A DNA stretch of 64,000 bases, taken from positions 134,775 through 198,774 of the forward strand of contig JAUYRP010000001.1 in the NCBI GenBank assembly GCA_030696695.1, given 5' to 3'. This document shows, piece after piece, positions 1-64,000 of the stretch; position 1 is the stretch's first letter, and each line of letters opens with the position of its first letter. This DNA comes from Methylophilus sp. (GTDB lineage Bacteria > Pseudomonadota > Gammaproteobacteria > Burkholderiales > Methylophilaceae). A program made the translations under genes and the position numbers. Below the pieces are notes generated by a model. That model ran no database searches and was not told the DNA's origin. It was given only the letters and a program-made list of their open reading frames with translations.

Positions 1-67
1 TTCCCTGTATTGCCGCTTGAGAATAAACGCTCTCATCTGCGAAACATCTCAATAGCAGTATCGAATA

Positions 68-147
68 AGCACTTAACTGACAATCCCATAACCCGTGCAA
101 GGTTTTTTTGTCACAACTATTGTGGCAAAATTGGATTAGCACTTAAC
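68..147. repeat. Two copies of a 10-bp direct repeat upstream of sodB
   Basis: The 10-mer AGCACTTAAC occurs at 68-77 and again at 138-147, exactly 70 bp apart, in the AT-rich leader of sodB. No protein-coding gene is convincing in 1-251. The repeat could be a regulator site for the superoxide dismutase gene or chance; no named operator is recognised. Confidence 0.3.
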
Positions 148-251
148 CCTTGCAAATCGTCTGCTTTGACCCCATGTATCAAGTACAAAATTTGCATTAG
201 ATTTAAGTTTTCAGCTTTATCACTTACTTTTCAATCATCGAAGGAAATACC

Positions 252-836
252 ATGGAACATACACTACCCGCACTTCCGTATGCAAAAGACGCTCTAATTC
301 CTCACCTATCCGAAGAAACATTAGATTTCCATTACGGCAAGCATCATCAAACTTATGTCACCAACTTGAACAACTTGATTAAAGGTACCGAGTTTGAAAA
401 TGCGAGCCTTGAAGAGATTGTGAAAAAATCAGCCGCTGGCATCTATAACAATTCTGCGCAAATTTGGAATCACACATTCTTCTGGAACTGCATGAAACCC
501 AATGGCGGCGCTGCACCAACAGGCGCATTAGCTGATGCTATTAACAAAAAATGGGGCAGTTACGAAGAGTTTAAAAAAGCATTTCAAGCCTCTGCCGTTG
601 GTAACTTTGGTTCTGGTTGGACATGGCTAGTGAAAAAAGCAGATGGTTCATTGGATATTGTTAACATGGGCGCTGCTGGCACACCATTAACCACTGGTGA
701 TACCGCATTATTGACCATTGATGTATGGGAACACGCCTACTATATTGACTATCGCAATGCACGCGCTAAATTTGTAGAAGTGTTTTTAAACTCCCTAGTG
801 AACTGGGATTTTGCTAGCGCCAACTACAGCGCTTAA
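252..836 (+). CDS. sodB: Iron superoxide dismutase
   Basis: Converts superoxide to oxygen and hydrogen peroxide in the cytoplasm. The 194-residue length is normal for Fe-SOD. Metal ligands are visible as His27 in [10 protein letters not shown], the NHTFFW histidine near residue 75, and the Asp and His of [11 protein letters not shown] near 157-161. The ATG at 252 follows a good ribosome site (GAAGGAAAT). The gene stands alone and ends at a hairpin terminator. Iron rather than manganese is inferred from overall similarity to SodB; Fe/Mn specificity cannot be proved from sequence alone. Confidence 0.96.
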
Positions 837-853
837 TTCAGTCAGCACCCCCC

Positions 854-883
854 AAGCCAAGTGATTGCCACTTGGCTTTTTTT
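854..883 (+). terminator. Rho-independent terminator of sodB
   Basis: Perfect 10-bp stem AAGCCAAGTG / CACTTGGCTT with a 5-nt loop, followed by a T run. Confidence 0.9.
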
Positions 884-917
884 ACGTCATGATGATGATT
901 CAAATGACTAGGTCAAA

Positions 918-1178
918 GTGTCTACATTGAAAAAACTGCTTGGCGTATTATTACTCCTAATCGGCTGGGGCTTTGCGGCTTGGGCTGCATTTGTGGGACT
1001 TTCTTTCTGTGCGATTACGCTCATTGGTTTTATGGGCACAGGCGGTCGAGAAGGCGGCAGTGAATTCATGACTTATTTTGGTTATTCCCTCGTTGCAGTG
1101 GCCGCAGGATATCTTGTTGGTCAGCTAGGCAACACACTTATTAAACAAGCAAATGCAAAAAACAAGCACACCCCTTAA
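918..1178 (+). CDS. Small membrane protein, unknown function
   Basis: An 86-residue protein with two hydrophobic segments (about residues 7-40 and 55-72) separated by a Gly-rich loop, and a Lys/His-rich tail. The only start near the first membrane segment is GTG at 918. The 3' end overlaps the next gene by 26 bp, which suggests coupled translation. I do not recognise the family; an inner-membrane protein is all that can be said. Confidence 0.6.
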   Translation: MSTLKKLLGVLLLLIGWGFAAWAAFVGLSFCAITLIGFMGTGGREGGSEFMTYFGYSLVAVAAGYLVGQLGNTLIKQANAKNKHTP

Positions 1179-1518
1179 TCTGCACTATCACGCACATATT
1201 TACTTTGAAACCGAACAATCGGCACTGGCGACTAGGGTGCGTGAGAACATTATTCGGGATATTCCTCAACTGACTTATCGTGGTCAGCTTATTCCGGTTC
1301 CAGTAGGCCCTCATATTAAACCCATGTTTGAGCTGCACATTCCTAGCAACAGTATTAACTATGCGATGGCGAGCATGGATGCGCTACGCGAGGGGTTATC
1401 TATATTGATCCATCCCGTGCAAGAAGATGAATACTTAGCGCACACAGCGGATGCAAAATGGCTAGGGCCGGCATTACCTTTGAAGCTGGAAGTGTTGAAA
1501 TCCACACCAAAGCATTAG
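1153..1518 (+). CDS. DOPA 4,5-dioxygenase family protein
   Basis: A 121-residue protein whose N-terminus (NLHYHAHIYFE) and later HIPSNSINYAM and ILIHPVQEDEY segments match the small DOPA-4,5-dioxygenase-like family, a cupin-like extradiol fold using His residues. Bacterial members are cytoplasmic and their natural substrate is mostly unknown, so the name is a family label, not a proven reaction. It overlaps the upstream membrane-protein gene by 26 bp in another frame, suggesting a two-gene unit. Confidence 0.85.
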   Translation: MQKTSTPLNLHYHAHIYFETEQSALATRVRENIIRDIPQLTYRGQLIPVPVGPHIKPMFELHIPSNSINYAMASMDALREGLSILIHPVQEDEYLAHTADAKWLGPALPLKLEVLKSTPKH

Positions 1519-1621
1519 CCCATTTGGTACAAAATTGGTATTTTGTTGCTTTTGCAGGTAACAATTCTAAGGAAAGTTTGATACTCTTAAGTCAATAATT
1601 CGTATAACGTTTAGGACAGGC

Positions 1622-2830
1622 ATGCAGGTGGTCAATATACTCTCCAAACTAAGCATCGTATCCATATGTTTGGTTGCCTTAACACTGAGAGCCATTTGGG
1701 CATTACTTGTGAGCGTGGAACCAGTTTCTGACTCCTTTTTGTATAACGTATTTGCGCAAAATATCGCTTCGGGCAAAGGCTATGCGTTCCCCGATGGTGG
1801 CCTCACTGTTTACTGGCCAGTAGGCACTTCGGCTGTGTATGCCACGCTTTATCACTTATTTGGCGTCTCATTTTTACCCATCGTATTGTTTAATCTAGTG
1901 ATTGGTACCGCAATCGTCTGGCTGACTTATGCTATTGCGCTCCGTTACCTAGGTAAGCCAGTGGCTACGTTTGCAGCCCTGATCGTTGCCTGCTGGCCGA
2001 TACTGATTCAATTCACCACCATTCTGGCAAGTGAGCTTATTTTTATTTTTCTGATACTGGCAGCTATCTATGTTTGGGGTAATAAACAATGCTCACCTGT
2101 GCTTCGTGCCATTGTCTGGGGAGCATTGATATGCGCAGCTACTTACATACGCCCAACCGCACTGCCGCTACTTTTGTTGTTCCCACTCCTCAGCTGGCTA
2201 TCTGAATCAACCTTCAAGCAAAGCCTTATACAGTTGACGATTGCGTTAGCTACTGCGGCCATCTTGTTTGCGCCCTGGGTGTATCGAAACCACTTAATTT
2301 TTAATCAATTTGTGTTGGTGTCTGCTAATGGTGGGGTTAACCTGTGGATGGGCAACAATCCAAATACAACCGGTGGATATACAGAATTACCCGATATTCA
2401 ATTTGAAAATGAAGTTGTGAGGGATCATTATTATAAACAGCAGGCGATGGAATTCATTCTTGAAAACCCGACTAGCTACTTGAAATTGATGCTCAAACGC
2501 GCAGTGATTACTTACAAATCTGAGACGATTGGTATCGTTTGGAACGGTGCACTGGCTAAACAACTCGACAGCAAACGTTTGTTAGTGTTAAAACTCATCT
2601 CCACGGTGTTCTGGTGGTTAGTTGTGATAGCCGCATGTGTTGGTCTATACGATCTATCTCGTCGAAAGCCTTTGTCTTGGCATCACGTCTTGTTTGCGGT
2701 AAGCGCTTTTTTCTTTGTGTTTCCATTATTAACCGTTGCACAAGATCGCTACCATTTACCATTAAATCCATTTTTGGCCATGTTTGCTGCATATGGGCTA
2801 TTGCAACGATTTAAACCACAATTACAATAA
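1622..2830 (+). CDS. GT39/ArnT-like membrane glycosyltransferase
   Basis: A 402-residue polytopic protein of the dolichyl-phosphate-mannose/ArnT (GT-C) type. The first luminal loop carries the expected acidic pair (VEPVSDSFLYN, about residues 33-43), the position of the catalytic Asp/Glu in GT-C enzymes. About ten membrane segments follow, and a periplasmic stretch around 225-260 contains GNNPNTTGGY. The family transfers a sugar from a polyprenyl-phosphate carrier to a lipid or protein acceptor on the periplasmic face. The next two genes (ArnE-like, UbiA-like) fit a lipid-linked sugar pathway. The acceptor is unknown. Confidence 0.82.
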   Translation: MQVVNILSKLSIVSICLVALTLRAIWALLVSVEPVSDSFLYNVFAQNIASGKGYAFPDGGLTVYWPVGTSAVYATLYHLFGVSFLPIVLFNLVIGTAIVWLTYAIALRYLGKPVATFAALIVACWPILIQFTTILASELIFIFLILAAIYVWGNKQCSPVLRAIVWGALICAATYIRPTALPLLLLFPLLSWLSESTFKQSLIQLTIALATAAILFAPWVYRNHLIFNQFVLVSANGGVNLWMGNNPNTTGGYTELPDIQFENEVVRDHYYKQQAMEFILENPTSYLKLMLKRAVITYKSETIGIVWNGALAKQLDSKRLLVLKLISTVFWWLVVIAACVGLYDLSRRKPLSWHHVLFAVSAFFFVFPLLTVAQDRYHLPLNPFLAMFAAYGLLQRFKPQLQ

Positions 2831-2877
2831 ACTATATTCAAGTATCGGTCATTGATTAGATGAGAAAGATTCCCAAA

Positions 2878-3252
2878 ATGAGCACCACCTTAATCCTGCT
2901 AATTTTATGCAGCGTTTTATTATCTTCTATTGCACAAATTGTCCTGAAAACAGGCATGAGTAATCCAAATGTCTTAAGCGCTGTGCAATCAGGAGGGGCT
3001 GTGCATATGCTGACCTCTATTTGCACCAATATTTTTGTGATAGGTGGTCTCACACTTTACTTTGCGAGCGCGGCTGTGTGGTTACTCGTGCTGGCCAGAG
3101 TAGATGTTAGTTTTGCCTATCCTTTTGTAGGATTAGGGTTTGTCGTAACGATGTTATTGGCGTTTTTTATTAATGGGGAAGTGCTTACTACCGCTAAAGT
3201 GGTGGGTACTTTGTGTATTGCTTTAGGCGTTGCCATCATGGCACAAGGATAA
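2878..3252 (+). CDS. ArnE/EamA-like small membrane transporter subunit
   Basis: A 124-residue protein with four hydrophobic segments and the SMR/EamA signature SSIAQIVLKTGM near the N-terminus and YPFVGLGFVVTMLLAF late. This is the fold of ArnE/ArnF, which flip undecaprenyl-phosphate-aminoarabinose, and of small multidrug transporters. An in-frame ATG at 2860 would add six residues; neither start has a strong ribosome site. Its position between a GT39 enzyme and a UbiA prenyltransferase favours a lipid-linked sugar flippase over drug efflux (inference). Confidence 0.75.
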   Translation: MSTTLILLILCSVLLSSIAQIVLKTGMSNPNVLSAVQSGGAVHMLTSICTNIFVIGGLTLYFASAAVWLLVLARVDVSFAYPFVGLGFVVTMLLAFFINGEVLTTAKVVGTLCIALGVAIMAQG

Positions 3253-3254
3253 CG

Positions 3255-4688
3255 ATGACTCAAAACAATAAATCTTTATGTGTAGATTGCGATGGCACCC
3301 TCATTGCCACAGACTTGTTGTATGAGGGTTTTTTCTTGATGCTGAAACAATACCCGATGGGTTTGTTGTTACTACCTTTCTGGCTGTTAAAAGGTAAGGC
3401 GTACTTAAAAAACCGCATTGCAGAAAAAGTGGAGTTTAATTGGTCTACGCTGCCTTACCGCGAAGATGTGGTACAACTTGTGACACAAGCGCGTACACAG
3501 GGTAGAACAACCGTACTCGCCACTGCTTCGCCACAAATATGGGCAGACGGTATTGCGCAGCAACTAGGCTGTTTTGATTTAGCGATTGGCACTTCTGAGA
3601 GCGTCAACTTGTCTGGTCACCACAAGGCGGATCATTTGGCCAAGTTATATGGCGAAAAAGGTTTTGAATATGCAGGAGACGGGCAAATAGATATGCAGGT
3701 TTGGACGCGATCAGCAGGTGCGATTGTGGTATCCAACAACCATAGCTTGCTCAACCAACTGACGAAACAAGCAGTTCCAGTAGTGACTCAAATCAAACCC
3801 AAACGCGCAAACCTGTTGGTATACATCAAAGCATTGCGCGTGCACCAATGGCTGAAGAACTTATTGATTTTAGTGCCGCTGCTTGCAGCACACCAACTCA
3901 CCTCGGTACAGGGTTTATTACAAGCGGGCTATGCATTTATTGCCTTTAGTTTATGTGCATCTGCAGTTTACGTACTCAATGATTTGCTTGATTTAGAGTC
4001 GGATAGGCAACACATACGCAAGCGCAAACGCCCGTTCGCAGCTTGCACTATTCCTCTGTCACAAGGGATGTTGATGGTGCCCGTTTTACTGGCCATCGCC
4101 TTTGCTGTTGCTTATTTATTGCCCATACAATTTGTCATCGTCTTATTTGCCTATTTCATGATGACCTTGGCTTACTCATTCCGACTAAAAAAACAGGTGA
4201 TTGTCGACGTGATGATGCTGGCAGGCCTATACACCATGCGTATTATTGCTGGTGCAGCAGCCACTGCAATCACACCTTCTTTCTGGTTATTAGCGTTTTC
4301 GATGTTTATTTTCCTGAGTTTGGCGATGGTAAAACGATATTCAGAATTGCTCATTACCCTGCAAGCCAACAAAAAAGAGCCCGCCGGACGAGGCTACAGT
4401 GTGGAAGATTTACCTGTGCTTATGGCCATAGGCGTGAGTGCTGGGCTAGGTTCCGTACTGATTCTAGCTTTGTATATCAATAGCCCAGAAACCAATCAAA
4501 TGTACCCCAACACCATGTGGTTATGGTTAATACCTCCAATCATTTTGTACTGGACTAGCCGTATGTGGATGAAAGCACACCGCGGTCAGGTCGATGATGA
4601 TCCTGTAGTATTTGCTGCCCGCGATTGGCAAAGTCTGACGGTGATTGCTCTGTCCGCTTGCATCTTTGCAGCCGCTCTTTTTGCTTAA
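3255..4688 (+). CDS. HAD phosphatase - UbiA prenyltransferase fusion
   Basis: A 477-residue two-domain protein. Residues 1-190 form a haloacid-dehalogenase phosphatase with the nucleophile motif VDCDGTL (Asp11, Asp13) and a distal AGDGQIDMQVW loop. Residues 195-477 form a UbiA-type membrane prenyltransferase with the first polyprenyl-diphosphate motif NDLLDLESD followed by RKRKRP, and the AYSFRLKKQ helix. The organisation matches decaprenylphosphoryl-5-phosphoribose synthase-like proteins fused to their phosphatase. It probably attaches phosphoribose to a polyprenyl phosphate and dephosphorylates it. ATG at 3255 lies just after the upstream stop; the three genes form one unit. Confidence 0.85.
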   Translation: MTQNNKSLCVDCDGTLIATDLLYEGFFLMLKQYPMGLLLLPFWLLKGKAYLKNRIAEKVEFNWSTLPYREDVVQLVTQARTQGRTTVLATASPQIWADGIAQQLGCFDLAIGTSESVNLSGHHKADHLAKLYGEKGFEYAGDGQIDMQVWTRSAGAIVVSNNHSLLNQLTKQAVPVVTQIKPKRANLLVYIKALRVHQWLKNLLILVPLLAAHQLTSVQGLLQAGYAFIAFSLCASAVYVLNDLLDLESDRQHIRKRKRPFAACTIPLSQGMLMVPVLLAIAFAVAYLLPIQFVIVLFAYFMMTLAYSFRLKKQVIVDVMMLAGLYTMRIIAGAAATAITPSFWLLAFSMFIFLSLAMVKRYSELLITLQANKKEPAGRGYSVEDLPVLMAIGVSAGLGSVLILALYINSPETNQMYPNTMWLWLIPPIILYWTSRMWMKAHRGQVDDDPVVFAARDWQSLTVIALSACIFAAALFA

Positions 4689-4804
4689 ACATCCACAGCA
4701 TTCACGCTTGACTGTTTTAACATGACGCCTTGAGCAATCCACTCGGGTGTCGTGTGGTTATTTAATGCGCTAAGTGGTTTTATTTTCAGCATTAAGCTGA
4801 TAAA

Positions 4805-4821
4805 ATGCAATTATGTTGCAT
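4805..4821. promoter_or_regulatory. 17-bp palindrome, possible Zur/Fur-family operator
   Basis: ATGCAA-N5-TTGCAT is a perfect 6+5+6 inverted repeat, overlapping the start codon of the small gene upstream of the ZnuD-like receptor. Size and ATG...CAT ends resemble Zur boxes of Gram-negative bacteria, and zinc-responsive control would fit the neighbours. The match to a Zur consensus is only partial, so this is a suggestion. Confidence 0.35.
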
Positions 4822-5124
4822 CGCATGACGTTATCACTGTGGCTCATTGTCCTATTTGCGTTCACGCAAGTGGGTGCTGTATCGCATGAAATAAGCCACT
4901 ACAACCCGCCTACACAACAAACGCATCAAGACCAACACACTGCGCCAGACCAATGTAGCCAATGTATTACGGTAGCGCATGCCGCTTCTGGCGTATTAGT
5001 CAGCGCGGTTGTAATTCTAAGTAATCTCGCCGACTTTCAGTTAGCTTCGTCTTATGCAGTACAAACTGCCTCTTTATTAGGCGCTGTTTACAAGGCACGT
5101 GCCCCACCCCACACCCTCATCTAA
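4813..5124 (+). CDS. Small exported His/Cys-rich protein upstream of the metal receptor
   Basis: A 103-residue protein with an N-terminal signal sequence (MLHRMTLSLWLIVLFAFTQ) followed by a His-rich stretch (HEISHY, HQDQH) and a CSQC pair, then a second hydrophobic segment around 57-75. The cluster of His and Cys residues suggests periplasmic metal binding, perhaps zinc, matching the downstream ZnuD-like receptor 60 bp away. ATG at 4825 is an alternative start, but 4813 keeps the basic n-region. The family is not recognised with certainty. Confidence 0.6.
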   Translation: MLHRMTLSLWLIVLFAFTQVGAVSHEISHYNPPTQQTHQDQHTAPDQCSQCITVAHAASGVLVSAVVILSNLADFQLASSYAVQTASLLGAVYKARAPPHTLI

Positions 5125-5184
5125 TTAGTTCTTTTTCCAACCTAATGGTGGTTGGTATTTTGCTTTTCATTTGAGGATGCTTTT

Positions 5185-7236
5185 ATGTTGCGTATTCAAC
5201 AACAAACGCGCGCATGCGCAAAACCCACTGCTTTAAAACTAAAGGCTGTCACACTCGCGATTGCTTGTTTGATGAGTCACACTGCATTTGCAGAAGAATC
5301 AACAACTGTTGATTTAGATAATATCCCTGTTACAGGCAACCCACTAGGCGTTAGCTCAGATGAACTAGTGGTTCCAGTGTCTGTGCTGAACGGTCGTGAA
5401 CTTAGCTTACGCCGTGAAGGCACACTGGGCGAAACCTTAAACGGCATTCCTGGTGTCACTGCCACCCAATTTGGGCCTAATGCGTCGCGCCCTATTATTC
5501 GTGGTTTAGATGCTGAACGTGTACGCATTATGCAAAACGGCATAGGCATACTCGATGCATCCTCTTTAAGTTTTGACCATGCGGTAGGTATCGATCCACT
5601 CATCATCGAGCAAATCGACGTGGTGCGTGGACCCGCCGCTTTGTTGTATGGCGGCAGTGCTGTGGGCGGAGTCGTCAACGCCATCGACCACCGCATCCCC
5701 AAAGAAAAACTAGAGGGCGTAACCGGGCGTGCAGAAGCGCGTTTTGGCGGTCCAGATAGCACACGCAACGCAGCCGCTGTGGTGGATGCAGGCAACGGTC
5801 AGTTTGCCATCCATGCCGATGTGTACAATCGCAAAACAAGTGACATGGATATTCCAGGCTTTGCAGTGTCACGCCGCAAAAGCCAATCGGATGGGACGGC
5901 TCGTGAAAACAAAGGCAAGCTCGTCAACAGTGGCGCAGAAGGTGACGGCGCAGCATTGGGTGCTGCACTGACTTTTGACAATGGCTATATTGGCGCCTCA
6001 GTCTCCACACTGAACAACAACTATGGCGTAGTAGCCGAAGAAGACGTACGCATCGACATGAAAAGTGACCGTTGGGACGTCGCCAGTGAGTTCACCGATT
6101 TAGGTAGCATTATTCATCGTGTGAAATTCCGTATGGCATACACTGATTATGAACACAGCGAGCTTGAAGATGGCGAAGTCGGCACCACATTTAAAAATCG
6201 TGGTGTGGAAGGCAGTTTTGAAGCTGGTCATGCGCCAATCGGCTCACTCAATGGCGTGATTGGCGTGCAATTTAGCAATACCAACTTTGAAGCCTTGGGT
6301 GACGAAGCTTTTGTGCCCAATGTGAATACGCAAAACAAAGCAGTATATCTGTATGAAGAACTCCCTTTAGGCGACGGTACCGCCAAGCATAAGATTACAT
6401 TTGGCGGACGGATTGGTCACACTACGGTAGACTCTAAGGCCAGCGGCAACTTCCCCAACGCCCAAAACAACAGCTTTAACCCGAACAGCTTTGCCTTGGG
6501 TGGTTTGTATAGCATTAACGAGCAATGGTCTGTCACCAGCAACCTATCTCATAATGAACGAGCACCTAGCTACTTTGAGTTATATGCCGATGGCGCCCAT
6601 GTGGCGACGGGTCAGTACGAAGTCGGTAATCCAAACTTTGATGTAGAGCGCTCGAATGGCATTGACGCGCAATTACGTTGGAAGCAAAACCAACATAGTT
6701 TCAGTGTCGGTGCTTACTACACGCGCTTTAGCAATTTTATTGGGTTGTTTAATACTGGTAATGACCGACTTGTAGATGGAGACCTTTTACCAGAGGCGGA
6801 ATTCAGACAAGTATCAGCAACCTTTAAAGGCTTGGAAGCGGAAGGCACATTTGCATTAACAGACCGACTCAATTTATTGGTACGCGGCGATTATGTACAT
6901 GCCAAAGAAAACCGTACCAATGAGTATTTGCCGCGCATTTCACCGCTGCGCTTAGGTGGCGGTTTGCGCTATGCGCTCAATGGGTTTAGTGCGCGCGTGG
7001 ATGTGTTGCGTGCATTTAACCAAAGCAATACAGCGGATAATGAATTGGCCACCGATGGCTATACCAATGTCTCTGCCATGCTAGCGTATAAGTTGCCGAC
7101 TAAAGTCAATGTGGAATTGTTCGCCAAAGCCAACAACTTGTTGGATGATGAAATTCGTGAACACACTTCATTCCTCAAAGACATTGCACCTGCAGGTGAG
7201 CGCTCACTCTTAGTGGGTTTACGCGCAGACTTTTAA
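5185..7236 (+). CDS. znuD: TonB-dependent receptor, ZnuD-like (zinc uptake)
   Basis: A 683-residue outer-membrane receptor. It has a signal peptide ending near AFA, a plug domain with RPIIRGLDAERVRIMQNG and SFDHAVGIDPLIIEQID then VRGPAALLYGG (about residues 95-155), and a 22-strand barrel ending in the aromatic C-terminus VGLRADF. The SFDHAV plug motif is characteristic of the ZnuD/TdfJ zinc receptors and less typical of siderophore receptors. ATG at 5185 has a GAGG ribosome site; an upstream TTG is rejected. The preceding small His/Cys protein supports a metal role. Zinc specificity is inferred from family resemblance. Confidence 0.8.
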   Translation: MLRIQQQTRACAKPTALKLKAVTLAIACLMSHTAFAEESTTVDLDNIPVTGNPLGVSSDELVVPVSVLNGRELSLRREGTLGETLNGIPGVTATQFGPNASRPIIRGLDAERVRIMQNGIGILDASSLSFDHAVGIDPLIIEQIDVVRGPAALLYGGSAVGGVVNAIDHRIPKEKLEGVTGRAEARFGGPDSTRNAAAVVDAGNGQFAIHADVYNRKTSDMDIPGFAVSRRKSQSDGTARENKGKLVNSGAEGDGAALGAALTFDNGYIGASVSTLNNNYGVVAEEDVRIDMKSDRWDVASEFTDLGSIIHRVKFRMAYTDYEHSELEDGEVGTTFKNRGVEGSFEAGHAPIGSLNGVIGVQFSNTNFEALGDEAFVPNVNTQNKAVYLYEELPLGDGTAKHKITFGGRIGHTTVDSKASGNFPNAQNNSFNPNSFALGGLYSINEQWSVTSNLSHNERAPSYFELYADGAHVATGQYEVGNPNFDVERSNGIDAQLRWKQNQHSFSVGAYYTRFSNFIGLFNTGNDRLVDGDLLPEAEFRQVSATFKGLEAEGTFALTDRLNLLVRGDYVHAKENRTNEYLPRISPLRLGGGLRYALNGFSARVDVLRAFNQSNTADNELATDGYTNVSAMLAYKLPTKVNVELFAKANNLLDDEIREHTSFLKDIAPAGERSLLVGLRADF

Positions 7237-7245
7237 TCTTGCATT

Positions 7246-7274
7246 CACCATCAAGGCATCACGCCTTGATGGTG
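7246..7274. terminator. Bidirectional hairpin between convergent genes
   Basis: Perfect 12-bp inverted repeat CACCATCAAGGC / GCCTTGATGGTG with a 5-nt loop, between the receptor gene and the convergent SDR gene. T runs are weak on both sides. Confidence 0.7.
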
Positions 7275-7278
7275 TTGA

Positions 7279-8070
7279 TTAGAACGCGCTCTTAATGACC
7301 CCACCATCTACACGCATGGCAGCCCCAGTGGTTGCCGATGCGAGTGGACTGGCTAGATAAGTCACCAATGTAGCCACCTCTTCTGGTGTCGCAAACCGTT
7401 GAATCAATGAAGTCGGTCTCACCTTCTCAAAAAATTCTTTCTCAAACACATCCAAGGTTTTACCTTCCGCCTTTGCCATCGCCTCCACAAAATCACCAAC
7501 ACCTCGTGAACTCGTCGGCCCAAGCAACACACTATTGACGGTGATACCAGTACCAGCCACCGCTTCCGCCAAGCCTCTAGCTAAGGCAATTTGTGCAGTT
7601 TTAGTCACACCATAGTGAATCATTTCAGAAGGAATTTGCACGCCACTTTCGCTAGAAATAAAGATAATGCGTCCCCGATTGGCCAATTTCATTGCGGGCA
7701 AATACAATCGAGACAACCTTACGCCACTCAACACGTTCACATCGAACAAGCGCATCCAGTCTTCATCGGGCGTATCTTCAAATGCCTTAGGTTCGAATAT
7801 GCCAAGGTTGTTAATCAAAATTTCAATGTTTGGATATGCCTTGAATAACGCTTCTGCGATAGGTGCTTGACTTAAGTCACCGGCAAATCCTTGTACAGTT
7901 TGATTGGTTTCTTGCTGTATCTTGAGTGCGGCCTTATCAACAGCTTCTTGCGTACGCCCGTTGATGATGACATTGGCACCTTCATTCGCCAGCGCATGTG
8001 CAATCGCGTAGCCTATCCCAGCAGTAGAACCACTGACAAACGCATGCTTACCTTTTAATTGTAAATCCAT
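7279..8070 (-). CDS. SDR-family oxidoreductase
   Basis: A 263-residue classical short-chain dehydrogenase/reductase. It has the glycine-rich cofactor motif SGSTAGIGYAIA at 14-25, the NNLG motif, catalytic Ser (ISSES), and YGVTKTA holding the active-site Tyr and Lys. The Arg in the NGRT segment after strand 2 suggests NADP(H). The substrate is unknown. ATG at 8070 is preferred over 8085 because it begins directly with the Rossmann strand. It lies 36 bp after a quinone-oxidoreductase gene on the same strand, and both diverge from a LysR regulator, their likely controller. Confidence 0.9.
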   Translation of the reverse strand: MDLQLKGKHAFVSGSTAGIGYAIAHALANEGANVIINGRTQEAVDKAALKIQQETNQTVQGFAGDLSQAPIAEALFKAYPNIEILINNLGIFEPKAFEDTPDEDWMRLFDVNVLSGVRLSRLYLPAMKLANRGRIIFISSESGVQIPSEMIHYGVTKTAQIALARGLAEAVAGTGITVNSVLLGPTSSRGVGDFVEAMAKAEGKTLDVFEKEFFEKVRPTSLIQRFATPEEVATLVTYLASPLASATTGAAMRVDGGVIKSAF

Positions 8071-8106
8071 AGTATTTTCCTTCATGCCGTGAATGGCCGT
8101 TAACGA

Positions 8107-9114
8107 TTAAAATCCTTCCAGCACAATTTTGCCAACCACTTGGTGATTCTCTAACATGGCATGTGCCTGCTTTAAATGATTGGCGTTAATCAGCCCTAAG
8201 TGATGGTTGACTGTGGTTTTAATCAGCCCTTGGTCCACATATTGCGCAATTAGATCCAGCATTTCATGTTGCTTAATCATATCTGGCGTATTAAACAAGG
8301 CACGCGTAAACATGAGCTCCCAGTGCAATGACACACTTTTGCGTTTGAGCTGTCTGAAATCAAATAACTCGGGGTCATCAATGAGTGCAAATTTGCCTTG
8401 TGGTTTAATCACCTGCACAATTTGATCAAAATGTTGATCGGTCTTATTCAAACCAATCACATAATCCACCTCTTCCATACCAATTGCAGCAAGCTGCGCC
8501 TGCATAGACTGATGATGATTGATGACATGATGCGTGCCTATGGCCTTCAACCACTGCACGCTCTCTGGCCTTGAGGCGGTTGCAATAATCGTGAGTGTCG
8601 TCAACTGTCTAGCTAATTGCACTAAGATAGAACCAACCCCGCCAGCAGCGCCTATGATCAGCAGCGACGCACCTGCATGAGCACGCTGCACCTCTAATCG
8701 ATCAAAAAGCAATTCCCACGCTGTGATACTGGTCAATGGCAACGCCGCAGCCTCTGCAAAGCTTAAGCTACTGGGCATATGCCCTACTATACGTTCATCG
8801 ACCAATTGGAACTCGCTATTACTGCCTGCTCTATTCAATGCTCCGGCATACCACACGCGGTCACCCACCTTGAACAAAGTCACATGACTACCGATTGCTT
8901 GGACAATCCCCACGGCGTCCCATCCTAGCACCCTGGCAACACCCCCTTCTGGCGCCGAGCCTTTTCGCACTTTCGTGTCCACAGGATTCACAGAAACGGC
9001 TTTGACTTCAATGAGCAAATCACGCCCCTGAGCAACTGGCATTGGTAGCTCTAGATCGACTAAAGCGTCCTGTTCAGTAATTGCGCGGCTTTGATAATAT
9101 CCAACGGCTTTCAT
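8107..9114 (-). CDS. Zinc-type alcohol dehydrogenase-like NADPH:quinone reductase
   Basis: A 335-residue medium-chain dehydrogenase/reductase. It starts MKAVGYYQ, has a GroES-like N-terminal half with VDTKVRKGSAPE, and a Rossmann half with IIGAAGGVGSILVQLARQL at about 150-170. It resembles the zinc-binding-alcohol-dehydrogenase-like quinone oxidoreductases but lacks an evident Cys/His zinc site, so it is probably zinc-independent. ATG at 9114 has a good AGGAG site 7 nt upstream; the longer reading to 9174 is rejected. Probably co-transcribed with the SDR gene and controlled from the palindrome at 9155-9214. Confidence 0.88.
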   Translation of the reverse strand: MKAVGYYQSRAITEQDALVDLELPMPVAQGRDLLIEVKAVSVNPVDTKVRKGSAPEGGVARVLGWDAVGIVQAIGSHVTLFKVGDRVWYAGALNRAGSNSEFQLVDERIVGHMPSSLSFAEAAALPLTSITAWELLFDRLEVQRAHAGASLLIIGAAGGVGSILVQLARQLTTLTIIATASRPESVQWLKAIGTHHVINHHQSMQAQLAAIGMEEVDYVIGLNKTDQHFDQIVQVIKPQGKFALIDDPELFDFRQLKRKSVSLHWELMFTRALFNTPDMIKQHEMLDLIAQYVDQGLIKTTVNHHLGLINANHLKQAHAMLENHQVVGKIVLEGF

Positions 9115-9154
9115 CGATACTCCTTTCTCTTGATATCTACGCATCATACGTGGC

Positions 9155-9214
9155 TTATTATCAATAATTAACAAGGATAATTTAGATTTACTTTCAATAA
9201 AGTATTGATAATAA
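9155..9214. promoter_or_regulatory. Long-spaced inverted repeat in the LysR divergent promoter
   Basis: TTATTATCAATA at 9155-9166 and its exact reverse complement TATTGATAATAA at 9203-9214 flank 36 bp of AT-rich DNA between the divergent oxidoreductase and LysR genes. Two identical half-sites about 48 bp apart (centre to centre) fit a LysR tetramer bending its regulatory and activation sites. Inference from geometry; the binding motif itself is unknown. Confidence 0.6.
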
Positions 9215-9221
9215 TGCCTAC

Positions 9222-10148
9222 ATGGTCAATCTAAACGACATCCAAGTGTTTGTCTGTGTGGCAGAAAACAAAAGCTTTTCTGGAGCAAGTAAAACACTTG
9301 AAATAAGCCCAGCTGTTGCCAGCGCAGCCATTAAACGACTGGAGCTTAGTCTCAAAACACAATTATTTGTGCGTACCACAAGGAGCCTGAGCATCACGCA
9401 GGCTGGTTTACTCTACTTAAAACATGCAAAAAATGCGTTAGACGCCATTCGATCAGGTGAATCAGCCATCGCGCTTAACCAAGAGGAAATCAACGGGCGC
9501 TTATCTATTTCGCTTCCTTCGGATTTAGGGCGAGGCTTTCTAAGACGCACCTTGAATACGTTTCATCACCTGCATCCCAAGCTTGAAATCAAAGTAACGC
9601 CTACGGATCGTATCTCTGACTTATACAAATCGCCCGTCGATGTAGCAATTCGCTATGGCGTGCCAAGTGATAGCAGTTTATATGCCACATCGCTTGTCAG
9701 CATGAATCAACGCGTGGTGTGCGCATCACCAAAATACTTTCAACACCATGGCAAACCATCTACGCCAGATGACTTAACACAACATCGCTGCTTATGTTTT
9801 TTGTTAAATGACGTGGTACATAATAAATGGCAATTCGGATATGCGCCTGACATTCAAACAATTGCGGTATCAGGCAATAAGGTATCTGATGATGGCGACA
9901 TGGTGCGCCAATGGGCGGTGGATGGTGAAGGGATTGCCTATAAATCTAGGTTAGATGTGTTAGACGATATTCGCGCAGGCAAGCTTGAGATGGCCCTAGA
10001 AAATTGCGCCACAGAACCAGCACCACTCAATTTAATTACTGTGCAGAAAATCAGCGCAACCCCAGCAATGCAAGCCTTGCACAGCTTTTTAGTGAAAGCA
10101 TTTGAAGATTACTTGTCTGATAGGCAACAGATGCAATTACCCAAATAA
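9222..10148 (+). CDS. LysR-family transcriptional regulator
   Basis: A 308-residue regulator. The N-terminal winged helix-turn-helix (residues 1-60) carries VCVAENKSFSGASKTLEIS and QLFVRTTRSLSITQAG, followed by the periplasmic-binding-like effector domain to residue 300. It belongs to the CrgA/DsdC-like group typical of regulators next to quinone reductases. It is divergent from the two oxidoreductase genes with a 107-bp shared promoter. The inducer is unknown; electrophiles or quinones would fit. The 3' end overlaps the convergent dgkA by 12 bp. Confidence 0.93.
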   Translation: MVNLNDIQVFVCVAENKSFSGASKTLEISPAVASAAIKRLELSLKTQLFVRTTRSLSITQAGLLYLKHAKNALDAIRSGESAIALNQEEINGRLSISLPSDLGRGFLRRTLNTFHHLHPKLEIKVTPTDRISDLYKSPVDVAIRYGVPSDSSLYATSLVSMNQRVVCASPKYFQHHGKPSTPDDLTQHRCLCFLLNDVVHNKWQFGYAPDIQTIAVSGNKVSDDGDMVRQWAVDGEGIAYKSRLDVLDDIRAGKLEMALENCATEPAPLNLITVQKISATPAMQALHSFLVKAFEDYLSDRQQMQLPK

Positions 10149-10547
10149 CACCAAGCCCCAGATCACAACCGTGTTAAGCAAAGCAATAAACACTGCAGCA
10201 CTGCCAATGTCCTTGGCACGTTTGGCTAATTCATGACGTTCAATCGAGACTCTATCCACTACCGCCTCTACTGCTGAATTCAGTAACTCTACTATCAGCA
10301 CTAGAAATACACTCCCAATCATCAACGCACGTTGCACGGGCTCACCAGTTAAGTAGAGTGCTAATGGAATTAATAGGCATGCTAAAAACACTTCTTGCCT
10401 AAATGCATCCTCGTGTTTGAATGCCGCTTTAAAACCGTCGAGCGAATAACCAAAAGCATTCATCAAACGCTTAATACCAGTTTTGCCTTTGAATGGACTT
10501 TCTTGGTGAGAAGGTGAATTTAAATTTGAATCATTCATTGCATACAT
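10137..10547 (-). CDS. dgkA: Diacylglycerol kinase
   Basis: A 136-residue inner-membrane kinase that recycles diacylglycerol to phosphatidic acid using ATP. Visible are the amphipathic N-terminal region, three membrane helices, and the catalytic core EVFLACLLIPLAL then IVELLNSAVEAVVDR, in which the first Glu and the ELLNSAIE Asn/Glu are catalytic or metal ligands. The N-terminus is about 15 residues longer than E. coli DgkA. An alternative ATG is at 10538. Its end overlaps the convergent LysR gene by 12 bp. Confidence 0.94.
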   Translation of the reverse strand: MYAMNDSNLNSPSHQESPFKGKTGIKRLMNAFGYSLDGFKAAFKHEDAFRQEVFLACLLIPLALYLTGEPVQRALMIGSVFLVLIVELLNSAVEAVVDRVSIERHELAKRAKDIGSAAVFIALLNTVVIWGLVLFG

Positions 10548-10625
10548 TCGTCAAAAAGGTGTGTGGGTATTTTAACATGCGTTATCATATTGTTTTGGGA
10601 TTCATAGACTCATTAAGGGCATGAC

Positions 10626-10898
10626 ATGGCACGCAAAGTACAATGTATTAAATTAGGCAAAGAACTAGATGGTATGGATTTTCCACCTTACCCAGGTGAA
10701 TTAGGTAAGCGCATTTATTTGCAAGTATCTAAAGAAGCCTGGGCCACTTGGTTAAAACAACAAACCATGCTGGTGAATGAAAATCGCTTAAGCTTGGCAG
10801 ACCCATCTGCACGTAAATACCTCACTGAACAAACAGAAAAGTACTTTTTTGGTGATGGTGCAGACACTGCGAGCGGCTACGTACCACCTAAGCCTTAA
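10626..10898 (+). CDS. yggX: Probable Fe(2+)-trafficking protein YggX
   Basis: A 90-residue cytoplasmic protein starting [13 protein letters not shown], with the conserved Cys7 and the [29 protein letters not shown] block that defines the YggX family. It protects iron-sulfur proteins from oxidative damage. It is monocistronic, has its own ribosome site (AAGGGC) and ends at a strong terminator shared with convergent phoU. Confidence 0.95.
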
Positions 10899-10913
10899 GA
10901 CCTCATTACCAAT

Positions 10914-10941
10914 AAAAAAGCACCTCAAAAGGTGCTTTTTT
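10914..10941. terminator. Bidirectional terminator between yggX and phoU
   Basis: AAAAAAGCACCT / AGGTGCTTTTTT, a 12-bp perfect stem with a 4-nt loop and A/T runs on both sides, serving both converging genes. Confidence 0.93.
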
Positions 10942-10962
10942 ATTTTTTTATTGTATCTTTAA

Positions 10963-11667
10963 TTAAGAAAACGTCTCGCGTTCAATATCTTGTAAGCTGG
11001 TGTGACGAATATCTTTGCCTTTCACCATATACACAACGTACTCAGAAATATTTTTAGCGTGATCACCAATACGTTCCACTGCTTTCGCCACAAACAACAC
11101 TTCTAATGACATCGAAATGGTGCGTGGATCTTCCAACATAAACGTAATCAATTGACGCATCGCCGCACGGAACTGTTCATCGACCTGCTCATCTTGTTTC
11201 GCCACCTCTAAGGTCTGGCTCACATCTAAACGTGCGAATGAATCTAATGAAGTACGTAACATTTCACGCACCAGCTTTACCATGGTTTTAATTTCGGTAA
11301 AGCGTGGTTTAAACATACGATCTTCTTCGTAAATACGTTGTGCTGTGCGTGCAATTTTAGTCGCTTCATCGCCAATACGCTCTAAGTCTGTAATGGTTTT
11401 CACCATCATCATGATCATACGTAAATCACCAGCAGCTGGCTGCCGACGTGCAATAATGTGACTACAATCCTCATCCACTTGTACTTCTAGCGCATTCACA
11501 CGCGCATCGCTTTGCATCACATCTTTGGCTAACTTTAAGTCTGCTTTTAATAAAGCTTCTAACGCATTTACAATTTGCTGTTCAACCAAACCGCCCATTT
11601 CGAGCACTTTGGCGCGCACCGCTTCTAATTCGGCATCGTATTGTTTTGAGGTGTGTTCAAATTGCAT
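10963..11667 (-). CDS. phoU: Phosphate signalling regulator PhoU
   Basis: A 234-residue all-helical protein with two PhoU repeats (about 15-105 and 120-210), each carrying the metal-binding E/DxxxD pattern (DLERIGDEATKIA and AVERIGDHAKNIS). It damps the PhoR-PhoB phosphate response by contacting the Pst transporter and PhoR. Here it is a single gene; no pst or phoBR genes are in the window. Length is normal. Confidence 0.96.
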   Translation of the reverse strand: MQFEHTSKQYDAELEAVRAKVLEMGGLVEQQIVNALEALLKADLKLAKDVMQSDARVNALEVQVDEDCSHIIARRQPAAGDLRMIMMMVKTITDLERIGDEATKIARTAQRIYEEDRMFKPRFTEIKTMVKLVREMLRTSLDSFARLDVSQTLEVAKQDEQVDEQFRAAMRQLITFMLEDPRTISMSLEVLFVAKAVERIGDHAKNISEYVVYMVKGKDIRHTSLQDIERETFS

Positions 11668-11750
11668 ATGTGTGTCCTAGTTTATCCGTACCATTAGCAT
11701 ATTGGTCAGTTGTGACAACAATATGATACTTTTTGTTATTTTTTATCCCA

Positions 11751-12410
11751 CTATTTTTTGTATGTTTTCACACCTTCTGAGGTTGCAAGCAATAAAACGT
11801 TCGCTGGTCTTGCCGCAAACAAACCATTGGTCACTACGCCAACGATTTGATTAATCTTAGCTTCCATCGCAACTGGATCAGAAATGGTTAAACCATACAC
11901 ATCTAAAATCACATTGCCATTATCAGTGGTGAAATCACGTAATTTTGGCTGACCGCCTAATTTCACCAACTCACGTGCCACTTGGCTACGTGCCATTGGT
12001 AGCACCTCAACTGGCAATGGGAATTTACCCAATACCGGCACATATTTAGTTTCATCGCAAATACAAATAAAGGTTTTAGCTACTGCTGCCACGATTTTTT
12101 CACGTGTGAGAGCACCACCGCCTCCTTTTAACATGTGCATATGTTCAGTAATTTCATCTGCGCCATCTACATAGATATCCAAGCTATCTACATTGTTCAA
12201 ATCAAACACTTCAATACCATGCCCACGTAAACGTTGTGCAGTTGCCTCAGAACTTGCTACTGCGCCATCAATTTTGTGCTTCACTTTAGCAAGTTCTTCA
12301 ATAAAGAAATTGGCAGTTGAGCCAGTACCGACTCCAATAATGCCTTCTTTTACATATTCCACCGCGGCTTTTGCCACTTGTTGCTTTAATTCGTCTTGCG
12401 TGTAGGCCAT
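11751..12410 (-). CDS. rpiA: Ribose-5-phosphate isomerase A
   Basis: A 219-residue cytoplasmic enzyme interconverting ribose-5-phosphate and ribulose-5-phosphate. Conserved blocks are [12 protein letters not shown] (25-36), DGADEI (about 82-87), and [13 protein letters not shown] (94-106) containing the catalytic Glu. In a methylotroph it would serve both pentose phosphate and ribulose-monophosphate cycles (inference). It sits 83 bp upstream of phoU on the same strand. Confidence 0.97.
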
Positions 12411-12510
12411 TTTCAGTAAATCCTTAACTATTTCTTTTATAATACAAACAATTCCATATCATACACCGCAAAAGCCGCATTAATAAATATGACGGTTTTA
12501 AAAATATCGC

Positions 12511-14034
12511 ATGAGCACACAACTAGCCAATCAATACCGTGAAAAAATAGAGCACTCAAAAGTGTATGCAGTTGCAAAAGAAACCCCTCTAGAATTTCAG
12601 CCAAATTTGTCCGCACGCATTCAAAACCGCGTGTTACTCAAGCGTGAAGATATGCAGCCTGTGTTTTCATTTAAATTACGCGGCGCTTACAACAAAATGG
12701 CGAATCTTCCGCCAGATGTACTACAACGTGGCGTGATTTGTGCCAGTGCTGGCAATCATGCACAGGGAGTAGCATTAAGTGCACAAAAGTTAGGTTGCCG
12801 CGCGGTCATCGTCATGCCCACCACCACACCACAAATCAAAATCAATGCAGTCAAAGCGCGCGGTGCTGAGGTAGTGTTGTTTGGCGACAGTTACTCGGAT
12901 GCTTATGTGCATGCTCTCGATCTGGAAAAATCGGCAGGATTGACTTTCGTGCACCCTTACGATGACCCAGATGTCATCGCTGGACAAGGAACGATTGCAC
13001 TCGAAATTCTTAAAGCACACCCAGGCCCTATCGAAGCAATTTTTTGCTGCGTAGGCGGCGGTGGGTTATTGGCGGGCATTGCTGCATACATCAAAGCATT
13101 ACGCCCAGAAATCAAGGTGATTGGCGTAGAAGCCAAAGATGCAGAAGCGATGACTGAATCGCTTCGGTTAGGTAAGCGTGTCATGCTAGAGCAAGTGGGT
13201 TTATTTGCAGACGGCGCAGCGGTCAAGCAGGTGGGCGAGCATACGTTTGCGCTTTGTCAGCAATACGTAGATGAAATGATTGTGGTGGATAACGATGCGA
13301 TATGTGCTGCAATTAAAGACGTGTTTGAAGACACGCGTAGCATTTTAGAGCCTGCAGGCGCTTTAGCCACGGCTGGCTTAAAAGAGTATGTGACACGTCA
13401 CAACTTAACAGATAAAACGCTCATAGGCATTGCCTCTGGTGCCAATATGAACTTTGATCGTTTGCGTTTTATTGCTGAACGCGCAGAGTTGGGTGAGCAT
13501 CGTGAAGCCGTGTTGGCCGTCACCATTCCTGAAAAGCCTGGCGCCTTTAAAGCATTCTGTCGACTGTTGGGTAATCGCAATATTACGGAGTTTAACTATC
13601 GGTATTCTGACCCAAAAAATGCGCATATCTTTGTGGGCGTTGCGATACATAGCCCTGCAGAATCAGAGAATCTGGTGCAAGCGCTGCAACAAGAAGGTTT
13701 ACCCACACTGGACTTAACGCATAACGAGGTCGCTAAACTACATCTTCGTCACCTAGTAGGTGGACATGCGCCACAAGCCGAGCATGAAGTCGTGTATCGA
13801 TTTGAATTTCCTGAAAAGCCAGGTGCACTCATGAATTTCTTGGAATCGATGGGGCACAATTGGAACATCAGCTTGTTCCATTACCGTAATCACGGCGCAG
13901 ATTTTGGCCGTGTGTTGGTCGGTATGCAGGTACCCCCTCAAGAAAAATTAGCATTTGAAGCCTTTTTAAATCGTTTGGGTTACCCTTTTTGGGACGAGTC
14001 GAATAACCCAGCCTATCGATTATTCCTTGGTTGA
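12511..14034 (+). CDS. ilvA: Biosynthetic threonine dehydratase
   Basis: A 507-residue PLP enzyme making 2-oxobutanoate from threonine, the first step to isoleucine. The catalytic half carries the PLP lysine in FSFKLRGAYN (about residue 54), SAGNHAQGVA and the GGGGLLAGIA phosphate loop. Two ACT-like regulatory domains follow (about 325-400 and 420-500), each beginning with an (F)PEKPGA motif, so it is the isoleucine-inhibited IlvA type and not the short TdcB. It is divergent from rpiA. Confidence 0.97.
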   Translation: MSTQLANQYREKIEHSKVYAVAKETPLEFQPNLSARIQNRVLLKREDMQPVFSFKLRGAYNKMANLPPDVLQRGVICASAGNHAQGVALSAQKLGCRAVIVMPTTTPQIKINAVKARGAEVVLFGDSYSDAYVHALDLEKSAGLTFVHPYDDPDVIAGQGTIALEILKAHPGPIEAIFCCVGGGGLLAGIAAYIKALRPEIKVIGVEAKDAEAMTESLRLGKRVMLEQVGLFADGAAVKQVGEHTFALCQQYVDEMIVVDNDAICAAIKDVFEDTRSILEPAGALATAGLKEYVTRHNLTDKTLIGIASGANMNFDRLRFIAERAELGEHREAVLAVTIPEKPGAFKAFCRLLGNRNITEFNYRYSDPKNAHIFVGVAIHSPAESENLVQALQQEGLPTLDLTHNEVAKLHLRHLVGGHAPQAEHEVVYRFEFPEKPGALMNFLESMGHNWNISLFHYRNHGADFGRVLVGMQVPPQEKLAFEAFLNRLGYPFWDESNNPAYRLFLG

Positions 14035-14097
14035 TACAACCGATAATTGGCTGATATCAACCGATAATTGGTTGATATCAGCCATGTTAATTATCGG
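14029..14097. repeat. Nested inverted and direct repeats after ilvA
   Basis: A 14-bp perfect palindrome, GGCTGATATCAACC (14049-14062) and GGTTGATATCAGCC (14070-14083), has a 7-nt loop. The block CCGATAATTGG occurs twice (14040-14050, 14061-14071), and its reverse complement AATTATCGG follows at 14089-14097. A smaller hairpin GGTTG-ATA-CAACC overlaps the ilvA stop. No T run follows, so it is not a classical terminator. Confidence 0.75.
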
Positions 14098-14234
14098 CAT
14101 TGTTAACCACATGATTTAATTCAGTATTTTACGTATATCAAGTCAGTACGTTTTTTGCTTCAATAACAAACTAAATGCAAAATTAAGTATCCCAACTTAA
14201 TAGGTTCTAAATAACAACTCTTTGGAGAAGACGA

Positions 14235-15389
14235 ATGAAATTAACATCGGTGCTAAAACCAACCCATATGCGTGTGCTTACACTTGCATTAGTAGCAGCT
14301 TTAAGCGCATGTAGTAAAGACACCAATACCGAGAGCACCTCTGCGGAAGCGGCTAGCCCAGCGACTGAAGCCAGCGCAACCGCTTCTGATGGGAGCCAAG
14401 GTTTTGCTTATGTCACTAGCCAAGATGCTGGCGTGAGCGTGATTGACTTAGCCACCATGACCGTAGTGAAACAATTTGATGTAAAAGCAGAAGGTCCGCG
14501 TGGTTTGGGTATTACTGATGATGGTAAAAAGCTCATTGTTGCCACACGCGAAAATGAAAGTATCTCTGTCATTGATACGACCACGGGTGAAGTACTACAA
14601 CAAATCCCAGTGGGCAAAAACCCTGAATTTGTACGTATCAGTGGCGATTTTGCATACGTATCTTCTGAGCCAAGTTCAAAAGGTGGTCCACCACCTGCTC
14701 CTGGCGCTAAAGCTGCCGAAGAGGAAGACGACGATGATGACGATGACAGCGTCCCAGCGAAAATTGCCGTAGTAGATTTAGTCAAAGGCGAGAAAGTGCG
14801 CGAGATTACTGGCGGACCGGAAACTGAAGGCATAGAGTTTTCTGCAGACGGCAAACAACTTGTCATTACCAACGAAGCAGATAACACGGTGACAGTGCAC
14901 AACATTGATGATGGGAAATTGGTCAAAACCATTCAAACCCATGAGCATGGTGATCGTCCACGTGGCATCAAAGTTTCGCCCGATGGCAGCACGTATTTGG
15001 CTACGCTTGAATACGGTAACAAAATTATGGTGTTAGACAAAGACTACAATTTGGTTCGTACAGTTGAAACTGGCCAAACACCATACGGCATATCATACAA
15101 CCACGCAGGCGATCGTATTTTTGTGGCCACCAACAAAGAAAAAATGCTACAAGTGTTTGATGCCAAAACCTTTGAAAAAATCAAAGACATTCCAACTGGC
15201 AATCGTTGTTGGCACTTTACATTTACCCCAGATGACAAGCAGATTTTACTCGCCTGCGGAAAATCCGATGCGGTGTATGTGATTGACGCAGAGAAACTGG
15301 AAGTGACTAAGCAAATTGAGGTGAAAAACATGCCTTGGGGCTTAGTGACTTACCCGAAAGCAATGGGTAGTCTAGACGCTAAAAAATAA
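14235..15389 (+). CDS. YVTN-type beta-propeller lipoprotein
   Basis: A 384-residue periplasmic or outer-membrane lipoprotein. A signal peptide ends at the lipobox LSAC (Cys26), followed by a Ser/Ala/Thr-rich linker and six to seven YVTN-type blades (for example VSVIDLATMTVVKQF and ISVIDTTTGEVLQQI). An acidic insertion of about twelve Asp/Glu residues lies between blades near 155-170, and Cys residues sit in GNRCWHF and LLACGKS. It resembles the beta-propeller proteins linked to PQQ-dependent alcohol oxidation, which fits a methylotroph. Partner and substrate are not evident from the neighbours. Confidence 0.85.
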   Translation: MKLTSVLKPTHMRVLTLALVAALSACSKDTNTESTSAEAASPATEASATASDGSQGFAYVTSQDAGVSVIDLATMTVVKQFDVKAEGPRGLGITDDGKKLIVATRENESISVIDTTTGEVLQQIPVGKNPEFVRISGDFAYVSSEPSSKGGPPPAPGAKAAEEEDDDDDDDSVPAKIAVVDLVKGEKVREITGGPETEGIEFSADGKQLVITNEADNTVTVHNIDDGKLVKTIQTHEHGDRPRGIKVSPDGSTYLATLEYGNKIMVLDKDYNLVRTVETGQTPYGISYNHAGDRIFVATNKEKMLQVFDAKTFEKIKDIPTGNRCWHFTFTPDDKQILLACGKSDAVYVIDAEKLEVTKQIEVKNMPWGLVTYPKAMGSLDAKK

Positions 15390-15401
15390 TAGTGTCTCTA
15401 C

Positions 15402-15430
15402 AAAAAAAGGCGCTTCATGCGCCTTTTTTT
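15402..15430. terminator. Bidirectional terminator, propeller gene / EVE gene
   Basis: AAAAAAAGGCGC / GCGCCTTTTTTT, a 12-bp stem with a 5-nt loop, overlapping the last bases of the convergent EVE gene. Confidence 0.92.
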
Positions 15431-15887
15431 ATTTCAGCAAGTCTAGAATATAGTCCCAATCTTTCGGGTCTACTGGCGTAATCGACAGGCGATTGCCGCG
15501 CTGCAATATGCGCAGATTAGCTAACTCAGGAATCTCCCGCATCTCCTTTAAGCTTAACAGACGCGTCTTACGCACCAGTTTTACATCCACATTAAACCAG
15601 CGCGGCGTCTCTTGCGTGGCCTTGGGGTCAAAATATTTATGTCCTTCTATAAATTGTAAGCGGTCTGGATAAGCCAACGAACTTACCTCACAGACGCCAA
15701 CAATCCCAGGCTCATCGCAATTAGAGTGATAGAACAACACACCATCACCAATGCTCATTTGATCACGCATAAAATTACGTGCCTGATAATTACGTACACC
15801 GTACCAATCCACTGTTTGATTTGGCCTAGAAGCTAAATCATCAATCGAAACATCCGCTGGCTCAGATTTCATTAACCAATATCGCAT
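15429..15887 (-). CDS. EVE-domain protein
   Basis: A 152-residue single-domain protein starting MRYWLMKSEPADVSIDDL and holding VDWYGVRNYQARNFMRDQMSIGD and FYHSNC, all typical of the EVE (thymocyte nuclear protein 1-like) fold of the PUA-like superfamily. EVE domains bind modified bases in DNA or RNA; the target here is unknown. ATG at 15887 matches the family's N-terminus; the longer reading to 15908 is rejected. Confidence 0.93.
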   Translation of the reverse strand: MRYWLMKSEPADVSIDDLASRPNQTVDWYGVRNYQARNFMRDQMSIGDGVLFYHSNCDEPGIVGVCEVSSLAYPDRLQFIEGHKYFDPKATQETPRWFNVDVKLVRKTRLLSLKEMREIPELANLRILQRGNRLSITPVDPKDWDYILDLLK

Positions 15888-15951
15888 CTCTATATCTCGT
15901 CTATTCATTTTCTCGTATCATACGATGGACTTGGTTTTGAATGGAATAGCA

Positions 15952-16311
15952 ATGGTAAAAAATGTACTCGGCACTGCGTTACAGACATGCAGCATGAACC
16001 CGCTAACTGGATTCACCCGTAATGGTTGCTGCGAAACAGGCCCAGAGGACAGAGGTAGCCATACCGTATGCGCGCAAATGACAGATGAGTTTCTAGCATT
16101 CTCATTTTCCAAAGGTAACGACTTGACTACGCCACGATTGGAATTTGGCTTTACTGGTTTAAAAGCAGGAGACCGCTGGTGCGTATGTGCTGCGCGTTGG
16201 TTGGAGGCCTCAGAGGCTGGATTTGCACCGCCTGTGGTGTTAGAAGCCTGCCACGAGAAATGTCTGGAAGTTGTGAGCCTTGCTGATTTGAAGTATCACG
16301 CATTACGCTAG
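15952..16311 (+). CDS. DUF2237 family protein
   Basis: A 119-residue protein with the family hallmarks CSMNPLTGFTRNGCCETGPED, HTVCAQMTDEFLAFS and KAGDRWCVCAARW. Several conserved Cys suggest metal or disulfide chemistry, but no function is established. ATG at 15952 (site GGAAT) starts directly at the family's N-terminus; 15925 is possible. It ends facing 6S RNA. Confidence 0.9.
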   Translation: MVKNVLGTALQTCSMNPLTGFTRNGCCETGPEDRGSHTVCAQMTDEFLAFSFSKGNDLTTPRLEFGFTGLKAGDRWCVCAARWLEASEAGFAPPVVLEACHEKCLEVVSLADLKYHALR

Positions 16312-16329
16312 TCAGCTGTTAGTGAAATT

Positions 16330-16470
16330 TTGCTCAACATCTATTCGCACTAGCCGCATGGCAAGCTGGTTCAAGCGAAGCTGAAACAAGGCACTTGAGT
16401 GAACGCAGTACACTAAGTACGAGGAACGAAAGTAACGCAGTGTCAGCGAGGCTTCAACAAGGTTAATTTT
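16330..16470. repeat. Internally repetitive non-coding element beside 6S RNA
   Basis: No gene is visible. On the minus strand, CCTTGTTGAAGCCTCGCT and CCTTGTTTCAGCTTCGCT are near-repeats about 75 nt apart, and the words ACTGCGTTAC and ACTGCGTTCAC lie between them. It resembles a dispersed intergenic repeat, or it could be the 3' trailer of 6S RNA. Family not recognised. Confidence 0.4.
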
Positions 16471-16660
16471 CTTTGGTGTTACCTGAGCCGTTAATCCTGA
16501 ACCAAAAAAGTTCAGGTGGTAACAGCCTAAAGCACTTTAGGTTCACTCACCAAGAGCCGCTTAAAAGCAGACTCAATTTAGAGCGATCACACCGCACCCG
16601 AATAGCCGAAACCTATAACAAAGACTAGTTCAAGGAATTTAGACTCAGGCAACACCAAAG
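16471..16660 (-). ncRNA. ssrS: 6S RNA
   Basis: On the minus strand a 190-nt segment is closed by CTTTGGTGTTGCCTGAG and CTCAGGTAACACCAAAG, which pair along the whole closing stem. Inside are further pairing arms and a central AT-rich bubble, as in the rod-shaped 6S RNA that mimics an open promoter and binds sigma70 RNA polymerase. It lies just downstream of zapA on the same strand, the classical position of ssrS. No open reading frame spans it. Exact ends are estimated from the stem. Confidence 0.85.
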
Positions 16661-16713
16661 AAAACGTATTGGATGTTAAAACTTAATTGTGACGTAATAA
16701 TGAAGTGATTTGA

Positions 16714-17016
16714 CTACAACAGCTTATTTTGCAGAGCAATCGCCTCATCAATCTGGTTTTGCATAGCAAACATCCTACGCTTTATATCCCCTACGTCAAC
16801 ACCATCAGACTGCGTATTGAGCAGTTCGTGCGAAATATTTAGCGCGGCCATAATAGCAATGCGCTCAACACCCACAATTTTCCCTGCATCGCGAATTTCA
16901 CGCATTTTATGATCTAGGTAATCCACTGCTTCCAGTAAGCCTTGACGCTCTTCATCGGTACAAGATACCGTGAACTCACGGCCCATGATTTCGATATCAA
17001 TCGGTTTTGCAGCCAT
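16714..17016 (-). CDS. zapA: Cell division protein ZapA
   Basis: A 100-residue cytoplasmic protein that bundles FtsZ filaments. The N-terminal domain contains IEIMGREFTVSC and EVVDYLD-like EAVDYLDHKMREI, and a C-terminal coiled coil covers about residues 55-100. Its ATG overlaps the stop codon of the upstream zapB-like gene by one base (TAATG), showing translational coupling. 6S RNA follows on the same strand. Confidence 0.95.
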   Translation of the reverse strand: MAAKPIDIEIMGREFTVSCTDEERQGLLEAVDYLDHKMREIRDAGKIVGVERIAIMAALNISHELLNTQSDGVDVGDIKRRMFAMQNQIDEAIALQNKLL

Positions 17017-17219
17017 TAAGATTGACCCTCTGCAGGCAATGAACCAAGCAAGCTTTCTAACTGGTTGCTTGCTTGTAGCATATTGTTTTTCAGCTGCGCT
17101 GAATCCTGCGTCGCTTTATTGAGTTCAGATTTAAGTTGCTGATTCTCATCGCGTAATGATGCACACACGCTGATAAGTTTGCTGACTTTGTCTTCTAAAC
17201 TTTTTAAATCAATCTCCAT
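17016..17219 (-). CDS. ZapB-like coiled-coil protein (TIGR02449 type)
   Basis: A 67-residue protein predicted to be almost entirely coiled coil (MEIDLKSLEDKVSKLI then LRDENQQLKSELNKA). Such small proteins precede zapA in beta- and gammaproteobacteria and are thought to act with it at the division ring. ATG at 17219 is chosen because an upstream reading to 17255 adds unrelated residues. It overlaps zapA by one base. Confidence 0.88.
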   Translation of the reverse strand: MEIDLKSLEDKVSKLISVCASLRDENQQLKSELNKATQDSAQLKNNMLQASNQLESLLGSLPAEGQS

Positions 17220-17342
17220 GTGCCCACTATAATTGAAAAAAATCATTAGAGTCAATAGCTAACGTTTACTATTCAAAGTGATTTGATATGTTTCAAACTT
17301 TCTGTTGTATAAAAAATTTATGGTTTGCGAGGGAACTTTCGC

Positions 17343-17348
17343 TATAAT
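17343..17348 (+). promoter_or_regulatory. Probable -10 box of the cobalamin operon
   Basis: A perfect TATAAT lies 8 bases before the riboswitch paired region begins. A clear -35 at 17-bp spacing is not seen; TTGCGA at 17325 is too close. Confidence 0.55.
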
Positions 17349-17353
17349 CCAAT

Positions 17354-17550
17354 TTGTTGTTAGGTGCCGACGTTACTTTTCTGTAATTAGGTGAAACTGG
17401 GAAACAGGTGAATTGTGTGCAAACACAAGCATTCCTGTGCTGCCCCCGCAACGGTAAGTGATTTTAGATTTACAACATGCCACTGAGCTGACTAAGCTTG
17501 GGAAGGCGTAAATTGAATCGTCACGAGCCCGGAGACCGGCCTACACAACT
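17354..17550 (+). promoter_or_regulatory. Cobalamin (B12) riboswitch
   Basis: An adenosylcobalamin-sensing leader RNA. The diagnostic B12-box core TGCCCCCGCAACGGTAAG is at about 17440-17458, preceded by GGTGAAACTGGGAA and followed by CACGAGCCCGGAGACCGGCC, the distal conserved block. The ends (TTGTTGTTAGG with CCTACACAACT) pair as P1. It lies about 160 bp upstream of btuB and should shut off the btuB operon when cobalamin is plentiful. The region 17551-17605, with AGCC-TTTATT-GGCT and GGGTGACGGTGG, is the probable expression platform. Confidence 0.96.
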
Positions 17551-17712
17551 AGAGCCTTTATTGGCTGTGTTGGAAATACCGCGGGGTGACGGTGGTTCAA
17601 GGCGTCTTACTTAATTGTTTTATCCTAAGTGATCGTTTCGTTCATGAAAGCCCTAGGTATTTTCTTTATTGAAACTCACATGCGGGGACGCGTGTGCACT
17701 CAGGGAAATATA

Positions 17713-19605
17713 ATGAAAATAACATCCATCGCAGGCTTAGTCAGCCTAGCATTTACCATTCCTGCGCAATCGGCAGAAAACATTCAGCTAGACAATGTAG
17801 TCGTCACTGCTGCGCGCATACCTCAATCAGAAGCCAACACTATTGGTGATGTCACTGTGGTTGAGCGTGAAGAAATCGAACGTAATGGCGCAAACGCGTT
17901 AACCGATGTGTTGCGTATGCAGCCTGGTATCCAAATCAGCACAAATGGTGGCCCAGGTACTGCAAGTAGTATTTTTTTACGCGGCACTAACGATCAACAC
18001 GTGGTGGTATTAATTGACGGGCTACGCGTCAACTCCGCCACGTTAGGCACAACTTCCTTTGAAAGCATACCGCTAGGTCAAATTGAGCGTATCGAAATCT
18101 TACGTGGTCCAGCGTCAAGTTTGTATGGTGCAGATGCCATTGGCGGTGTCATCCAAATCTTCACACGTAAAATGGAAGCTGGAGAATCGCACGTCCACGC
18201 AGCGGTAGGCTTAGGTAGCTATAACACCAAAACAGCGGAGGCTGGCATCAGTGGCAATACTGGCCGATTGAAATATGGGGTCAGTGTCAGCAGTCTAGAC
18301 ACGGGAGGTTTTTCTGCCAAACGCATACGTACAGGCATTGATGCCGACAATGATGGTTTCCGCAATTTAGGTGCTTCTGCCTATTTGGAGCTTGCGCTCG
18401 CTGAAGGGCACAGCTGGGGTTTGCAATTTTTCGAAACTAGAGGCCGTAGCGAGTTTGATAGTAATTATGACAATTACAATGATCAGACATTGCAAAGTTA
18501 TGCGTTTACTAGCAAAAATCAATTTACCGATTTCTGGCACAGCACATTCAAACTAGGTGTGGGTGTGGATAAATCGGATAGTTATGCCAGTCCTAACACC
18601 AACCCATTAAGCAGCAGCTTTAACCCAACAGGCGTTAGCAAATTTCGCACTGACCAATTACAGCTCACTTGGCAAAATGACTTAAAGTTACCTGTGGGCA
18701 CACTGACCCTCGCTTATGATCGCTTGGAGCAGGACGTGAGCAGTCAAAGCAATGTGAATACAAAATACAACAGAGAACGGAATGATGACAGTTTTTTAGC
18801 AAGCTATTTGGCGGATATCAACAACCACTCATTACAACTCTCATTGCGTGAAAATCACAACACACAGTTTGGTAGTTTCACCACTGGCGGCGCGGGTTAT
18901 GGCTATCGTTTTAGCCCAGCTTGGCGCATGACAGCAAGCTATGGCAAAGCCTTTAAAGCACCGTCATTCAACCAACTGTATTTTCCTAACTTTGGCGACC
19001 CTGATTTAGCGCCAGAAAAATCTGACAATATTGAATCCAGTATTCAGTACACAGGCCAAACTTGGCGCGCTGGTGTGACTGTATTTGAAAATAAAATTCG
19101 AAATCTAATTGCATCCGCAGGGCCGGCAACTGCTGGTTGTACCATAGGCGGCTTTTGCCCGATTAATGTGGGTAAAGTAACCATACAAGGGGCTACTGTA
19201 GATGCTGAATGGAATATCACAGAATCACTGCTAGTCGGCGGCAACTTCACATTGCAATCACCACGTGAGGAAGGTTCGGACAATTTAGTGCCGAGACGCG
19301 GCAACCGCTACGGCAACTTAATTCTTCAGCACAAAGCTGGCGATTTAAGATGGGGTGCAGAAATCGTAGGGTCCTCTAATCGTTACAACGATATTGCCAA
19401 TACCAAAAATATTGGTGGTTACACGCTCATGAATCTTACAGCTGACTATCAGCTAACACCTGAATGGAAACTGGAAGCGCGTGCCAACAATATTCTTGAT
19501 AAAAACTATGTGTTGGCCTTTACAGGTAATACCGCAACATCTGTACCCTACAACACCGCAGGTAGCAATCTATTTGTAGGATTACGTTATGACATGAAAA
19601 ACTAA
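17713..19605 (+). CDS. btuB: TonB-dependent cobalamin receptor BtuB
   Basis: A 630-residue outer-membrane receptor. It has a signal peptide (MKITSIAGLVSLAFTIPAQSA), a TonB-box-like LDNVVVTAAR, a plug with QPGIQISTNGGPGTASSIFLRG and ILRGPASSLYGADAIGGVIQIFT, and a barrel ending in the C-terminal aromatic NLFVGLRYDMKN. It imports cobalamin and other corrinoids using TonB energy. The preceding B12 riboswitch fixes the identity. ATG at 17713 with AGGGAAAT site is chosen over upstream in-frame starts lying in the leader. Confidence 0.96.
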   Translation: MKITSIAGLVSLAFTIPAQSAENIQLDNVVVTAARIPQSEANTIGDVTVVEREEIERNGANALTDVLRMQPGIQISTNGGPGTASSIFLRGTNDQHVVVLIDGLRVNSATLGTTSFESIPLGQIERIEILRGPASSLYGADAIGGVIQIFTRKMEAGESHVHAAVGLGSYNTKTAEAGISGNTGRLKYGVSVSSLDTGGFSAKRIRTGIDADNDGFRNLGASAYLELALAEGHSWGLQFFETRGRSEFDSNYDNYNDQTLQSYAFTSKNQFTDFWHSTFKLGVGVDKSDSYASPNTNPLSSSFNPTGVSKFRTDQLQLTWQNDLKLPVGTLTLAYDRLEQDVSSQSNVNTKYNRERNDDSFLASYLADINNHSLQLSLRENHNTQFGSFTTGGAGYGYRFSPAWRMTASYGKAFKAPSFNQLYFPNFGDPDLAPEKSDNIESSIQYTGQTWRAGVTVFENKIRNLIASAGPATAGCTIGGFCPINVGKVTIQGATVDAEWNITESLLVGGNFTLQSPREEGSDNLVPRRGNRYGNLILQHKAGDLRWGAEIVGSSNRYNDIANTKNIGGYTLMNLTADYQLTPEWKLEARANNILDKNYVLAFTGNTATSVPYNTAGSNLFVGLRYDMKN

Positions 19606-19740
19606 TAAATAGGCTATTTAACTAACCTTTGTGTGGGGCATGATTCCCAAAATAAACTGCTTTTGCAAAACACATTTACGCTAAAATCATGCTCTGCACA
19701 TTTTATACAATTTACGAATCAACGGGAGGCTGCAACTGCC

Positions 19741-20310
19741 ATGCTAACACTATCTAAAACCAATCAAATCGTTGTGGGCATTGCCCTAACCGCACTTGTT
19801 GTGATGACACGCGGTCATCATTTTGCATCCATCAATGCGCTGCCAAGCGCATCACTTGCTGTGTTTTTTCTAGCAGGTTTATATTTGCGCCCAGCATGGG
19901 TGTTTGCAGCATTACTTGCGTTGTGTGCAGGCTTAGATTTTGCATCGATTACGTTTGCAGGCACCAGTAGCTTTTGTGTGACGCCTGCATATGGCTTTTT
20001 ACTACCCGCCTACGGCACATTATGGTTAGCTGGCCGTTGGTTTGCACAGCGATACAGCTTTAGCTGGAAAGCGCTTCCAGCACTTGGTGGCAGCGTGCTG
20101 GTTGCTTCAGTGCTAAGCGAATTATTCTCAAGTGGTGGCTTCTACTTCTTTGGTGGTCGTTATGCAGACCCAACCATTGCAGAATTTGGTAACCGATTGG
20201 TTAAATACTTTCCGCACCAAATTGAAAACTTGGCCTTTTGGTTAGGCATTGCGCTTGTAGTGCATGTTGCATTCACATTGATTCAAACTAACCACAGCGC
20301 AAAAGCATAA
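19741..20310 (+). CDS. btuM: BtuM-type solitary ECF cobalamin transporter
   Basis: A 189-residue inner-membrane protein with about six hydrophobic segments. It matches the BtuM family, S-component-like proteins that import cobalamin without a dedicated ABC module. The key feature is a cysteine in TFAGTSSFCVTPAYG at residue 79, equivalent to the cobalt-coordinating Cys80 known from the Thiobacillus denitrificans protein. ATG at 19741 follows GGGAGG. Located between btuB and cobO under the B12 riboswitch, it supplies the inner-membrane step; no btuC or btuD gene is seen nearby. Confidence 0.88.
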   Translation: MLTLSKTNQIVVGIALTALVVMTRGHHFASINALPSASLAVFFLAGLYLRPAWVFAALLALCAGLDFASITFAGTSSFCVTPAYGFLLPAYGTLWLAGRWFAQRYSFSWKALPALGGSVLVASVLSELFSSGGFYFFGGRYADPTIAEFGNRLVKYFPHQIENLAFWLGIALVVHVAFTLIQTNHSAKA

Positions 20311-20916
20311 TTGACTGACTTAGATAAAAACACACGCCACCTTGCGCGCATGCAGCGAAAAAAGGCGGTTGTGGATGAAAAAATAGCCACAGCACGCACT
20401 CAACGTGGGCTGTTTGTCATCCATACCGGCAACGGAAAAGGCAAGTCCACTGCCGCATTTGGGGTGTTGGCACGCGCCCTTGGGCACGGCATGAAAGCAG
20501 TGGTCGTGCAGTTTATCAAAAGCCGTTCTGACACCGGCGAAGAAGCTTTTTTCAGAGCTTCACCCAATGTCACTTGGCATGTGATGGGCGATGGATTTAC
20601 TTGGGAAACACAGAATCCAGAGCAAGACAAAAGAACCGCTGAGGCGGCTTGGTCAGTCGTTAAACAGGCACTGAGCGATAAGACCATTGATGTGGTCATA
20701 TTGGATGAGTTCACCTATACCCTTAAGTATCAGTGGCTAGCGATTGATGAAGTGATATCCGCGATACAACATCGCCCTGAAATGCAGCATTTAGTGGTGA
20801 CGGGGCGTGGAGCACCGCCCGCATTGATTGAGATCGCCGACACAGTCAGCGAAATCAATCTGGTCAAGCACGCGTTTCAGGCAGGTGTGCAAGCCATGCC
20901 TGGTATAGAGTTTTAA
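20311..20916 (+). CDS. cobO: Corrinoid adenosyltransferase CobO/BtuR
   Basis: A 201-residue cytoplasmic enzyme that adds the 5'-deoxyadenosyl group to cob(I)alamin or cob(I)yrinic acid diamide using ATP. The P-loop is HTGNGKGKSTAAFG at about residues 38-51, followed by VVVQFIKS and VVILDEFTYTL. The start is a TTG directly abutting the btuM stop codon; ATG at 20350 would lose the conserved N-terminal helix. It follows BtuM and precedes cobB with one base between. Confidence 0.95.
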   Translation: MTDLDKNTRHLARMQRKKAVVDEKIATARTQRGLFVIHTGNGKGKSTAAFGVLARALGHGMKAVVVQFIKSRSDTGEEAFFRASPNVTWHVMGDGFTWETQNPEQDKRTAEAAWSVVKQALSDKTIDVVILDEFTYTLKYQWLAIDEVISAIQHRPEMQHLVVTGRGAPPALIEIADTVSEINLVKHAFQAGVQAMPGIEF

Positions 20917-20917
20917 T

Positions 20918-22213
20918 ATGTCGGCACGCACCTGCCCTGCTGTTTTGGTATCTGCCCCTGCTTCTGGTCAAGGCAAAACCTTGGTCACTGCCGCGCTTGC
21001 ACGTGCTTGGCGCAACCGTGGCCTTACAGTGCAAGCGTTTAAATGCGGCCCTGATTTTATTGACAGCATGATTCTGCAAGTAGCCACTGGCCGCCCTGTA
21101 TATAACTTGGATTTGGGCATGTGCGGCTTAGCCGATGCGCAAGCGCAGCTTTATCATGCCGCGCAACAGGCCGATGTGATTATTGCAGAAGGTGTGATGG
21201 GATTATATGACGGCACACCCTCCACCGCAGATATCGCCAAAGCATTCAACTTACCAGTTGCGTTGGTAATAGACGCCAGCGGCATGGCACAAACGTTTGC
21301 AGCAGTTGCCCATGGCTTGTATGACTTTGAACCAAGCTTGCTACGTGCTGGCGTAATAGCCAATAAAGTGGGCAGCACTGGGCATGCAAGCATGCTCAAA
21401 GAGGCGATTAGCAACCACAGCAAACAATCACCCTCTGGTAACGACGCCACACCCTGGCTAGGCGCTCTGCTTAAAGATGCACAATTGAGTCTTCCAGAAC
21501 GCCATTTGGGTTTGCATCTAGCGCATGAAATTAGCGATATTGAACAACGCATAGAGGCCGCCGCACAGATGCTGGGTGATGATTTACCCCTACCACCGAC
21601 GGTGCGCTTTGCAGCACCCGAAGTACAGGCGCTACCACGTTTACTAGAAGGCAAAACTATTGCTGTGGCTCGCGATGCCGCGTTTTGTTTTATCTACCCT
21701 GCTAATATTGACTGCTTGAAAGCCTTAGGCGCGAATGTGATTTATTTTTCAGCCTTAGATGATGTAGCCTTGCCTGAAGCAGATGCATACTGGATTCCAG
21801 GGGGTTATCCAGAATTGCATTTAGATCGCATTCAGCAAAATATGCGGATGCAAGTGAGCCTAAAAGCTGCCAAGCAAGATGGCAAACCCATATTGGCAGA
21901 ATGCGGTGGCATGATGGCATTGGGTCAGCGCATCAATGGTAGCCCTACTTTTGATGTGATTGCCGGCGAAAGCACCATGCAAACCAAACTGCAAGGCTTG
22001 GGCACACAGCATGTCACCACGCCCCAAGGTACCATTGGCGCGCATACCTTTCATTATGGCCAATTTCAATCGTCTCTCACCCCTGCTCACGTTGCAAACA
22101 GTAAGTATCGTCAAGGTGAGGCGGTATATGTGGACGGTAGCGTGACTGCCAGCTTCTTACATTTTTACTTTCCATCCAACCCCGTCATGGCAGCACAGTT
22201 TTTTCTATCATGA
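20918..22213 (+). CDS. cobB: Cobyrinate a,c-diamide synthase
   Basis: A 431-residue ATP-dependent amidotransferase that converts the a and c carboxylates of (hydrogeno)cobyrinic acid to amides using glutamine. The N-terminal ATP domain begins SAPASGQGKTLVTAAL, with EGVMGLYDG in the middle. The C-terminal glutaminase-like domain carries IPGGYPELHLD and the catalytic Cys in LAECGGMMALG. It overlaps bluB by 4 bp (ATGA). No corrin-ring genes accompany it, so it probably acts on salvaged or elsewhere-made cobyrinate. Confidence 0.95.
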   Translation: MSARTCPAVLVSAPASGQGKTLVTAALARAWRNRGLTVQAFKCGPDFIDSMILQVATGRPVYNLDLGMCGLADAQAQLYHAAQQADVIIAEGVMGLYDGTPSTADIAKAFNLPVALVIDASGMAQTFAAVAHGLYDFEPSLLRAGVIANKVGSTGHASMLKEAISNHSKQSPSGNDATPWLGALLKDAQLSLPERHLGLHLAHEISDIEQRIEAAAQMLGDDLPLPPTVRFAAPEVQALPRLLEGKTIAVARDAAFCFIYPANIDCLKALGANVIYFSALDDVALPEADAYWIPGGYPELHLDRIQQNMRMQVSLKAAKQDGKPILAECGGMMALGQRINGSPTFDVIAGESTMQTKLQGLGTQHVTTPQGTIGAHTFHYGQFQSSLTPAHVANSKYRQGEAVYVDGSVTASFLHFYFPSNPVMAAQFFLS

Positions 22214-22878
22214 ATGATGGTTATTTAGAACACGAAAAAGAAGTGGTGTATCGCGTGATTGCAGAGCGTCGCGATATGCGCCACTTTTTGCCCACGTCCA
22301 TCGCACCGGAACTGCTGACGAAATTGCTACAGGCTGCTCACCATGCGCCTAGCGTTGGCTTAATGCAACCTTGGCGCTTTATCCGTATTAGCGATATCCA
22401 TTTGCGTAAAGCCATACACGCGCAAGTGAATGAAGAACGCATGAAGACCGCGCAAGCCATAGGCGAGTTTGAAACGACCGCACGCATGGCAGAGTTTATG
22501 CGCTTAAAAGTGGAAGGTGTATTGGATTGTGGCGAAGTGCTCATCGCCACTTTGTGTGACCACAGAGAAAAACATATCTTTGGTCGTCGCACATTGCCTG
22601 AAATGGACATGGCTTCTGTCAGTTGCGCTATCCAGAATCTATGGTTAGCAGCCCGAGCTGAAGGCATTGGCATGGGCTGGGTGTCTATGTTTGATCCAGT
22701 AAAATTGGCAAAGCTGCTCAACATTCCTGATGGTGCAAAACCGATAGCGATACTTTGTTTGGGCTATGTGAATAGTTTTTACAAAGAGCCTATGTTGGTG
22801 GAAGAAGGCTGGGCCAAAGAAAAACCTCTCTCAGAGATGTTGATGGAAAACCATTGGCAGGACGTGGATTCGAAATGA
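22210..22878 (+). CDS. bluB: 5,6-dimethylbenzimidazole synthase BluB
   Basis: A 222-residue flavin-destroying enzyme of the nitroreductase fold that makes the lower ligand DMB from FMNH2 and oxygen. The FMN-binding IAERRDMRHFLPT, the HHAPSVGLMQPWRFI block and the late EGIGMGWVSMFDP motif are typical of BluB rather than ordinary nitroreductases. It shows aerobic lower-ligand synthesis. Its ends overlap the neighbours by 4 bp each, so it is translationally coupled within the operon. Confidence 0.95.
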   Translation: MNDGYLEHEKEVVYRVIAERRDMRHFLPTSIAPELLTKLLQAAHHAPSVGLMQPWRFIRISDIHLRKAIHAQVNEERMKTAQAIGEFETTARMAEFMRLKVEGVLDCGEVLIATLCDHREKHIFGRRTLPEMDMASVSCAIQNLWLAARAEGIGMGWVSMFDPVKLAKLLNIPDGAKPIAILCLGYVNSFYKEPMLVEEGWAKEKPLSEMLMENHWQDVDSK

Positions 22879-23669
22879 ACGGATTGCCACAACGTATTGT
22901 GTGCCTCACCACAGAAACGGTTGAAGTGCTCTACATGCTAGGTGAGCAAGACCGCATTGTTGGGATTTCAGGCTACACCACCCGCCCAGCCATTGCGCGG
23001 AAAGAAAAACCAAAAATTGCAGCGTTTACTTCTGCAAAAATTGATAAGATTTTAGCGCTCAAACCAGATTTAGTGCTGGGCTTCTCTAATCTGCAGGCTG
23101 ACATTGCGGCCACGCTGATCAAGGCTGGCGTGGAAGTGCATGTGTTTAATCAACGCTCGATTGCGGAAATTTTGCGCATGATACTCACCACCGGACACTT
23201 GGTGGGTGCTGGCCAGCGTGCGGAATCGATAGTGCGCGACATTCAGCAACAAATTGACGTTGCGCGTGAATCTTCAGCTAACCTAGCGCGTAAGCCAATA
23301 ATCTATTTTGAGGAATGGGATGACCCAATGATGTGTAGCATCCGCTGGGCATCAGAATTAATCGCGATTGCTGGCGGTGAAGACTGTTTTCCTGAACTTA
23401 GCCAATATCACAGCGCACGTGAGCGTACCGTAACGCCAGCAGAAGTACTGGCGCGCAAACCAGACATTATCATTGGCTCTTGGTGTGGTAAAAAATTTCA
23501 ACCAGATCAAGTCGCTGCACGTGAGGGTTGGCAGGACATGCCTGCCATTCAAAATAACATGGTATTTGAAATTAAATCAGCGGACATCTTGCAGCCTGGA
23601 CCCTCAGTGTTTAGTGATGGCCTGCCGCAATTACAAGCCATTATTCGTCAATGGAGCCAATTATCTTAA
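22875..23669 (+). CDS. BtuF-like cobalamin-binding protein without signal peptide
   Basis: A 264-residue periplasmic-binding-protein-fold (class III) protein with RIVCLTTETVEVLYMLG and VVGISGYTTRP-like VGISGY, then PDLVLGFSNLQADIAATL, as in BtuF. Unlike BtuF it begins directly with the first strand (MNGLPQRIVCL) and has no signal or lipobox. There is also no btuCD nearby. It is coupled to bluB by an ATGA overlap at 22875. It may bind corrinoids in the cytoplasm, or be exported in an unrecognised way. Confidence 0.8.
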   Translation: MNGLPQRIVCLTTETVEVLYMLGEQDRIVGISGYTTRPAIARKEKPKIAAFTSAKIDKILALKPDLVLGFSNLQADIAATLIKAGVEVHVFNQRSIAEILRMILTTGHLVGAGQRAESIVRDIQQQIDVARESSANLARKPIIYFEEWDDPMMCSIRWASELIAIAGGEDCFPELSQYHSARERTVTPAEVLARKPDIIIGSWCGKKFQPDQVAAREGWQDMPAIQNNMVFEIKSADILQPGPSVFSDGLPQLQAIIRQWSQLS

Positions 23670-23670
23670 T

Positions 23671-24213
23671 ATGTCTGTTCATTTAATCTTAGGCGGCGCA
23701 CGCTCGGGCAAAAGTGCGCATGCTGAAAAGCTCGCCTCGCAAAGCGAGTTGCCTGTCACTTACATTGCTACAGCACAAGTGTATGACGATGAGTTTGCCA
23801 AACGCATCGCACATCATCAATCGCGCCGCCCACCCCACTGGAATATTATCGAAGCACCGTTTGGCTTGGCCAGCACGCTAGCAACGCATGCCAAAGAAGA
23901 CACCTGTTTAATTGTAGATTGCTTAACATTATGGTTAGCGCAATGCATTTGCCCAGACTGTGACCGCCCAACGGGCCAAGAGAATACTGACGCCTTGTGG
24001 CAAGAAGAGCGCGCTGCGCTCATGGATATACTGCCAACCTTGCAAGGCACCGTATTGCTGGTGAGTAATGAAGTCGGCATGGGCATTGTGCCGTTGGGCG
24101 AAATCAACCGTCAGTTTCAAGATGAGCAAGGCAGGCTTAACCAATCAGTTGCTGCACTGGCAAGTAAAGTGAGTTTTGTTGCGGCAGGTTTACCCATCAA
24201 CTTAAAAGGCTAA
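23671..24213 (+). CDS. cobU: Adenosylcobinamide kinase/guanylyltransferase
   Basis: A 180-residue bifunctional enzyme that phosphorylates adenosylcobinamide and transfers GMP to give adenosyl-GDP-cobinamide. It starts at the P-loop MSVHLILGGARSGKS, holds the guanylylated His region in RRPPHWNIIEAP, and has VDCLTLWLAQC and VSNEVGMGIVP. ATG at 23671 lies one base after the preceding stop, so the longer reading is rejected. Confidence 0.95.
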   Translation: MSVHLILGGARSGKSAHAEKLASQSELPVTYIATAQVYDDEFAKRIAHHQSRRPPHWNIIEAPFGLASTLATHAKEDTCLIVDCLTLWLAQCICPDCDRPTGQENTDALWQEERAALMDILPTLQGTVLLVSNEVGMGIVPLGEINRQFQDEQGRLNQSVAALASKVSFVAAGLPINLKG

Positions 24214-24215
24214 AT

Positions 24216-24431
24216 ATGGTGATATTCGAATTAAAAGGTGAACATATTGCATTATGCGACTTGTTGAAAATTGAAGGTATTGCCGATAGCGGCGGCCAAG
24301 GCAAAGCCATGGTGGCTGAAGGCTTGGTCATGGTCGACGGTGAAACAGAATTACGCAAAACCGCCAAAATACGCGCAGGACAAATCGTAGCGTGTATGGG
24401 TCAAGAGATACAGGTAGTGGCTGAAAAATAA
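24216..24431 (+). CDS. S4-domain RNA-binding protein, YbcJ-like
   Basis: A 71-residue protein, essentially one S4 RNA-binding domain: IALCDLLKIEGIADSGGQGKAMVAEGLVMVDGE with the basic RKTAKIRAGQIV. It belongs to the YbcJ family of small stand-alone S4 proteins. It follows cobU by 2 bp, so it is in the cobalamin operon by position, but a B12 role is not implied by the family. Confidence 0.88.
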   Translation: MVIFELKGEHIALCDLLKIEGIADSGGQGKAMVAEGLVMVDGETELRKTAKIRAGQIVACMGQEIQVVAEK

Positions 24432-24492
24432 GAGGTTAAGGCACTACAATTTAAGCTTACTGCAACTTAATCAAGCTTAGGCTTTATCTAAT

Positions 24493-25944
24493 CTAAGCTT
24501 TACCTAATCCTATCTTAGCCCAATCCAAGCGCGTCTCCACACAGTCTGCAAGTCGGTCTAACGATTGCTCACGCAGCTGCTGATAATCAAATGGTGCCGC
24601 ATCCTGCAGCCCAGCCCATGCCAGCCATGCCGCACACGATTCTGGATGATCAAACAGCCCATGCACATATGTGCCTACCACTTGCTGATCTGCAGAAATC
24701 GCGCCTTCTGGCTTGCCGTCTATCATCAGTGCTGGTTGCGCCAGCGCGTTACCACGGCTAACCCCCATGTGAATTTCGTAGCCAGTCACTGTGGCTTCTG
24801 CAAACGCCAGTTTTGCTGATATTTGCTTAAGCTGCTTTTCTTGTTCCAGTGTGGTTTCCATCGCCAGCCAGCCGAATCCTGCACTGCTTCCCACGTCACC
24901 TTCAATGCTATGCGGGTCATGAATCGACTCACCCAACATCTGAAAGCCACCGCAAATACCCAGCACTTTTCCGCCATATCGTAAATGGTGTGTGAGCGCT
25001 TGCTCCCAACCTTGTTGCTTTAAATACTGCAAATCACCACGCACATTTTTACTTCCAGGCAGAATGATTAAATCGGCTTTAGGAATTTCATCCGTGAGCT
25101 TAATAAACTGAAAATCCACATTGGGATGCAAACGCAATGCATCAAAATCGGTATGGTTGGCAATATGCGGGAGCACCGGTGCAATCACTTTAATACGTTT
25201 TTGTTGTGCATCGGGCGATGTCTGTTGTGTTGAAATCGCATCTTCGGCTTCGATATGCAAATCATGTAAATATGGCAGCACCCCCAGTACAGGCTTACCC
25301 GTTTTTTCTTCCAACCAATCTAAACCAGGCTGCAACAATGCAATATCGCCACGAAAACGATTTATCACAAATCCAATCGTGCGTGCTTGTTCGCTTTCGG
25401 AGAGCAAGGCTAACGTTCCTACAATATGCGCAAACACACCACCGCGGTCAATGTCTGCCACTAAAATAACGGGGCAATCCGCTGCTTCGGCAAAGCCCAT
25501 GTTGGCAATATCGCCTTCACGTAAATTAATTTCTGCCGGGCTTCCGGCGCCTTCCACAATCACAGCCTCATATTGCTGGGTTAAACGCTGCCAAGAATCC
25601 ATGACTGCACGCATCGCAGTTGGCTTATAAGCGTGGTAGCCAGTGGCCTCAAAATTACCTTGTACCTTACCGTGAATAATCACTTGGCAACCTGTGTCTG
25701 AATTGGGTTTGAGCAAGACTGGGTTCATGTCGGTATGTGGCGCTAGCCCACACGCCATGGCTTGCACTGCTTGCGCGCGGCCAATCTCTCCACCATCCGC
25801 AGTGACGGCGGAATTGAGTGCCATGTTTTGCGGCTTAAATGGCACAACCTTTACGCCCCTGCGGTACAATACTCGGCATATTCCAGCAACGAGTGTGCTT
25901 TTACCTGCATCTGACGTAGTGCCTTGAATCATTAATGTTTTCAT
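24493..25944 (-). CDS. cobQ: Cobyric acid synthase
   Basis: A 483-residue amidotransferase that amidates the b, d, e and g positions of adenosylcobyrinic acid diamide. The N-terminal ATP domain starts [16 protein letters not shown] and carries KPQNMALNS. The C-terminal class-I glutaminase-like domain holds the catalytic Cys in [12 protein letters not shown] and the His in [14 protein letters not shown] at 25944 gives the canonical N-terminus. Its 5' end overlaps the head-to-head cbiB gene by 10 bp, leaving no separate promoter region. Confidence 0.96.
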
Positions 25945-26870
25945 ACCCAAATTATCTCATATTGGCGTTGCTCGCCTGCATAGCCGTTGCGCTAGATTTT
26001 GCATTGGGCGAACCGAAACGTTACCACCCATTGGTAGGCTTTGGCTACTTGGCCTCTAAGTTAGAACATTGGTTGAACCCCACGCATCGCCAAGCATCAT
26101 CAGCGCAATATTACTTGGGTGTGTTGGGCTTGTGCCTATTGATTTTGCCTTGTGTAGCCCTCGCCTATTGGTTATCCAACATACACTTGATGCATCCACT
26201 GGTGGATGTTGCTTTGCTGTATTTTGCGCTCGGCCATAAAAGCCTGCACGAACATGCACAGGCGGTGAGTTATGCATTGAACAATCAGGACCATGAAGCT
26301 GCAAAGTTGGCGGCTTCGTATATGGTCAGCCGCGATTCATCTGCCATCGACCCCATTCCTGCCACAGTAGAATCGGTGCTTGAAAATGGCAATGATGGTG
26401 TATTTGGCACACTGTTTTGGTTTTTTATGGCAGGAGGTGTCGGTGCGCTGGCATTTAGACTCATCAACACCATGGATGCCATGTGGGGCTATAAAAATCC
26501 ACGTTACACCTATTTTGGCTGGGCTGCTGCACGCTTAGATGATGTCATCAATTACATTCCTGCTAGGCTCACTGCGTTGACTTATGCAATGTTGGGGCAC
26601 ACCAAGCTGGCATTGCATTGCTGGAAAACACAAGCACCGCTATGGGATAGCCCGAACGCAGGCCCAGTGATGTCTGCAGGCGCGGGGGCATTGAATGTGC
26701 TATTGGGCGGCGCGGCGCGTTACCATGGTGAGTGGCACCTTCGCCCGGCATTAGGCGCAGGTGAGCCACCAGTCGTGAGCGATATTGAGCGTTCACTCGC
26801 CTTGGTGAGACATGGCGTATATCGCTGGCTCATCATCGCATTATTGATAGGCGCTAGCACCTATGCTTGA
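25935..26870 (+). CDS. cbiB: Adenosylcobinamide-phosphate synthase
   Basis: A 311-residue inner-membrane enzyme that joins aminopropanol phosphate to adenosylcobyric acid. It shows the first helix with [27 protein letters not shown], the [18 protein letters not shown] active block, and [11 protein letters not shown]. The assigned ATG at 25935 lies inside the cobQ reading frame on the other strand; a TTG at 25962 would avoid the overlap. It overlaps the following cobD by 8 bp. Confidence 0.95.
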
Positions 26871-27861
26871 ACATGGCGGCAACCTAGCACTGGCTGCGCA
26901 AACATATGGCATTCCACTCGTATCATGGGTGGATTTGTCTACAGGCATTAACCCAAACCATTACCCTATTCCCGCAATCCCTCACCATAGTTGGCAACGT
27001 CTACCCGAAGACCATGATGGCTTAGCGGAGGCAGCATGTGGCTACTATGGCTGTGACTCCATTTTGCCCACTGCAGGATCCCAAGCAGCATTGCAAATAC
27101 TCCCCAAGCTAAGATCACCATGTCATGTGGCCATGCCTAGTACCATGTATCAGGAGCATGCACACGCATGGCAATCTCAAGGCCATACCGTACATTTTTT
27201 TACAGACATACCAGAGGATGAAACGCTGAATTGGGCAGATGTGGTGTTGGTGTGCAACCCTAACAACCCTACTGGCAAGCGGTTTGCACCCGCGCTTTTG
27301 TTGGCGTGGCATGCAACGCTAGCGCAACGCGGCGGATGGCTCATTGTGGATGAAGCGTTTATGGACGTGACGCCAACTGAGAGTATTGCTGCACATGCGC
27401 ATCAAGAAGGGTTGTTTGTATTAAGGTCACTAGGCAAATTTTTTGGCTTAGCTGGTATACGGGTAGGCTTTTTAATTGCGAAAAAACCATACTTAGCACG
27501 CGCACAAGAAATGATAGGCCCTTGGCCCATTGCAGGTGCAAGCCGCTACATTGCAATGCAAGCGCTATTAGATACGCAGTGGCAAGCCCAGGCGCGTGAC
27601 GCATTAATAGTTGGCAGTCAAAGATTACAACTAATGCTCTCTCACTCTGGTTTAGAGCCTCAAGGTGGTACTGCTTTATTCCATTATGTAACCTACCCAC
27701 ATGCGCTGATAATGCAAGACCAGTTAGCGCAGCAAGGTATTTGGACAAGAGTGTTTGACCAGCCTGCAGCGCTTAGATTTGGGCTGCCCGCAGACCATCA
27801 ATGGGCAGCACTTGATGCGGCGCTTATCAAAATTACTAGCGATTCACAAACTCCACCTTAG
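26863..27861 (+). CDS. cobD: Threonine-phosphate decarboxylase (CobD/CobC type)
   Basis: A 332-residue PLP enzyme of aminotransferase fold I that makes (R)-1-aminopropan-2-yl phosphate for the CbiB reaction. Visible are VDLSTGINPN, VCNPNNPTGK, the VDEAFMDVTP segment, and the PLP lysine in RSLGKFFGLAGIRVGF. Start overlaps cbiB, and its 3' end overlaps the convergent phosphatase gene by 26 bp. The two naming systems use cobC or cobD for it. Confidence 0.93.
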   Translation: MLEHGGNLALAAQTYGIPLVSWVDLSTGINPNHYPIPAIPHHSWQRLPEDHDGLAEAACGYYGCDSILPTAGSQAALQILPKLRSPCHVAMPSTMYQEHAHAWQSQGHTVHFFTDIPEDETLNWADVVLVCNPNNPTGKRFAPALLLAWHATLAQRGGWLIVDEAFMDVTPTESIAAHAHQEGLFVLRSLGKFFGLAGIRVGFLIAKKPYLARAQEMIGPWPIAGASRYIAMQALLDTQWQAQARDALIVGSQRLQLMLSHSGLEPQGGTALFHYVTYPHALIMQDQLAQQGIWTRVFDQPAALRFGLPADHQWAALDAALIKITSDSQTPP

Positions 27862-28402
27862 GCACACCACCGCAAAAATCTAACTGTGTCACGCTGCCGT
27901 AATCAATATGAAAACGAAACAGCCCTTTTAATTGCATGTTAAGTGCATGCGCCAGCAACGCCCGCACCATGCCCCCATGGGTAACCACTAATACATGCCC
28001 TGTTGGGTGTTGTTGCTGTATCTCATCAATAAAAGCGATTCCGCGCATTTGTAATTGTTGAAACGTTTCGCCATTGGGTGGCGCAAGCTCTGCATAGTTT
28101 TGCGCCCAGTGATCAAACACATCGCGCGGAATCTCGTCCCATGCGCGCATTTCCCAATCACCAAAATGCAATTCCTTAAGCCGTACATCATGCCGAATAT
28201 TATCTGCAGCCAGCGCCTGCGCCAATTTCACACAGCGTTGCAATGGGCTTGAAAACACGGCATCAAACTGCAAATGCTTAAGTTTATCTTTGGTCTGCGT
28301 GGCCTCTTGCATAAAGTTTGCAGCGACATCAATATCCGTTTGGCCATAACAAACACCTGTTGGAATCTGCAAACTGGTATGTCGAATTAGCGTTAATCTC
28401 AT
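27836..28402 (-). CDS. cobC: Alpha-ribazole phosphatase
   Basis: A 188-residue histidine-phosphatase-family protein that removes phosphate from alpha-ribazole phosphate or adenosylcobalamin phosphate. The catalytic His is in LTLIRHTSLQIPTGVCYGQTD, with FSSPLQRCVKLA, LHFGDWEM and VTHGGMVRALL. ATG at 28402 overlaps the cobS stop as ATGA, so the longer reading to 28417 is rejected. It is the last gene of a cobT-cobS-cobC operon. Confidence 0.93.
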   Translation of the reverse strand: MRLTLIRHTSLQIPTGVCYGQTDIDVAANFMQEATQTKDKLKHLQFDAVFSSPLQRCVKLAQALAADNIRHDVRLKELHFGDWEMRAWDEIPRDVFDHWAQNYAELAPPNGETFQQLQMRGIAFIDEIQQQHPTGHVLVVTHGGMVRALLAHALNMQLKGLFRFHIDYGSVTQLDFCGGVPKVEFVNR

Positions 28403-29193
28403 ACGTGTAGACTCCACGCCAATACACCCAAATAAAAGGCTAACTCTGTTATTTGTTGCATGGCGCCGAGCGTATCGCCCGTATAGCCACCTAGCCAGCG
28501 CTGAATCTTACGTGCCCACCACCACCAAACACACAGCACAGGCAAACCAGTCAGCAATACAAACAATACAATCACTTGCCACGCGTGCTGACTCAACACC
28601 AATAAGCTAATAATGACCATATAGGGCGCCAAACCGAATACATGCGAGACGATGATATCGACTGTGGGAATAGTCGTGGCTATGGGCTTGGATTTTCCCT
28701 CAAATCTGACATACGTTAACTTTCGCATCACCCATACCGCTGCCAATCGGCTCAATGCGTGACCACAGATCAGCGCCAAAGGAATCACAAACGGGTTCAT
28801 GACTTGTAATGTTTGAAATTTGGCGAATAGCATTAAAAATAAAGCGACTGCGCCATAGGTACCTAATCTGGAATCTTGCATAATAGTGAGTATTCGCTCA
28901 CGGTCCCATCCACCACCCAAGCCATCCGCACTGTCAGCCAACCCATCTTCGTGAAACGCACCTGTCAGATAAATAGTCGCTACCATACTCAACAACACCG
29001 CTATGGATTGTGGTAAAACCAAGCTGGAGAAATAGAACACGAGCGCGGCGACCAAGCCCACTAACACACCTACTAAGGGAAAATACTTAGCGGCATGGTT
29101 CAATTCGGTGTCTTTAAAATCAGGGAAATCTGGTACTGGTATGCGCGTAAAGAACCCAAGTGCCAACAACCATCTGCGCCACTCCTGCCTCAT
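28399..29193 (-). CDS. cobS: Adenosylcobinamide-GDP ribazoletransferase (cobalamin synthase)
   Basis: A 264-residue membrane enzyme joining adenosyl-GDP-cobinamide with alpha-ribazole or its phosphate, the last assembly step. The catalytic metal motif is [17 protein letters not shown] (about 80-96), with DSRLGTYG after it and six to seven hydrophobic segments. It overlaps the genes on either side by 4 bp (ATGA), showing coupled translation. Confidence 0.95.
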
Positions 29194-30236
29194 GAAGCTG
29201 CCTTTTCAGAGACACCCGCGCTCTCAAAACTTGCCATATCATTGAGAAAATTCACCGCACTTTGCACTAGCGGATACGCCAAGGCTGCACCCGTGCCCTC
29301 ACCCAAACGTAAACCTATGTCTAGTAAGGGTGATGCTCCCAAGTGATTCAAAAGTGCTTGGTGCGCATGCTCATCTGAACGGTGCGCGAATATACAATAC
29401 TGCAACACCGCAGGATGTAATTGACTGGCCACCAACAAGGCAGCTGAAGCAATAAACCCATCAATGAGTAGAATTGCTTTCTGCTCTGCAGCAGCCAGCA
29501 TTGCCCCCACCATCATGGCGATTTCATAGCCGCCAAATGTCGCCAATACTTGATATGGATTTGTCGCATCTATGACATGTTGCGCCATTGCCTGGGTAAG
29601 CAAACGTGTTTTATTGGCCAAACCTGCGTCATCCAATCCCGTGCCCCGACCCACACATTGTGCAATGGGCGTTCCTGTCAGCACACTCATTAGACAACTT
29701 GCGCTGGACGTATTGCCTATGCCCATTTCACCAAACCCAACGACATTACAGCCTGCGGCTATCTCATGCTGCACAATGTCTGCGCCACGTGTAATCGCGG
29801 CATGGCAGTCCGTAATGCTCATGGCAGATGTATGTAAAAAATTGGCTGTACCCATCCCCATTTTTGCATCCACCAAACGCGCATCAGCAGCAAAAGTGTG
29901 ATTCACGCCTGCATCAATCACACGCAGTTGCATGCCCACTTGACGACTGAATACATTGATGGCCGCGCCACCTGCTAAAAAATTCAATACCATTTGCGCA
30001 GTCACGGCTTGCGGATAAGGGCTCACACCACTTAGCGCAATACCGTGATCACCTGCAAACACCAACATGGTTGGCTGCGAGAGTGTTGGCGTAAGCGTTT
30101 GTTGAATCAATCCAACTTGCAGGGCAATGCTTTCTAAGCGTCCGAGTGCACCTAGCGGTTTAGTTTTATGTTGGATTTTGTGCACCAGCGCATCATGTAG
30201 CGCTGTGTTGAGAGGGGAGATATCAAATTGAGCCAT
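29190..30236 (-). CDS. cobT: Nicotinate-nucleotide-DMB phosphoribosyltransferase
   Basis: A 348-residue cytoplasmic enzyme that activates DMB to alpha-ribazole phosphate using nicotinate mononucleotide. Conserved parts are the [10 protein letters not shown] segment, [22 protein letters not shown], and the C-terminal [12 protein letters not shown] with the catalytic Glu. ATG at 30236 is chosen over 30257. First gene of the cobT-cobS-cobC operon; no B12 riboswitch precedes it. Confidence 0.96.
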
Positions 30237-30260
30237 GCCGTATTTTACATGACACATACA

Positions 30261-30300
30261 AAATTAACCCCGTACCATCTGCACAGTACGGGGTTAATTT
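30261..30300. terminator. Hairpin between the Ala-rich lipoprotein gene and cobT
   Basis: AAATTAACCCCGTAC and GTACGGGGTTAATTT form a perfect 15-bp stem with a 10-nt loop. It terminates the upstream minus-strand gene at 30320. Confidence 0.88.
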
Positions 30301-30319
30301 AGCAATTTTATAACTGAAA

Positions 30320-30613
30320 TTACGGAGCGGTTGCTTCGTGGGCTGCTTCTTTTGCTGCTTGCACTGCATCCACCGCAGCTTCTTTAGCGTCTGCAGCCGC
30401 AGCTTCCGTTTTTGCCGCAGCTTCTTCCGCGGTTTCAACTACCGCATCTTTAGCATCGGTAGCCGCCGCTGACGCTGCATCTTTGGTTGCATCAATGGCT
30501 TCACCCATTTCTGCTTTTGCCTCTGCTGCAGCCTCCTCAGTTTTCTCGCTACAAGCTACTGTGAATGTAGCAGCAACTAAACCAATCAACAAAGTACGTA
30601 AAAATGCATTCAT
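30320..30613 (-). CDS. Ala/Glu/Lys-rich helical lipoprotein
   Basis: A 97-residue lipoprotein. The signal peptide ends at lipobox TVAC (Cys20). The rest is a low-complexity series of AxxAKxA-type repeats (AEAKAEMGEA, AAATDAKDAV, AAAADAKEAA) predicted to form a long amphipathic helix. The repeats recall LEA-like or apolipophorin-like proteins that coat membranes or other proteins. No function is known. It follows the LysM-BON gene by 24 bp on the same strand and may be co-transcribed with it. Confidence 0.8.
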   Translation of the reverse strand: MNAFLRTLLIGLVAATFTVACSEKTEEAAAEAKAEMGEAIDATKDAASAAATDAKDAVVETAEEAAAKTEAAAADAKEAAVDAVQAAKEAAHEATAP

Positions 30614-30637
30614 TCTAAAATCTCCTTATGTAAAAAC

Positions 30638-31138
30638 TTATTGGGGTGGAATACGCAACATTTGACCAGGGTAAATTTTATCTGGGTGCGATAACATCGG
30701 CTTATTTGCCTCAAAAATTCGCATATACAAATTTGCGTTGCCGTAAAACTCTTTTGATATTTTCGACAGTGTATCACCGCGTACTACTGTGTAAAACTGT
30801 GGCGCTGCTTCCGCTTCAATCACACCCATTTGATCCTGCACATGCTCTACACCATCCACATTGCCACAGCATAGCAGGATTTTTTCCTTAATTTCCTGCG
30901 TGGCAGCCATCCCCTGCACAATCACCGTGCCCGACTTGCCATCAAAACCAATGGTCAATCCATCAGCAGTGAGATTCATTTTTGCAACATATGCCGCAAT
31001 TGCGTTAGCTGCTGCGCGATTCGCTGCCTCAACATTGACTGGCGTCGGTTCTTTTTTGGCGACTTGCTCCGCAGCCTTTGCTTCCCCAGTCCCAAATAGT
31101 TTCTCTCCTGCTTCTTTGATGAATGAAAATAATCCCAT
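30638..31138 (-). CDS. BON and LysM domain protein, Kbp/YgaU-like
   Basis: A 166-residue protein starting MGLFSFIKEAGEKLFG, as in E. coli Kbp (YgaU). A BON domain covers about residues 40-100 (TIGFDGKSGTVIVQGMA) and a LysM domain is at the C-terminus (FYTVVRGDTLSKISKEFYGN...IYPGQMLRIP). Kbp is a cytoplasmic potassium sensor. ATG at 31138 has a clear AAGGAG site, so the longer upstream reading is rejected. Confidence 0.92.
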   Translation of the reverse strand: MGLFSFIKEAGEKLFGTGEAKAAEQVAKKEPTPVNVEAANRAAANAIAAYVAKMNLTADGLTIGFDGKSGTVIVQGMAATQEIKEKILLCCGNVDGVEHVQDQMGVIEAEAAPQFYTVVRGDTLSKISKEFYGNANLYMRIFEANKPMLSHPDKIYPGQMLRIPPQ

Positions 31139-31290
31139 CTGCTTCTCCTTTTTTATTGAACAGCTTTTTTTGATAAAAGATAAAACATCACGACACATGA
31201 CTCGAGCGATCATAGATGAATTACTCTACATAGACTATGCGCGACTGAATAAATTTTGTAAAGGATTGTTACAAAGCCCGCTTTGTTTGC

Positions 31291-31296
31291 TATAAT
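31291..31296 (+). promoter_or_regulatory. Promoter -10 of the tRNA-Phe gene
   Basis: Perfect TATAAT followed by a GC-rich GCGCGGC discriminator, typical of stringently controlled stable RNA promoters. TTGTTA at 31266 is a possible -35 at 19-bp spacing. Confidence 0.7.
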
Positions 31297-31335
31297 GCGC
31301 GGCTTGCAATTCACATACAGTGCATTTGCAACGCT

Positions 31336-31454
<119 letters not shown>

Positions 31455-31744
31455 GTCCCGCAAAGAGCAATTTTATATCAGCCCTTGCTGTATTTACAAA
31501 ATGCTCATTAGCAAACTTAAACTTAGTTGCTTTCAAGCGACAACCCCAATACTACCAAACAGGGTATTGCAGCAATTAGTTTTGTGAAATCTAATAATTT
31601 CTAAATTACAAAAATTACCTTTTAATAACTCAATCATACTGGCTGATTTAAATTGACTGAATAATATTGCTTACATTGGTGGTTGAAGCAGTTTTGCAAA
31701 ATCATGTTCTGTTGCATTTAAAAACTCATAAGGGGAATAAGCAA
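31455..31744. other. AT-rich non-coding stretch inside the tRNA-Phe island
   Basis: About 290 bp of AT-rich sequence between the tRNA terminator and the lipoprotein gene. No supported gene, no hairpin of note. It must hold the promoter of the lipoprotein gene; AAGGGGAAT just before 31745 is its ribosome site. Confidence 0.5.
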
Positions 31745-33013
31745 ATGAACAAAGCAGTAATCAGGTATTCATTTCTAACTTTGATTGTTTTTTTAGCGGG
31801 TTGTGACGAACAGAAGCATTTCAATGAGAATTTTTCCAGCAGGTGGATAAATTCTTTTCGTCAATATCAAATACACCCAACTTTTACTTCAAAAGAAGAC
31901 ATTCAAGTGGGTGATTTGATATTAACCTGTGAGCTAGGTCAGCAAATTTACGCCGATAATAACAGCAAACTTTCTCCTATTTCGAATTTGTTGGCAAGGT
32001 TTAGTGTGAACAATGCATTGCAAACTTTTTACAACAAAAGCGTTAAGCTACCGCAAATAAAAGACAGTCAAACAGACAACATACCGGACACAGAGACAAA
32101 AGATGGCCTATCCAGAAGAATGATGGATTCAAGGATAATAGAGTTAAAAAATGCCGCCTTTCCTGATTTTTTATCTGCTCGGATATCCGGAAAAGACATC
32201 GGAGCCGCGCTACCAGCAGGTAAAGTAATGGCAGGTTTTGGAATATCTTCTAGTGACATTGAGTCTGTAAGTGTTTCCGTGCCGGCTGTAGGGACTTACC
32301 AGTTACCAATTGTAGATTTGGTATCAGCTGTAGCTCAAAAAGAAAATATTAGTGAGTGGAATCGAGTTAAAAAACTAGGTACTTATATTGAAAAATATGG
32401 AGAAAAAAATTGCGAAAATAAACAACCTTTGTTAATTCTTGTTTCAGAGGCTTATGCAGCTTACGGGTTAAAAGTAGATGTTAACCTTAGTTCAGCAGCA
32501 GCAGCCAAAATCAAAGCTGCTGTTAATGTAGTAGACAGCCAATCAAAACTAGATTTAATAAATGCTTTTGGAAGCATATTTGGCATCCCCGCTCAAAACT
32601 CAGAATCTGACAAGGGGCACGATTCTGCAACAAACCAAACAGCTGATGGAGATACAGTCAAAGTAGCTGCGGCAACAGATCAAGATTCCAATGAGGCATC
32701 AAAAGAACCTAAAGCTACTGATAGATTAAAAGAGTTCAGAGAATATCTTGATTTGGTAACCAACAAGTCAGACGCCAACTCTAACGTGGGGTACCCAGGT
32801 GTGGCATTTAGTACCTATTCAGCAAGTGTTTCTGGAATTACTATAGACAGAAAATTCGACACTCCGGTGGTAGTAGGAGTGAAAGGTGTTAAATTGGAGG
32901 TATGTAATACGAGTTTAGCCAAATCGTGCACAATTGAATTCCCAGATTCGTTGGATTCCATAATATCGCCGTCACCTGAACATACTCCATTAAAGAACCA
33001 AGCTAAACAGTAG
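31745..33013 (+). CDS. Orphan lipoprotein encoded in the tRNA-Phe island
   Basis: A 422-residue protein with a lipoprotein signal (MNKAVIRYSFLTLIVFLAGC, Cys20). Residues 45-60 (IQVGDLILTCELGQQIYAD) and 145-185 (a Ser/Val-rich SVSVSVPAVGTYQLP) look like beta-structure. An Ala/Lys-rich stretch near 250-275 and an Asp/Ser/Thr-rich low-complexity linker near 285-325 follow. I recognise no family. It is the only gene between the intact tRNA-Phe and its second partial copy, so it is probably cargo of an integrated element. An envelope location is likely; a defence or surface role is speculation. Confidence 0.75.
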   Translation: MNKAVIRYSFLTLIVFLAGCDEQKHFNENFSSRWINSFRQYQIHPTFTSKEDIQVGDLILTCELGQQIYADNNSKLSPISNLLARFSVNNALQTFYNKSVKLPQIKDSQTDNIPDTETKDGLSRRMMDSRIIELKNAAFPDFLSARISGKDIGAALPAGKVMAGFGISSSDIESVSVSVPAVGTYQLPIVDLVSAVAQKENISEWNRVKKLGTYIEKYGEKNCENKQPLLILVSEAYAAYGLKVDVNLSSAAAAKIKAAVNVVDSQSKLDLINAFGSIFGIPAQNSESDKGHDSATNQTADGDTVKVAAATDQDSNEASKEPKATDRLKEFREYLDLVTNKSDANSNVGYPGVAFSTYSASVSGITIDRKFDTPVVVGVKGVKLEVCNTSLAKSCTIEFPDSLDSIISPSPEHTPLKNQAKQ

Positions 33014-33053
33014 CAATCTACAGAGAGAGTAAAGTATCTATTGATAGTTTAAG

Positions 33054-33109
33054 TCTGCCCCCGGCCACCAGCATTTAAAAGCTCACATTTCTGTGAGCTT
33101 TTTTCATTT
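33054..33109. repeat. Attachment-site-like repeat, copy 2
   Basis: TCTGCCCCCGGCCACCAGCA plus TTTAAAA repeats the tRNA-Phe 3' end and its spacer exactly (27 nt). It is followed by its own perfect terminator hairpin and TTTTTTCATTT. It lies 1659 bp from copy 1 and marks the boundary of an inserted segment. Confidence 0.88.
33077..33104 (+). terminator. Duplicated terminator in repeat copy 2
   Basis: AAAAGCTCAC / GTGAGCTTTT perfect 10-bp stem with a 6-nt loop and T run; it can also serve the lipoprotein gene ending at 33013. Confidence 0.85.
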
Positions 33110-33149
33110 GGCGGTCAGTGTAGCTAGAATGTAGCCATCAACTTCGCGT

Positions 33150-33314
33150 CTAGTCCTTTTGTAGCAGTTGCCAAGTGCGCCGTAAGTCATGAAACCGAAA
33201 ATCTTCCGAGCCTGCTTTCTTGGGCACAGAGTAGTATTTTACGTAACCTTCCATTTGAGGTTTTGCTTTAATCTCATTAACTTGCTTGATATTTTGTGGG
33301 GCGAATTTTCAATG
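33150..33314 (-). pseudogene. Remnant of a tyrosine recombinase (integrase)
   Basis: Minus-strand translation gives about 50 residues ending at a TAG at 33150. They include KPQMEGYVKYYSVPKKAGSE followed directly by the box II motif FRFHDLRRTW of phage-type integrases, with its conserved His and Arg. Upstream the frame is closed by a stop. Downstream it stops seven codons after the motif, so the catalytic core, box I Arg and the C-terminal Tyr are missing. It lies 41 bp from repeat copy 2 and points at it, the usual integrase-att geometry. A decayed integrase is the best explanation. Confidence 0.75.
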
Positions 33315-33393
33315 ATTAAAAAATTTGAGTTAATATTTATCAACCATTATCTTAGTTTGAATTCTAAGAAGTTAATGCGTGGATAAAGACCAA

Positions 33394-36300
33394 TTAACTT
33401 CGCTCAGCAGATTGAAGCCATTCATTAACAGAATTCAATCCAATCGAAAGCAATCCGTCCTGTAAAAGTACAACACGATTTAGCATTGAACCGTTGTCAT
33501 ACTCCTCTCTTTCTTCAGCTTCACCAAAGAGACGAGTCATTAGTTGAGTTAATTGATTGTCATGATCATAAAAATGAGGATTGGTTTTTTTGATATAAGC
33601 CAAATAAATTTCAGCTGTGGATAGCGCTAGCTCTGGGTCACAATGAGAGACTGCATTGAGCCAATCGCTGAAGCCAAAAAGCCGATGGTATTTATTTTGC
33701 TCGTCCCGCTCAAAAGCCTCAAAGCTGCATTGAATCAATTTTAGTGGAATCACCACAAGCGGTTGATTGTCGCGAAAAATATGTTCAAGTAGGTTTGCGA
33801 TATTACTTTTGTTCAGAAATGGAGCATTCAATGCTGCTTCAATCCCAGCAAGACATATTTCGCGATGATGCTTGATATTCTCGGAATGAGTCCACACACT
33901 TGTAGCACCCTCCCATGCATCTGTAATATCAATATCATTTAAGTCATCTAAGAAATAAGTAAAATTAATATGTCCTGTTAGCGTGGCAAGCGCAGTAATT
34001 CGTCCCCATATTTCCATGTCTTTGTTGGAGCTTTCTGTTCGGATACGCTCCAAAAAAGGGCTAACAACGTCAAAGTTCTTATGGTATGCATAATAGAGAC
34101 AAGGCTCAGCAACTTTCCACAGCCCTTTTGAATCTTGCATGGCATTCTCAAACAAATCCCATCCCAAAGTTGGATTGAAACTCTGAAAATAAGCTAATCT
34201 CCTTAGAATCATCGCTCGAACAGCTGGATGATCGTGACGGGAAAATCGACATAGTGTTTGCTGTAACAACACTGGCAAAGGTAGCTGATTTTTCAATAGA
34301 TTTATAGCAACAACCATCAATGCATCGGCAACATTCCCACTCTTCATATTAAGGCCGCTAGTTAGAAAATCGTGAGCATCACCAATGATTATGATAGTTT
34401 CCACGTGGGTAGAAAAACCAACTGCCAAAAAGGCTAACCGCGTTGCATTATGAATATCTTCAATCACATGTGAACATGCTTCTAATGCTTTTGCAGCTGA
34501 GCGGTTATTCATCCAGTGAATAGGGTGTCTTTCCAGCTCGAGTAAAATATCATTTGCTAACTCAGCACCACTTGGCTCCTCTTGAGGCTCCCATGTACCA
34601 TTTGTCGACAAATTGCCATAGCGATAGGCTAAATAACTTGCTGCACCATCCATGATTTCATCACAAAACTCAGATGAAATGATTGGCCAATAAGTAGATA
34701 GAAACTTTAAGAAGCGAACTGGTTGACGAGAAGAGGCCTCACGAAGTTGCCATCCCACCTCTCGTTCACCTCCTATAAAACTAACAGACCATCCTCCCTC
34801 GCCGTAACCTGTATAGTGGGCCAGCAAGTTTAATATCCCTGTATCACTAGCATTGAGGAAAACCTCGTAAGAAAATGGCGCAGCTACAGTACCACTTCGC
34901 ATACCTATATCTGCTTGCAGAATAAACCTGCCGTTTGTTTTTTCGTAACTATCTATTAACCTTTGCGCCTCTTCTGTACGCAATTGGCATGGAACAGCGG
35001 ATATAAATTCCAGCCTTCTTTTTATCTTCCACCAGCGAGAATCCTCATCTGTTTCTTCATCCTCATGCCATATATTTAGCATCGTTGCTATTGCAACATC
35101 TTGTGTGGCCTCATCAAGGTAAATAAATGCCGATTTAATCAAATTAGCAATTTCAAATGAAAGACTAAACTCAAGTAAATCTCTGTTACTCAACAAACGA
35201 CCAATTACGTCTATATTTGTTTGAGGGTTTCTAGTAATAGCTAATATTCCGAAATAACATAATGCTCCTTCGTGATTAAAGCATAGTCGTTCACGGTTGA
35301 TGCTCCACCATTGAGAGTTATTGTGGGCATGATATAAAATCGCAGCCTCAATCGCATTAAAAAGTATTCGCTCACTATCCACATGTCGAATATCCATTTG
35401 CGTATGGGCATCGCTGTATGAAGTTTCACTTAAATATCCTTCTCGAAACCCTATGCGCGTATTACCATAAGGGTTGATACGAACCTCACCCCAATACTCA
35501 ACTGTGCTCAAGGCCAGATCAAGTAATGCGGTTGACTGCAACATCCTATTACTCAAAAATTGCTCTTTTTTACTCCCAAACTCATGAGGCTGGCATCTCA
35601 GTTTATTACCAAAGTGATGTTGAAGAATCGACTCTTCGTCTATTTCACTAGTCATATATTGCCAAAGCAAGTCGTCACTAATCGCACCAGCTTCTACAAA
35701 ACGCGCAACTGTTGCACCTAAAAAACTATGACGAGGCTTGGGCATGACAAGCAATCGATTTAGCAAGGTTGTAGCTAGCAACAAGTGCTCATCGTCAACA
35801 TCTGCCAAATACATTTCAAGTTGCGATGCAATTTTTTCGCTATTAAGCCAACTTGTTGCTAATGACTCCATCCAAAAAGCGAGCACTCCATTAGCATCAT
35901 CATTTTTCCATTGTGCTACTTTATAAACATGTGCCGTTAACCCATCTTCATCTTGGTTTACTTTCAAAACAGGTACTAAATGTTTAAACCAAAAGTAATG
36001 CCACTCAATAGAACTTGCCTGTTGGTAAATAACTTGAAAAATCTCACGATGATTGTTACGCAAATCCAGCAACATTCGCCAATCTTCGTCATTAGGATTA
36101 AGCTGCGAAAAATATTCAGCAACTAGTCTACGAATATGGAAAGCCGCGTTACTTGTGAAAACTGCTCTAATCTGTTTTCTAAAAACTGGGCGCTCCCCAA
36201 TTGCTAATTGAGCCACAAAACTACGTATACTTGGTCTAACAAAAGGAACTGGTGGTAAAGTTTGAATAAACTGATTGAGGGTAACACCTTGTCTTATTGC

Positions 36301-37968
36301 TCCGCTAATAACTAGTACATCTAACAGTGTTTGATGTCCAAAAGTAATTTTTCCATCGTGTGTATCTTGAATGACATTCAGGCTGCGTAGCTTCCTTAGA
36401 ATATCAGATGATGTTTTGAATTGCTGAGATGGTATAGATAGACTACGTGTTTGAAGCATTACTTTCGCCATCTGCTCAATTGCCTGCAATGCAATATCAC
36501 CAAGGCTAGGGTCAGCCTGCACAATTACCTCAAGATAACGTTGAGCCAATCCTTGACTCGTGACTATATTAAAACTACCGCCACGTTGCGCCAACTCAAC
36601 AAACAAAGCCAATTCACGCGGATTTTGAATAAGTGCTCTTGTTGTAACATCTATAGCTGTTGAATCAATACTCAGAGTGCTTAGTAAAGGTAGCACCTCT
36701 TTTTCCCAATCTAATGGCAAGCATTTAACCTCCCAATCCCATGTGCGATTAACTATTCGGTAATCATAGCGTCGATCAAAGTCACGACATGCAGTTACAA
36801 CACTAAGGTTAGGAATCCTTAACAGTTGGTCTATTTGCGCCAAAAAATAGGTTAATACGCTGTGTTCGCGAGCTATAGATAAAACATCTAAAGAGTCGAT
36901 TACGATGACCACATATTTGTGCTCTGCCAATCGTGCTGCTTGCTCAACCCACTGATTTGGCAAGCCCTGAGCTTGAAGTTCAGATGCTGTAGAAAAATCT
37001 GCGAATTCCCGCGATTGAATAAAAAGTGGAATTAAATCATTTTCTGTTTTAGCGCGTTGTTCAAGTGCCTCTTGCAAGCTGAGCATTACACAAGTTTTAC
37101 CGCTGCCAGGAAGTCCGGTAAGTAAAACAGCTCGCTTCTTATCATTAATAGCGACAAGAAGTTCGCTCACTGTTTTGTTTTGAATACTCTGACCAGAAAT
37201 ATCGCGCTGCCAATTTCTACCTATAGCCGATGTTCTTGAAAAAGATGCCTGCACTTCAGTCACCTCCATTGGCGGTGCTAACACCGCACCAGACTGAAGA
37301 ATAATTTCCTTAAGGTCACATTTGGTCAATCTAAACTTTGGTGAAACAGACAAACCACCTACTGAGATATGTCCGCCAAGAAGATCCAGCTGCGTCCATA
37401 CAGCATTAAACGCTAAGTCAGATCTACTGGCCAAATTGCGCAACCGTTCGCGCAAAATAAGCTCTTTTTGATCGTAATCATGATCAATATTGAAAGAGGT
37501 GCGAATAAGAAACTGATAACTTGTAAGGTTAGGCACTACTTTGGTAATGACCTGCGTCAATAAGTTGTTTGTCTCGGTATGCTCTTTGGTCAACTCTTTA
37601 AGATAATATGCTTCAGAACTATAATTAACGGCGAATTCACGGAGCTTAGCTAGTTGACCAAACTCACCGCGCGAGTAAAAGCGAATATTTACATTAGGAG
37701 AGTTTTCTAGAGTATTGGCAGCCTTTTGTATTTCATCTGACAAATCAGACAGAGACCAAGCTCTAAAATCGGGTTGGTTTTTTTTGCACTGACAACAAAT
37801 AATCGTGCCATCAGATTTGCCAATAACAACATCATCAACATCATATTGAGTTGAGTCTACCTCAAGCCAATCAAACTGAGGGTCAGTAAGAACAAATAGC
37901 GCCCAATCGAAAGCAACGAGTGTTTGGTAAATATCCCCACGATTTGATCTTAGGCCAGATACGCTCAT
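33394..37968 (-). CDS. Nuclease-STAND NTPase, putative anti-phage sensor
   Basis: A 1524-residue protein of three parts. Residues 1-110: a PD-(D/E)XK-like nuclease resembling Cap4, with NRGDIYQTLVAFDWAL and the active-site pattern VDDVVIG (Asp45/Asp46) then CQCKKN (Gln60, Lys62). Residues 270-560: a STAND/NACHT-type NTPase with Walker A TGLPGSGKT (285-292), Walker B VVIVIDSLD (353-361), the sensor-like TACRDFD (392-398) and the winged-helix FGHQTLLDVL (543-552). Residues 560-1524: long alpha-helical, repeat-like sensor region. The build matches Avs-type defence proteins that cut DNA on recognising a phage protein. No ribosome site is evident before ATG 37968. It is a single gene inside a decayed tRNA island and visibly more AT-rich than its surroundings. 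Confidence 0.82.
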   Translation of the reverse strand: MSVSGLRSNRGDIYQTLVAFDWALFVLTDPQFDWLEVDSTQYDVDDVVIGKSDGTIICCQCKKNQPDFRAWSLSDLSDEIQKAANTLENSPNVNIRFYSRGEFGQLAKLREFAVNYSSEAYYLKELTKEHTETNNLLTQVITKVVPNLTSYQFLIRTSFNIDHDYDQKELILRERLRNLASRSDLAFNAVWTQLDLLGGHISVGGLSVSPKFRLTKCDLKEIILQSGAVLAPPMEVTEVQASFSRTSAIGRNWQRDISGQSIQNKTVSELLVAINDKKRAVLLTGLPGSGKTCVMLSLQEALEQRAKTENDLIPLFIQSREFADFSTASELQAQGLPNQWVEQAARLAEHKYVVIVIDSLDVLSIAREHSVLTYFLAQIDQLLRIPNLSVVTACRDFDRRYDYRIVNRTWDWEVKCLPLDWEKEVLPLLSTLSIDSTAIDVTTRALIQNPRELALFVELAQRGGSFNIVTSQGLAQRYLEVIVQADPSLGDIALQAIEQMAKVMLQTRSLSIPSQQFKTSSDILRKLRSLNVIQDTHDGKITFGHQTLLDVLVISGAIRQGVTLNQFIQTLPPVPFVRPSIRSFVAQLAIGERPVFRKQIRAVFTSNAAFHIRRLVAEYFSQLNPNDEDWRMLLDLRNNHREIFQVIYQQASSIEWHYFWFKHLVPVLKVNQDEDGLTAHVYKVAQWKNDDANGVLAFWMESLATSWLNSEKIASQLEMYLADVDDEHLLLATTLLNRLLVMPKPRHSFLGATVARFVEAGAISDDLLWQYMTSEIDEESILQHHFGNKLRCQPHEFGSKKEQFLSNRMLQSTALLDLALSTVEYWGEVRINPYGNTRIGFREGYLSETSYSDAHTQMDIRHVDSERILFNAIEAAILYHAHNNSQWWSINRERLCFNHEGALCYFGILAITRNPQTNIDVIGRLLSNRDLLEFSLSFEIANLIKSAFIYLDEATQDVAIATMLNIWHEDEETDEDSRWWKIKRRLEFISAVPCQLRTEEAQRLIDSYEKTNGRFILQADIGMRSGTVAAPFSYEVFLNASDTGILNLLAHYTGYGEGGWSVSFIGGEREVGWQLREASSRQPVRFLKFLSTYWPIISSEFCDEIMDGAASYLAYRYGNLSTNGTWEPQEEPSGAELANDILLELERHPIHWMNNRSAAKALEACSHVIEDIHNATRLAFLAVGFSTHVETIIIIGDAHDFLTSGLNMKSGNVADALMVVAINLLKNQLPLPVLLQQTLCRFSRHDHPAVRAMILRRLAYFQSFNPTLGWDLFENAMQDSKGLWKVAEPCLYYAYHKNFDVVSPFLERIRTESSNKDMEIWGRITALATLTGHINFTYFLDDLNDIDITDAWEGATSVWTHSENIKHHREICLAGIEAALNAPFLNKSNIANLLEHIFRDNQPLVVIPLKLIQCSFEAFERDEQNKYHRLFGFSDWLNAVSHCDPELALSTAEIYLAYIKKTNPHFYDHDNQLTQLMTRLFGEAEEREEYDNGSMLNRVVLLQDGLLSIGLNSVNEWLQSAERS

Positions 37969-38271
37969 TTTTATTAAATTTAATTGAGTAAACTTTTATA
38001 GTAACCTATCAAATAGATATTCAAGATGGTTGAGTAGTTAAAATTCTAACTGGGCCACCCTCACTGTGGACTACCCGCGGTTTATACCCAAGCATGCTCC
38101 CTCTACTTATCCCCTGTTAGCATTCCTAAAATGTATTGCGCATAAAAGACTAGAAAAATGTGATACATTTTCATTCAGTAGATTTAATCATTTTTTTCAT
38201 GATTGATTGTTCTTCAACATTGCAAACTGCTAGTTACTGAGTACGAGTATTACTTAATAAAGGGTAAGCCT
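37969..38271. other. Non-coding stretch between divergent island genes
   Basis: It carries the divergent 5' regions of the nuclease-STAND and DUF2189 genes. Most is AT-rich, but 38050-38140 is a GC-richer block with no reading frame, possibly a scar of a lost mobile element. An AAAATG...CATTTT inverted pair is near 38155-38173. Nothing else is recognised. Confidence 0.45.
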
Positions 38272-39060
38272 ATGAACAAAAACGTGATGTCTTCTTCTAT
38301 CGGCGCTAAAGAAAGTAATACTGTCATTCGTCATGTTCATGCTGGAATCATTATCGACTGGCTACATTCTGGCGTGGAAGATGCGCATCGTGGTGGTTGG
38401 GCAAGTTTGTTCTATGGTTTTGTGTTTACATTTGTTGGTTTGTTTATTCATATCATGTACGCCGAGCATTATTGGCTTTTAGCTGGGCTAACCACAGGCT
38501 TTTTCTTGCTCGGCCCTTTTCTCGCGACTGGGTTATATGATTTGAGTCGTCGGATGGAAAATGGCGAATCTCCTTCACTGATACCAACCCTTACAGCCTG
38601 GCGCACAAACCTTGCTAATATCTTTTTGTTTACATTGTTATTGCTTGCTATCTTTTTAATCTGGACATTGGCATCTCTCAGCATTTTTTCACACTTTTTT
38701 AATGGTGCATTACCAACATTTACCGATATTGTGATTAGTGTGATTAAGTTTAAACAACCTCTATTTACACTGATATATTTTTCTATAGGTGGGTTATTTG
38801 CTATTTTTGTGTATGCCATCAGCGTGGTTGCTATACCGCTAATGCTTGATTGCAAGGTAAATGCTGCAACTGCGGCTTTAGTTAGCCTGCGAGCATGCAC
38901 CCGCAACCCAGTTGTAATGTTACTTTGGGCTTTTTGTATTGTCGTACTTGTGGGTGTTGGTCTTGCTACAAGTTTTCTAGGTTTGTTTCTGTTCATGCCA
39001 ATCGTCGGGCACGCTAGCTGGCATGTTTATAAAGACTTGATAGATACAAATTATCTGTAA
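38272..39060 (+). CDS. DUF2189 integral membrane protein
   Basis: A 262-residue protein with about six membrane segments. It matches DUF2189 proteins through WLHSGVEDAHRGGWASLFYG, FFLLGPFLATGLYDLSRRME and the C-terminal GHASWHVYKDLI. No function is established; the family is common in beta- and alphaproteobacteria. ATG at 38272 has an AAGGGT site. It lies between the STAND gene and repeat copy 3, so it is either cargo or a displaced core gene. Confidence 0.9.
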   Translation: MNKNVMSSSIGAKESNTVIRHVHAGIIIDWLHSGVEDAHRGGWASLFYGFVFTFVGLFIHIMYAEHYWLLAGLTTGFFLLGPFLATGLYDLSRRMENGESPSLIPTLTAWRTNLANIFLFTLLLLAIFLIWTLASLSIFSHFFNGALPTFTDIVISVIKFKQPLFTLIYFSIGGLFAIFVYAISVVAIPLMLDCKVNAATAALVSLRACTRNPVVMLLWAFCIVVLVGVGLATSFLGLFLFMPIVGHASWHVYKDLIDTNYL

Positions 39061-39145
39061 CGCGGTTAGCGCTTTTTGATCCGGGTGTTTTTTAACAGGT
39101 GGTTTTGATCATATAGCTTTATTACATTTGAAATTCAGATTCTTT

Positions 39146-39215
39146 GCAGTTCGATTCCGGCTCATGGCCACCAGCTAGTAGAAAGCTCACAGAGATGTGG
39201 GCTTTTTTCATTTAA
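39146..39215. repeat. Attachment-site-like repeat, copy 3
   Basis: GCAGTTCGATTC (T-arm segment of tRNA-Phe) and GGCCACCAGC are exact matches separated by diverged bases. Next come AAAGCTCACAGAGATG and TGGGCTTTTTTCATTTAAT, together a 35-nt exact match to the tRNA terminator and flank. This marks the far end of the island, 7.8 kb from the tRNA. Confidence 0.85.
39181..39207. terminator. Duplicated tRNA terminator in repeat copy 3
   Basis: AAAGCTCAC / GTGGGCTTT stem with an AGAGAT loop and T run, identical to the tRNA-Phe terminator; it would terminate the DUF2189 transcript. Confidence 0.75.
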
Positions 39216-39254
39216 TCGTACGTAACCAAATCGTATACCACGTGTTTAGTTAAA

Positions 39255-40436
39255 TTACCCTGCAATACAGGCAGTTGTATGCAAAACCACTTTGTTTCTG
39301 CCGCTATGCTTGGCTTTGTATAACGCTTGGTCTGCTGCTGACAACATGGTTTTGAATTCCACTCCCACCTGCGAAGAGTCGACAATGCCGATGCTTATCG
39401 AAGTTTTGATGACTTTGCCACCCACTAAAAATGAGGTTGATGCGTACGCTTCACGCACACGATTTGCGATGATTAATGCTTCAGCTGTATCGGTTGAGGG
39501 CAGTAACACACAAAATTCATCACCACCATAACGCGCAAAATAATCATTTGTCCTAATTTTTGTAGCAACAATGATGGCTAGTCCGCGCAATATTTCGTCA
39601 CCATTAAGATGCCCATAGTTGTCGTTAATGGATTTGAAATTGTCTATATCAATGAGCATTAAAGAAAACTTATCCCCGATGCGCTTGCTACGCGATTGCA
39701 GCTTTGCAATTTCTTCTTCCAACAGCCGGCGGTTGAATGCACCTGTCAATGGGTCACGCGTTGCAAATTGCTCAATCTCAGTCATAACTTGACGATTAAG
39801 CATGACTAAAAAGCCGAATGTGACACACAGCTGCAACGCACAGGTAATTAAGAATGTGGCTGGGTTAACGGGAATATTGGCATATAAGCTATATGTTTCT
39901 GGCGAGGATTGTGACAAGACAATGGCCCTGATGAGCATTGCGAGTGAGAGTAACGCAAACGAAAACCCTGTCAGCCATGAGATAGATTTAAGCTTAGGTT
40001 TGCTGCGGACAATTGTTTCGCTGGCGCACGCGGCATAACCGATAGAACATATAAGCGAGTTTGCGACGGTGCGAGAGATAATGTCTGGATGAATAAACTC
40101 AAACCAATAGGTTTGAAATGTGGCCACACTCACAAAAACTACTGCCGGCCACACATAAACTTGGCCAGATTTAAATGATTGAATGCCCGTGAATTGCAGT
40201 GCAATGCTTGTGGTGATGAGTGTCGTGCCGAGCAAAACCGCATATTTGGCATTTGCAGTAGGTGTTTGAAAGAAATAGGCAGAACCTAGGCCAACGGCAA
40301 TACACAGACTGGCGATTGACCACTGTTTTACGCTATTGATGCTGCGTGTATGCAAGCCTGCAGATAAAATTAAGCCAGAAAATAGTAAGGACAGCATGGC
40401 AAATAACACCATAATCGTGCGGACATCTAGATTCAT
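39255..40436 (-). CDS. Membrane-bound diguanylate cyclase (GGDEF)
   Basis: A 393-residue protein. Residues 1-215 hold about seven hydrophobic segments, a putative sensor region. Residues 225-385 form a GGDEF domain with RDPLTGAFNRR, the active motif ARYGGDEF at 301-308, and an intact product-inhibition I-site RTND at 295-298, five residues upstream. It should make cyclic di-GMP from GTP, with feedback control. The signal sensed is unknown. No EAL domain. It is a single gene next to the island boundary, and the distant MSHA-type pilus is a plausible output because MshE proteins can bind c-di-GMP. Confidence 0.93.
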   Translation of the reverse strand: MNLDVRTIMVLFAMLSLLFSGLILSAGLHTRSINSVKQWSIASLCIAVGLGSAYFFQTPTANAKYAVLLGTTLITTSIALQFTGIQSFKSGQVYVWPAVVFVSVATFQTYWFEFIHPDIISRTVANSLICSIGYAACASETIVRSKPKLKSISWLTGFSFALLSLAMLIRAIVLSQSSPETYSLYANIPVNPATFLITCALQLCVTFGFLVMLNRQVMTEIEQFATRDPLTGAFNRRLLEEEIAKLQSRSKRIGDKFSLMLIDIDNFKSINDNYGHLNGDEILRGLAIIVATKIRTNDYFARYGGDEFCVLLPSTDTAEALIIANRVREAYASTSFLVGGKVIKTSISIGIVDSSQVGVEFKTMLSAADQALYKAKHSGRNKVVLHTTACIAG

Positions 40437-40785
40437 TCTGCTCCTTACTGTTAATCTCTTGAATTATATTACGTGCAATTTTGTGCTTTTATTTACCCTT
40501 GCCCATAAAATACCTACACATTATTTTTTAGCGCGGCATTAACTTAAACCAATACAATGAATCCGCAAATCAACATTATAGTATGTGTGTGAGTTAAGTA
40601 ACGACCCTACATGTTTATGTCTGTGAAGGCTAAGTGCACTGAGGGAGTAATGTGTTTGGACGATGAAAGTTAAAAGCACTCATTTTCAGTTTAAATTGCA
40701 CGTATCACCAATTCAATTCATTCCCTTAACTACAATACTCATTAATGACATATGCACTATACAAATAGTGCGATAAATTGAAATC
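40437..40785. other. Intergenic stretch, nothing recognised
   Basis: About 350 bp upstream of the GGDEF gene and the small lipopeptide gene. No reading frame, RNA or hairpin that I can support. Confidence 0.5.
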
Positions 40786-40896
40786 ATGAATAAGCTATCA
40801 ATTACCCTTTTATTCCTTTGCGTTATCGCGCTAACTGGCTGCCATCACTTTGGGCATCATTGCCCACCTGGTCAAGCCAATAAAGGCAACTGTTAA
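40786..40896 (+). CDS. 36-residue His/Cys-rich lipopeptide
   Basis: A very short gene whose product has a complete lipoprotein signal (MNKLSITLLFLCVIALTGC, Cys19) followed by only 17 residues: HHFGHHCPPGQANKGNC. That is four His and two more Cys in a row of tiny size. Similar micro-lipoproteins are common but often missed. The His/Cys tail suggests metal binding at the inner face of the outer membrane (inference). No clear ribosome site, so existence is moderately supported. Confidence 0.55.
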   Translation: MNKLSITLLFLCVIALTGCHHFGHHCPPGQANKGNC

Positions 40897-40980
40897 TTAA
40901 GTTAGGTATTGACTGAAGTTAGTCAGATTGTTTGCTTTTAATAGTGTTTAAATTTCAAACTGGCGCAACCACACCGCACC

Positions 40981-42153
40981 TTACACTCTCCTTAGCTGCC
41001 ATTCAATTGAGCAGTTAAAGTAATCATGCAGTGACATTTGTGGACGCTGATAGCCACCTACTACACCTTGCTTAGACAACACCCACTGCCATAACTGAAT
41101 ATCGCGGGCACGAAATGCCCCAGCGCACGACAGTAAATAATAGCGCCACTTTCTATAAAACACGTCGCCATATTCTGCGCTAAACTCAGGCCAATGTTGG
41201 TTAAAATTATGAAACCATGCGATTAGGGTTTTATCATAATCCGCGCCAAAATTATGGAGGTCTTCCACCACAAATTGGCCTTCCACCGCATTGGCGATTT
41301 GTTGAATAGAAGGTAGATCGCCATTAGGAAATATGTATCGTTCCAGCCACGGGTCTGTGATGCCGTTGCTCGTATTTTTACCAATGGTATGCAATAAAAA
41401 TAACCCCTCGTCATTCAGGCACCGATGGGCTACTTGCATAAATTTTCGGTGGTTTTTTCTGCCTACGTGTTCAAACATCCCTACACTGGCAATCGCATCA
41501 AATTGCTCATTCACCGCTCGATAGTCTTGCAATCTAAACTCTACGGGCAAATGCGCATAGCGTACTTGGCCAAACTTTACCTGCTCTGAAGAAACGGTAA
41601 TGCCTACACATTCCACGCCATATTTTTCCGCAGCGTATCCCATTAGGCTACCCCAGCCACAACCAATATCGAGCAAACGCATGCCCGGCTGCAGTTTTAA
41701 CTTTTGGCAAATCAGCTCTAATTTGTTCTCTTGTGCCTGATCAAGATTGCTCGCTTGTTGCCAATAAGCACAGGTATAGGTCATGCGCTTATCCAGCATG
41801 GCCTGATAAAACGTATTTCCAAGGTTGTAGTGGTATTCACCCACCCGCCAAGCCCGCTTACTGTTTTGTTTGTTGATGAGTTTATGCTGAATATATGGCA
41901 GCCATAAGCTGGATGGCTTTACTTTTTCATGTAATTGCGCACGCAACAAACGGTAGAAAAATGCATCCAGTTGCGGCACATCCCAATCCCCTTGCATGTA
42001 GGATTCACCCAAACCAAGACTACCTTGCGAGAGAATGCGCTGGATCGCGTCAGAATTATGCAATTGAATATCCCAAGGATTGCTGCCGTTCAACGCAATC
42101 CCAGCTTCATTCAAGCGTTGATTAAACCATTCTTCTAAACTAGTGAGCTTCAT
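40981..42153 (-). CDS. cfa: Cyclopropane-fatty-acyl-phospholipid synthase
   Basis: A 390-residue SAM-dependent enzyme that methylenates unsaturated acyl chains of membrane lipids. The N-terminal part has PWDIQLHNSDAIQRIL and LGESYMQGDWDVPQLD. The Rossmann core has LLDIGCGWGSLMGYAA (about 170-185) and VGITVSSEQ, and the active-site GMFEHVGRKNH and FPNGDLPS follow. ATG at 42153 is preferred to the longer reading to 42210. It is alone on its strand. Confidence 0.95.
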   Translation of the reverse strand: MKLTSLEEWFNQRLNEAGIALNGSNPWDIQLHNSDAIQRILSQGSLGLGESYMQGDWDVPQLDAFFYRLLRAQLHEKVKPSSLWLPYIQHKLINKQNSKRAWRVGEYHYNLGNTFYQAMLDKRMTYTCAYWQQASNLDQAQENKLELICQKLKLQPGMRLLDIGCGWGSLMGYAAEKYGVECVGITVSSEQVKFGQVRYAHLPVEFRLQDYRAVNEQFDAIASVGMFEHVGRKNHRKFMQVAHRCLNDEGLFLLHTIGKNTSNGITDPWLERYIFPNGDLPSIQQIANAVEGQFVVEDLHNFGADYDKTLIAWFHNFNQHWPEFSAEYGDVFYRKWRYYLLSCAGAFRARDIQLWQWVLSKQGVVGGYQRPQMSLHDYFNCSIEWQLRRV

Positions 42154-42384
42154 TTGGCAAATAACCCATCCATATAAAACACGCATTGTTGGTATAGTGC
42201 CCGTAGGCAATATGCAACGATATATTCAATATCAAACTATGTTTAGCCAGCTGCTCTAAATCATTCTAGACCAAGCGTATTTAAATGGGAATATGACCCA
42301 TCTGAATTCATACCCTACCCCGCTCCACCCATCGCATCAATTGAAAATCCTGTGTACAATCATGGTCATATATAGGGATACCTC

Positions 42385-42705
42385 ATGAGTAATTTTCAAA
42401 ATATTGAAGCACCAGCGTTATTTAACCTAATGACGCAACCTAAAGTACTCGTGGTGGATGTGCGCAATGATGACGAAGTGATGCGTGGGAGAATCCCAAA
42501 TGCCATCCATATCCCCCTCTCCATGTTGCCTGTGGAATATCAAAAATTAGAAGGTGCTGACCAAGTCGTGTTTTACTGTCACAGCGGTGTGCGCTCAGCC
42601 TTGGCGGCGGATTTTGCAGTGAGTAAAGGGATTGATCATGTACACAACCTCACAGGTGGGGTGATTGCATGGGCAAAAGCTGGCTACGATTTCGTAAATA
42701 AATAG
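42385..42705 (+). CDS. Single-domain rhodanese sulfurtransferase
   Basis: A 106-residue rhodanese with the active-site loop VVFYCHSGVRS (Cys about 73) and VDVRNDDEVMRGRIPNAIHIP. It accepts or donates sulfane sulfur. It is followed at 17 bp by TusA and then by a DsrE-like protein, a recurring sulfur-carrier trio that probably passes persulfide sulfur between them. Confidence 0.93.
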   Translation: MSNFQNIEAPALFNLMTQPKVLVVDVRNDDEVMRGRIPNAIHIPLSMLPVEYQKLEGADQVVFYCHSGVRSALAADFAVSKGIDHVHNLTGGVIAWAKAGYDFVNK

Positions 42706-42722
42706 AATAATTGGCGGATATC

Positions 42723-42962
42723 ATGGACTTTGATAAAGAAGTAGACGCAAAAAATTTAAATTGTCCTTTACCGATTTTGCGCTGCAAAAAAGGGCTAAAC
42801 GAGCTACTTGGCAATCAGGTACTCAAAATCATGGCAACTGACCCAGGCTCGGTCAAAGACTTTGAAGCATTTTGCAAGCAAACAGGGCATACGCTTTTAC
42901 AGCTCGATCAAACCGATAAAGTGTTTACCTTTTATATTAAAAAGCGTAACGACACGCTTTAA
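42723..42962 (+). CDS. tusA: TusA sulfur-carrier protein
   Basis: A 79-residue SirA/TusA-fold protein with the sulfur-binding Cys in NLNCPLPILRCKKG (first Cys about residue 14). It relays persulfide sulfur for tRNA thiolation, molybdenum cofactor assembly or sulfur oxidation. ATG at 42723 has the GGCGGA site; the upstream TTG is rejected. Part of the rhodanese-TusA-DsrE unit. Confidence 0.92.
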   Translation: MDFDKEVDAKNLNCPLPILRCKKGLNELLGNQVLKIMATDPGSVKDFEAFCKQTGHTLLQLDQTDKVFTFYIKKRNDTL

Positions 42963-42965
42963 TCC

Positions 42966-43433
42966 ATGGCAAAGAAACTTGCCCTTATCGCTTCTAAAGG
43001 CACGCTAGACTGGGCGTACCCGCCTTTTATTTTAGCCTCCACCGCAGCTGCCCTTGATTATGAAGTCTGTATTTTCTTTACGTTTTACGGCCTGACTTTA
43101 CTCAAAAAAGATGTTTCAGATTTAAAAGTGTCTCCCCTTGGCAACCCAGCCATGCCGATGCCAGTGCCCATGCCTAACCTTGTACAAATGTTACCTGGCA
43201 TGGAGAGCATGGCTACCATGATGATGAAACAAAAAATTGCAGACAAAGGTGTTGCCTCGATAGAAGAGTTGCGCAGCGCGTGCTTAGAGAGCGGCGTTAA
43301 GCTGATTGCCTGCCAAATGACCGTAGACTTATTTGATTTTAAGCAAGACGATTTTATTGAGGGCATTGAGTTTGGCGGCGCTGCGACTTTCTTTGAGTTT
43401 GCAGGTAATTCGGATGTCAGTTTGTTTATTTAG
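42966..43433 (+). CDS. DsrE/F-like sulfur-relay protein
   Basis: A 155-residue DsrE/DsrF/DrsH-like protein starting MAKKLALIASKGTLDWAYPPFILA. It has a Met/Pro-rich loop (NPAMPMPVPMPNLVQMLPGM) near 60-79 and a late Cys in VKLIACQMTVDLF (about 119), the usual persulfide site in this subfamily. It lies 3 bp after tusA. A partner of TusA in sulfur transfer is the likely role. A membrane role is sometimes suggested for this type; not evident here. Confidence 0.9.
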   Translation: MAKKLALIASKGTLDWAYPPFILASTAAALDYEVCIFFTFYGLTLLKKDVSDLKVSPLGNPAMPMPVPMPNLVQMLPGMESMATMMMKQKIADKGVASIEELRSACLESGVKLIACQMTVDLFDFKQDDFIEGIEFGGAATFFEFAGNSDVSLFI

Positions 43434-43442
43434 GAGTGTGCT

Positions 43443-44480
43443 ATGAGCAAAGCAGCAAGACTGTCTGAAAAGTGGTTTAACCGTGCATTGTGGTTAGTAG
43501 CATTTATATTTGCGTGGTTTTTACTGGGCTTGGGCACTGCAATTATTCGCGACTTACCGCATGTGGAACAATCCTACTCGATAGAAGACTTCGTCGATCA
43601 CGCAAAGATAGACCCCCTGCGTACAGAACTAGAAACCCTGCAACAACAGCATACTGAAACCAGAGATAAGTTAGACCAAGCACAGCTCACGCTGAATACG
43701 CGTCGCAATGATTATCAAGCCATGCGCCGCACTTTTGAAAACTGGTTAGCGACACGGGATGTCACCCAGCAAAATCAACAAGATGATGAATTGGTGACCC
43801 GCACTGCAACACTAGATCAATTAAAGGCGTTAGAGCGCGAGGCTGAAAAGGCAGTTGAAACACTCTCAAAACAACAACTAGATCAAAATCAAGCTGAAAA
43901 TAAAATCAGAACACAGGTGAACAAGCTAGAACAAGATGCTTCACAAGCACTTTACGATGCTAACCAAAAGCAATCCACACGTGTATTTCTCTATCGTCTA
44001 TTGCTCGCATTACCGCTAGTTGCGTTGGCAGGCTGGTTATTTGCTAAAAAACGTAAAACCCCTTATTGGCCTTTTGTGTGGGGCTTTATCATCTTTGCAA
44101 TGTTTACCTTCTTCTTCGAACTGGTACCTTATCTACCAGATTATGGTGGCTACGTACGCTATTTAGTCGGCATTATCATGACAGTGCTCGGCGGGAAATA
44201 TGCAATTGCTGCATTACAGACATACTTAGAAAAACAGAAACTGGCCGAATCGCAACCGCAGCTATTGCGGCGGGAAGAGCTTAATTACGATACTGCGCTT
44301 ACGCTATTGAACAAAGGCGTTTGCCCAGGGTGTGAGCGTGGCATTGACTTGAAAGACACTCGCAACGACTTCTGCCATCATTGCGGGATAGGCTTGTTCA
44401 ACAAATGCAGTGCTTGTGGCGCGCGTAAAAGTGCATTCAGTAAATTTTGCCAAGGCTGCGGGGCTAGTGCGCGCGCCTGA
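43443..44480 (+). CDS. Coiled-coil membrane protein with C-terminal double zinc ribbon
   Basis: A 345-residue protein. A membrane segment lies at about 16-38, a coiled coil at about 55-175, three more membrane segments at about 185-265, and the end (about 295-345) carries four CxxC pairs: CPGC, CHHC, CSAC and CQGC. The last part is a zinc-ribbon doublet, probably cytoplasmic. I do not know its function. It starts 10 bp after the DsrE-like gene. Confidence 0.8.
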   Translation: MSKAARLSEKWFNRALWLVAFIFAWFLLGLGTAIIRDLPHVEQSYSIEDFVDHAKIDPLRTELETLQQQHTETRDKLDQAQLTLNTRRNDYQAMRRTFENWLATRDVTQQNQQDDELVTRTATLDQLKALEREAEKAVETLSKQQLDQNQAENKIRTQVNKLEQDASQALYDANQKQSTRVFLYRLLLALPLVALAGWLFAKKRKTPYWPFVWGFIIFAMFTFFFELVPYLPDYGGYVRYLVGIIMTVLGGKYAIAALQTYLEKQKLAESQPQLLRREELNYDTALTLLNKGVCPGCERGIDLKDTRNDFCHHCGIGLFNKCSACGARKSAFSKFCQGCGASARA

Positions 44481-44503
44481 TAAAGCTTAGGCTGGGTGAA
44501 TAC

Positions 44504-44707
44504 TTAATTTTTGGATGGTTCTGTGAGTGCGCGCACGAATACGTCAATGTCCCACTCGCATCCACCACAGCCAGTTTTGGCGCCTGTCCAGCGTGAAATG
44601 GCGTCGACATCTTTACCCTGCATGACTAAGTCATAAATCTGGCCACGCGTAGTCCCACTACAAGTGCACATGACTTCGTCTACCACATCGATTTCTTTAG
44701 CACTCAT
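44504..44707 (-). CDS. BFD-like [2Fe-2S] protein
   Basis: A 67-residue protein of the bacterioferritin-associated-ferredoxin/NifU-middle type. The four cluster ligands are two in VMCTCSG and two in GCGGCEWD (pattern CxC...CxxC). It may deliver electrons or iron in iron storage; no bacterioferritin gene is in the window. ATG at 44707 is chosen over 44719. It lies between valS and the zinc-ribbon gene. Confidence 0.85.
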   Translation of the reverse strand: MSAKEIDVVDEVMCTCSGTTRGQIYDLVMQGKDVDAISRWTGAKTGCGGCEWDIDVFVRALTEPSKN

Positions 44708-44747
44708 GCAAGACTCCAAAATGAATACGCATGTGACCTATCAGGGA

Positions 44748-47672
44748 TTACTTAAGTTTAGTCAGTTGTGCCTCAAGCTTTTCTAAACTGGCACTAAATT
44801 CAGCCACACGCGCTTTTTCTTGTTCTACCACAGCGGCCGGGGCTCTTGAGACAAAACTTTCGTTATTGAGCTTGCTATAGGCTTTGGTCATTTCACCCTG
44901 TAAACGCGCGATCTCTTTGCCTAGGCGCTCTTTTTCTGCTGCAACGTCAATTTCCACTTTCAGCATCAATCTAAAATCACCTGATAACATCATCGGTGCA
45001 TCCGCCTCTGGCAGTTCAGCCACAATCTCTACACTCTCTAACTTGGCGAGTGATTTGAGATAAGGCGCATAAGCTGCTAATAGACCAGCATCACCTGCAG
45101 CAATCAACGGCACTTTAGATGCTGGTGAAATACCCATTTCACCACGCAAGCTGCGACAAGCCTCGACCGCCGTTTTGAGCATAGACACCCACACTTCGGC
45201 CTCTTCATCTATTTTTTCCAAGTCAGCTTTAGGATAAGCCTGCAACATAATGCTTTCCGTACCGCGTGATTTGTCTTTGAGCTCAGTCATCGGCGCAATG
45301 GTTTGCCAGATTTCTTCAGTAATAAACGGAATAATCGGATGTGCTAAACGGAGTATGGTTTCTAACACGCGCAATAAAGTGCGGCGTGTGGCACGTTGCT
45401 CCGCTTCATCGCCCGTTTGAATTTGCACTTTGGCGATTTCCAAATACCAATCGCAATATTGATCCCACACAAACTCATATATAGCTTTCGCAGCCAAATC
45501 AAAACGATAGTCTGTAAAAGCACGCTCCACTTCTGCTTCTGTGCGTTGCAATGCGCTCACTATCCAGCGATCTGCTTGGCTAAACTTACGGCCACCCGCC
45601 TCGCAACTTTCTGCGCCAAACCCGTTATCTTGGCCTTCCGTGTTCATCAATACAAAACGCGTGGCATTCCACAATTTATTGCAGAAATTACGATACCCAT
45701 CGCAACGCTGCAGATCAAACTTAATGTCACGACCAGGGCTAGCTAAGGCGGCAAAGGTAAAGCGCAATGCATCCGTGCCATAAGCAGAAATCCCTTCTGG
45801 AAATTCTTTACGGGTCCGCTTTTCAATCTTTTCTGCGTCTTTCGGGTTCATCAACCCAGTCGTACGTTTTTGGATGAGCTCATCCAAACCAATGCCATCA
45901 ATCAAATCAATCGGGTCGAGCACGTTGCCCTTGGATTTAGACATTTTTTGGCCTTCGGCATCACGAATCAGCCCATGTACATACACATGCTTAAATGGGA
46001 TTTGACCAGTGATGTGTTTGGTCATCATCACCATACGCGCCACCCAGAAGAAGATGATATCAAAGCCTGTCACCAGCACCGAAGATGGTAAAAATTGCTT
46101 TAGCGCTTGATTTTGTGCATCAATCGCCTCATCGCCAGTCCAATCGAGTGTAGAAAACGGCCATAATGCAGAGGAGTACCAAGTATCTAATACATCGTTA
46201 TCACGGACTAAATTGCCTGTGTAACCATCTTTGGCTGCAAGGGCTTTAGCCTCAGCCTCATCATGTGCCACATACACTTTCCCAGCGTCCGAATACCAAG
46301 CTGGAATTTGATGCCCCCACCATAACTGACGTGAAATACACCAATCTTGAATATTGTTCAGCCATTGGTTGTAAGTGTTCACCCAGTTATCTGGATAGAA
46401 TTTGATTTCCCCGCTCGCGACTACATCGAGTGCTTTTTGCGTGATGGATTGACCATCCGCAGCAGGTTTGCTCATGGCCACAAACCATTGGTCTGTCAGC
46501 ATAGGCTCAATTACCACATTGGTACGGTCGCCGCGTGGCACTTTGAGTTTATGTTTTTCGGCTTTGACTAAATAGCCTTGGGCTTCTAGGTCTGCAACAA
46601 TTAGCTTGCGGGCAGCAAAGCGGTCTACTCCACGGTAGGCTACAGGAATAGACTCAACCCAACGCGCACCGGTGCCAAGATTATCATCTGGAGTTCGCAC
46701 TAACTGTGTTATCGGGTCGGTAGGAGAGCCAATTATTTTACCGTCAAGCGTAAGGACATTAATCATAGGGAGGCCATGACGTTGGCCAACCGCATAGTCA
46801 TTAAAGTCATGCGCTGGTGTGACCTTCACCACGCCTGTGCCGAACTCTTTATCCACATAGTCATCGGCAATAATCGGAATTTCGCGATTACATAACGGTA
46901 GCTTTACACGTTTACCAATCAGGTGCGCGCAGCGCTCATCTTCTGGATGCACCATTACTGCCACGTCACCCAGCATTGTTTCCGGGCGCGTCGTCGCTAC
47001 GGTTAAACTACTTGAACCATCTGCAAGTGGATAGTTGATGTGCCACATAAAGCCGTCTTCTTCTTCCTGCACCACTTCAAGGTCAGAAACTGCCGTACCT
47101 AATTTCACGTCCCAATTCACTAGACGTTTTCCGCGGTAAATTAAACCTTCGTTGTACAAACGCACAAAGGTTTCAGTCACCACTTTGTTCAAGCCAGCGT
47201 CCATGGTGAAGCGCTCACGCGACCAATCAGGCGAGGTACCTAAACGGCGCATTTGTTTGGTAATGGTGCCACCAGAATATTCTTTCCACTCCCACACTTT
47301 TTCCAAAAACTGCTCACGGCCTAAATCATGGCGAGACACACCCTGCGCATCTAACTGGCGCTCCACCACAATTTGTGTGGCTATGCCTGCATGGTCAGTT
47401 CCCGGTTGCCACAGAGTGTTATCTCCACGCATACGATGGTAGCGTGTGAGTGCGTCCATCAGTGTTTGGTTAAACCCATGCCCCATATGGAGCGTGCCTG
47501 TGACGTTAGGTGGGGGTAATAAAATGCAAAAGTTATCTTTAACTTCTGGGTTTAGACCAGCTGCGTAATAGCCCTTGCCCTCCCAAAATGCATACCATTT
47601 GTTTTCAATGGTTTTGGGGTCAAAAGATTTGGCTAGCTCGGGGGTAGGGGTGGTTGTATTCATAAGCGCCAT
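44748..47672 (-). CDS. valS: Valyl-tRNA synthetase
   Basis: A 974-residue class I aminoacyl-tRNA synthetase. The HIGH-type motif is [14 protein letters not shown] (about 54-67), the KMSKS loop is [13 protein letters not shown], an editing domain is in between ([15 protein letters not shown]), and a C-terminal coiled coil ([17 protein letters not shown]) is characteristic of ValS. Full length. ATG at 47672 or 47663 are both possible. Confidence 0.98.
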
Positions 47673-47697
47673 TTTAACATAGGCGCGCGCAAGTCTT

Positions 47698-48603
47698 TTA
47701 CACTCGCAACAACGAAAACACGAGTAATGTAACAGCGATAAGCAGAAACACCAGCAACCATTGTTTATGCTGTGCGCGTAGTTGGATTGGCGACTTTGCA
47801 GAGATTAAAAACATATGCCCATCACCAGGTTTGGATAACAAAAAATTGCCAGTATGTGCGTGCATGGCATGCTCAGATTTCACTTGATGAATCACGTCTT
47901 GTCTCGCAAGCTCCCATTCATCCATATCAATTTGCCGATTCAAGTTGTGATCATATTGATTGAGTAATTGCTCTGGCTTGCTTTTCAGGTCTTTGAGTCG
48001 CGCACGCACAGCGCTATTTAGCGCAGATGGACTCAATGTTTCTTTGCGCGTATCAAGCTGCCCAATGACATAAATGGGTTGATTGGCTGGTAAGTACTCT
48101 TCTACGTAACGGTGGTTATTTTTTCGCCAAGTGCGCGCTTGAAAGTAAATCACTTCGGCACCTTTTGGGTCAACCACGCATTGTCCCGATTCATCTTTTA
48201 AGATAAATGTAGATTGGCTTTCTACATACTCCAATAATCGGTTATGCGAAAAATGATCGGTGCCACTTGGGTTTTGCACGTTTGCAAACACCCAAGCACG
48301 GTACCACACACAAGGAATGCTGTGATACGGAGTACGCAAGGGTTGCTCAGTACGCGCATCACCATATAACTCAACGTAGCCTTGGGCAGCCGCGGCGATT
48401 GTAGAAATCGGCGCCTCGTGCATTTTGAGTAAACGCCAGAAATGAAAGGTGGCGGCAAATCCACTGATGGCGATGACAGACCACCATATTGAAGGCCAAT
48501 ATTGCGAATGCACACGCATCGCATATGCAACGAATGGTACTGCAACCACCAGCCCTAAAGCCGCCACATTGATGGTTTGACTTTTGAAAAAGCGAAACGC
48601 CAC
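47698..48603 (-). CDS. GIDE-domain (E3 ubiquitin ligase-like) membrane protein
   Basis: A 301-residue protein with two N-terminal membrane segments (about 12-55), a soluble GIDE-type domain (about 75-200, with [17 protein letters not shown] and VIGQLDTR), an EF-hand-like [14 protein letters not shown] (about 217-230) and a C-terminal membrane anchor. GIDE domains are named after mitochondrial MUL1/MAPL but bacterial members have no known ligase activity. It is preceded by lemA on the same strand, a very common pairing. Confidence 0.85.
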
Positions 48604-48656
48604 TTTACAATTAACGATTGTGAACTAACGACACGATATTAGCCTAACTATAAAAG

Positions 48657-49223
48657 TTAAGCGTTAAAGCGTGCGCTTACATCCACATCTTTTAATTCTT
48701 CTGGCACAAACCGTAGTAACGGTTGAGATGCAAAATTGAACAGTCTCGCCACGATTAAGTCTGGAAATTGCGCAATACGTACGTTGTTGACATTGACTGA
48801 GTCGTTATAAAACTCACGTCTATCTGCTATTTGGTTTTCTAGACCTGTGATGCGTTGTTGCAAGTTTAAAAACGTTTGATTGGCTTTTAAATCTGGATAA
48901 TTCTCTGCAACCGCATACAGCCCGCCTAAACTGGCGGCCAGTGCAGATTCTGCTCTGCCCAAACCAGCGACCTCATGTGCATTGAGCGCTTTGTCTACTC
49001 CCATGCGCGCTTGCATCACTTTTTCTAAGGTTTGTGATTCATGCGTCATGTATGCTTTGCAGGTATCAATTAATTTCGGTAGCTCTTCATTACGTTGCTT
49101 AAGCAACACGTCAATATTAGCCCAAGCCTTTTCTACATTATGTTTAATGGCGATTAGACTGTTATAAGTCATCACCAAATACAGCAGCACTATCCCAAGC
49201 ACAACCCATACGAGAACCCCCAT
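48657..49223 (-). CDS. lemA: LemA family protein
   Basis: A 188-residue membrane-anchored protein with an N-terminal helix (WVVLGIVLLYLVMTYNSLI) and a long alpha-helical bundle containing NVEKAWANIDVLLKQRNEELPKLID-type sequence, FNDSVN-like FYNDSVNVNN and RFPD-like AQFPDLIVARLF, all diagnostic of LemA. Periplasmic location is likely; function is not firmly known. It is next to the GIDE-domain gene. Confidence 0.95.
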   Translation of the reverse strand: MGVLVWVVLGIVLLYLVMTYNSLIAIKHNVEKAWANIDVLLKQRNEELPKLIDTCKAYMTHESQTLEKVMQARMGVDKALNAHEVAGLGRAESALAASLGGLYAVAENYPDLKANQTFLNLQQRITGLENQIADRREFYNDSVNVNNVRIAQFPDLIVARLFNFASQPLLRFVPEELKDVDVSARFNA

Positions 49224-49245
49224 CGCCTACTCTCTTTCTTGTCTA

Positions 49246-50484
49246 TTATTTTGTTTGGCCTGCAGTAGCGCCAATGACATCTGGCTGCACTTTTTCCCAA
49301 TATCTTGTAAACCTTGCCAAGCGTTTCAAACTCAAATCCACTTGGGTGAGCTTTTCTTCCTCTTGCCAAATTGGATTAAACGGCGCCAACAGCGCCTTTA
49401 ATTGCAAATTGGGTGTATTTTGTGAAAATACTTGGCCAACACCCAACTCATTCAGCACAGTGCGCGTATCACCAAGCCACACCTCTACGTTGGCCATCTC
49501 GCTTAGGCAATCGGCCAAAAATTGAATCCGCTTTAAAGGCCAATGGTCGTATAGCAACTCATCAAATACAAATACTTTTGGCATGGCTAATTTTGTGAGC
49601 GGGTTGCTAGGTGAGAGCATCTCGTCATGCACATAGACGCAAACCGATGAATGTTGAGAAATCGGCGCTTTTTCTGGCATGCTCACTGGATACACTTTGG
49701 TTAATACTGGGCCACTATCACCAAACAATGTTTGATGGATATTTTCATAAGTATCATCAAACGGACAATCAATTTGGCAGCTTGCGCAGTATTTTTCGCC
49801 TGTAAAGCGCGCTAAATTTTCTTTGTTGAAATAATAAGGTTTGGAACTAAATGTACTTGCCACCCATTGCCATGAAAGATGATTAGAGGCTTTATCGCCA
49901 TCCAGCAGTTGCGCTTCAAACCAATCAGCAGCTCTGCGCCAATCTACCTTAAGCCAATGTACGACATACGCAGCAAACCACATACGGGCGTGGTTATGCA
50001 CGTACCCTTCATTCACTAGCTCCCGCACCACTTCGTCCATACAAGGCAAGCCAGTAATACCCTGTGGAATAAAGCTAGGCAACACATTACTGCCGAGTGC
50101 TACTTTGGGCTCTTCCATATCGCTCATGATCGCGTTACCGTGGCGATACCAATTTTGACGCCAAAAATCGCGATAGGCTAACTCTTCAATTAGCTTGGCG
50201 CCTTGTTTGCCAAATTTCTGCTGGATGAAATCGGATGCTTCTTTAAGTGTGATACAACCATGCCGCAAATAAGGGGATAAGCGTGTGACCGCACCATTAA
50301 TAAAATTGCGATTTCGGCCATAAGCAGTAGCATCTGCTTCCTGTAATCTTGCTAGTGCTTGTTTTCTGCCGCCCTGCCATCCATCAATCAAATTACGGCC
50401 TTTGGCCTGCGGAAACATCCGTCGAATGTACTGAAGACGCTCCTGCTTATCTTCTGGTAAGATGAGTTTGAATGAAGTGGCCAT
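49246..50484 (-). CDS. Photolyase/cryptochrome-family protein with swapped domain order
   Basis: A 412-residue protein. Residues 30-230 form the FAD-binding helical domain of class I photolyase/cryptochrome: GAVTRLSPYLRHGCITL, ELAYRDFWRQNWYRHG, HNHARMWFAAYVVHWL and LLDGDKASNHLSWQWVAS. It is followed by CASCQIDC (Cys233, 236, 240). Residues 280-370 (VCVYVHDEMLSPSN, VFVFDELLYDHWPLKR) resemble the alpha/beta antenna domain normally found at the N-terminus. DNA repair or light sensing is likely, but substrate is unclear. No other repair gene adjoins it. Confidence 0.85.
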   Translation of the reverse strand: MATSFKLILPEDKQERLQYIRRMFPQAKGRNLIDGWQGGRKQALARLQEADATAYGRNRNFINGAVTRLSPYLRHGCITLKEASDFIQQKFGKQGAKLIEELAYRDFWRQNWYRHGNAIMSDMEEPKVALGSNVLPSFIPQGITGLPCMDEVVRELVNEGYVHNHARMWFAAYVVHWLKVDWRRAADWFEAQLLDGDKASNHLSWQWVASTFSSKPYYFNKENLARFTGEKYCASCQIDCPFDDTYENIHQTLFGDSGPVLTKVYPVSMPEKAPISQHSSVCVYVHDEMLSPSNPLTKLAMPKVFVFDELLYDHWPLKRIQFLADCLSEMANVEVWLGDTRTVLNELGVGQVFSQNTPNLQLKALLAPFNPIWQEEEKLTQVDLSLKRLARFTRYWEKVQPDVIGATAGQTK

Positions 50485-50664
50485 GAATGTTTTTATTCGT
50501 TATAAATGAGTGAGTTAAAACATATACCTTACCAATTGTCCACATATCGCACGTAATTTGCAACAGTTTCAATTTTATTCCTGAAATAAAGTTTGCGCCT
50601 GTCTAACGCATACAAAAAAATGCTAAGATAAATGCGCTTTTTCATACAAAAAAAGGACACAATA

Positions 50665-51114
50665 ATGGATGCAATGTGGTTGTGGGGGGCGCTTGGGCTG
50701 GCATTGTTAGCGGCTGAAATGGCCACGGGGACTATCTATATATTGTGGTTTGGCATGTCTGCCTTATGCATGGCCATATTGGTGTGGATTAAGCCAGATA
50801 TTCACTATGGTATTCAATTAGCATTATTTGCCATCTTGTCTGTCACCGCCCTTGCCATTTGGAAATTCAATTACAAGAAAAACGAGACCCATTCGCGTGT
50901 CGGCCAAGCACAAGGTGAAGAAATTGGTCGCGTTGGTTTGATTGTGCAAGCTTGCGGACCTACCCAAAACGGATTGATACAATTTACCCAAGGCTTGATG
51001 GGTAGCCGTGAATGGACTGCCGTGAGCAACGAAGTATTGGAAGTAGGCCAACAAGCACAAGTGATTGCAGTAGAAGGCAACACACTGAGAGTAAGTGCTC
51101 ACGTATCAGCATAG
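50665..51114 (+). CDS. NfeD-like membrane protein
   Basis: A 149-residue protein with two to three membrane segments (WLWGALGLALLAAEMATGTIYILWFGM at start) and a C-terminal OB-fold (GRVGLIVQACGP...MGSREWTAVSNE...GQQAQVIAVEGNTLRV). NfeD proteins pair with SPFH proteins as here, where the SPFH gene follows in 28 bp. The pair may organise membrane microdomains or proteolysis. ATG at 50665 has AAGGAC. Confidence 0.92.
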   Translation: MDAMWLWGALGLALLAAEMATGTIYILWFGMSALCMAILVWIKPDIHYGIQLALFAILSVTALAIWKFNYKKNETHSRVGQAQGEEIGRVGLIVQACGPTQNGLIQFTQGLMGSREWTAVSNEVLEVGQQAQVIAVEGNTLRVSAHVSA

Positions 51115-51142
51115 AATTACATCAATTACAAAGGAAATCACC

Positions 51143-51988
51143 ATGCCAGAATTTAGTATCGTCCTCATAGTATTAGTCATCATTGCCATTTTTAAAGGGG
51201 TGCGTATTGTGCCGCAAGGTGAAGAGTGGGTGGTCGAACGTCTTGGTAAATTTGCTGGCGTACTTAGCCCTGGCTTACATGTGATTAACCCAGTATTTAG
51301 TAAAGTAAGCTACAAAGTCACCACCAAAGACATTATTTTAGATGTACCAGAGCAAGAGGTGATCACACGTGACAATGCTGTCATTTTGGCCAATGCCGTG
51401 GCGTTTATTAAAGTGAGCAGCATTGAACGTGCTGTGTATGGTATTGAAAATTTCCGTGAAGCCATGCGTAATATGGTGCAAACGTCGTTGCGTTCAATTA
51501 TTGGTGGGATGGATCTCAACCAAGCACTGACATCACGTGACCGCATTAAAGCCGAACTTAAAACAGCGATTGCAGATGAGGCGTTAGATTGGGGTTTAAC
51601 TGTGAAATCGGTAGAAATTCAAGACATTAAGCCTTCACCCAATATGCAAGAAGCCATGGAGCGACAAGCGGCGGCAGAGCGTGAGCGCGTGGCCGTAGTG
51701 ACTGAAGCAGAAGGCGCCAAGCAATCTCTCATTTTAAATGCTGAAGCGCGTTTAGAGGCCGCACGCAAAGATGCTGAAGCGCAACTGGTAGCCGCCAAAG
51801 CCTCATCAGAAGCCATTAAAATGATTACGGAAGCCGTAAAAGAAAACAACGCATCGGCCACGTTTTTATTGGGTGACCGCTATATTCAAACCATGCAGAA
51901 AATGGCTGAATCTAACAACAGCAAACTGGTGTTGGTGCCTGGGGATATCATCAGTGCAGTACGAAACCTAGTCGGCGGTGGCAAATAG
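51143..51988 (+). CDS. qmcA: SPFH/stomatin protein QmcA
   Basis: A 281-residue inner-membrane protein. One N-terminal helix (FSIVLIVLVIIAIFKGVRI) is followed by the SPFH domain with VERLGKFAGVLSPGLHVINP and a long coiled coil (AERERVAVVTEAEGAKQS). It forms large oligomeric cages at the membrane and may inhibit FtsH-like proteases. Coupled to the NfeD-like gene. ATG at 51143 has AAGGAAAT. Confidence 0.94.
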   Translation: MPEFSIVLIVLVIIAIFKGVRIVPQGEEWVVERLGKFAGVLSPGLHVINPVFSKVSYKVTTKDIILDVPEQEVITRDNAVILANAVAFIKVSSIERAVYGIENFREAMRNMVQTSLRSIIGGMDLNQALTSRDRIKAELKTAIADEALDWGLTVKSVEIQDIKPSPNMQEAMERQAAAERERVAVVTEAEGAKQSLILNAEARLEAARKDAEAQLVAAKASSEAIKMITEAVKENNASATFLLGDRYIQTMQKMAESNNSKLVLVPGDIISAVRNLVGGGK

Positions 51989-51993
51989 TCAAC

Positions 51994-52749
51994 TTATCTG
52001 TGCGCATCACTGCAGACTGCGCAATTAGAATCGCGTGCCAGTTTAATGGCACGCCACTCTGCGGTCAGCGCATCTAGTAACAACAACCGTCCTTGCAAAC
52101 TTTCACCGATATTCATCAGTAATTTCAACACCTCAGCTGCTTGCGCTGTACCAATCATGCCAACCAATGGCGCAAAAACACCATTATCTGCACAACGCAT
52201 TTCTTGATCGCTGCCTACATCTGGGTACAAACAATGGTAGCAAGGGCTGTTGGCGTTGCGGAAATCAAACACGCTAATTTGTCCTTCGAAACGAATCGCC
52301 GCACCAGACACCAGTGGCGTTTTATGTTGAAAACATAAACGATTCAATGCGTAACGTGTCGCAAAGTTATCACTACAATCCACCACCACATCAGCTTGCG
52401 CGACCAATGTCGCCATTTCAGATTCAGTGGATTTTTGCTGTACCGTGTTGACCGTCACTTCGGGATTAAGCTCATACAGCGCTTGTTGCGCAGATAAGGC
52501 TTTGTTAATACCAACCGATTGCGTGGTATGAATAATCTGACGTTGCAAATTGGTCAGATCGACCTCATCAAAATCACAGATAGTGAGCGTACCCACACCG
52601 CTCGCTGCCAAATACATGGCGACAGGCGAACCTAAACCACCCGCCCCCACCACCAGCACATGACTTTGCGTGAGTTTTTCTTGTCCTTCGTATTCAATCT
52701 GAGGCAACAGAATATGTCGGCTATAACGGAGTAATTGGTGGTCATTCAT
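51994..52749 (-). CDS. moeB: ThiF/MoeB-family adenylyltransferase
   Basis: A 251-residue E1-like enzyme. The ATP site is VVGAGGLGSPVAMYLA (about 32-47), followed by LTICDFDEVDLTNLQRQ, and the zinc-binding Cys pairs are CYHC and CAVC. It activates a sulfur-carrier protein's C-terminal Gly-Gly (MoaD or ThiS) by adenylation. Its start is one base after the pilin-like gene stop, so it is probably transcribed with the MSHA operon although functionally unrelated. MoeB versus ThiF cannot be separated by eye. Confidence 0.9.
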   Translation of the reverse strand: MNDHQLLRYSRHILLPQIEYEGQEKLTQSHVLVVGAGGLGSPVAMYLAASGVGTLTICDFDEVDLTNLQRQIIHTTQSVGINKALSAQQALYELNPEVTVNTVQQKSTESEMATLVAQADVVVDCSDNFATRYALNRLCFQHKTPLVSGAAIRFEGQISVFDFRNANSPCYHCLYPDVGSDQEMRCADNGVFAPLVGMIGTAQAAEVLKLLMNIGESLQGRLLLLDALTAEWRAIKLARDSNCAVCSDAHR

Positions 52750-52750
52750 G

Positions 52751-53407
52751 TTACGGCAATCTTCCAGCTGTTACCATGCGATTCAATAATATGGCGGATG
52801 GGAGCCAAACCACTGCATCATCATAAGCGTTGCCTACTGCATTGGTTTGTGTACGGTCCACAAACACAACATCACCATCGGAATTTTCTAGCTCATCCAC
52901 GCCTGCACCTGCCCCCAATTTACCTTTTGATACAATGATTGCAGGAACATTGGCAGCGACAATTGGACCTGCCGCTGCACCTCGCACTTCAATATCGCGT
53001 GGGGTACCCAAAATAAAGCCTACCGTACTATTTGCGAACCCTTGCGTTACACGGTAAATGTAGGGATTTCCCCAACGATCCTGTCTTCCCAATCCCAGCG
53101 TTGCCCAAGGATAAACACCAACGATATTTACACAAAGGCCAGCCGCCCTATCTTCAAATCCATCGCCATTCGTATCGGGACACGGTAAATGTGGATTACC
53201 ATCTAGCGCTGCACTACTTAAAGCAAACCCAATCAGTGCGTCTCTCATTTCTGAAAGCTCGCGCTGCGTTTCGTTGTAATTACGTTGATCAATTTGCGCA
53301 GACAGCGGCAACAGCAGACCTGTTACCAACAGACCGACAATGACAAGCACAACGGCCATCTCGATCAAGCTAAATCCGCTTTGTTTTGTTTTCAGACTAA
53401 TTATCAT
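52751..53407 (-). CDS. Type IV pilin-like protein with GFSLIE prepilin motif
   Basis: A 218-residue minor pilin or pseudopilin. The prepilin-peptidase site SGFSLIEMAVVLVIVGLLVTG gives a short leader (10 residues) and Glu at +5. The globular part has PHLPCPDTNGDGFED and a C-terminal LENSDGDVVFVDR. The Asp/Gly-rich motifs resemble calcium sites. It pairs with the paralogous upstream gene (ATGA overlap). No MshA-type major pilin is in the window. Confidence 0.88.
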   Translation of the reverse strand: MIISLKTKQSGFSLIEMAVVLVIVGLLVTGLLLPLSAQIDQRNYNETQRELSEMRDALIGFALSSAALDGNPHLPCPDTNGDGFEDRAAGLCVNIVGVYPWATLGLGRQDRWGNPYIYRVTQGFANSTVGFILGTPRDIEVRGAAAGPIVAANVPAIIVSKGKLGAGAGVDELENSDGDVVFVDRTQTNAVGNAYDDAVVWLPSAILLNRMVTAGRLP

Positions 53408-54717
53408 GGCGCAACTACTAACATTTGGTCATTGTAAATATTACTTAACGCCGTGCCTACCGCATCAAACACAGTATCGCCATCACTATTTTCAACACTA
53501 TCAACATAGTCGACTAAGTTGTTGCTTGGCCTATTTTGCCCCACTAACGCCGCACCTGTGGAAATAAGCAAGGCATTTACATTGGCTTGTGCGCCCACCG
53601 TAATGCTACCTCCCGCTAAACAACCTGGTGTGGCAAAACTACAATCAGGCGAAATCACGTAATACATAAAATCTTGCCACCTACTTTCAATAAACCAAGC
53701 AGGCAAAAATGCATTCAAACCTACATTGGGATGTGAACATGCAGCAAAAGGACTATCAATAGGCAGGCCACCAGCCAAGGTTGTCTCTACGCATGCATGA
53801 TCCACATCACCCAGTAACGCGGCATAGGGATAAAAACGGTCGGTAGCCGCTGGAGCGCTGGCTAAGTAGTAATTTTGTAGTGCATTCCTAGCTTCCCGTA
53901 TCGCTCGCCTTTCCAATGCCAGCATGAGCTCATCTATCGTAATAAAAATCAGCTTGTCATTAAATTGATAGGGCTGGCCATATACGGGATGTGGATTGGA
54001 TACCAACTGCATGTCTTCGGCCATGATAAAGTCTTCATTTGGCATAGCATAATTGGCATTGGAGTAGGCTACTCCACTCACCACTGCTGTATCTAAATAA
54101 GCTGCTGGGCCGGCAATTCCGCCTGCTCGGTTTTGCGCTCCTACCACTCTCCCAGGCGACATAATCACAGCAGCCACACGGTTAGATATGACTTGACCAT
54201 TTTTATCTCGGACGATTAACCATGGGAAGGTTGGGTTATTCATGCTTGCAGGATTAATCACCAAAGCAGGTAGGCCAGCAGGTCTGATAAGATTCCTTGA
54301 AACCGCATACCAAAGTGCTTCACCTTCACCATCTATAAAGTTATCAGATAGCCCGTATTGCGTAGCGCCTGTACCAACACATGGGACAGTTTGCGTGGCA
54401 AAAGGCAATCGACCAATTAAATGCGAGTAATTTAGGGGAGTGGCAGTGATGTTAATACAATCACTATTCCCATCATAATTGAAGTCATCACCGCTTCGAT
54501 CTGGAAACGGCATGGTTCCAGGAAATTGTGGATGAGCCACAGACCAACCGATAAGCGCCTCTTTAGCTTGCTCAAGCACACGTGCAGTTTGCCGTTCTCG
54601 ATTGCGTTTATACGAGTCGCTATTTAGTCCAGAAACCAAGTACCCTGTGAGCGCTAACGCGATCATAAACACTAAAATCAACATGGCGACGCCTTGTTGA
54701 TTAGGGTTGCCCTTCAT
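53404..54717 (-). CDS. Pilus-associated protein, paralogous to the next pilin
   Basis: A 437-residue protein with an N-terminal hydrophobic segment (MKGNPNQQGVAMLILVFMIA) resembling PilX-like proteins, but without the canonical GFxxxE processing site. The extracytoplasmic part has FPDRSGDDFNYDGNSDC and ends with SVENSDGDTVFDAV, echoing motifs of the downstream pilin. Conserved Cys residues suggest disulfides. ATG at 54717 has GGAAGA upstream, giving a 17-bp overlap with mshK. Probably a pilus tip or minor pilin. Confidence 0.78.
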   Translation of the reverse strand: MKGNPNQQGVAMLILVFMIALALTGYLVSGLNSDSYKRNRERQTARVLEQAKEALIGWSVAHPQFPGTMPFPDRSGDDFNYDGNSDCINITATPLNYSHLIGRLPFATQTVPCVGTGATQYGLSDNFIDGEGEALWYAVSRNLIRPAGLPALVINPASMNNPTFPWLIVRDKNGQVISNRVAAVIMSPGRVVGAQNRAGGIAGPAAYLDTAVVSGVAYSNANYAMPNEDFIMAEDMQLVSNPHPVYGQPYQFNDKLIFITIDELMLALERRAIREARNALQNYYLASAPAATDRFYPYAALLGDVDHACVETTLAGGLPIDSPFAACSHPNVGLNAFLPAWFIESRWQDFMYYVISPDCSFATPGCLAGGSITVGAQANVNALLISTGAALVGQNRPSNNLVDYVDSVENSDGDTVFDAVGTALSNIYNDQMLVVAP

Positions 54718-55168
54718 CACCGATTCTTCCATGATCACCCTGTACCGATGGCCGCATTTCTCTCACACGGTTGGTTTCAGGGTCATACGTTTGACCCGCT
54801 TTTAGAGAGAGCACTTTACCTGAGGCATTGATCTGAATAGGAACGCGGTTTTGTTGTGAGGGTATTTGACCCACTGCAACTTCATGGTTGCTGGTGCCTT
54901 CTTGTACTGCTTGATCATTCACCCACACCGTGCCTTTTTTGCCATCAGTACGTTTTACGTAACCTTGTAATTCAACCGAATTTGGCAGCGCAGCTTGTGG
55001 CTGGGGAGCAGTAGACTCGACTTTTTGCGGCACTATCACTTTTTTACTATGACGCAAAAAATCTAAATTTGCACGATCGTTCGGTGTGCTAAACAAGCGG
55101 CCTATAGGTTCATCCGCAAGCAATTGATTACCAAACATCACCAGCAACAAGGTAATTAATAATTTCAT
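54701..55168 (-). CDS. mshK: MshK-like pilus biogenesis protein
   Basis: A 155-residue periplasmic protein with a signal peptide (MKLLITLLLVMFGNQLLA) and DEPIGRLFSTPNDRANLDFLRH, then VELQGYVKRTDGKKGTVWVNDQAVQE, the pattern of MshK. It is coupled to mshJ by an ATGA overlap, and its 3' end overlaps the next gene by 17 bp. Role in MSHA assembly by position and family; biochemical function unknown. Confidence 0.75.
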   Translation of the reverse strand: MKLLITLLLVMFGNQLLADEPIGRLFSTPNDRANLDFLRHSKKVIVPQKVESTAPQPQAALPNSVELQGYVKRTDGKKGTVWVNDQAVQEGTSNHEVAVGQIPSQQNRVPIQINASGKVLSLKAGQTYDPETNRVREMRPSVQGDHGRIGDEGQP

Positions 55169-55782
55169 GTGGGCAACCTCAATTGTGGATCACGCAAGGT
55201 AATCCAATCAATCTCGCAACTGGCTTTTAAATAATCGGTAAGCTGCGATGTATTAATTTTCAAACCGCTAGGCTTGGTGATGGTGCACTCACGCACAACA
55301 AATGTGTTGAATTGCGCCCGCAAATTGTCAAGCAACGTAAGCAAATCCCCTTCATGCAACATTCCAAAGTCTAAGTGCATGGTAGAAGCATGCAATACAA
55401 AACCACCCAAATTAGGCAGATAACTGGGCTGTGCGACCACTTGCTGGCTAATGTTGTAATCAATGCTAAAAAGCTTATGTTGCAAATGAATTTGGCGTAG
55501 TGCTTCTATCCACTCGATACGGCGCTCTTCCCCCACAAAGCCAGACGCTAATAAGTATTGATATTTGGGCAGGTATTGCACGATCATTTCGCGCTCTTGA
55601 CCAGACGATAGGAATTTCTGGCGTGCTTGGTTGAGCTGACTGCGTTGCGCCTGCAAGGCTTGCTCTTGTTCATCATGGTATTGTTTAGCATAAAACGCCA
55701 ACAAACCGACCAGCACCAACGCGATGCCTAGCACCAGCATTGGGCCTTGTAAGCGCTTCCAATCTTGTTGATTTAATACCAT
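55165..55782 (-). CDS. mshJ: MshJ-like pilus biogenesis protein (PilO type)
   Basis: A 205-residue protein with a single N-terminal membrane helix (PMLVLGIALVLVGLLAFY), a coiled coil (about 45-70), and a ferredoxin-like periplasmic domain, as in PilO/MshJ inner-membrane platform proteins. Position after mshI fixes the name. It is joined to mshK by an ATGA overlap. Confidence 0.78.
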   Translation of the reverse strand: MVLNQQDWKRLQGPMLVLGIALVLVGLLAFYAKQYHDEQEQALQAQRSQLNQARQKFLSSGQEREMIVQYLPKYQYLLASGFVGEERRIEWIEALRQIHLQHKLFSIDYNISQQVVAQPSYLPNLGGFVLHASTMHLDFGMLHEGDLLTLLDNLRAQFNTFVVRECTITKPSGLKINTSQLTDYLKASCEIDWITLRDPQLRLPT

Positions 55783-55783
55783 A

Positions 55784-57376
55784 TCAAGCCCCTTGCGCCA
55801 CTGTTTGCTTCATGACGATTTTGAGCTTAAACGCTGCGGGGGTACGCTCTGAGGTGTTCTCATCAAGCGTGCTACCTTTCAAACTGGCAAAAGAGCTTAC
55901 GTTCACGGGCTCTTGCAAGATCACGACCTGTTCTACTGATGGGTTACGGCTAATTTGTGCGACAAAACGATTCACACTATTGAGGGCACCACGATAATCC
56001 CCCCCGAAATTCACCAGTTCTGCATTCACAAATGCTACTTGTCTGAGGTCTGCCGCTTGGCCTGATGTTGCATTGGCTGCTGTACCGCCTAGCATGGCAA
56101 CATCTTGCGTTCTTTCGGAGTCTTGTGCGTCTATCTGATTGGTTTGCACCCAACGCAAACGTTGAATGGCGATTTCTGGCGATTGCTCTAAGGCATTGCT
56201 AAGCACACCCATGATTGCAACTGGCGTAATGTTGTATTGCTTCACACGCTCTGCGGCATCTACTGCTGTTTTTAAATCTGCACTCGGAATAGGCGTGGTA
56301 GGAAAATTACTGGCTACTTCATCATAGCGCTTGAGTTGCATTTGTGTTTCTTGCGCTAATTGTGCTGTTTCTTGCACTTCCCAATTGGCTTGCAAAAAAC
56401 TATACCCAGCAACACCCAACCCTAGCAACGTGATAGCTGCGGCTGCAGCATAAATGCCTTGACGCAATTTAGTGACTTGATATGCCTTGGTGAGTTGATC
56501 AGGCGCTAGATTAGCTGGAATATTGCCATTTGCCAGCAGTTGCATATGTAGCAACTCTGGATGCTTGAGCACTAAATTGGGCGCAATATTAATGTGCTTA
56601 GCATATGCCAGCGAGTCCACTATTCGGCATTCCATACCTTGCTCTTGGCTGATACTTTTACCTATGACTTCACTTTGGTTATCAAGAGACGGCATGACCA
56701 GCTGTAGCTCTGTGTGGTCATTAATAAAGCGCTGACTGAGCAGATATAAGCGTGTTTTTTCAATCTCGACCAAATAGAAATACGCCATTTGGTTGGGTTT
56801 CACATCCACAATAGGCGCCAAACGACTCATGCGTAAACGGCCATTGCTCAAATAGGTTTGTCGTAAGCCAGAAGAAAGTCGCTCGCACAGCAAAATATTG
56901 GGCGCCATCAGCTTCATCTGCTGCACAGTGTATTGGCTAATCATAGGCAATAGATACAGCCCAACCAATGGCACTTGATTCACCTGAATCACACTCATCC
57001 AGCCTTGTAAAAAGTCAGCATTAGTCAGCGCGACAAACAGAAAATGATCATCTCGCCGCTTGTCTTTGTCTTGATGAATGAAGTGCGCGGTTCTGAATAA
57101 ATTATTGCGGTTAAATTGATTGAGCTTACGCTCTAATAGCTCTGAGCGCGCTTTGCCTTTGGTATGCGGCAAACTTTCTAGGCGATACTCTTCCTCAACT
57201 GCATCGGCAATCAGGTAAGCATTCATATTGGGATTTTGTTTGATGAAGGCATCAAACGCTTGATAGCCTGCCTCTGAATTGGCAAACGTCTCATAATGTT
57301 GCAAGCGCGTGCCAAACCACACACCAGCTGTGAGGTGATGATTGGATGCACAGAGAATCAGTTTTGAGATCGCCAT
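55784..57376 (-). CDS. mshI: MshI-like pilus assembly protein (PilM/PilN type)
   Basis: A 530-residue protein. The N-terminal half (about 1-300) is an actin-like PilM/CpaD-type domain. The membrane helix (IYAAAAAITLLGLGVAGYSFL) is at about 310-330, and the C-terminal half is a coiled coil plus PilN-like domain with the SVNRFVAQISRNPSVEQVVIL segment. It begins immediately after the mshG stop codon with zero gap. It would link the cytoplasmic ATPase to the periplasmic platform. Confidence 0.8.
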   Translation of the reverse strand: MAISKLILCASNHHLTAGVWFGTRLQHYETFANSEAGYQAFDAFIKQNPNMNAYLIADAVEEEYRLESLPHTKGKARSELLERKLNQFNRNNLFRTAHFIHQDKDKRRDDHFLFVALTNADFLQGWMSVIQVNQVPLVGLYLLPMISQYTVQQMKLMAPNILLCERLSSGLRQTYLSNGRLRMSRLAPIVDVKPNQMAYFYLVEIEKTRLYLLSQRFINDHTELQLVMPSLDNQSEVIGKSISQEQGMECRIVDSLAYAKHINIAPNLVLKHPELLHMQLLANGNIPANLAPDQLTKAYQVTKLRQGIYAAAAAITLLGLGVAGYSFLQANWEVQETAQLAQETQMQLKRYDEVASNFPTTPIPSADLKTAVDAAERVKQYNITPVAIMGVLSNALEQSPEIAIQRLRWVQTNQIDAQDSERTQDVAMLGGTAANATSGQAADLRQVAFVNAELVNFGGDYRGALNSVNRFVAQISRNPSVEQVVILQEPVNVSSFASLKGSTLDENTSERTPAAFKLKIVMKQTVAQGA

Positions 57377-58582
57377 TTAAATTTTCATTGCACTAAATGA
57401 GTCGTACACAGGCAGGAGCACTGATGCCATGATGAACAATAGCACTAAGCCCAAAATAATCGTCAGCGCGGGCTCCAGTAATTTAAGCATTTTTTGCATC
57501 ATATCGTTCACATCGCGGTCATAAAAATAACTCACGTTCATCAGCGACTTGTCCAAAGCGCCTGTGTTTTCACCAATTTTAATCATGCGTACTACCAAAG
57601 GCGAAAATAAACCCGCGTTTTGAAAACTCTCACTCATACTATCGCCCGCATTAATTTGCCCATGCACGCGATTTAGCGAATCCGCAATCACGCGATTTCC
57701 TACAATTTTTTCACATGTCTTAATCGCATCTAATACTGGAATGCCTGTTTGGTACATCAAAGCAAAATATCTTGAAAAACGCGCCATCACTATTTTATGC
57801 AAAATATCACCAGTAATAGGCAACCTGAGTTTTAAATAGTCAAATTGATAGCGCGCACTTTCGCTAGATTTTAGTAACGAGAATACGCCCATGACCACAC
57901 CGGCTATCACCAACAATATTAGCCACCAATAATTAACGAACGCATCCGATATCGCAATCAGCAACTTGGTGTTCCATGGCAATTCTTGGCCTAAACTATT
58001 TAAAAACTTCACCATCTCTGGTACTAGATACACCATCAATATGACCACTGCCGCAGTGACCACGACTAATAAAATCAGTGGATACATCAACAAGCGCTTG
58101 GTCTGCGCAAACAATTCGTCTTGCCATTTTAAGGTGTCACTCAAGTTGTTAAACACCAGTGGTAATTGCCCTGTTTGTTCCCCTGCCGCCACTAGGTTTA
58201 CAAATACTTCGCTAAACACATTGGGGTAATCCGCCATGGCTTGAGACAACATCTTTCCGCCTTCTACGTCAGCCACCAACCCGCCTATGACTTTTTGAAA
58301 ATACGGGTTATTGGTACTCTCACGCAAATCATTCAAGCCTTCCAGCAGTGGTACACCAGCGCTCGCCAATTGTTCAAGCTGAAAGCAAAACATGACCAAA
58401 TCTCGATTGCTGACACGGTTACCCGAAAGCGCTTGATTGGTTTTTCCAGAAGATTTAAACGTGATGAGGTCTAAGCCCATCCGCTCTAATCGAATCTCCA
58501 AATCCACTTCGTTCAGCGCATCCATCTGACCACGTGCATAGCGGCCATACTTATCAATCGCTTTGTAGTTGTAGGTCGCCAC
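57377..58582 (-). CDS. mshG: MshG, type II secretion F-family platform protein
   Basis: A 401-residue inner-membrane protein with two GspF repeats (about 70-195 and 270-395) and three membrane helices. Motifs are FCFQLEQLASAGVPLLEGL and ARFSRYFALMYQTGIPVLDAI. This is the platform protein around which the pilus motor works. It directly follows mshE and precedes mshI. Confidence 0.92.
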   Translation of the reverse strand: MATYNYKAIDKYGRYARGQMDALNEVDLEIRLERMGLDLITFKSSGKTNQALSGNRVSNRDLVMFCFQLEQLASAGVPLLEGLNDLRESTNNPYFQKVIGGLVADVEGGKMLSQAMADYPNVFSEVFVNLVAAGEQTGQLPLVFNNLSDTLKWQDELFAQTKRLLMYPLILLVVVTAAVVILMVYLVPEMVKFLNSLGQELPWNTKLLIAISDAFVNYWWLILLVIAGVVMGVFSLLKSSESARYQFDYLKLRLPITGDILHKIVMARFSRYFALMYQTGIPVLDAIKTCEKIVGNRVIADSLNRVHGQINAGDSMSESFQNAGLFSPLVVRMIKIGENTGALDKSLMNVSYFYDRDVNDMMQKMLKLLEPALTIILGLVLLFIMASVLLPVYDSFSAMKI

Positions 58583-58595
58583 GTTTACTCAGCTA

Positions 58596-60302
58596 CTAGT
58601 GTTTAATTCTGGATGTTAAATCAATCACGCGCATCACTTCGTCAATGCTGGTATAGCCTTCTAAAATGCGGCGTACACCGTCATCAGCCAGCGTCACAAA
58701 GCCTTTTTGCAAAGCTAGTTTTCGTAGTTCGTCTAAGTGTGCCCGACGCGCAATCAGTGCATCCATCTCACTGTCTACGCGCAACAATTCGATAATCGCC
58801 ATGCGCCCTCTAAACCCTGTAAAGGCACAGCGTTTACACCCTTTATGTCTAAAGATTTGTACCGCTTCTGATTGGCTCACGCCTAGAATTTTGCGCTCGT
58901 CGTCAGTCGGCTTTACGGCTTCTTTACAATGCGGGCAAAGCACGCGTACCAAACGCTGTGCGACCACACCAATGATATTGCCTGCCATGATTTCTGGTGA
59001 AATACCGATATCGAGCAAGCGCGGAAACGTGCCAAGTGCAGAGTTGGTATGCAAGGTGCTGAATACTTGATGGCCTGTCATGGCAGCACGAAACGCCATG
59101 GTGGCGGTATCTTCATCGCGAATCTCACCCACCAAAATAATGTCTGGGTCTTGGCGCATAATGGAACGTATGCCATTGGCAAAGTCCACTTTATTCACTT
59201 CTGCAACCGAAGTCTGACGCATCATGGTCACCGGATATTCCACTGGGTCTTCCAGCGTCATAATGTTCACGGCCTCTGTATTTAAATGTGAGAGCAATGA
59301 ATACAGCGTAGTGGTTTTACCGCTACCAGTCGGCCCCGTTACAATCACAATGCCTTCAGGGCGTGTCATCATAAACTTCAATTCATCCAGCGTGCTGGTT
59401 CTCAACCCCATGCGCTCTAGTGGAATAATCGATTTTTCACGATCCAACACGCGCAATACAATATTTTCACCATTGATAGTCGGGTGTGTAGACACCCGAA
59501 AATCAATCGGCCTACCGCATAAATTCATATTCAAGCGCCCATCTTGCGGTGAGCGCGTTTCTGCAATGTCCATCCCAGACACCACTTTTAGCCGCACCGC
59601 CACGCCAGGCCAATAGGTCTTATGCAAGCTTCTCACTTGCTGTAACACACCATCTACGCGATAACGAATACGCAAGAACGCATACTCTGGCTCAAAGTGA
59701 ATATCCGATGCACCACGTTTCACTGCGTCCATCAACAGCGCACCGACCAAACGCACAACAGGCTGTGTATATTCGTTGCCGTTTTCAGCCAAGCTTTGGT
59801 AATCAATTTCGCCCGTTTCAATCTCGCGCAAAATACCATCTACCGATAGCTCATAGCCGTAAAATTGGTCGATAAACTCTTCGAGTTGTGCCTCTGCCGC
59901 CAACACTGGTTTGAGCTGGATTTGCCCACCCAGCATGGCGCGCAGTTGGTCTAAAGCCACTACGTTAAACATGTCCGCCATGGCAACAATCATGATTTTG
60001 CTGGCATCGTCATACGACACTGGCAACACATGATAACGCCGTGAGAAATCCTCTGGCACCATGCTCAAGGCATCAATATCGGCCACAACCGCACTTAAAT
60101 CGACACTCTCTTGGCCAATGGTGTGGGCGACCAAATCGCGCACCATGGATTCAGACACAAAACCCAAACGCACCAGCTGCTTACCCAAAGGCAGATTGTT
60201 TTGATCTTGTTCAATTAATGCAATGCGCAGCTGATCCTGAGTGATCAGCCCTTGCTGCACCATCAAATCGCCTAGTCTTAGTTTACGTCTTTGTTCTGCC
60301 AT
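58596..60302 (-). CDS. mshE: MshE, type IV pilus assembly ATPase
   Basis: A 568-residue GspE/PilB-family ATPase. The N-terminal MshEN domain (about 1-150) carries RLGDLMVQQGLITQDQL and LGKQLVRLGFVSESM, repeats that bind c-di-GMP in Vibrio MshE. The core has Walker A VTGPTGSGKTTT, Asp box MTLEDPVEYP, Walker B LVGEIRDEDTA, and the C-terminal zinc tetracysteine CPHC...CKRC. It powers pilus extension, probably gated by c-di-GMP. Confidence 0.95.
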   Translation of the reverse strand: MAEQRRKLRLGDLMVQQGLITQDQLRIALIEQDQNNLPLGKQLVRLGFVSESMVRDLVAHTIGQESVDLSAVVADIDALSMVPEDFSRRYHVLPVSYDDASKIMIVAMADMFNVVALDQLRAMLGGQIQLKPVLAAEAQLEEFIDQFYGYELSVDGILREIETGEIDYQSLAENGNEYTQPVVRLVGALLMDAVKRGASDIHFEPEYAFLRIRYRVDGVLQQVRSLHKTYWPGVAVRLKVVSGMDIAETRSPQDGRLNMNLCGRPIDFRVSTHPTINGENIVLRVLDREKSIIPLERMGLRTSTLDELKFMMTRPEGIVIVTGPTGSGKTTTLYSLLSHLNTEAVNIMTLEDPVEYPVTMMRQTSVAEVNKVDFANGIRSIMRQDPDIILVGEIRDEDTATMAFRAAMTGHQVFSTLHTNSALGTFPRLLDIGISPEIMAGNIIGVVAQRLVRVLCPHCKEAVKPTDDERKILGVSQSEAVQIFRHKGCKRCAFTGFRGRMAIIELLRVDSEMDALIARRAHLDELRKLALQKGFVTLADDGVRRILEGYTSIDEVMRVIDLTSRIKH

Positions 60303-60307
60303 AATAA

Positions 60308-61627
60308 TTATTGTGATTGAATTGCAGTGATACGTGCTTGCAGTGCATTGATATCAATGGTGGTTGAAGGTGTAGATGTCACCAGATCGAGTGACTGCTT
60401 ATAATAGGGCAGGGCAAGCGCGGGCTTACCCATTTGATCCAAACTTATCGCCAAATTAAAGGCATTTTCGGCAGAAGGGTTTAATCGAAACGCATCAAAA
60501 TAAGCTTGTTGTGCTTCTGCCCAGCGTGTTTGTTCTGCAAAATGCGCTCCTAGGCTTGCGTGTGCATTAGCATCATTGGGATTATCTGCAAGCATGCTTT
60601 TAAGTTTCAGCACTTTGCTTTGGTCATCCTGTGCATAATTGGCATAAGCAGACAGCGCAACCGCGTTTTTGGGATCAACCTCCAGCACTTTTTGATACCA
60701 GCCAAACGCATCATTCATGCGGCCTTGGCGCTCTGCAATTGCACCCAAACCTAGCATCGCATCTACATTGCGTGTATCACGCTGTAACACCCGTTTATAC
60801 AAGCCTTGTGCTTCATTGTAGTTGCCTGCCGAGTACGCTTGATAGGCGCTCATTAATATTGGGTTAACGGCAGGTGCTGGTTGGTTTCTTGAAATCTGAA
60901 TAGATGCGCTGTCTGAAGCAATCGTTGGTACCACATACGCTTGCGATGTTCTGCGCACTTCGATGGGTGCTGTGTTACCTGCGGCTTGCGCCATGCTGGT
61001 TGTAGTTTGAGATTGTACTGGCACATTGCGCTTGGTCGTCGTTGGATTAAGTTGCATTTCAGATTTGCTATCCCGCGCAGCCAAACTCGTATCCACAACA
61101 GCAGACGGGCGGTCAATGTTCTGATTATCTGACAATGAGCTATTGCTATTAGCACCCTCTGGCTGCGCTTGACTACTGGCCAGGCTATTATTTGGTTGTT
61201 GCAGATTATTCGCTTGGACCGCTACGGGATTAGCAATAGGCATTGCCGGTGCTTGCACTACATTCAATTGATAATAAAAATAGCCAACCATGCCCAAAAA
61301 ACTCAACACGCCGATTAACACTATCCATACTATCGGCTTAATTTCTCCGCTTTTTTCTACTTTAGAAGCAAACATATTGTTTGCACGTTCGGAAGTGTGC
61401 TCGCCTGAGTATTGTGTCCCTACAAAACTGGGAGCTGCTTGCGTAAGTTCTGGCTCGACCTCCGCCAATGTTAATTCAGTGTCCTCCAGCAGTTCGGTTT
61501 GGTCGTTCGCAATATTTTTAGCGCGTCTTCTACTGGCCTGTTCAATATCAAGCTTATCCTGGTCAAGCTTTTGCTGCTCGACTTGTGCTTTTTCAGCTTT
61601 GTCTAAGGCTTTGATTAATAAACTCAT
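60308..61627 (-). CDS. mshN: MshN-like TPR protein
   Basis: A 439-residue protein with an N-terminal cytoplasmic coil, a membrane helix at about 98-120 (IVWIVLIGVLSFLGMVGYF), a Gln/Ser/Asn-rich linker, and C-terminal tetratricopeptide repeats (about 255-430, for example AYSAGNYNEAQGLYKRVLQ). The membrane-anchored TPR plan fits MshN. It lies between mshL and mshE. Confidence 0.82.
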   Translation of the reverse strand: MSLLIKALDKAEKAQVEQQKLDQDKLDIEQASRRRAKNIANDQTELLEDTELTLAEVEPELTQAAPSFVGTQYSGEHTSERANNMFASKVEKSGEIKPIVWIVLIGVLSFLGMVGYFYYQLNVVQAPAMPIANPVAVQANNLQQPNNSLASSQAQPEGANSNSSLSDNQNIDRPSAVVDTSLAARDSKSEMQLNPTTTKRNVPVQSQTTTSMAQAAGNTAPIEVRRTSQAYVVPTIASDSASIQISRNQPAPAVNPILMSAYQAYSAGNYNEAQGLYKRVLQRDTRNVDAMLGLGAIAERQGRMNDAFGWYQKVLEVDPKNAVALSAYANYAQDDQSKVLKLKSMLADNPNDANAHASLGAHFAEQTRWAEAQQAYFDAFRLNPSAENAFNLAISLDQMGKPALALPYYKQSLDLVTSTPSTTIDINALQARITAIQSQ

Positions 61628-61643
61628 ACCAATTTAGCAGCGA

Positions 61644-63512
61644 TTACTCGTTCGCCTCTTCCAGCACTTTTTCTAATTGTTGCGCAGGTAGGTATTGTTT
61701 AAAGCTTTGCAACTCATCACTTTCCAAACTTGCATTTGGAATCACCGTTGGACGTAAAAATATCACCAGCTCTGTTTTACGGTTGAAATCATCACGCCCT
61801 GTAAAGGCTTTGCCTACCCCAGGAATTTCCGATAAGCCTGGCACTCTATCCGAATTACGTTGAATTTCGTCTTGCATCAAACCGCCCAAAACTGCGGTGT
61901 TGCCACTGTCAATTTGCAAAATTGATTCCATTTCCCTTACTTCAATTTCTGGAACCCTATTTTCTATAATTAAATCAGGATTAGGGTCTAGCTTACCCTC
62001 ACCAAACAATCGAGATATTGTTGGCCTAACATTTAAATTTACAGTACTTGAATTATTGATTTGTGGTGTCACACTCATTACAACCCCAATTGGAACGGTT
62101 TGTGGAGTTGTTGTAACCGCTCTCAAATTCTGGCTCGCCCCCACTCCTGTTGCTTGTGATATTTGAGATTGCACTGTGAAATAAACAAAATTTCTAACGA
62201 CCTTTAATACGGCTGTTTGATTATTGAGCACCATGAGTTTTGGGCTGGATAATACTTTGGTATCGCCAAACTGCTTTAAAAGACTTATTGAGGTGGCTAT
62301 ATCGCCCAACGGACTAAGCGGATTAAAATAGCCAGCCACAAGCCCGTTACCAGTAGCACGGCCACCCTCAACTACCCCAGTAACTGGATTTATCACACGT
62401 CTAGTTAGTCCACCTGGAGTGAAGCCATCTGCATTTAACTGTTGACTAAATGTAAATCCACTGCTGGATCCAGCACGCCCCAACCTACTCCAATCTATCC
62501 CCGCTTGAAAACTATCGTTTAAAACCACTTCCACAATGGTAGCTTCTATCAAAACCTGTTTTTTAGCGCTATTCATTACCTTATCTATAAACTCTTGTAC
62601 TTTTTCGTGTTGTTTATTGGTCGCTCTCACGCTAATCACCCCTGTTTCAGGGTTAGCAATCACATTGGCTGCAAACAAAGTCTTATATTCGGAGCGCTGC
62701 TCTTTACGCTGATCCAACTCTGTCTTGTTGCTGTCTGCCTGCACTTTTGCATCATCTGCGGTTAGATTAGCCTCTGCGCTTTTGTCACCCATTGTTCCAT
62801 AGCGGGTCACGATGACTTCTTTGTCTGTCTCGGCCAATAACTCTTTGATATTTTGAATCAATGATTCCCATAGATGATTTTTAGAAATGCTATCTACTGA
62901 TGTACGTGAGCTATTATTGACACTGTTTGAATTGTTACTAATGGTGTTTGCAGAGCCTACAGCGCCAGTAGTAGCTGCTTGGCCAATGCCCGCAATTTCT
63001 GCCGCTGCACCAATAAACCCTTTGGTATCACGGTTCATATTCACATAATCGACTTTATAGGTGCGCAAAATTGGCTGGTCTGGCGTAATGTAAAGTACGT
63101 TGCCCTCCATGCGATAAGTCAAATCCACTTGCCTCGCAAGGCGCTCTAAAATTGAAGGTAATGTTTGGTCCACTGCATTCAGCGTCGCACGTCCCTGTAT
63201 CGCTGGGTGGATATCGATGTTCAATTTGCTCTCACGCGCCAGTGCAAACAAAATTTCTTTGACGGGCACTTCGTTCACTACCACGCTATAGGTTTGTGAT
63301 TTTGAAACGGCTTTTGGTGGGGGTAATTGTGTTTGGCTTTTTACTGGCTTAGGGATAGGCGCTTGCACAACGTCGGTTTCTGGCGCTGCAGTTGCTGGCT
63401 TAAATTCTATATGCCCAGTAGAAGGTGTGATTTTGGTTTGGTGTGTACAAGCCGTCAGCATGGTCACCAGCAAACAAATAGCATATTTAAACGGGCGATT
63501 ATTATTAAACAC
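61644..63512 (-). CDS. mshL: MshL, outer-membrane secretin
   Basis: A 622-residue secretin with a lipoprotein signal (LLVTMLTAC, Cys22), a Pro-rich linker, a secretin/TonB short domain (about 75-130), N-domains, and the secretin core with VLSSPKLMVLNNQTA and VPGLSEIPGVGKAFTGRDDFNRKTELVIFLRPTV-type sequence. It forms the outer-membrane channel for the MSHA pilus. A Ser/Asn-rich insertion lies near 190-210. Confidence 0.93.
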   Translation of the reverse strand: MFNNNRPFKYAICLLVTMLTACTHQTKITPSTGHIEFKPATAAPETDVVQAPIPKPVKSQTQLPPPKAVSKSQTYSVVVNEVPVKEILFALARESKLNIDIHPAIQGRATLNAVDQTLPSILERLARQVDLTYRMEGNVLYITPDQPILRTYKVDYVNMNRDTKGFIGAAAEIAGIGQAATTGAVGSANTISNNSNSVNNSSRTSVDSISKNHLWESLIQNIKELLAETDKEVIVTRYGTMGDKSAEANLTADDAKVQADSNKTELDQRKEQRSEYKTLFAANVIANPETGVISVRATNKQHEKVQEFIDKVMNSAKKQVLIEATIVEVVLNDSFQAGIDWSRLGRAGSSSGFTFSQQLNADGFTPGGLTRRVINPVTGVVEGGRATGNGLVAGYFNPLSPLGDIATSISLLKQFGDTKVLSSPKLMVLNNQTAVLKVVRNFVYFTVQSQISQATGVGASQNLRAVTTTPQTVPIGVVMSVTPQINNSSTVNLNVRPTISRLFGEGKLDPNPDLIIENRVPEIEVREMESILQIDSGNTAVLGGLMQDEIQRNSDRVPGLSEIPGVGKAFTGRDDFNRKTELVIFLRPTVIPNASLESDELQSFKQYLPAQQLEKVLEEANE

Positions 63513-63613
63513 GTTTGACTAACCCCATCACTTAATTTATCAAGAAGTTTATCGCATAAAGAGGGTTGAATTGCAATACTAACTTATTGAAAGTCTTATT
63601 ATTTTCAGCCGCT

Positions 63614-64000
63614 CTAAGCGCTTTTATTGGTTTCTTCTAATATCCCACCAATTGTCCTCAATTGTGGGCGATTTTTTTGCAAACTATCAGGCAATTGTTT
63701 GAGTGCTTCATTCGCTGCAAAGCGGTCTGCAAACGTGCCATATAACACTGTATAAATGGTTTGTTGATTGGCTTTGGTTTGATACACAAAGATTTTGTCC
63801 AGCTCGATGGTCTGTGCGAGCGTTGCCAATTGCAATCTGAGCTGCTGTTCATCGGATGCACCTAACACTTGAATAGTCACCGTATCTTTGGGCAACGCAC
63901 GCATCCATTGCTGGGTTGCACTCAGGCGTGATAGCAGAATGTCTTGGCTAATGACGGCAGTTTGGTTAGCACTGCTGGCAGCGTCTTGCGTAGTCGCCGG
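63614..64000 (-). CDS. Pilus cluster protein with SPOR-like C-terminus, 5'-truncated by the window
   Basis: The frame is open to the window end, so this is the last 128 residues of a larger protein. The C-terminal part (TIQVLGASDEQQLRLQLATLA, then YTVLYGTFADRFAANEAL) looks like a SPOR/DamX-like peptidoglycan-binding domain. By position upstream of mshL it is probably the MshM-type AAA ATPase (ExeA-like), some of which end this way. The preceding residues are an Ala/Ser-rich linker. Identity is inferred from context. Confidence 0.6.
   Translation of the reverse strand, partial: PATTQDAASSANQTAVISQDILLSRLSATQQWMRALPKDTVTIQVLGASDEQQLRLQLATLAQTIELDKIFVYQTKANQQTIYTVLYGTFADRFAANEALKQLPDSLQKNRPQLRTIGGILEETNKSA

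Follow-up and report, generated by a model that had tools for sequence, protein, structure and literature searches.

A probable single-gene Avs-like immune receptor in a tRNA-Phe island of Methylophilus, with a full-length relative already in the PDB

What might a very long gene do for its host when it stands alone in a tRNA island of a Methylophilus genome? The window that we analysed (the whole 64,000-nucleotide stretch of contig JAUYRP010000001.1) encodes such a gene, P0001, which opens with ATG, contains no internal stop codon and is present as a single copy in the host genome. Its GC content of 40.5%, compared to 45.8% in the window outside 31412-39216, agrees with a preliminary description of this DNA that had called the gene AT-rich. 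The same description proposed a 1524-residue protein with a nuclease, a STAND NTPase and a long helical C-terminus, and this build of nuclease head, NTPase and helical C-terminus is confirmed by the intact open reading frame, profile searches and AlphaFold2 models (Table 1). No model of PADLOC, Pfam, NCBIfam or PHROGs spans P0001 from end to end, which means that annotation based on these libraries would overlook it, and searches of PHROGs at E-values up to 0.01 gave no match for P0001 or its two island neighbours. We found 53 related loci, and 38 of them were aligned with the query (39 sequences in total; the other 15 are incomplete or lack a single open frame). D45, D46, Q60, K62, G288, G290, K291, T292, D358, D361, R395 and H545 are invariant in all of these sequences, and AlphaFold2 models residues 1-620 alone with a pLDDT of 87 and a pTM of 0.81.

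Table 1. Features of the P0001 locus (positions within the window)
Feature	Position	Strand	Basis
Nuclease-STAND-sensor protein P0001, 1524 aa	33394..37968	(-)	Intact ORF; 53 related loci; solved relative 9n00
PD-(D/E)XK (LmuA/Cap4-like) nuclease domain, residues 1-110, N-terminal	37639..37968	(-)	LmuA profile and modelled secondary-structure order
Predicted nuclease active site, residues 45-62 (D45, D46, Q60-x-K62)	37783..37836	(-)	Invariant 39/39; present in 9n00 too
STAND/NACHT-like NTPase with winged helix, residues 265-560	36289..37176	(-)	Pfam AAA/NACHT; Foldseek Avs4, Avs3, NOD2, NLRP3
Walker A GLPGSGKT, residues 285-292	37093..37116	(-)	Translation, alignment
Walker B VVIVIDSLD, residues 353-361	36886..36912	(-)	Translation, alignment
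His545 in FGHQTLLD	36334..36336	(-)	Invariant 39/39
All-helical HEAT-like solenoid, presumed sensor, residues 560-1524	33397..36291	(-)	AlphaFold2 pLDDT 87; Foldseek karyopherins and CAND1
tRNA-Phe (GAA), presumed integration target	31336..31411	(+)	tRNA annotation; Rfam
Attachment-like repeat 1: tRNA-Phe 3' part and terminator	31367..31454	(+)	Repeat comparison
Attachment-like repeat 2, just beyond P0001 3' end	33046..33112	(+)	86% over 65 columns
Attachment-like repeat 3, right end of P0001-bearing segment	39128..39216	(+)	82% over 89 columns

The head had been described as a PD-(D/E)XK-like, Cap4-type nuclease, and this fold found support. The LmuA profile of PADLOC matches residues 11-166 of the query (E 6.2e-5) and 28 of 29 family members when only residues 1-620 are searched (best E 1.5e-9). 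In the AlphaFold2 model of residues 1-620, residues 14-99 run through a helix, three strands, a helix and a further strand, the order of PD-(D/E)XK nucleases, and D45, D46, Q60 and K62 are all conserved. Conversely, Pfam Cap4_nuclease PF14130 matches only 2 of the 29 members (residues 1-620) and does not match the query. On this sequence and model evidence, residues 1-110 form a PD-(D/E)XK-type nuclease fold with an intact active site, and DNA cutting is the predicted activity.

The second element, a STAND/NACHT NTPase with intact Walker A and B motifs, proved to be as described. On the query, Pfam AAA scores above its family cut-off (E 7.8e-5) while NACHT (E 2.9e-5) and AAA_16 (E 2e-5) stay under theirs, the motif residues are invariant, and His545 is presumably the winged-helix histidine of STAND proteins. 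With residues 1-620, the top two Foldseek rows are Avs4 (8dgf, solved with a portal; E 3.5e-14) and Avs3 (8dgc, with a terminase; E 6.1e-13), though the superposition on both is local only (query TM-score 0.29, rmsd >20), and the rows that follow are ORC, p97, NOD2, NLRP7, NLRP9 and NLRP3.

The remaining part of the protein, residues 550-1524, is nearly all helical in its AlphaFold2 model (pLDDT 87, pTM 0.57), and we infer that it serves as the sensor. It had been described as a long helical C-terminus without a known repeat, whose trigger may be new; the helices are evident, and a difference from known sensors may exist, given that the 50 Foldseek rows listed for this model are generic helical solenoids (karyopherins, CAND1) and not Avs C-termini. 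Similarly, a sensor profile searched against PDB sequences at E-values up to 1 matches the 9n00 chain only.

This chain changes how the gene should be viewed. An "AAA family ATPase" of 1523 aa in PDB entries 9n00, 9n01 and 9yix is a full-length homologue of P0001 (query 1-1523, 1927 bits) with the same domain order and the same active-site and Walker A residues, so the two belong to one family but are distinct proteins (166 of the first 300 residues identical). Because this full-length relative already has three PDB entries, the proposal of a "new" single-gene sensor is right in part at best: with many bacterial relatives and one solved structure, P0001 looks like a real defence gene but not like a new kind. 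Our literature search found no publication on 9N00, 9N01 or 9YIX, and 9n00 is not among the best 50 Foldseek rows listed for residues 1-620 (library entries to 2026-04-08). For possible triggers, we searched PDB chains with the portal and terminase of prophage L087 and of T7, and none of the matches names 9n00, 9n01 or 9yix; the T7 proteins do recover the complexes of Avs4 (8dgf) and Avs3 (8dgc), which shows that pairs of this sort can be found in this way (four proteins tried).

How close, then, is P0001 to known systems? An Avs-like build had been suggested, and the folds of head and NTPase agree with it: Avs3 shares the STAND NTPase and a long C-terminal sensor and has an N-terminal nuclease as well. 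Placement within Avs by sequence, however, failed. Avs3 and Avs4 are absent from the PDB sequence matches of the query (E up to 1), the family profile (E up to 0.1) and the sensor profile (E up to 1), and after 9n00 the family profile matches Pch2/TRIP13 and RuvB-like AAA ATPases instead of Avs. PADLOC 2.0.0, which we take to include Avs models, reports none in the 8 families matching the whole query, in the 9 given for the query's segment 1-620 or among the best 25 of 31 families matching residues 1-620 of the 29 members. Membership of Avs1-Avs5 (AVAST) by sequence was therefore rejected. PDC-M54A, which has the status of a candidate in PADLOC rather than of a tested system, is found in 25 of 29 members and in the query (E 8.2e-9) but covers only query residues 444-550 against a profile of 1621 positions. 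The nuclease profile points to LmuA of Lamassu, a Cap4-type nuclease that works with an SMC protein; in contrast, no partner gene recurs near the P0001 family in 36 of the 53 loci (ORFs of at least 90 aa within 9 kb), and LmuB (SMC) is not among the matches listed for the PADLOC-scanned neighbours. Finally, P0001 has a NACHT-like NTPase in common with bacterial NACHT proteins and animal NLRs (NOD2, NLRP3), but where animal NLRs carry a death-fold head and LRR, it carries a nuclease head and a HEAT-like solenoid. Judged by sequence and models, P0001 appears to be a nuclease-STAND receptor with a winged-helix NTPase, a nuclease head and a long helical C-terminus.

The setting of the gene is mobile. 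P0001 is flanked by repeats of the tRNA-Phe 3' end, and the tRNA is the only Rfam match at gathering scores in 31000-39500; the view of a stand-alone gene in a mobile setting is upheld. At the same tRNA site, a congener (G012) carries Kiwa and Hachiman genes (KwaB, HamA) as well as genes for a DEAD helicase and a tyrosine integrase. P0001 is an accessory gene: its genome is the only carrier of 61, with no match in 60 relatives including 21 congeners. Among 399 genomes sampled from the order, 7 match (own included), and 5 of these, each from a different family, do so over the full length; the sensor profile finds 3 of 398 genomes in a sample of the phylum, again including its own. In the tree, the Chlorobiota and Legionellaceae rows pair (98). 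There were no matches among 50,697 phage records, nor among 20,395 E. coli records in a DNA search covering 3769 of 4575 bases that would miss distant proteins.

Some of the relatives lie in prophages, on a plasmid or beside transposition or defence genes, and others among ordinary genes. Prophage genes adjoin the family gene in both viral contigs scanned (2 of 5 viral contigs), and hand-picked neighbours, of which 7 of 10 proteins match PADLOC, include GajA and GajB of Gabija (L031), a UG17 reverse transcriptase (DRT) with SLATT (L017), AbiEii of AbiE (L007) and, among restriction genes, a type I MTase (L021) and a type IIG protein (L047); L036 has the Tn7-type genes TnsA, Mu-type transposase and TniB. 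Neighbours chosen by a fixed nearest-gene rule match PADLOC in only 3 of 20 cases, with no background rate for comparison, and several loci are surrounded by ordinary genes. The widest neighbour cluster comprises 5 loci, its example lying ~8 kb from the family gene, and clusters of 3 loci each comprise an integrase-like gene and what we take to be GluRS-like and purL-like genes.

A relative on a plasmid of the cyanobacterium Tolypothrix differs in its head. The protein begins with a caspase (Pfam E 1.6e-12) and continues with the same NTPase and sensor (30% identity over query residues 211-1521), and between caspase and NTPase lies a shortened nuclease remnant in which neither the D-D pair nor the K is kept. 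By its residues, this remnant is catalytically dead, and the caspase has taken the place of the nuclease in a fossil effector swap.

Overall, P0001 is most likely an Avs-like immune receptor that consists of one gene and travels as the cargo of a mobile element. Its predicted anti-phage activity, DNA cleavage and triggering can be pictured as follows. At rest, the NTPase would be inactive and nucleotide-locked. Upon infection, a phage product would bind the C-terminal helical solenoid, and the NTPase would bind ATP and several copies would assemble, as kinship with Avs and NLRs suggests. Assembly would bring the N-terminal PD-(D/E)XK domains together to cut double-stranded DNA, by which the phage would be stopped and the cell probably sacrificed. 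More tentatively, the family may lie outside Avs1-5, its HEAT-like solenoid recognising neither terminase nor portal but another phage feature, and its exchangeable head acting by DNA cutting or proteolysis.

Other roles seem less plausible. It is unlikely that P0001 is directed at plasmids or other mobile elements rather than phages, with the processing of foreign DNA, and not a phage protein, as its cue: its nuclease is LmuA-like and Lamassu acts on plasmids too, and carriers such as prophages, islands and plasmids may turn a P0001-type protein on any rival, but the absence of a recurrent partner gene in the 36 loci and the nearest folds, Avs3 and Avs4, both solved with phage proteins, speak against it. 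Less credible still is an addiction module that retains the island or prophage, with defence as a secondary effect. Carriage on prophages and islands and the nuclease head would suit this role, yet no small partner recurs (among ORFs of at least 90 aa), and an NLR-like switch that carries a tail of 960 residues would, in our judgement, be a costly design for this purpose. We give equally little credence to a regulator or housekeeping ATPase without any immune role; the generic AAA/NACHT matches in Pfam, the ordinary genes adjoining many loci and the 17 of 20 nearest neighbours without PADLOC match would fit such a protein, but its sporadic presence, mobile setting, nuclease head and effector swap would not.

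As an Avs-like receptor, P0001 and its family are a far-flung addition to the bacterial NLR-like receptors. The caspase form with its nuclease fossil illustrates how such receptors may trade killing heads while the sensor is retained, and one sensor type with two natural heads would offer a clean test of modularity.

The receptor gene occurs as a single copy in the 2.98-Mb genome. Pfam recognizes an NTPase of AAA/NACHT type in its product, and the defence-system profile library PADLOC finds a nuclease of the Lamassu LmuA type at residues 11-166. In a structural model of residues 1-620 (pLDDT 87, pTM 0.81), residues 14-99 form a helix, three strands, a helix and a strand, which we take to be the PD-(D/E)XK order, with D45/D46 immediately ahead of the second strand and Q60-x-K62 closing the third. 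The nuclease residues D45, D46, Q60 and K62 are invariant across 39 aligned sequences (the query plus 38 of 53 related loci, the 15 partial or not single-frame loci being excluded), as are G288, G290, K291 and T292 of Walker A, D358 and D361 of Walker B, and also R395 and H545. Structure predictions used 29 of these 39 sequences as input, chosen by eye for diversity. The nuclease at Asp45/46 and Gln60-Lys62 and the STAND/NACHT NTPase with intact Walker motifs of the preliminary description are thereby borne out, and its long helical C-terminus is recovered in a model of residues 550-1524 that is helical almost throughout (pLDDT 87, pTM 0.57).

By sequence, the sole whole-length relative in the PDB is 9n00_A (also 9n01 and 9yix), an "AAA family ATPase" of 1523 aa (1927 bits) with which the query is identical at 166 of the first 300 residues of 9n00_A; the literature search found no paper naming or describing these entries. 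The suggested newness of the protein therefore holds only in part, a full-length relative being already solved. Its proposed Avs-type build survives at the level of fold, as Foldseek ranks the portal-bound Avs4 and the terminase-bound Avs3 first among solved structures for residues 1-620, ahead of ORC, p97, NOD2 and NLRPs; given the low global TM-scores (0.29 for Avs, at most 0.40, for NOD2), this likeness is one of domains. A family profile run against PDB sequences retrieves, after 9n00, Pch2/TRIP13 (E 1.2e-5) and then RuvB-like ATPases, with Avs not next in line. The model of residues 550-1524 bears a generic likeness to solenoids, karyopherins and CAND1 among them (best E 9.6e-6; query TM-scores from 0.14 to 0.30), and Avs C-termini are not among the best 50 structure matches listed for this model. 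Avs profile and sequence tests were negative and do not place the protein in Avs, and we therefore assign it to the 9n00 family, as a new member of the known nuclease-STAND kind.

Among 61 genomes (its own and 60 relatives) only its own has a match, and none of 21 congeners does. An order-level sample yields 7 of 399 matching genomes, its own included, of which 5 are full length and spread over five families. The 53-locus set comes from gamma- and betaproteobacteria, Geobacter, Nitrospira, Chlorobium, cyanobacteria and a Paceibacterota bin, a taxonomy to be read with possible stray contigs in bins in mind. Phylum labels need 8 changes on the tree, compared to a possible minimum of 6 and a mean of 9.9 for shuffled labels (8 being reached in 1 of 200 shuffles), and are therefore part clustered, part mixed. 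This pattern suggests, short of proof, transfer of the receptor gene. In the part of the tree to which the window belongs, two close homologues (L025 and L028), both found near a purL-like gene, share a long branch (1.16), a sign of fast change; their letter make-up is likewise unusual.

Repeats of the tRNA-Phe 3' end and terminator flank the gene, and their three copies make the island look like two abutting segments. No integrase is evident among its ORFs of at least 80 aa (two of them profile-scanned), and across 36 of the 53 loci no partner gene is seen repeatedly (ORFs of at least 90 aa within 9 kb). The stand-alone, mobile setting of the preliminary description is supported. The first island segment also holds a 448-aa ORF whose start looks lipoprotein-like by eye and which neither Pfam nor PHROGs matches at E up to 0.01. 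A gene similar to the island's DUF2189 gene, with 64-68% identity in DNA, occurs in several congeners, there on different contigs or at different positions. In congener G012, an island starting at the same tRNA-Phe holds defence genes and an integrase, and the distance from the far-flank match (a cfa-like gene) to the tRNA is about 28 kb there vs about 10 kb in the window. The site may serve the genus as a hotspot for defence genes.

Coordinates of the receptor gene, its island and related loci
Feature	Location	Strand	Remark
Nuclease-STAND-sensor gene	window 33394-37968	(-)	intact frame, 1524 residues
tRNA-Phe 3' end + terminator repeat	window 31367-31454		the tRNA's own copy
tRNA-Phe 3' end + terminator repeat	window 33046-33112		one side of gene
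tRNA-Phe 3' end + terminator repeat	window 39128-39216		other side of gene
448-aa ORF	window 31667-33013		first island segment
DUF2189 membrane protein gene	window 38203-39060		inside island segment
G012 tRNA-Phe island	L065, 3500-16700		KwaB, HamA + DEAD helicase, DUF6615, tyrosine integrase
Caspase-headed receptor gene	Tolypothrix plasmid L055:6888-12017		with dead nuclease stump
Gene of like size and setting	Nostoc carneum plasmid L089:4888-10023		resembles the gene at L055
TnsA, Mu-type transposase, TniB genes	L036:14834-18245		directly beside receptor gene

Five distinct viral contigs carry relatives. In the two whose neighbour genes were scanned, the receptor gene comes after tail and endolysin genes (L084) or has endolysin genes on one side and replication genes on the other, close to portal and terminase (L087), and because of these adjoining phage genes it may act there in competition between phages. 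At another locus, L036, adjoining transposition genes make Tn7-like carriage possible. The survey of homologues for defence neighbours gave a divided answer: 7 of 10 proteins picked by eye from the neighbours of the loci listed match PADLOC (Gabija twice, UG17 reverse transcriptase, SLATT, AbiEii, type I MTase and type IIG), whereas a fixed rule set after that listing had been viewed (on each side the closest ORF of 130 aa or more, in the first 10 loci whose 10-kb flanks are complete) gave 3 of 20 at 1e-8 (AbiEii, PDC-S23/S05 and MTase_I) and 17 without a match, with no background rate for comparison.

Nine plasmids have a match, four of which are cyanobacterial and align from query residue 211 only (30% identity to 1521); the two of these four that were examined are typed as conjugative. 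The Tolypothrix PCC 7712 protein, the one of the four covered by the domain scan, has an N-terminal caspase domain (Pfam E 1.6e-12). Its caspase-NTPase interval aligns with the nuclease start of a Nostoc MS1 relative (47% over 64 columns, E 5e-16) and further on with the linker of the latter (55% over 99, E 4e-30), these E-values being from single-pair comparisons without composition correction; about 87 residues are missing in between, the D-D pair has become N-N, and the catalytic lysine is lost. The case for a nuclease stump rests on this relative, since the stump hardly shows up against the query itself (26 columns, E 0.049). The Nostoc MS1 gene keeps the nuclease motif and is interrupted by an IS630 transposase. 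The Tolypothrix receptor gene adjoins genes for a trypsin-like peptidase and a caspase-nSTAND1-WD40 protein. We read the alignments as an effector swap in which a caspase was gained and the nuclease decayed, and the nuclease would therefore be the replaceable effector.

According to the introduction of one study, the nuclease effectors of Avs1-Avs4 cleave phage and host genomes, leading to cell death, with terminase, portal or Ksap1 as triggers (PMC12931631). Although not placed in Avs by profile and sequence, the Methylophilus protein, whose domains, intact key residues and mobile setting are in evidence, is best read as an alarm working in the manner of Avs: its sensor would bind a phage product, upon which the NTPase would assemble and the nuclease would cut DNA.
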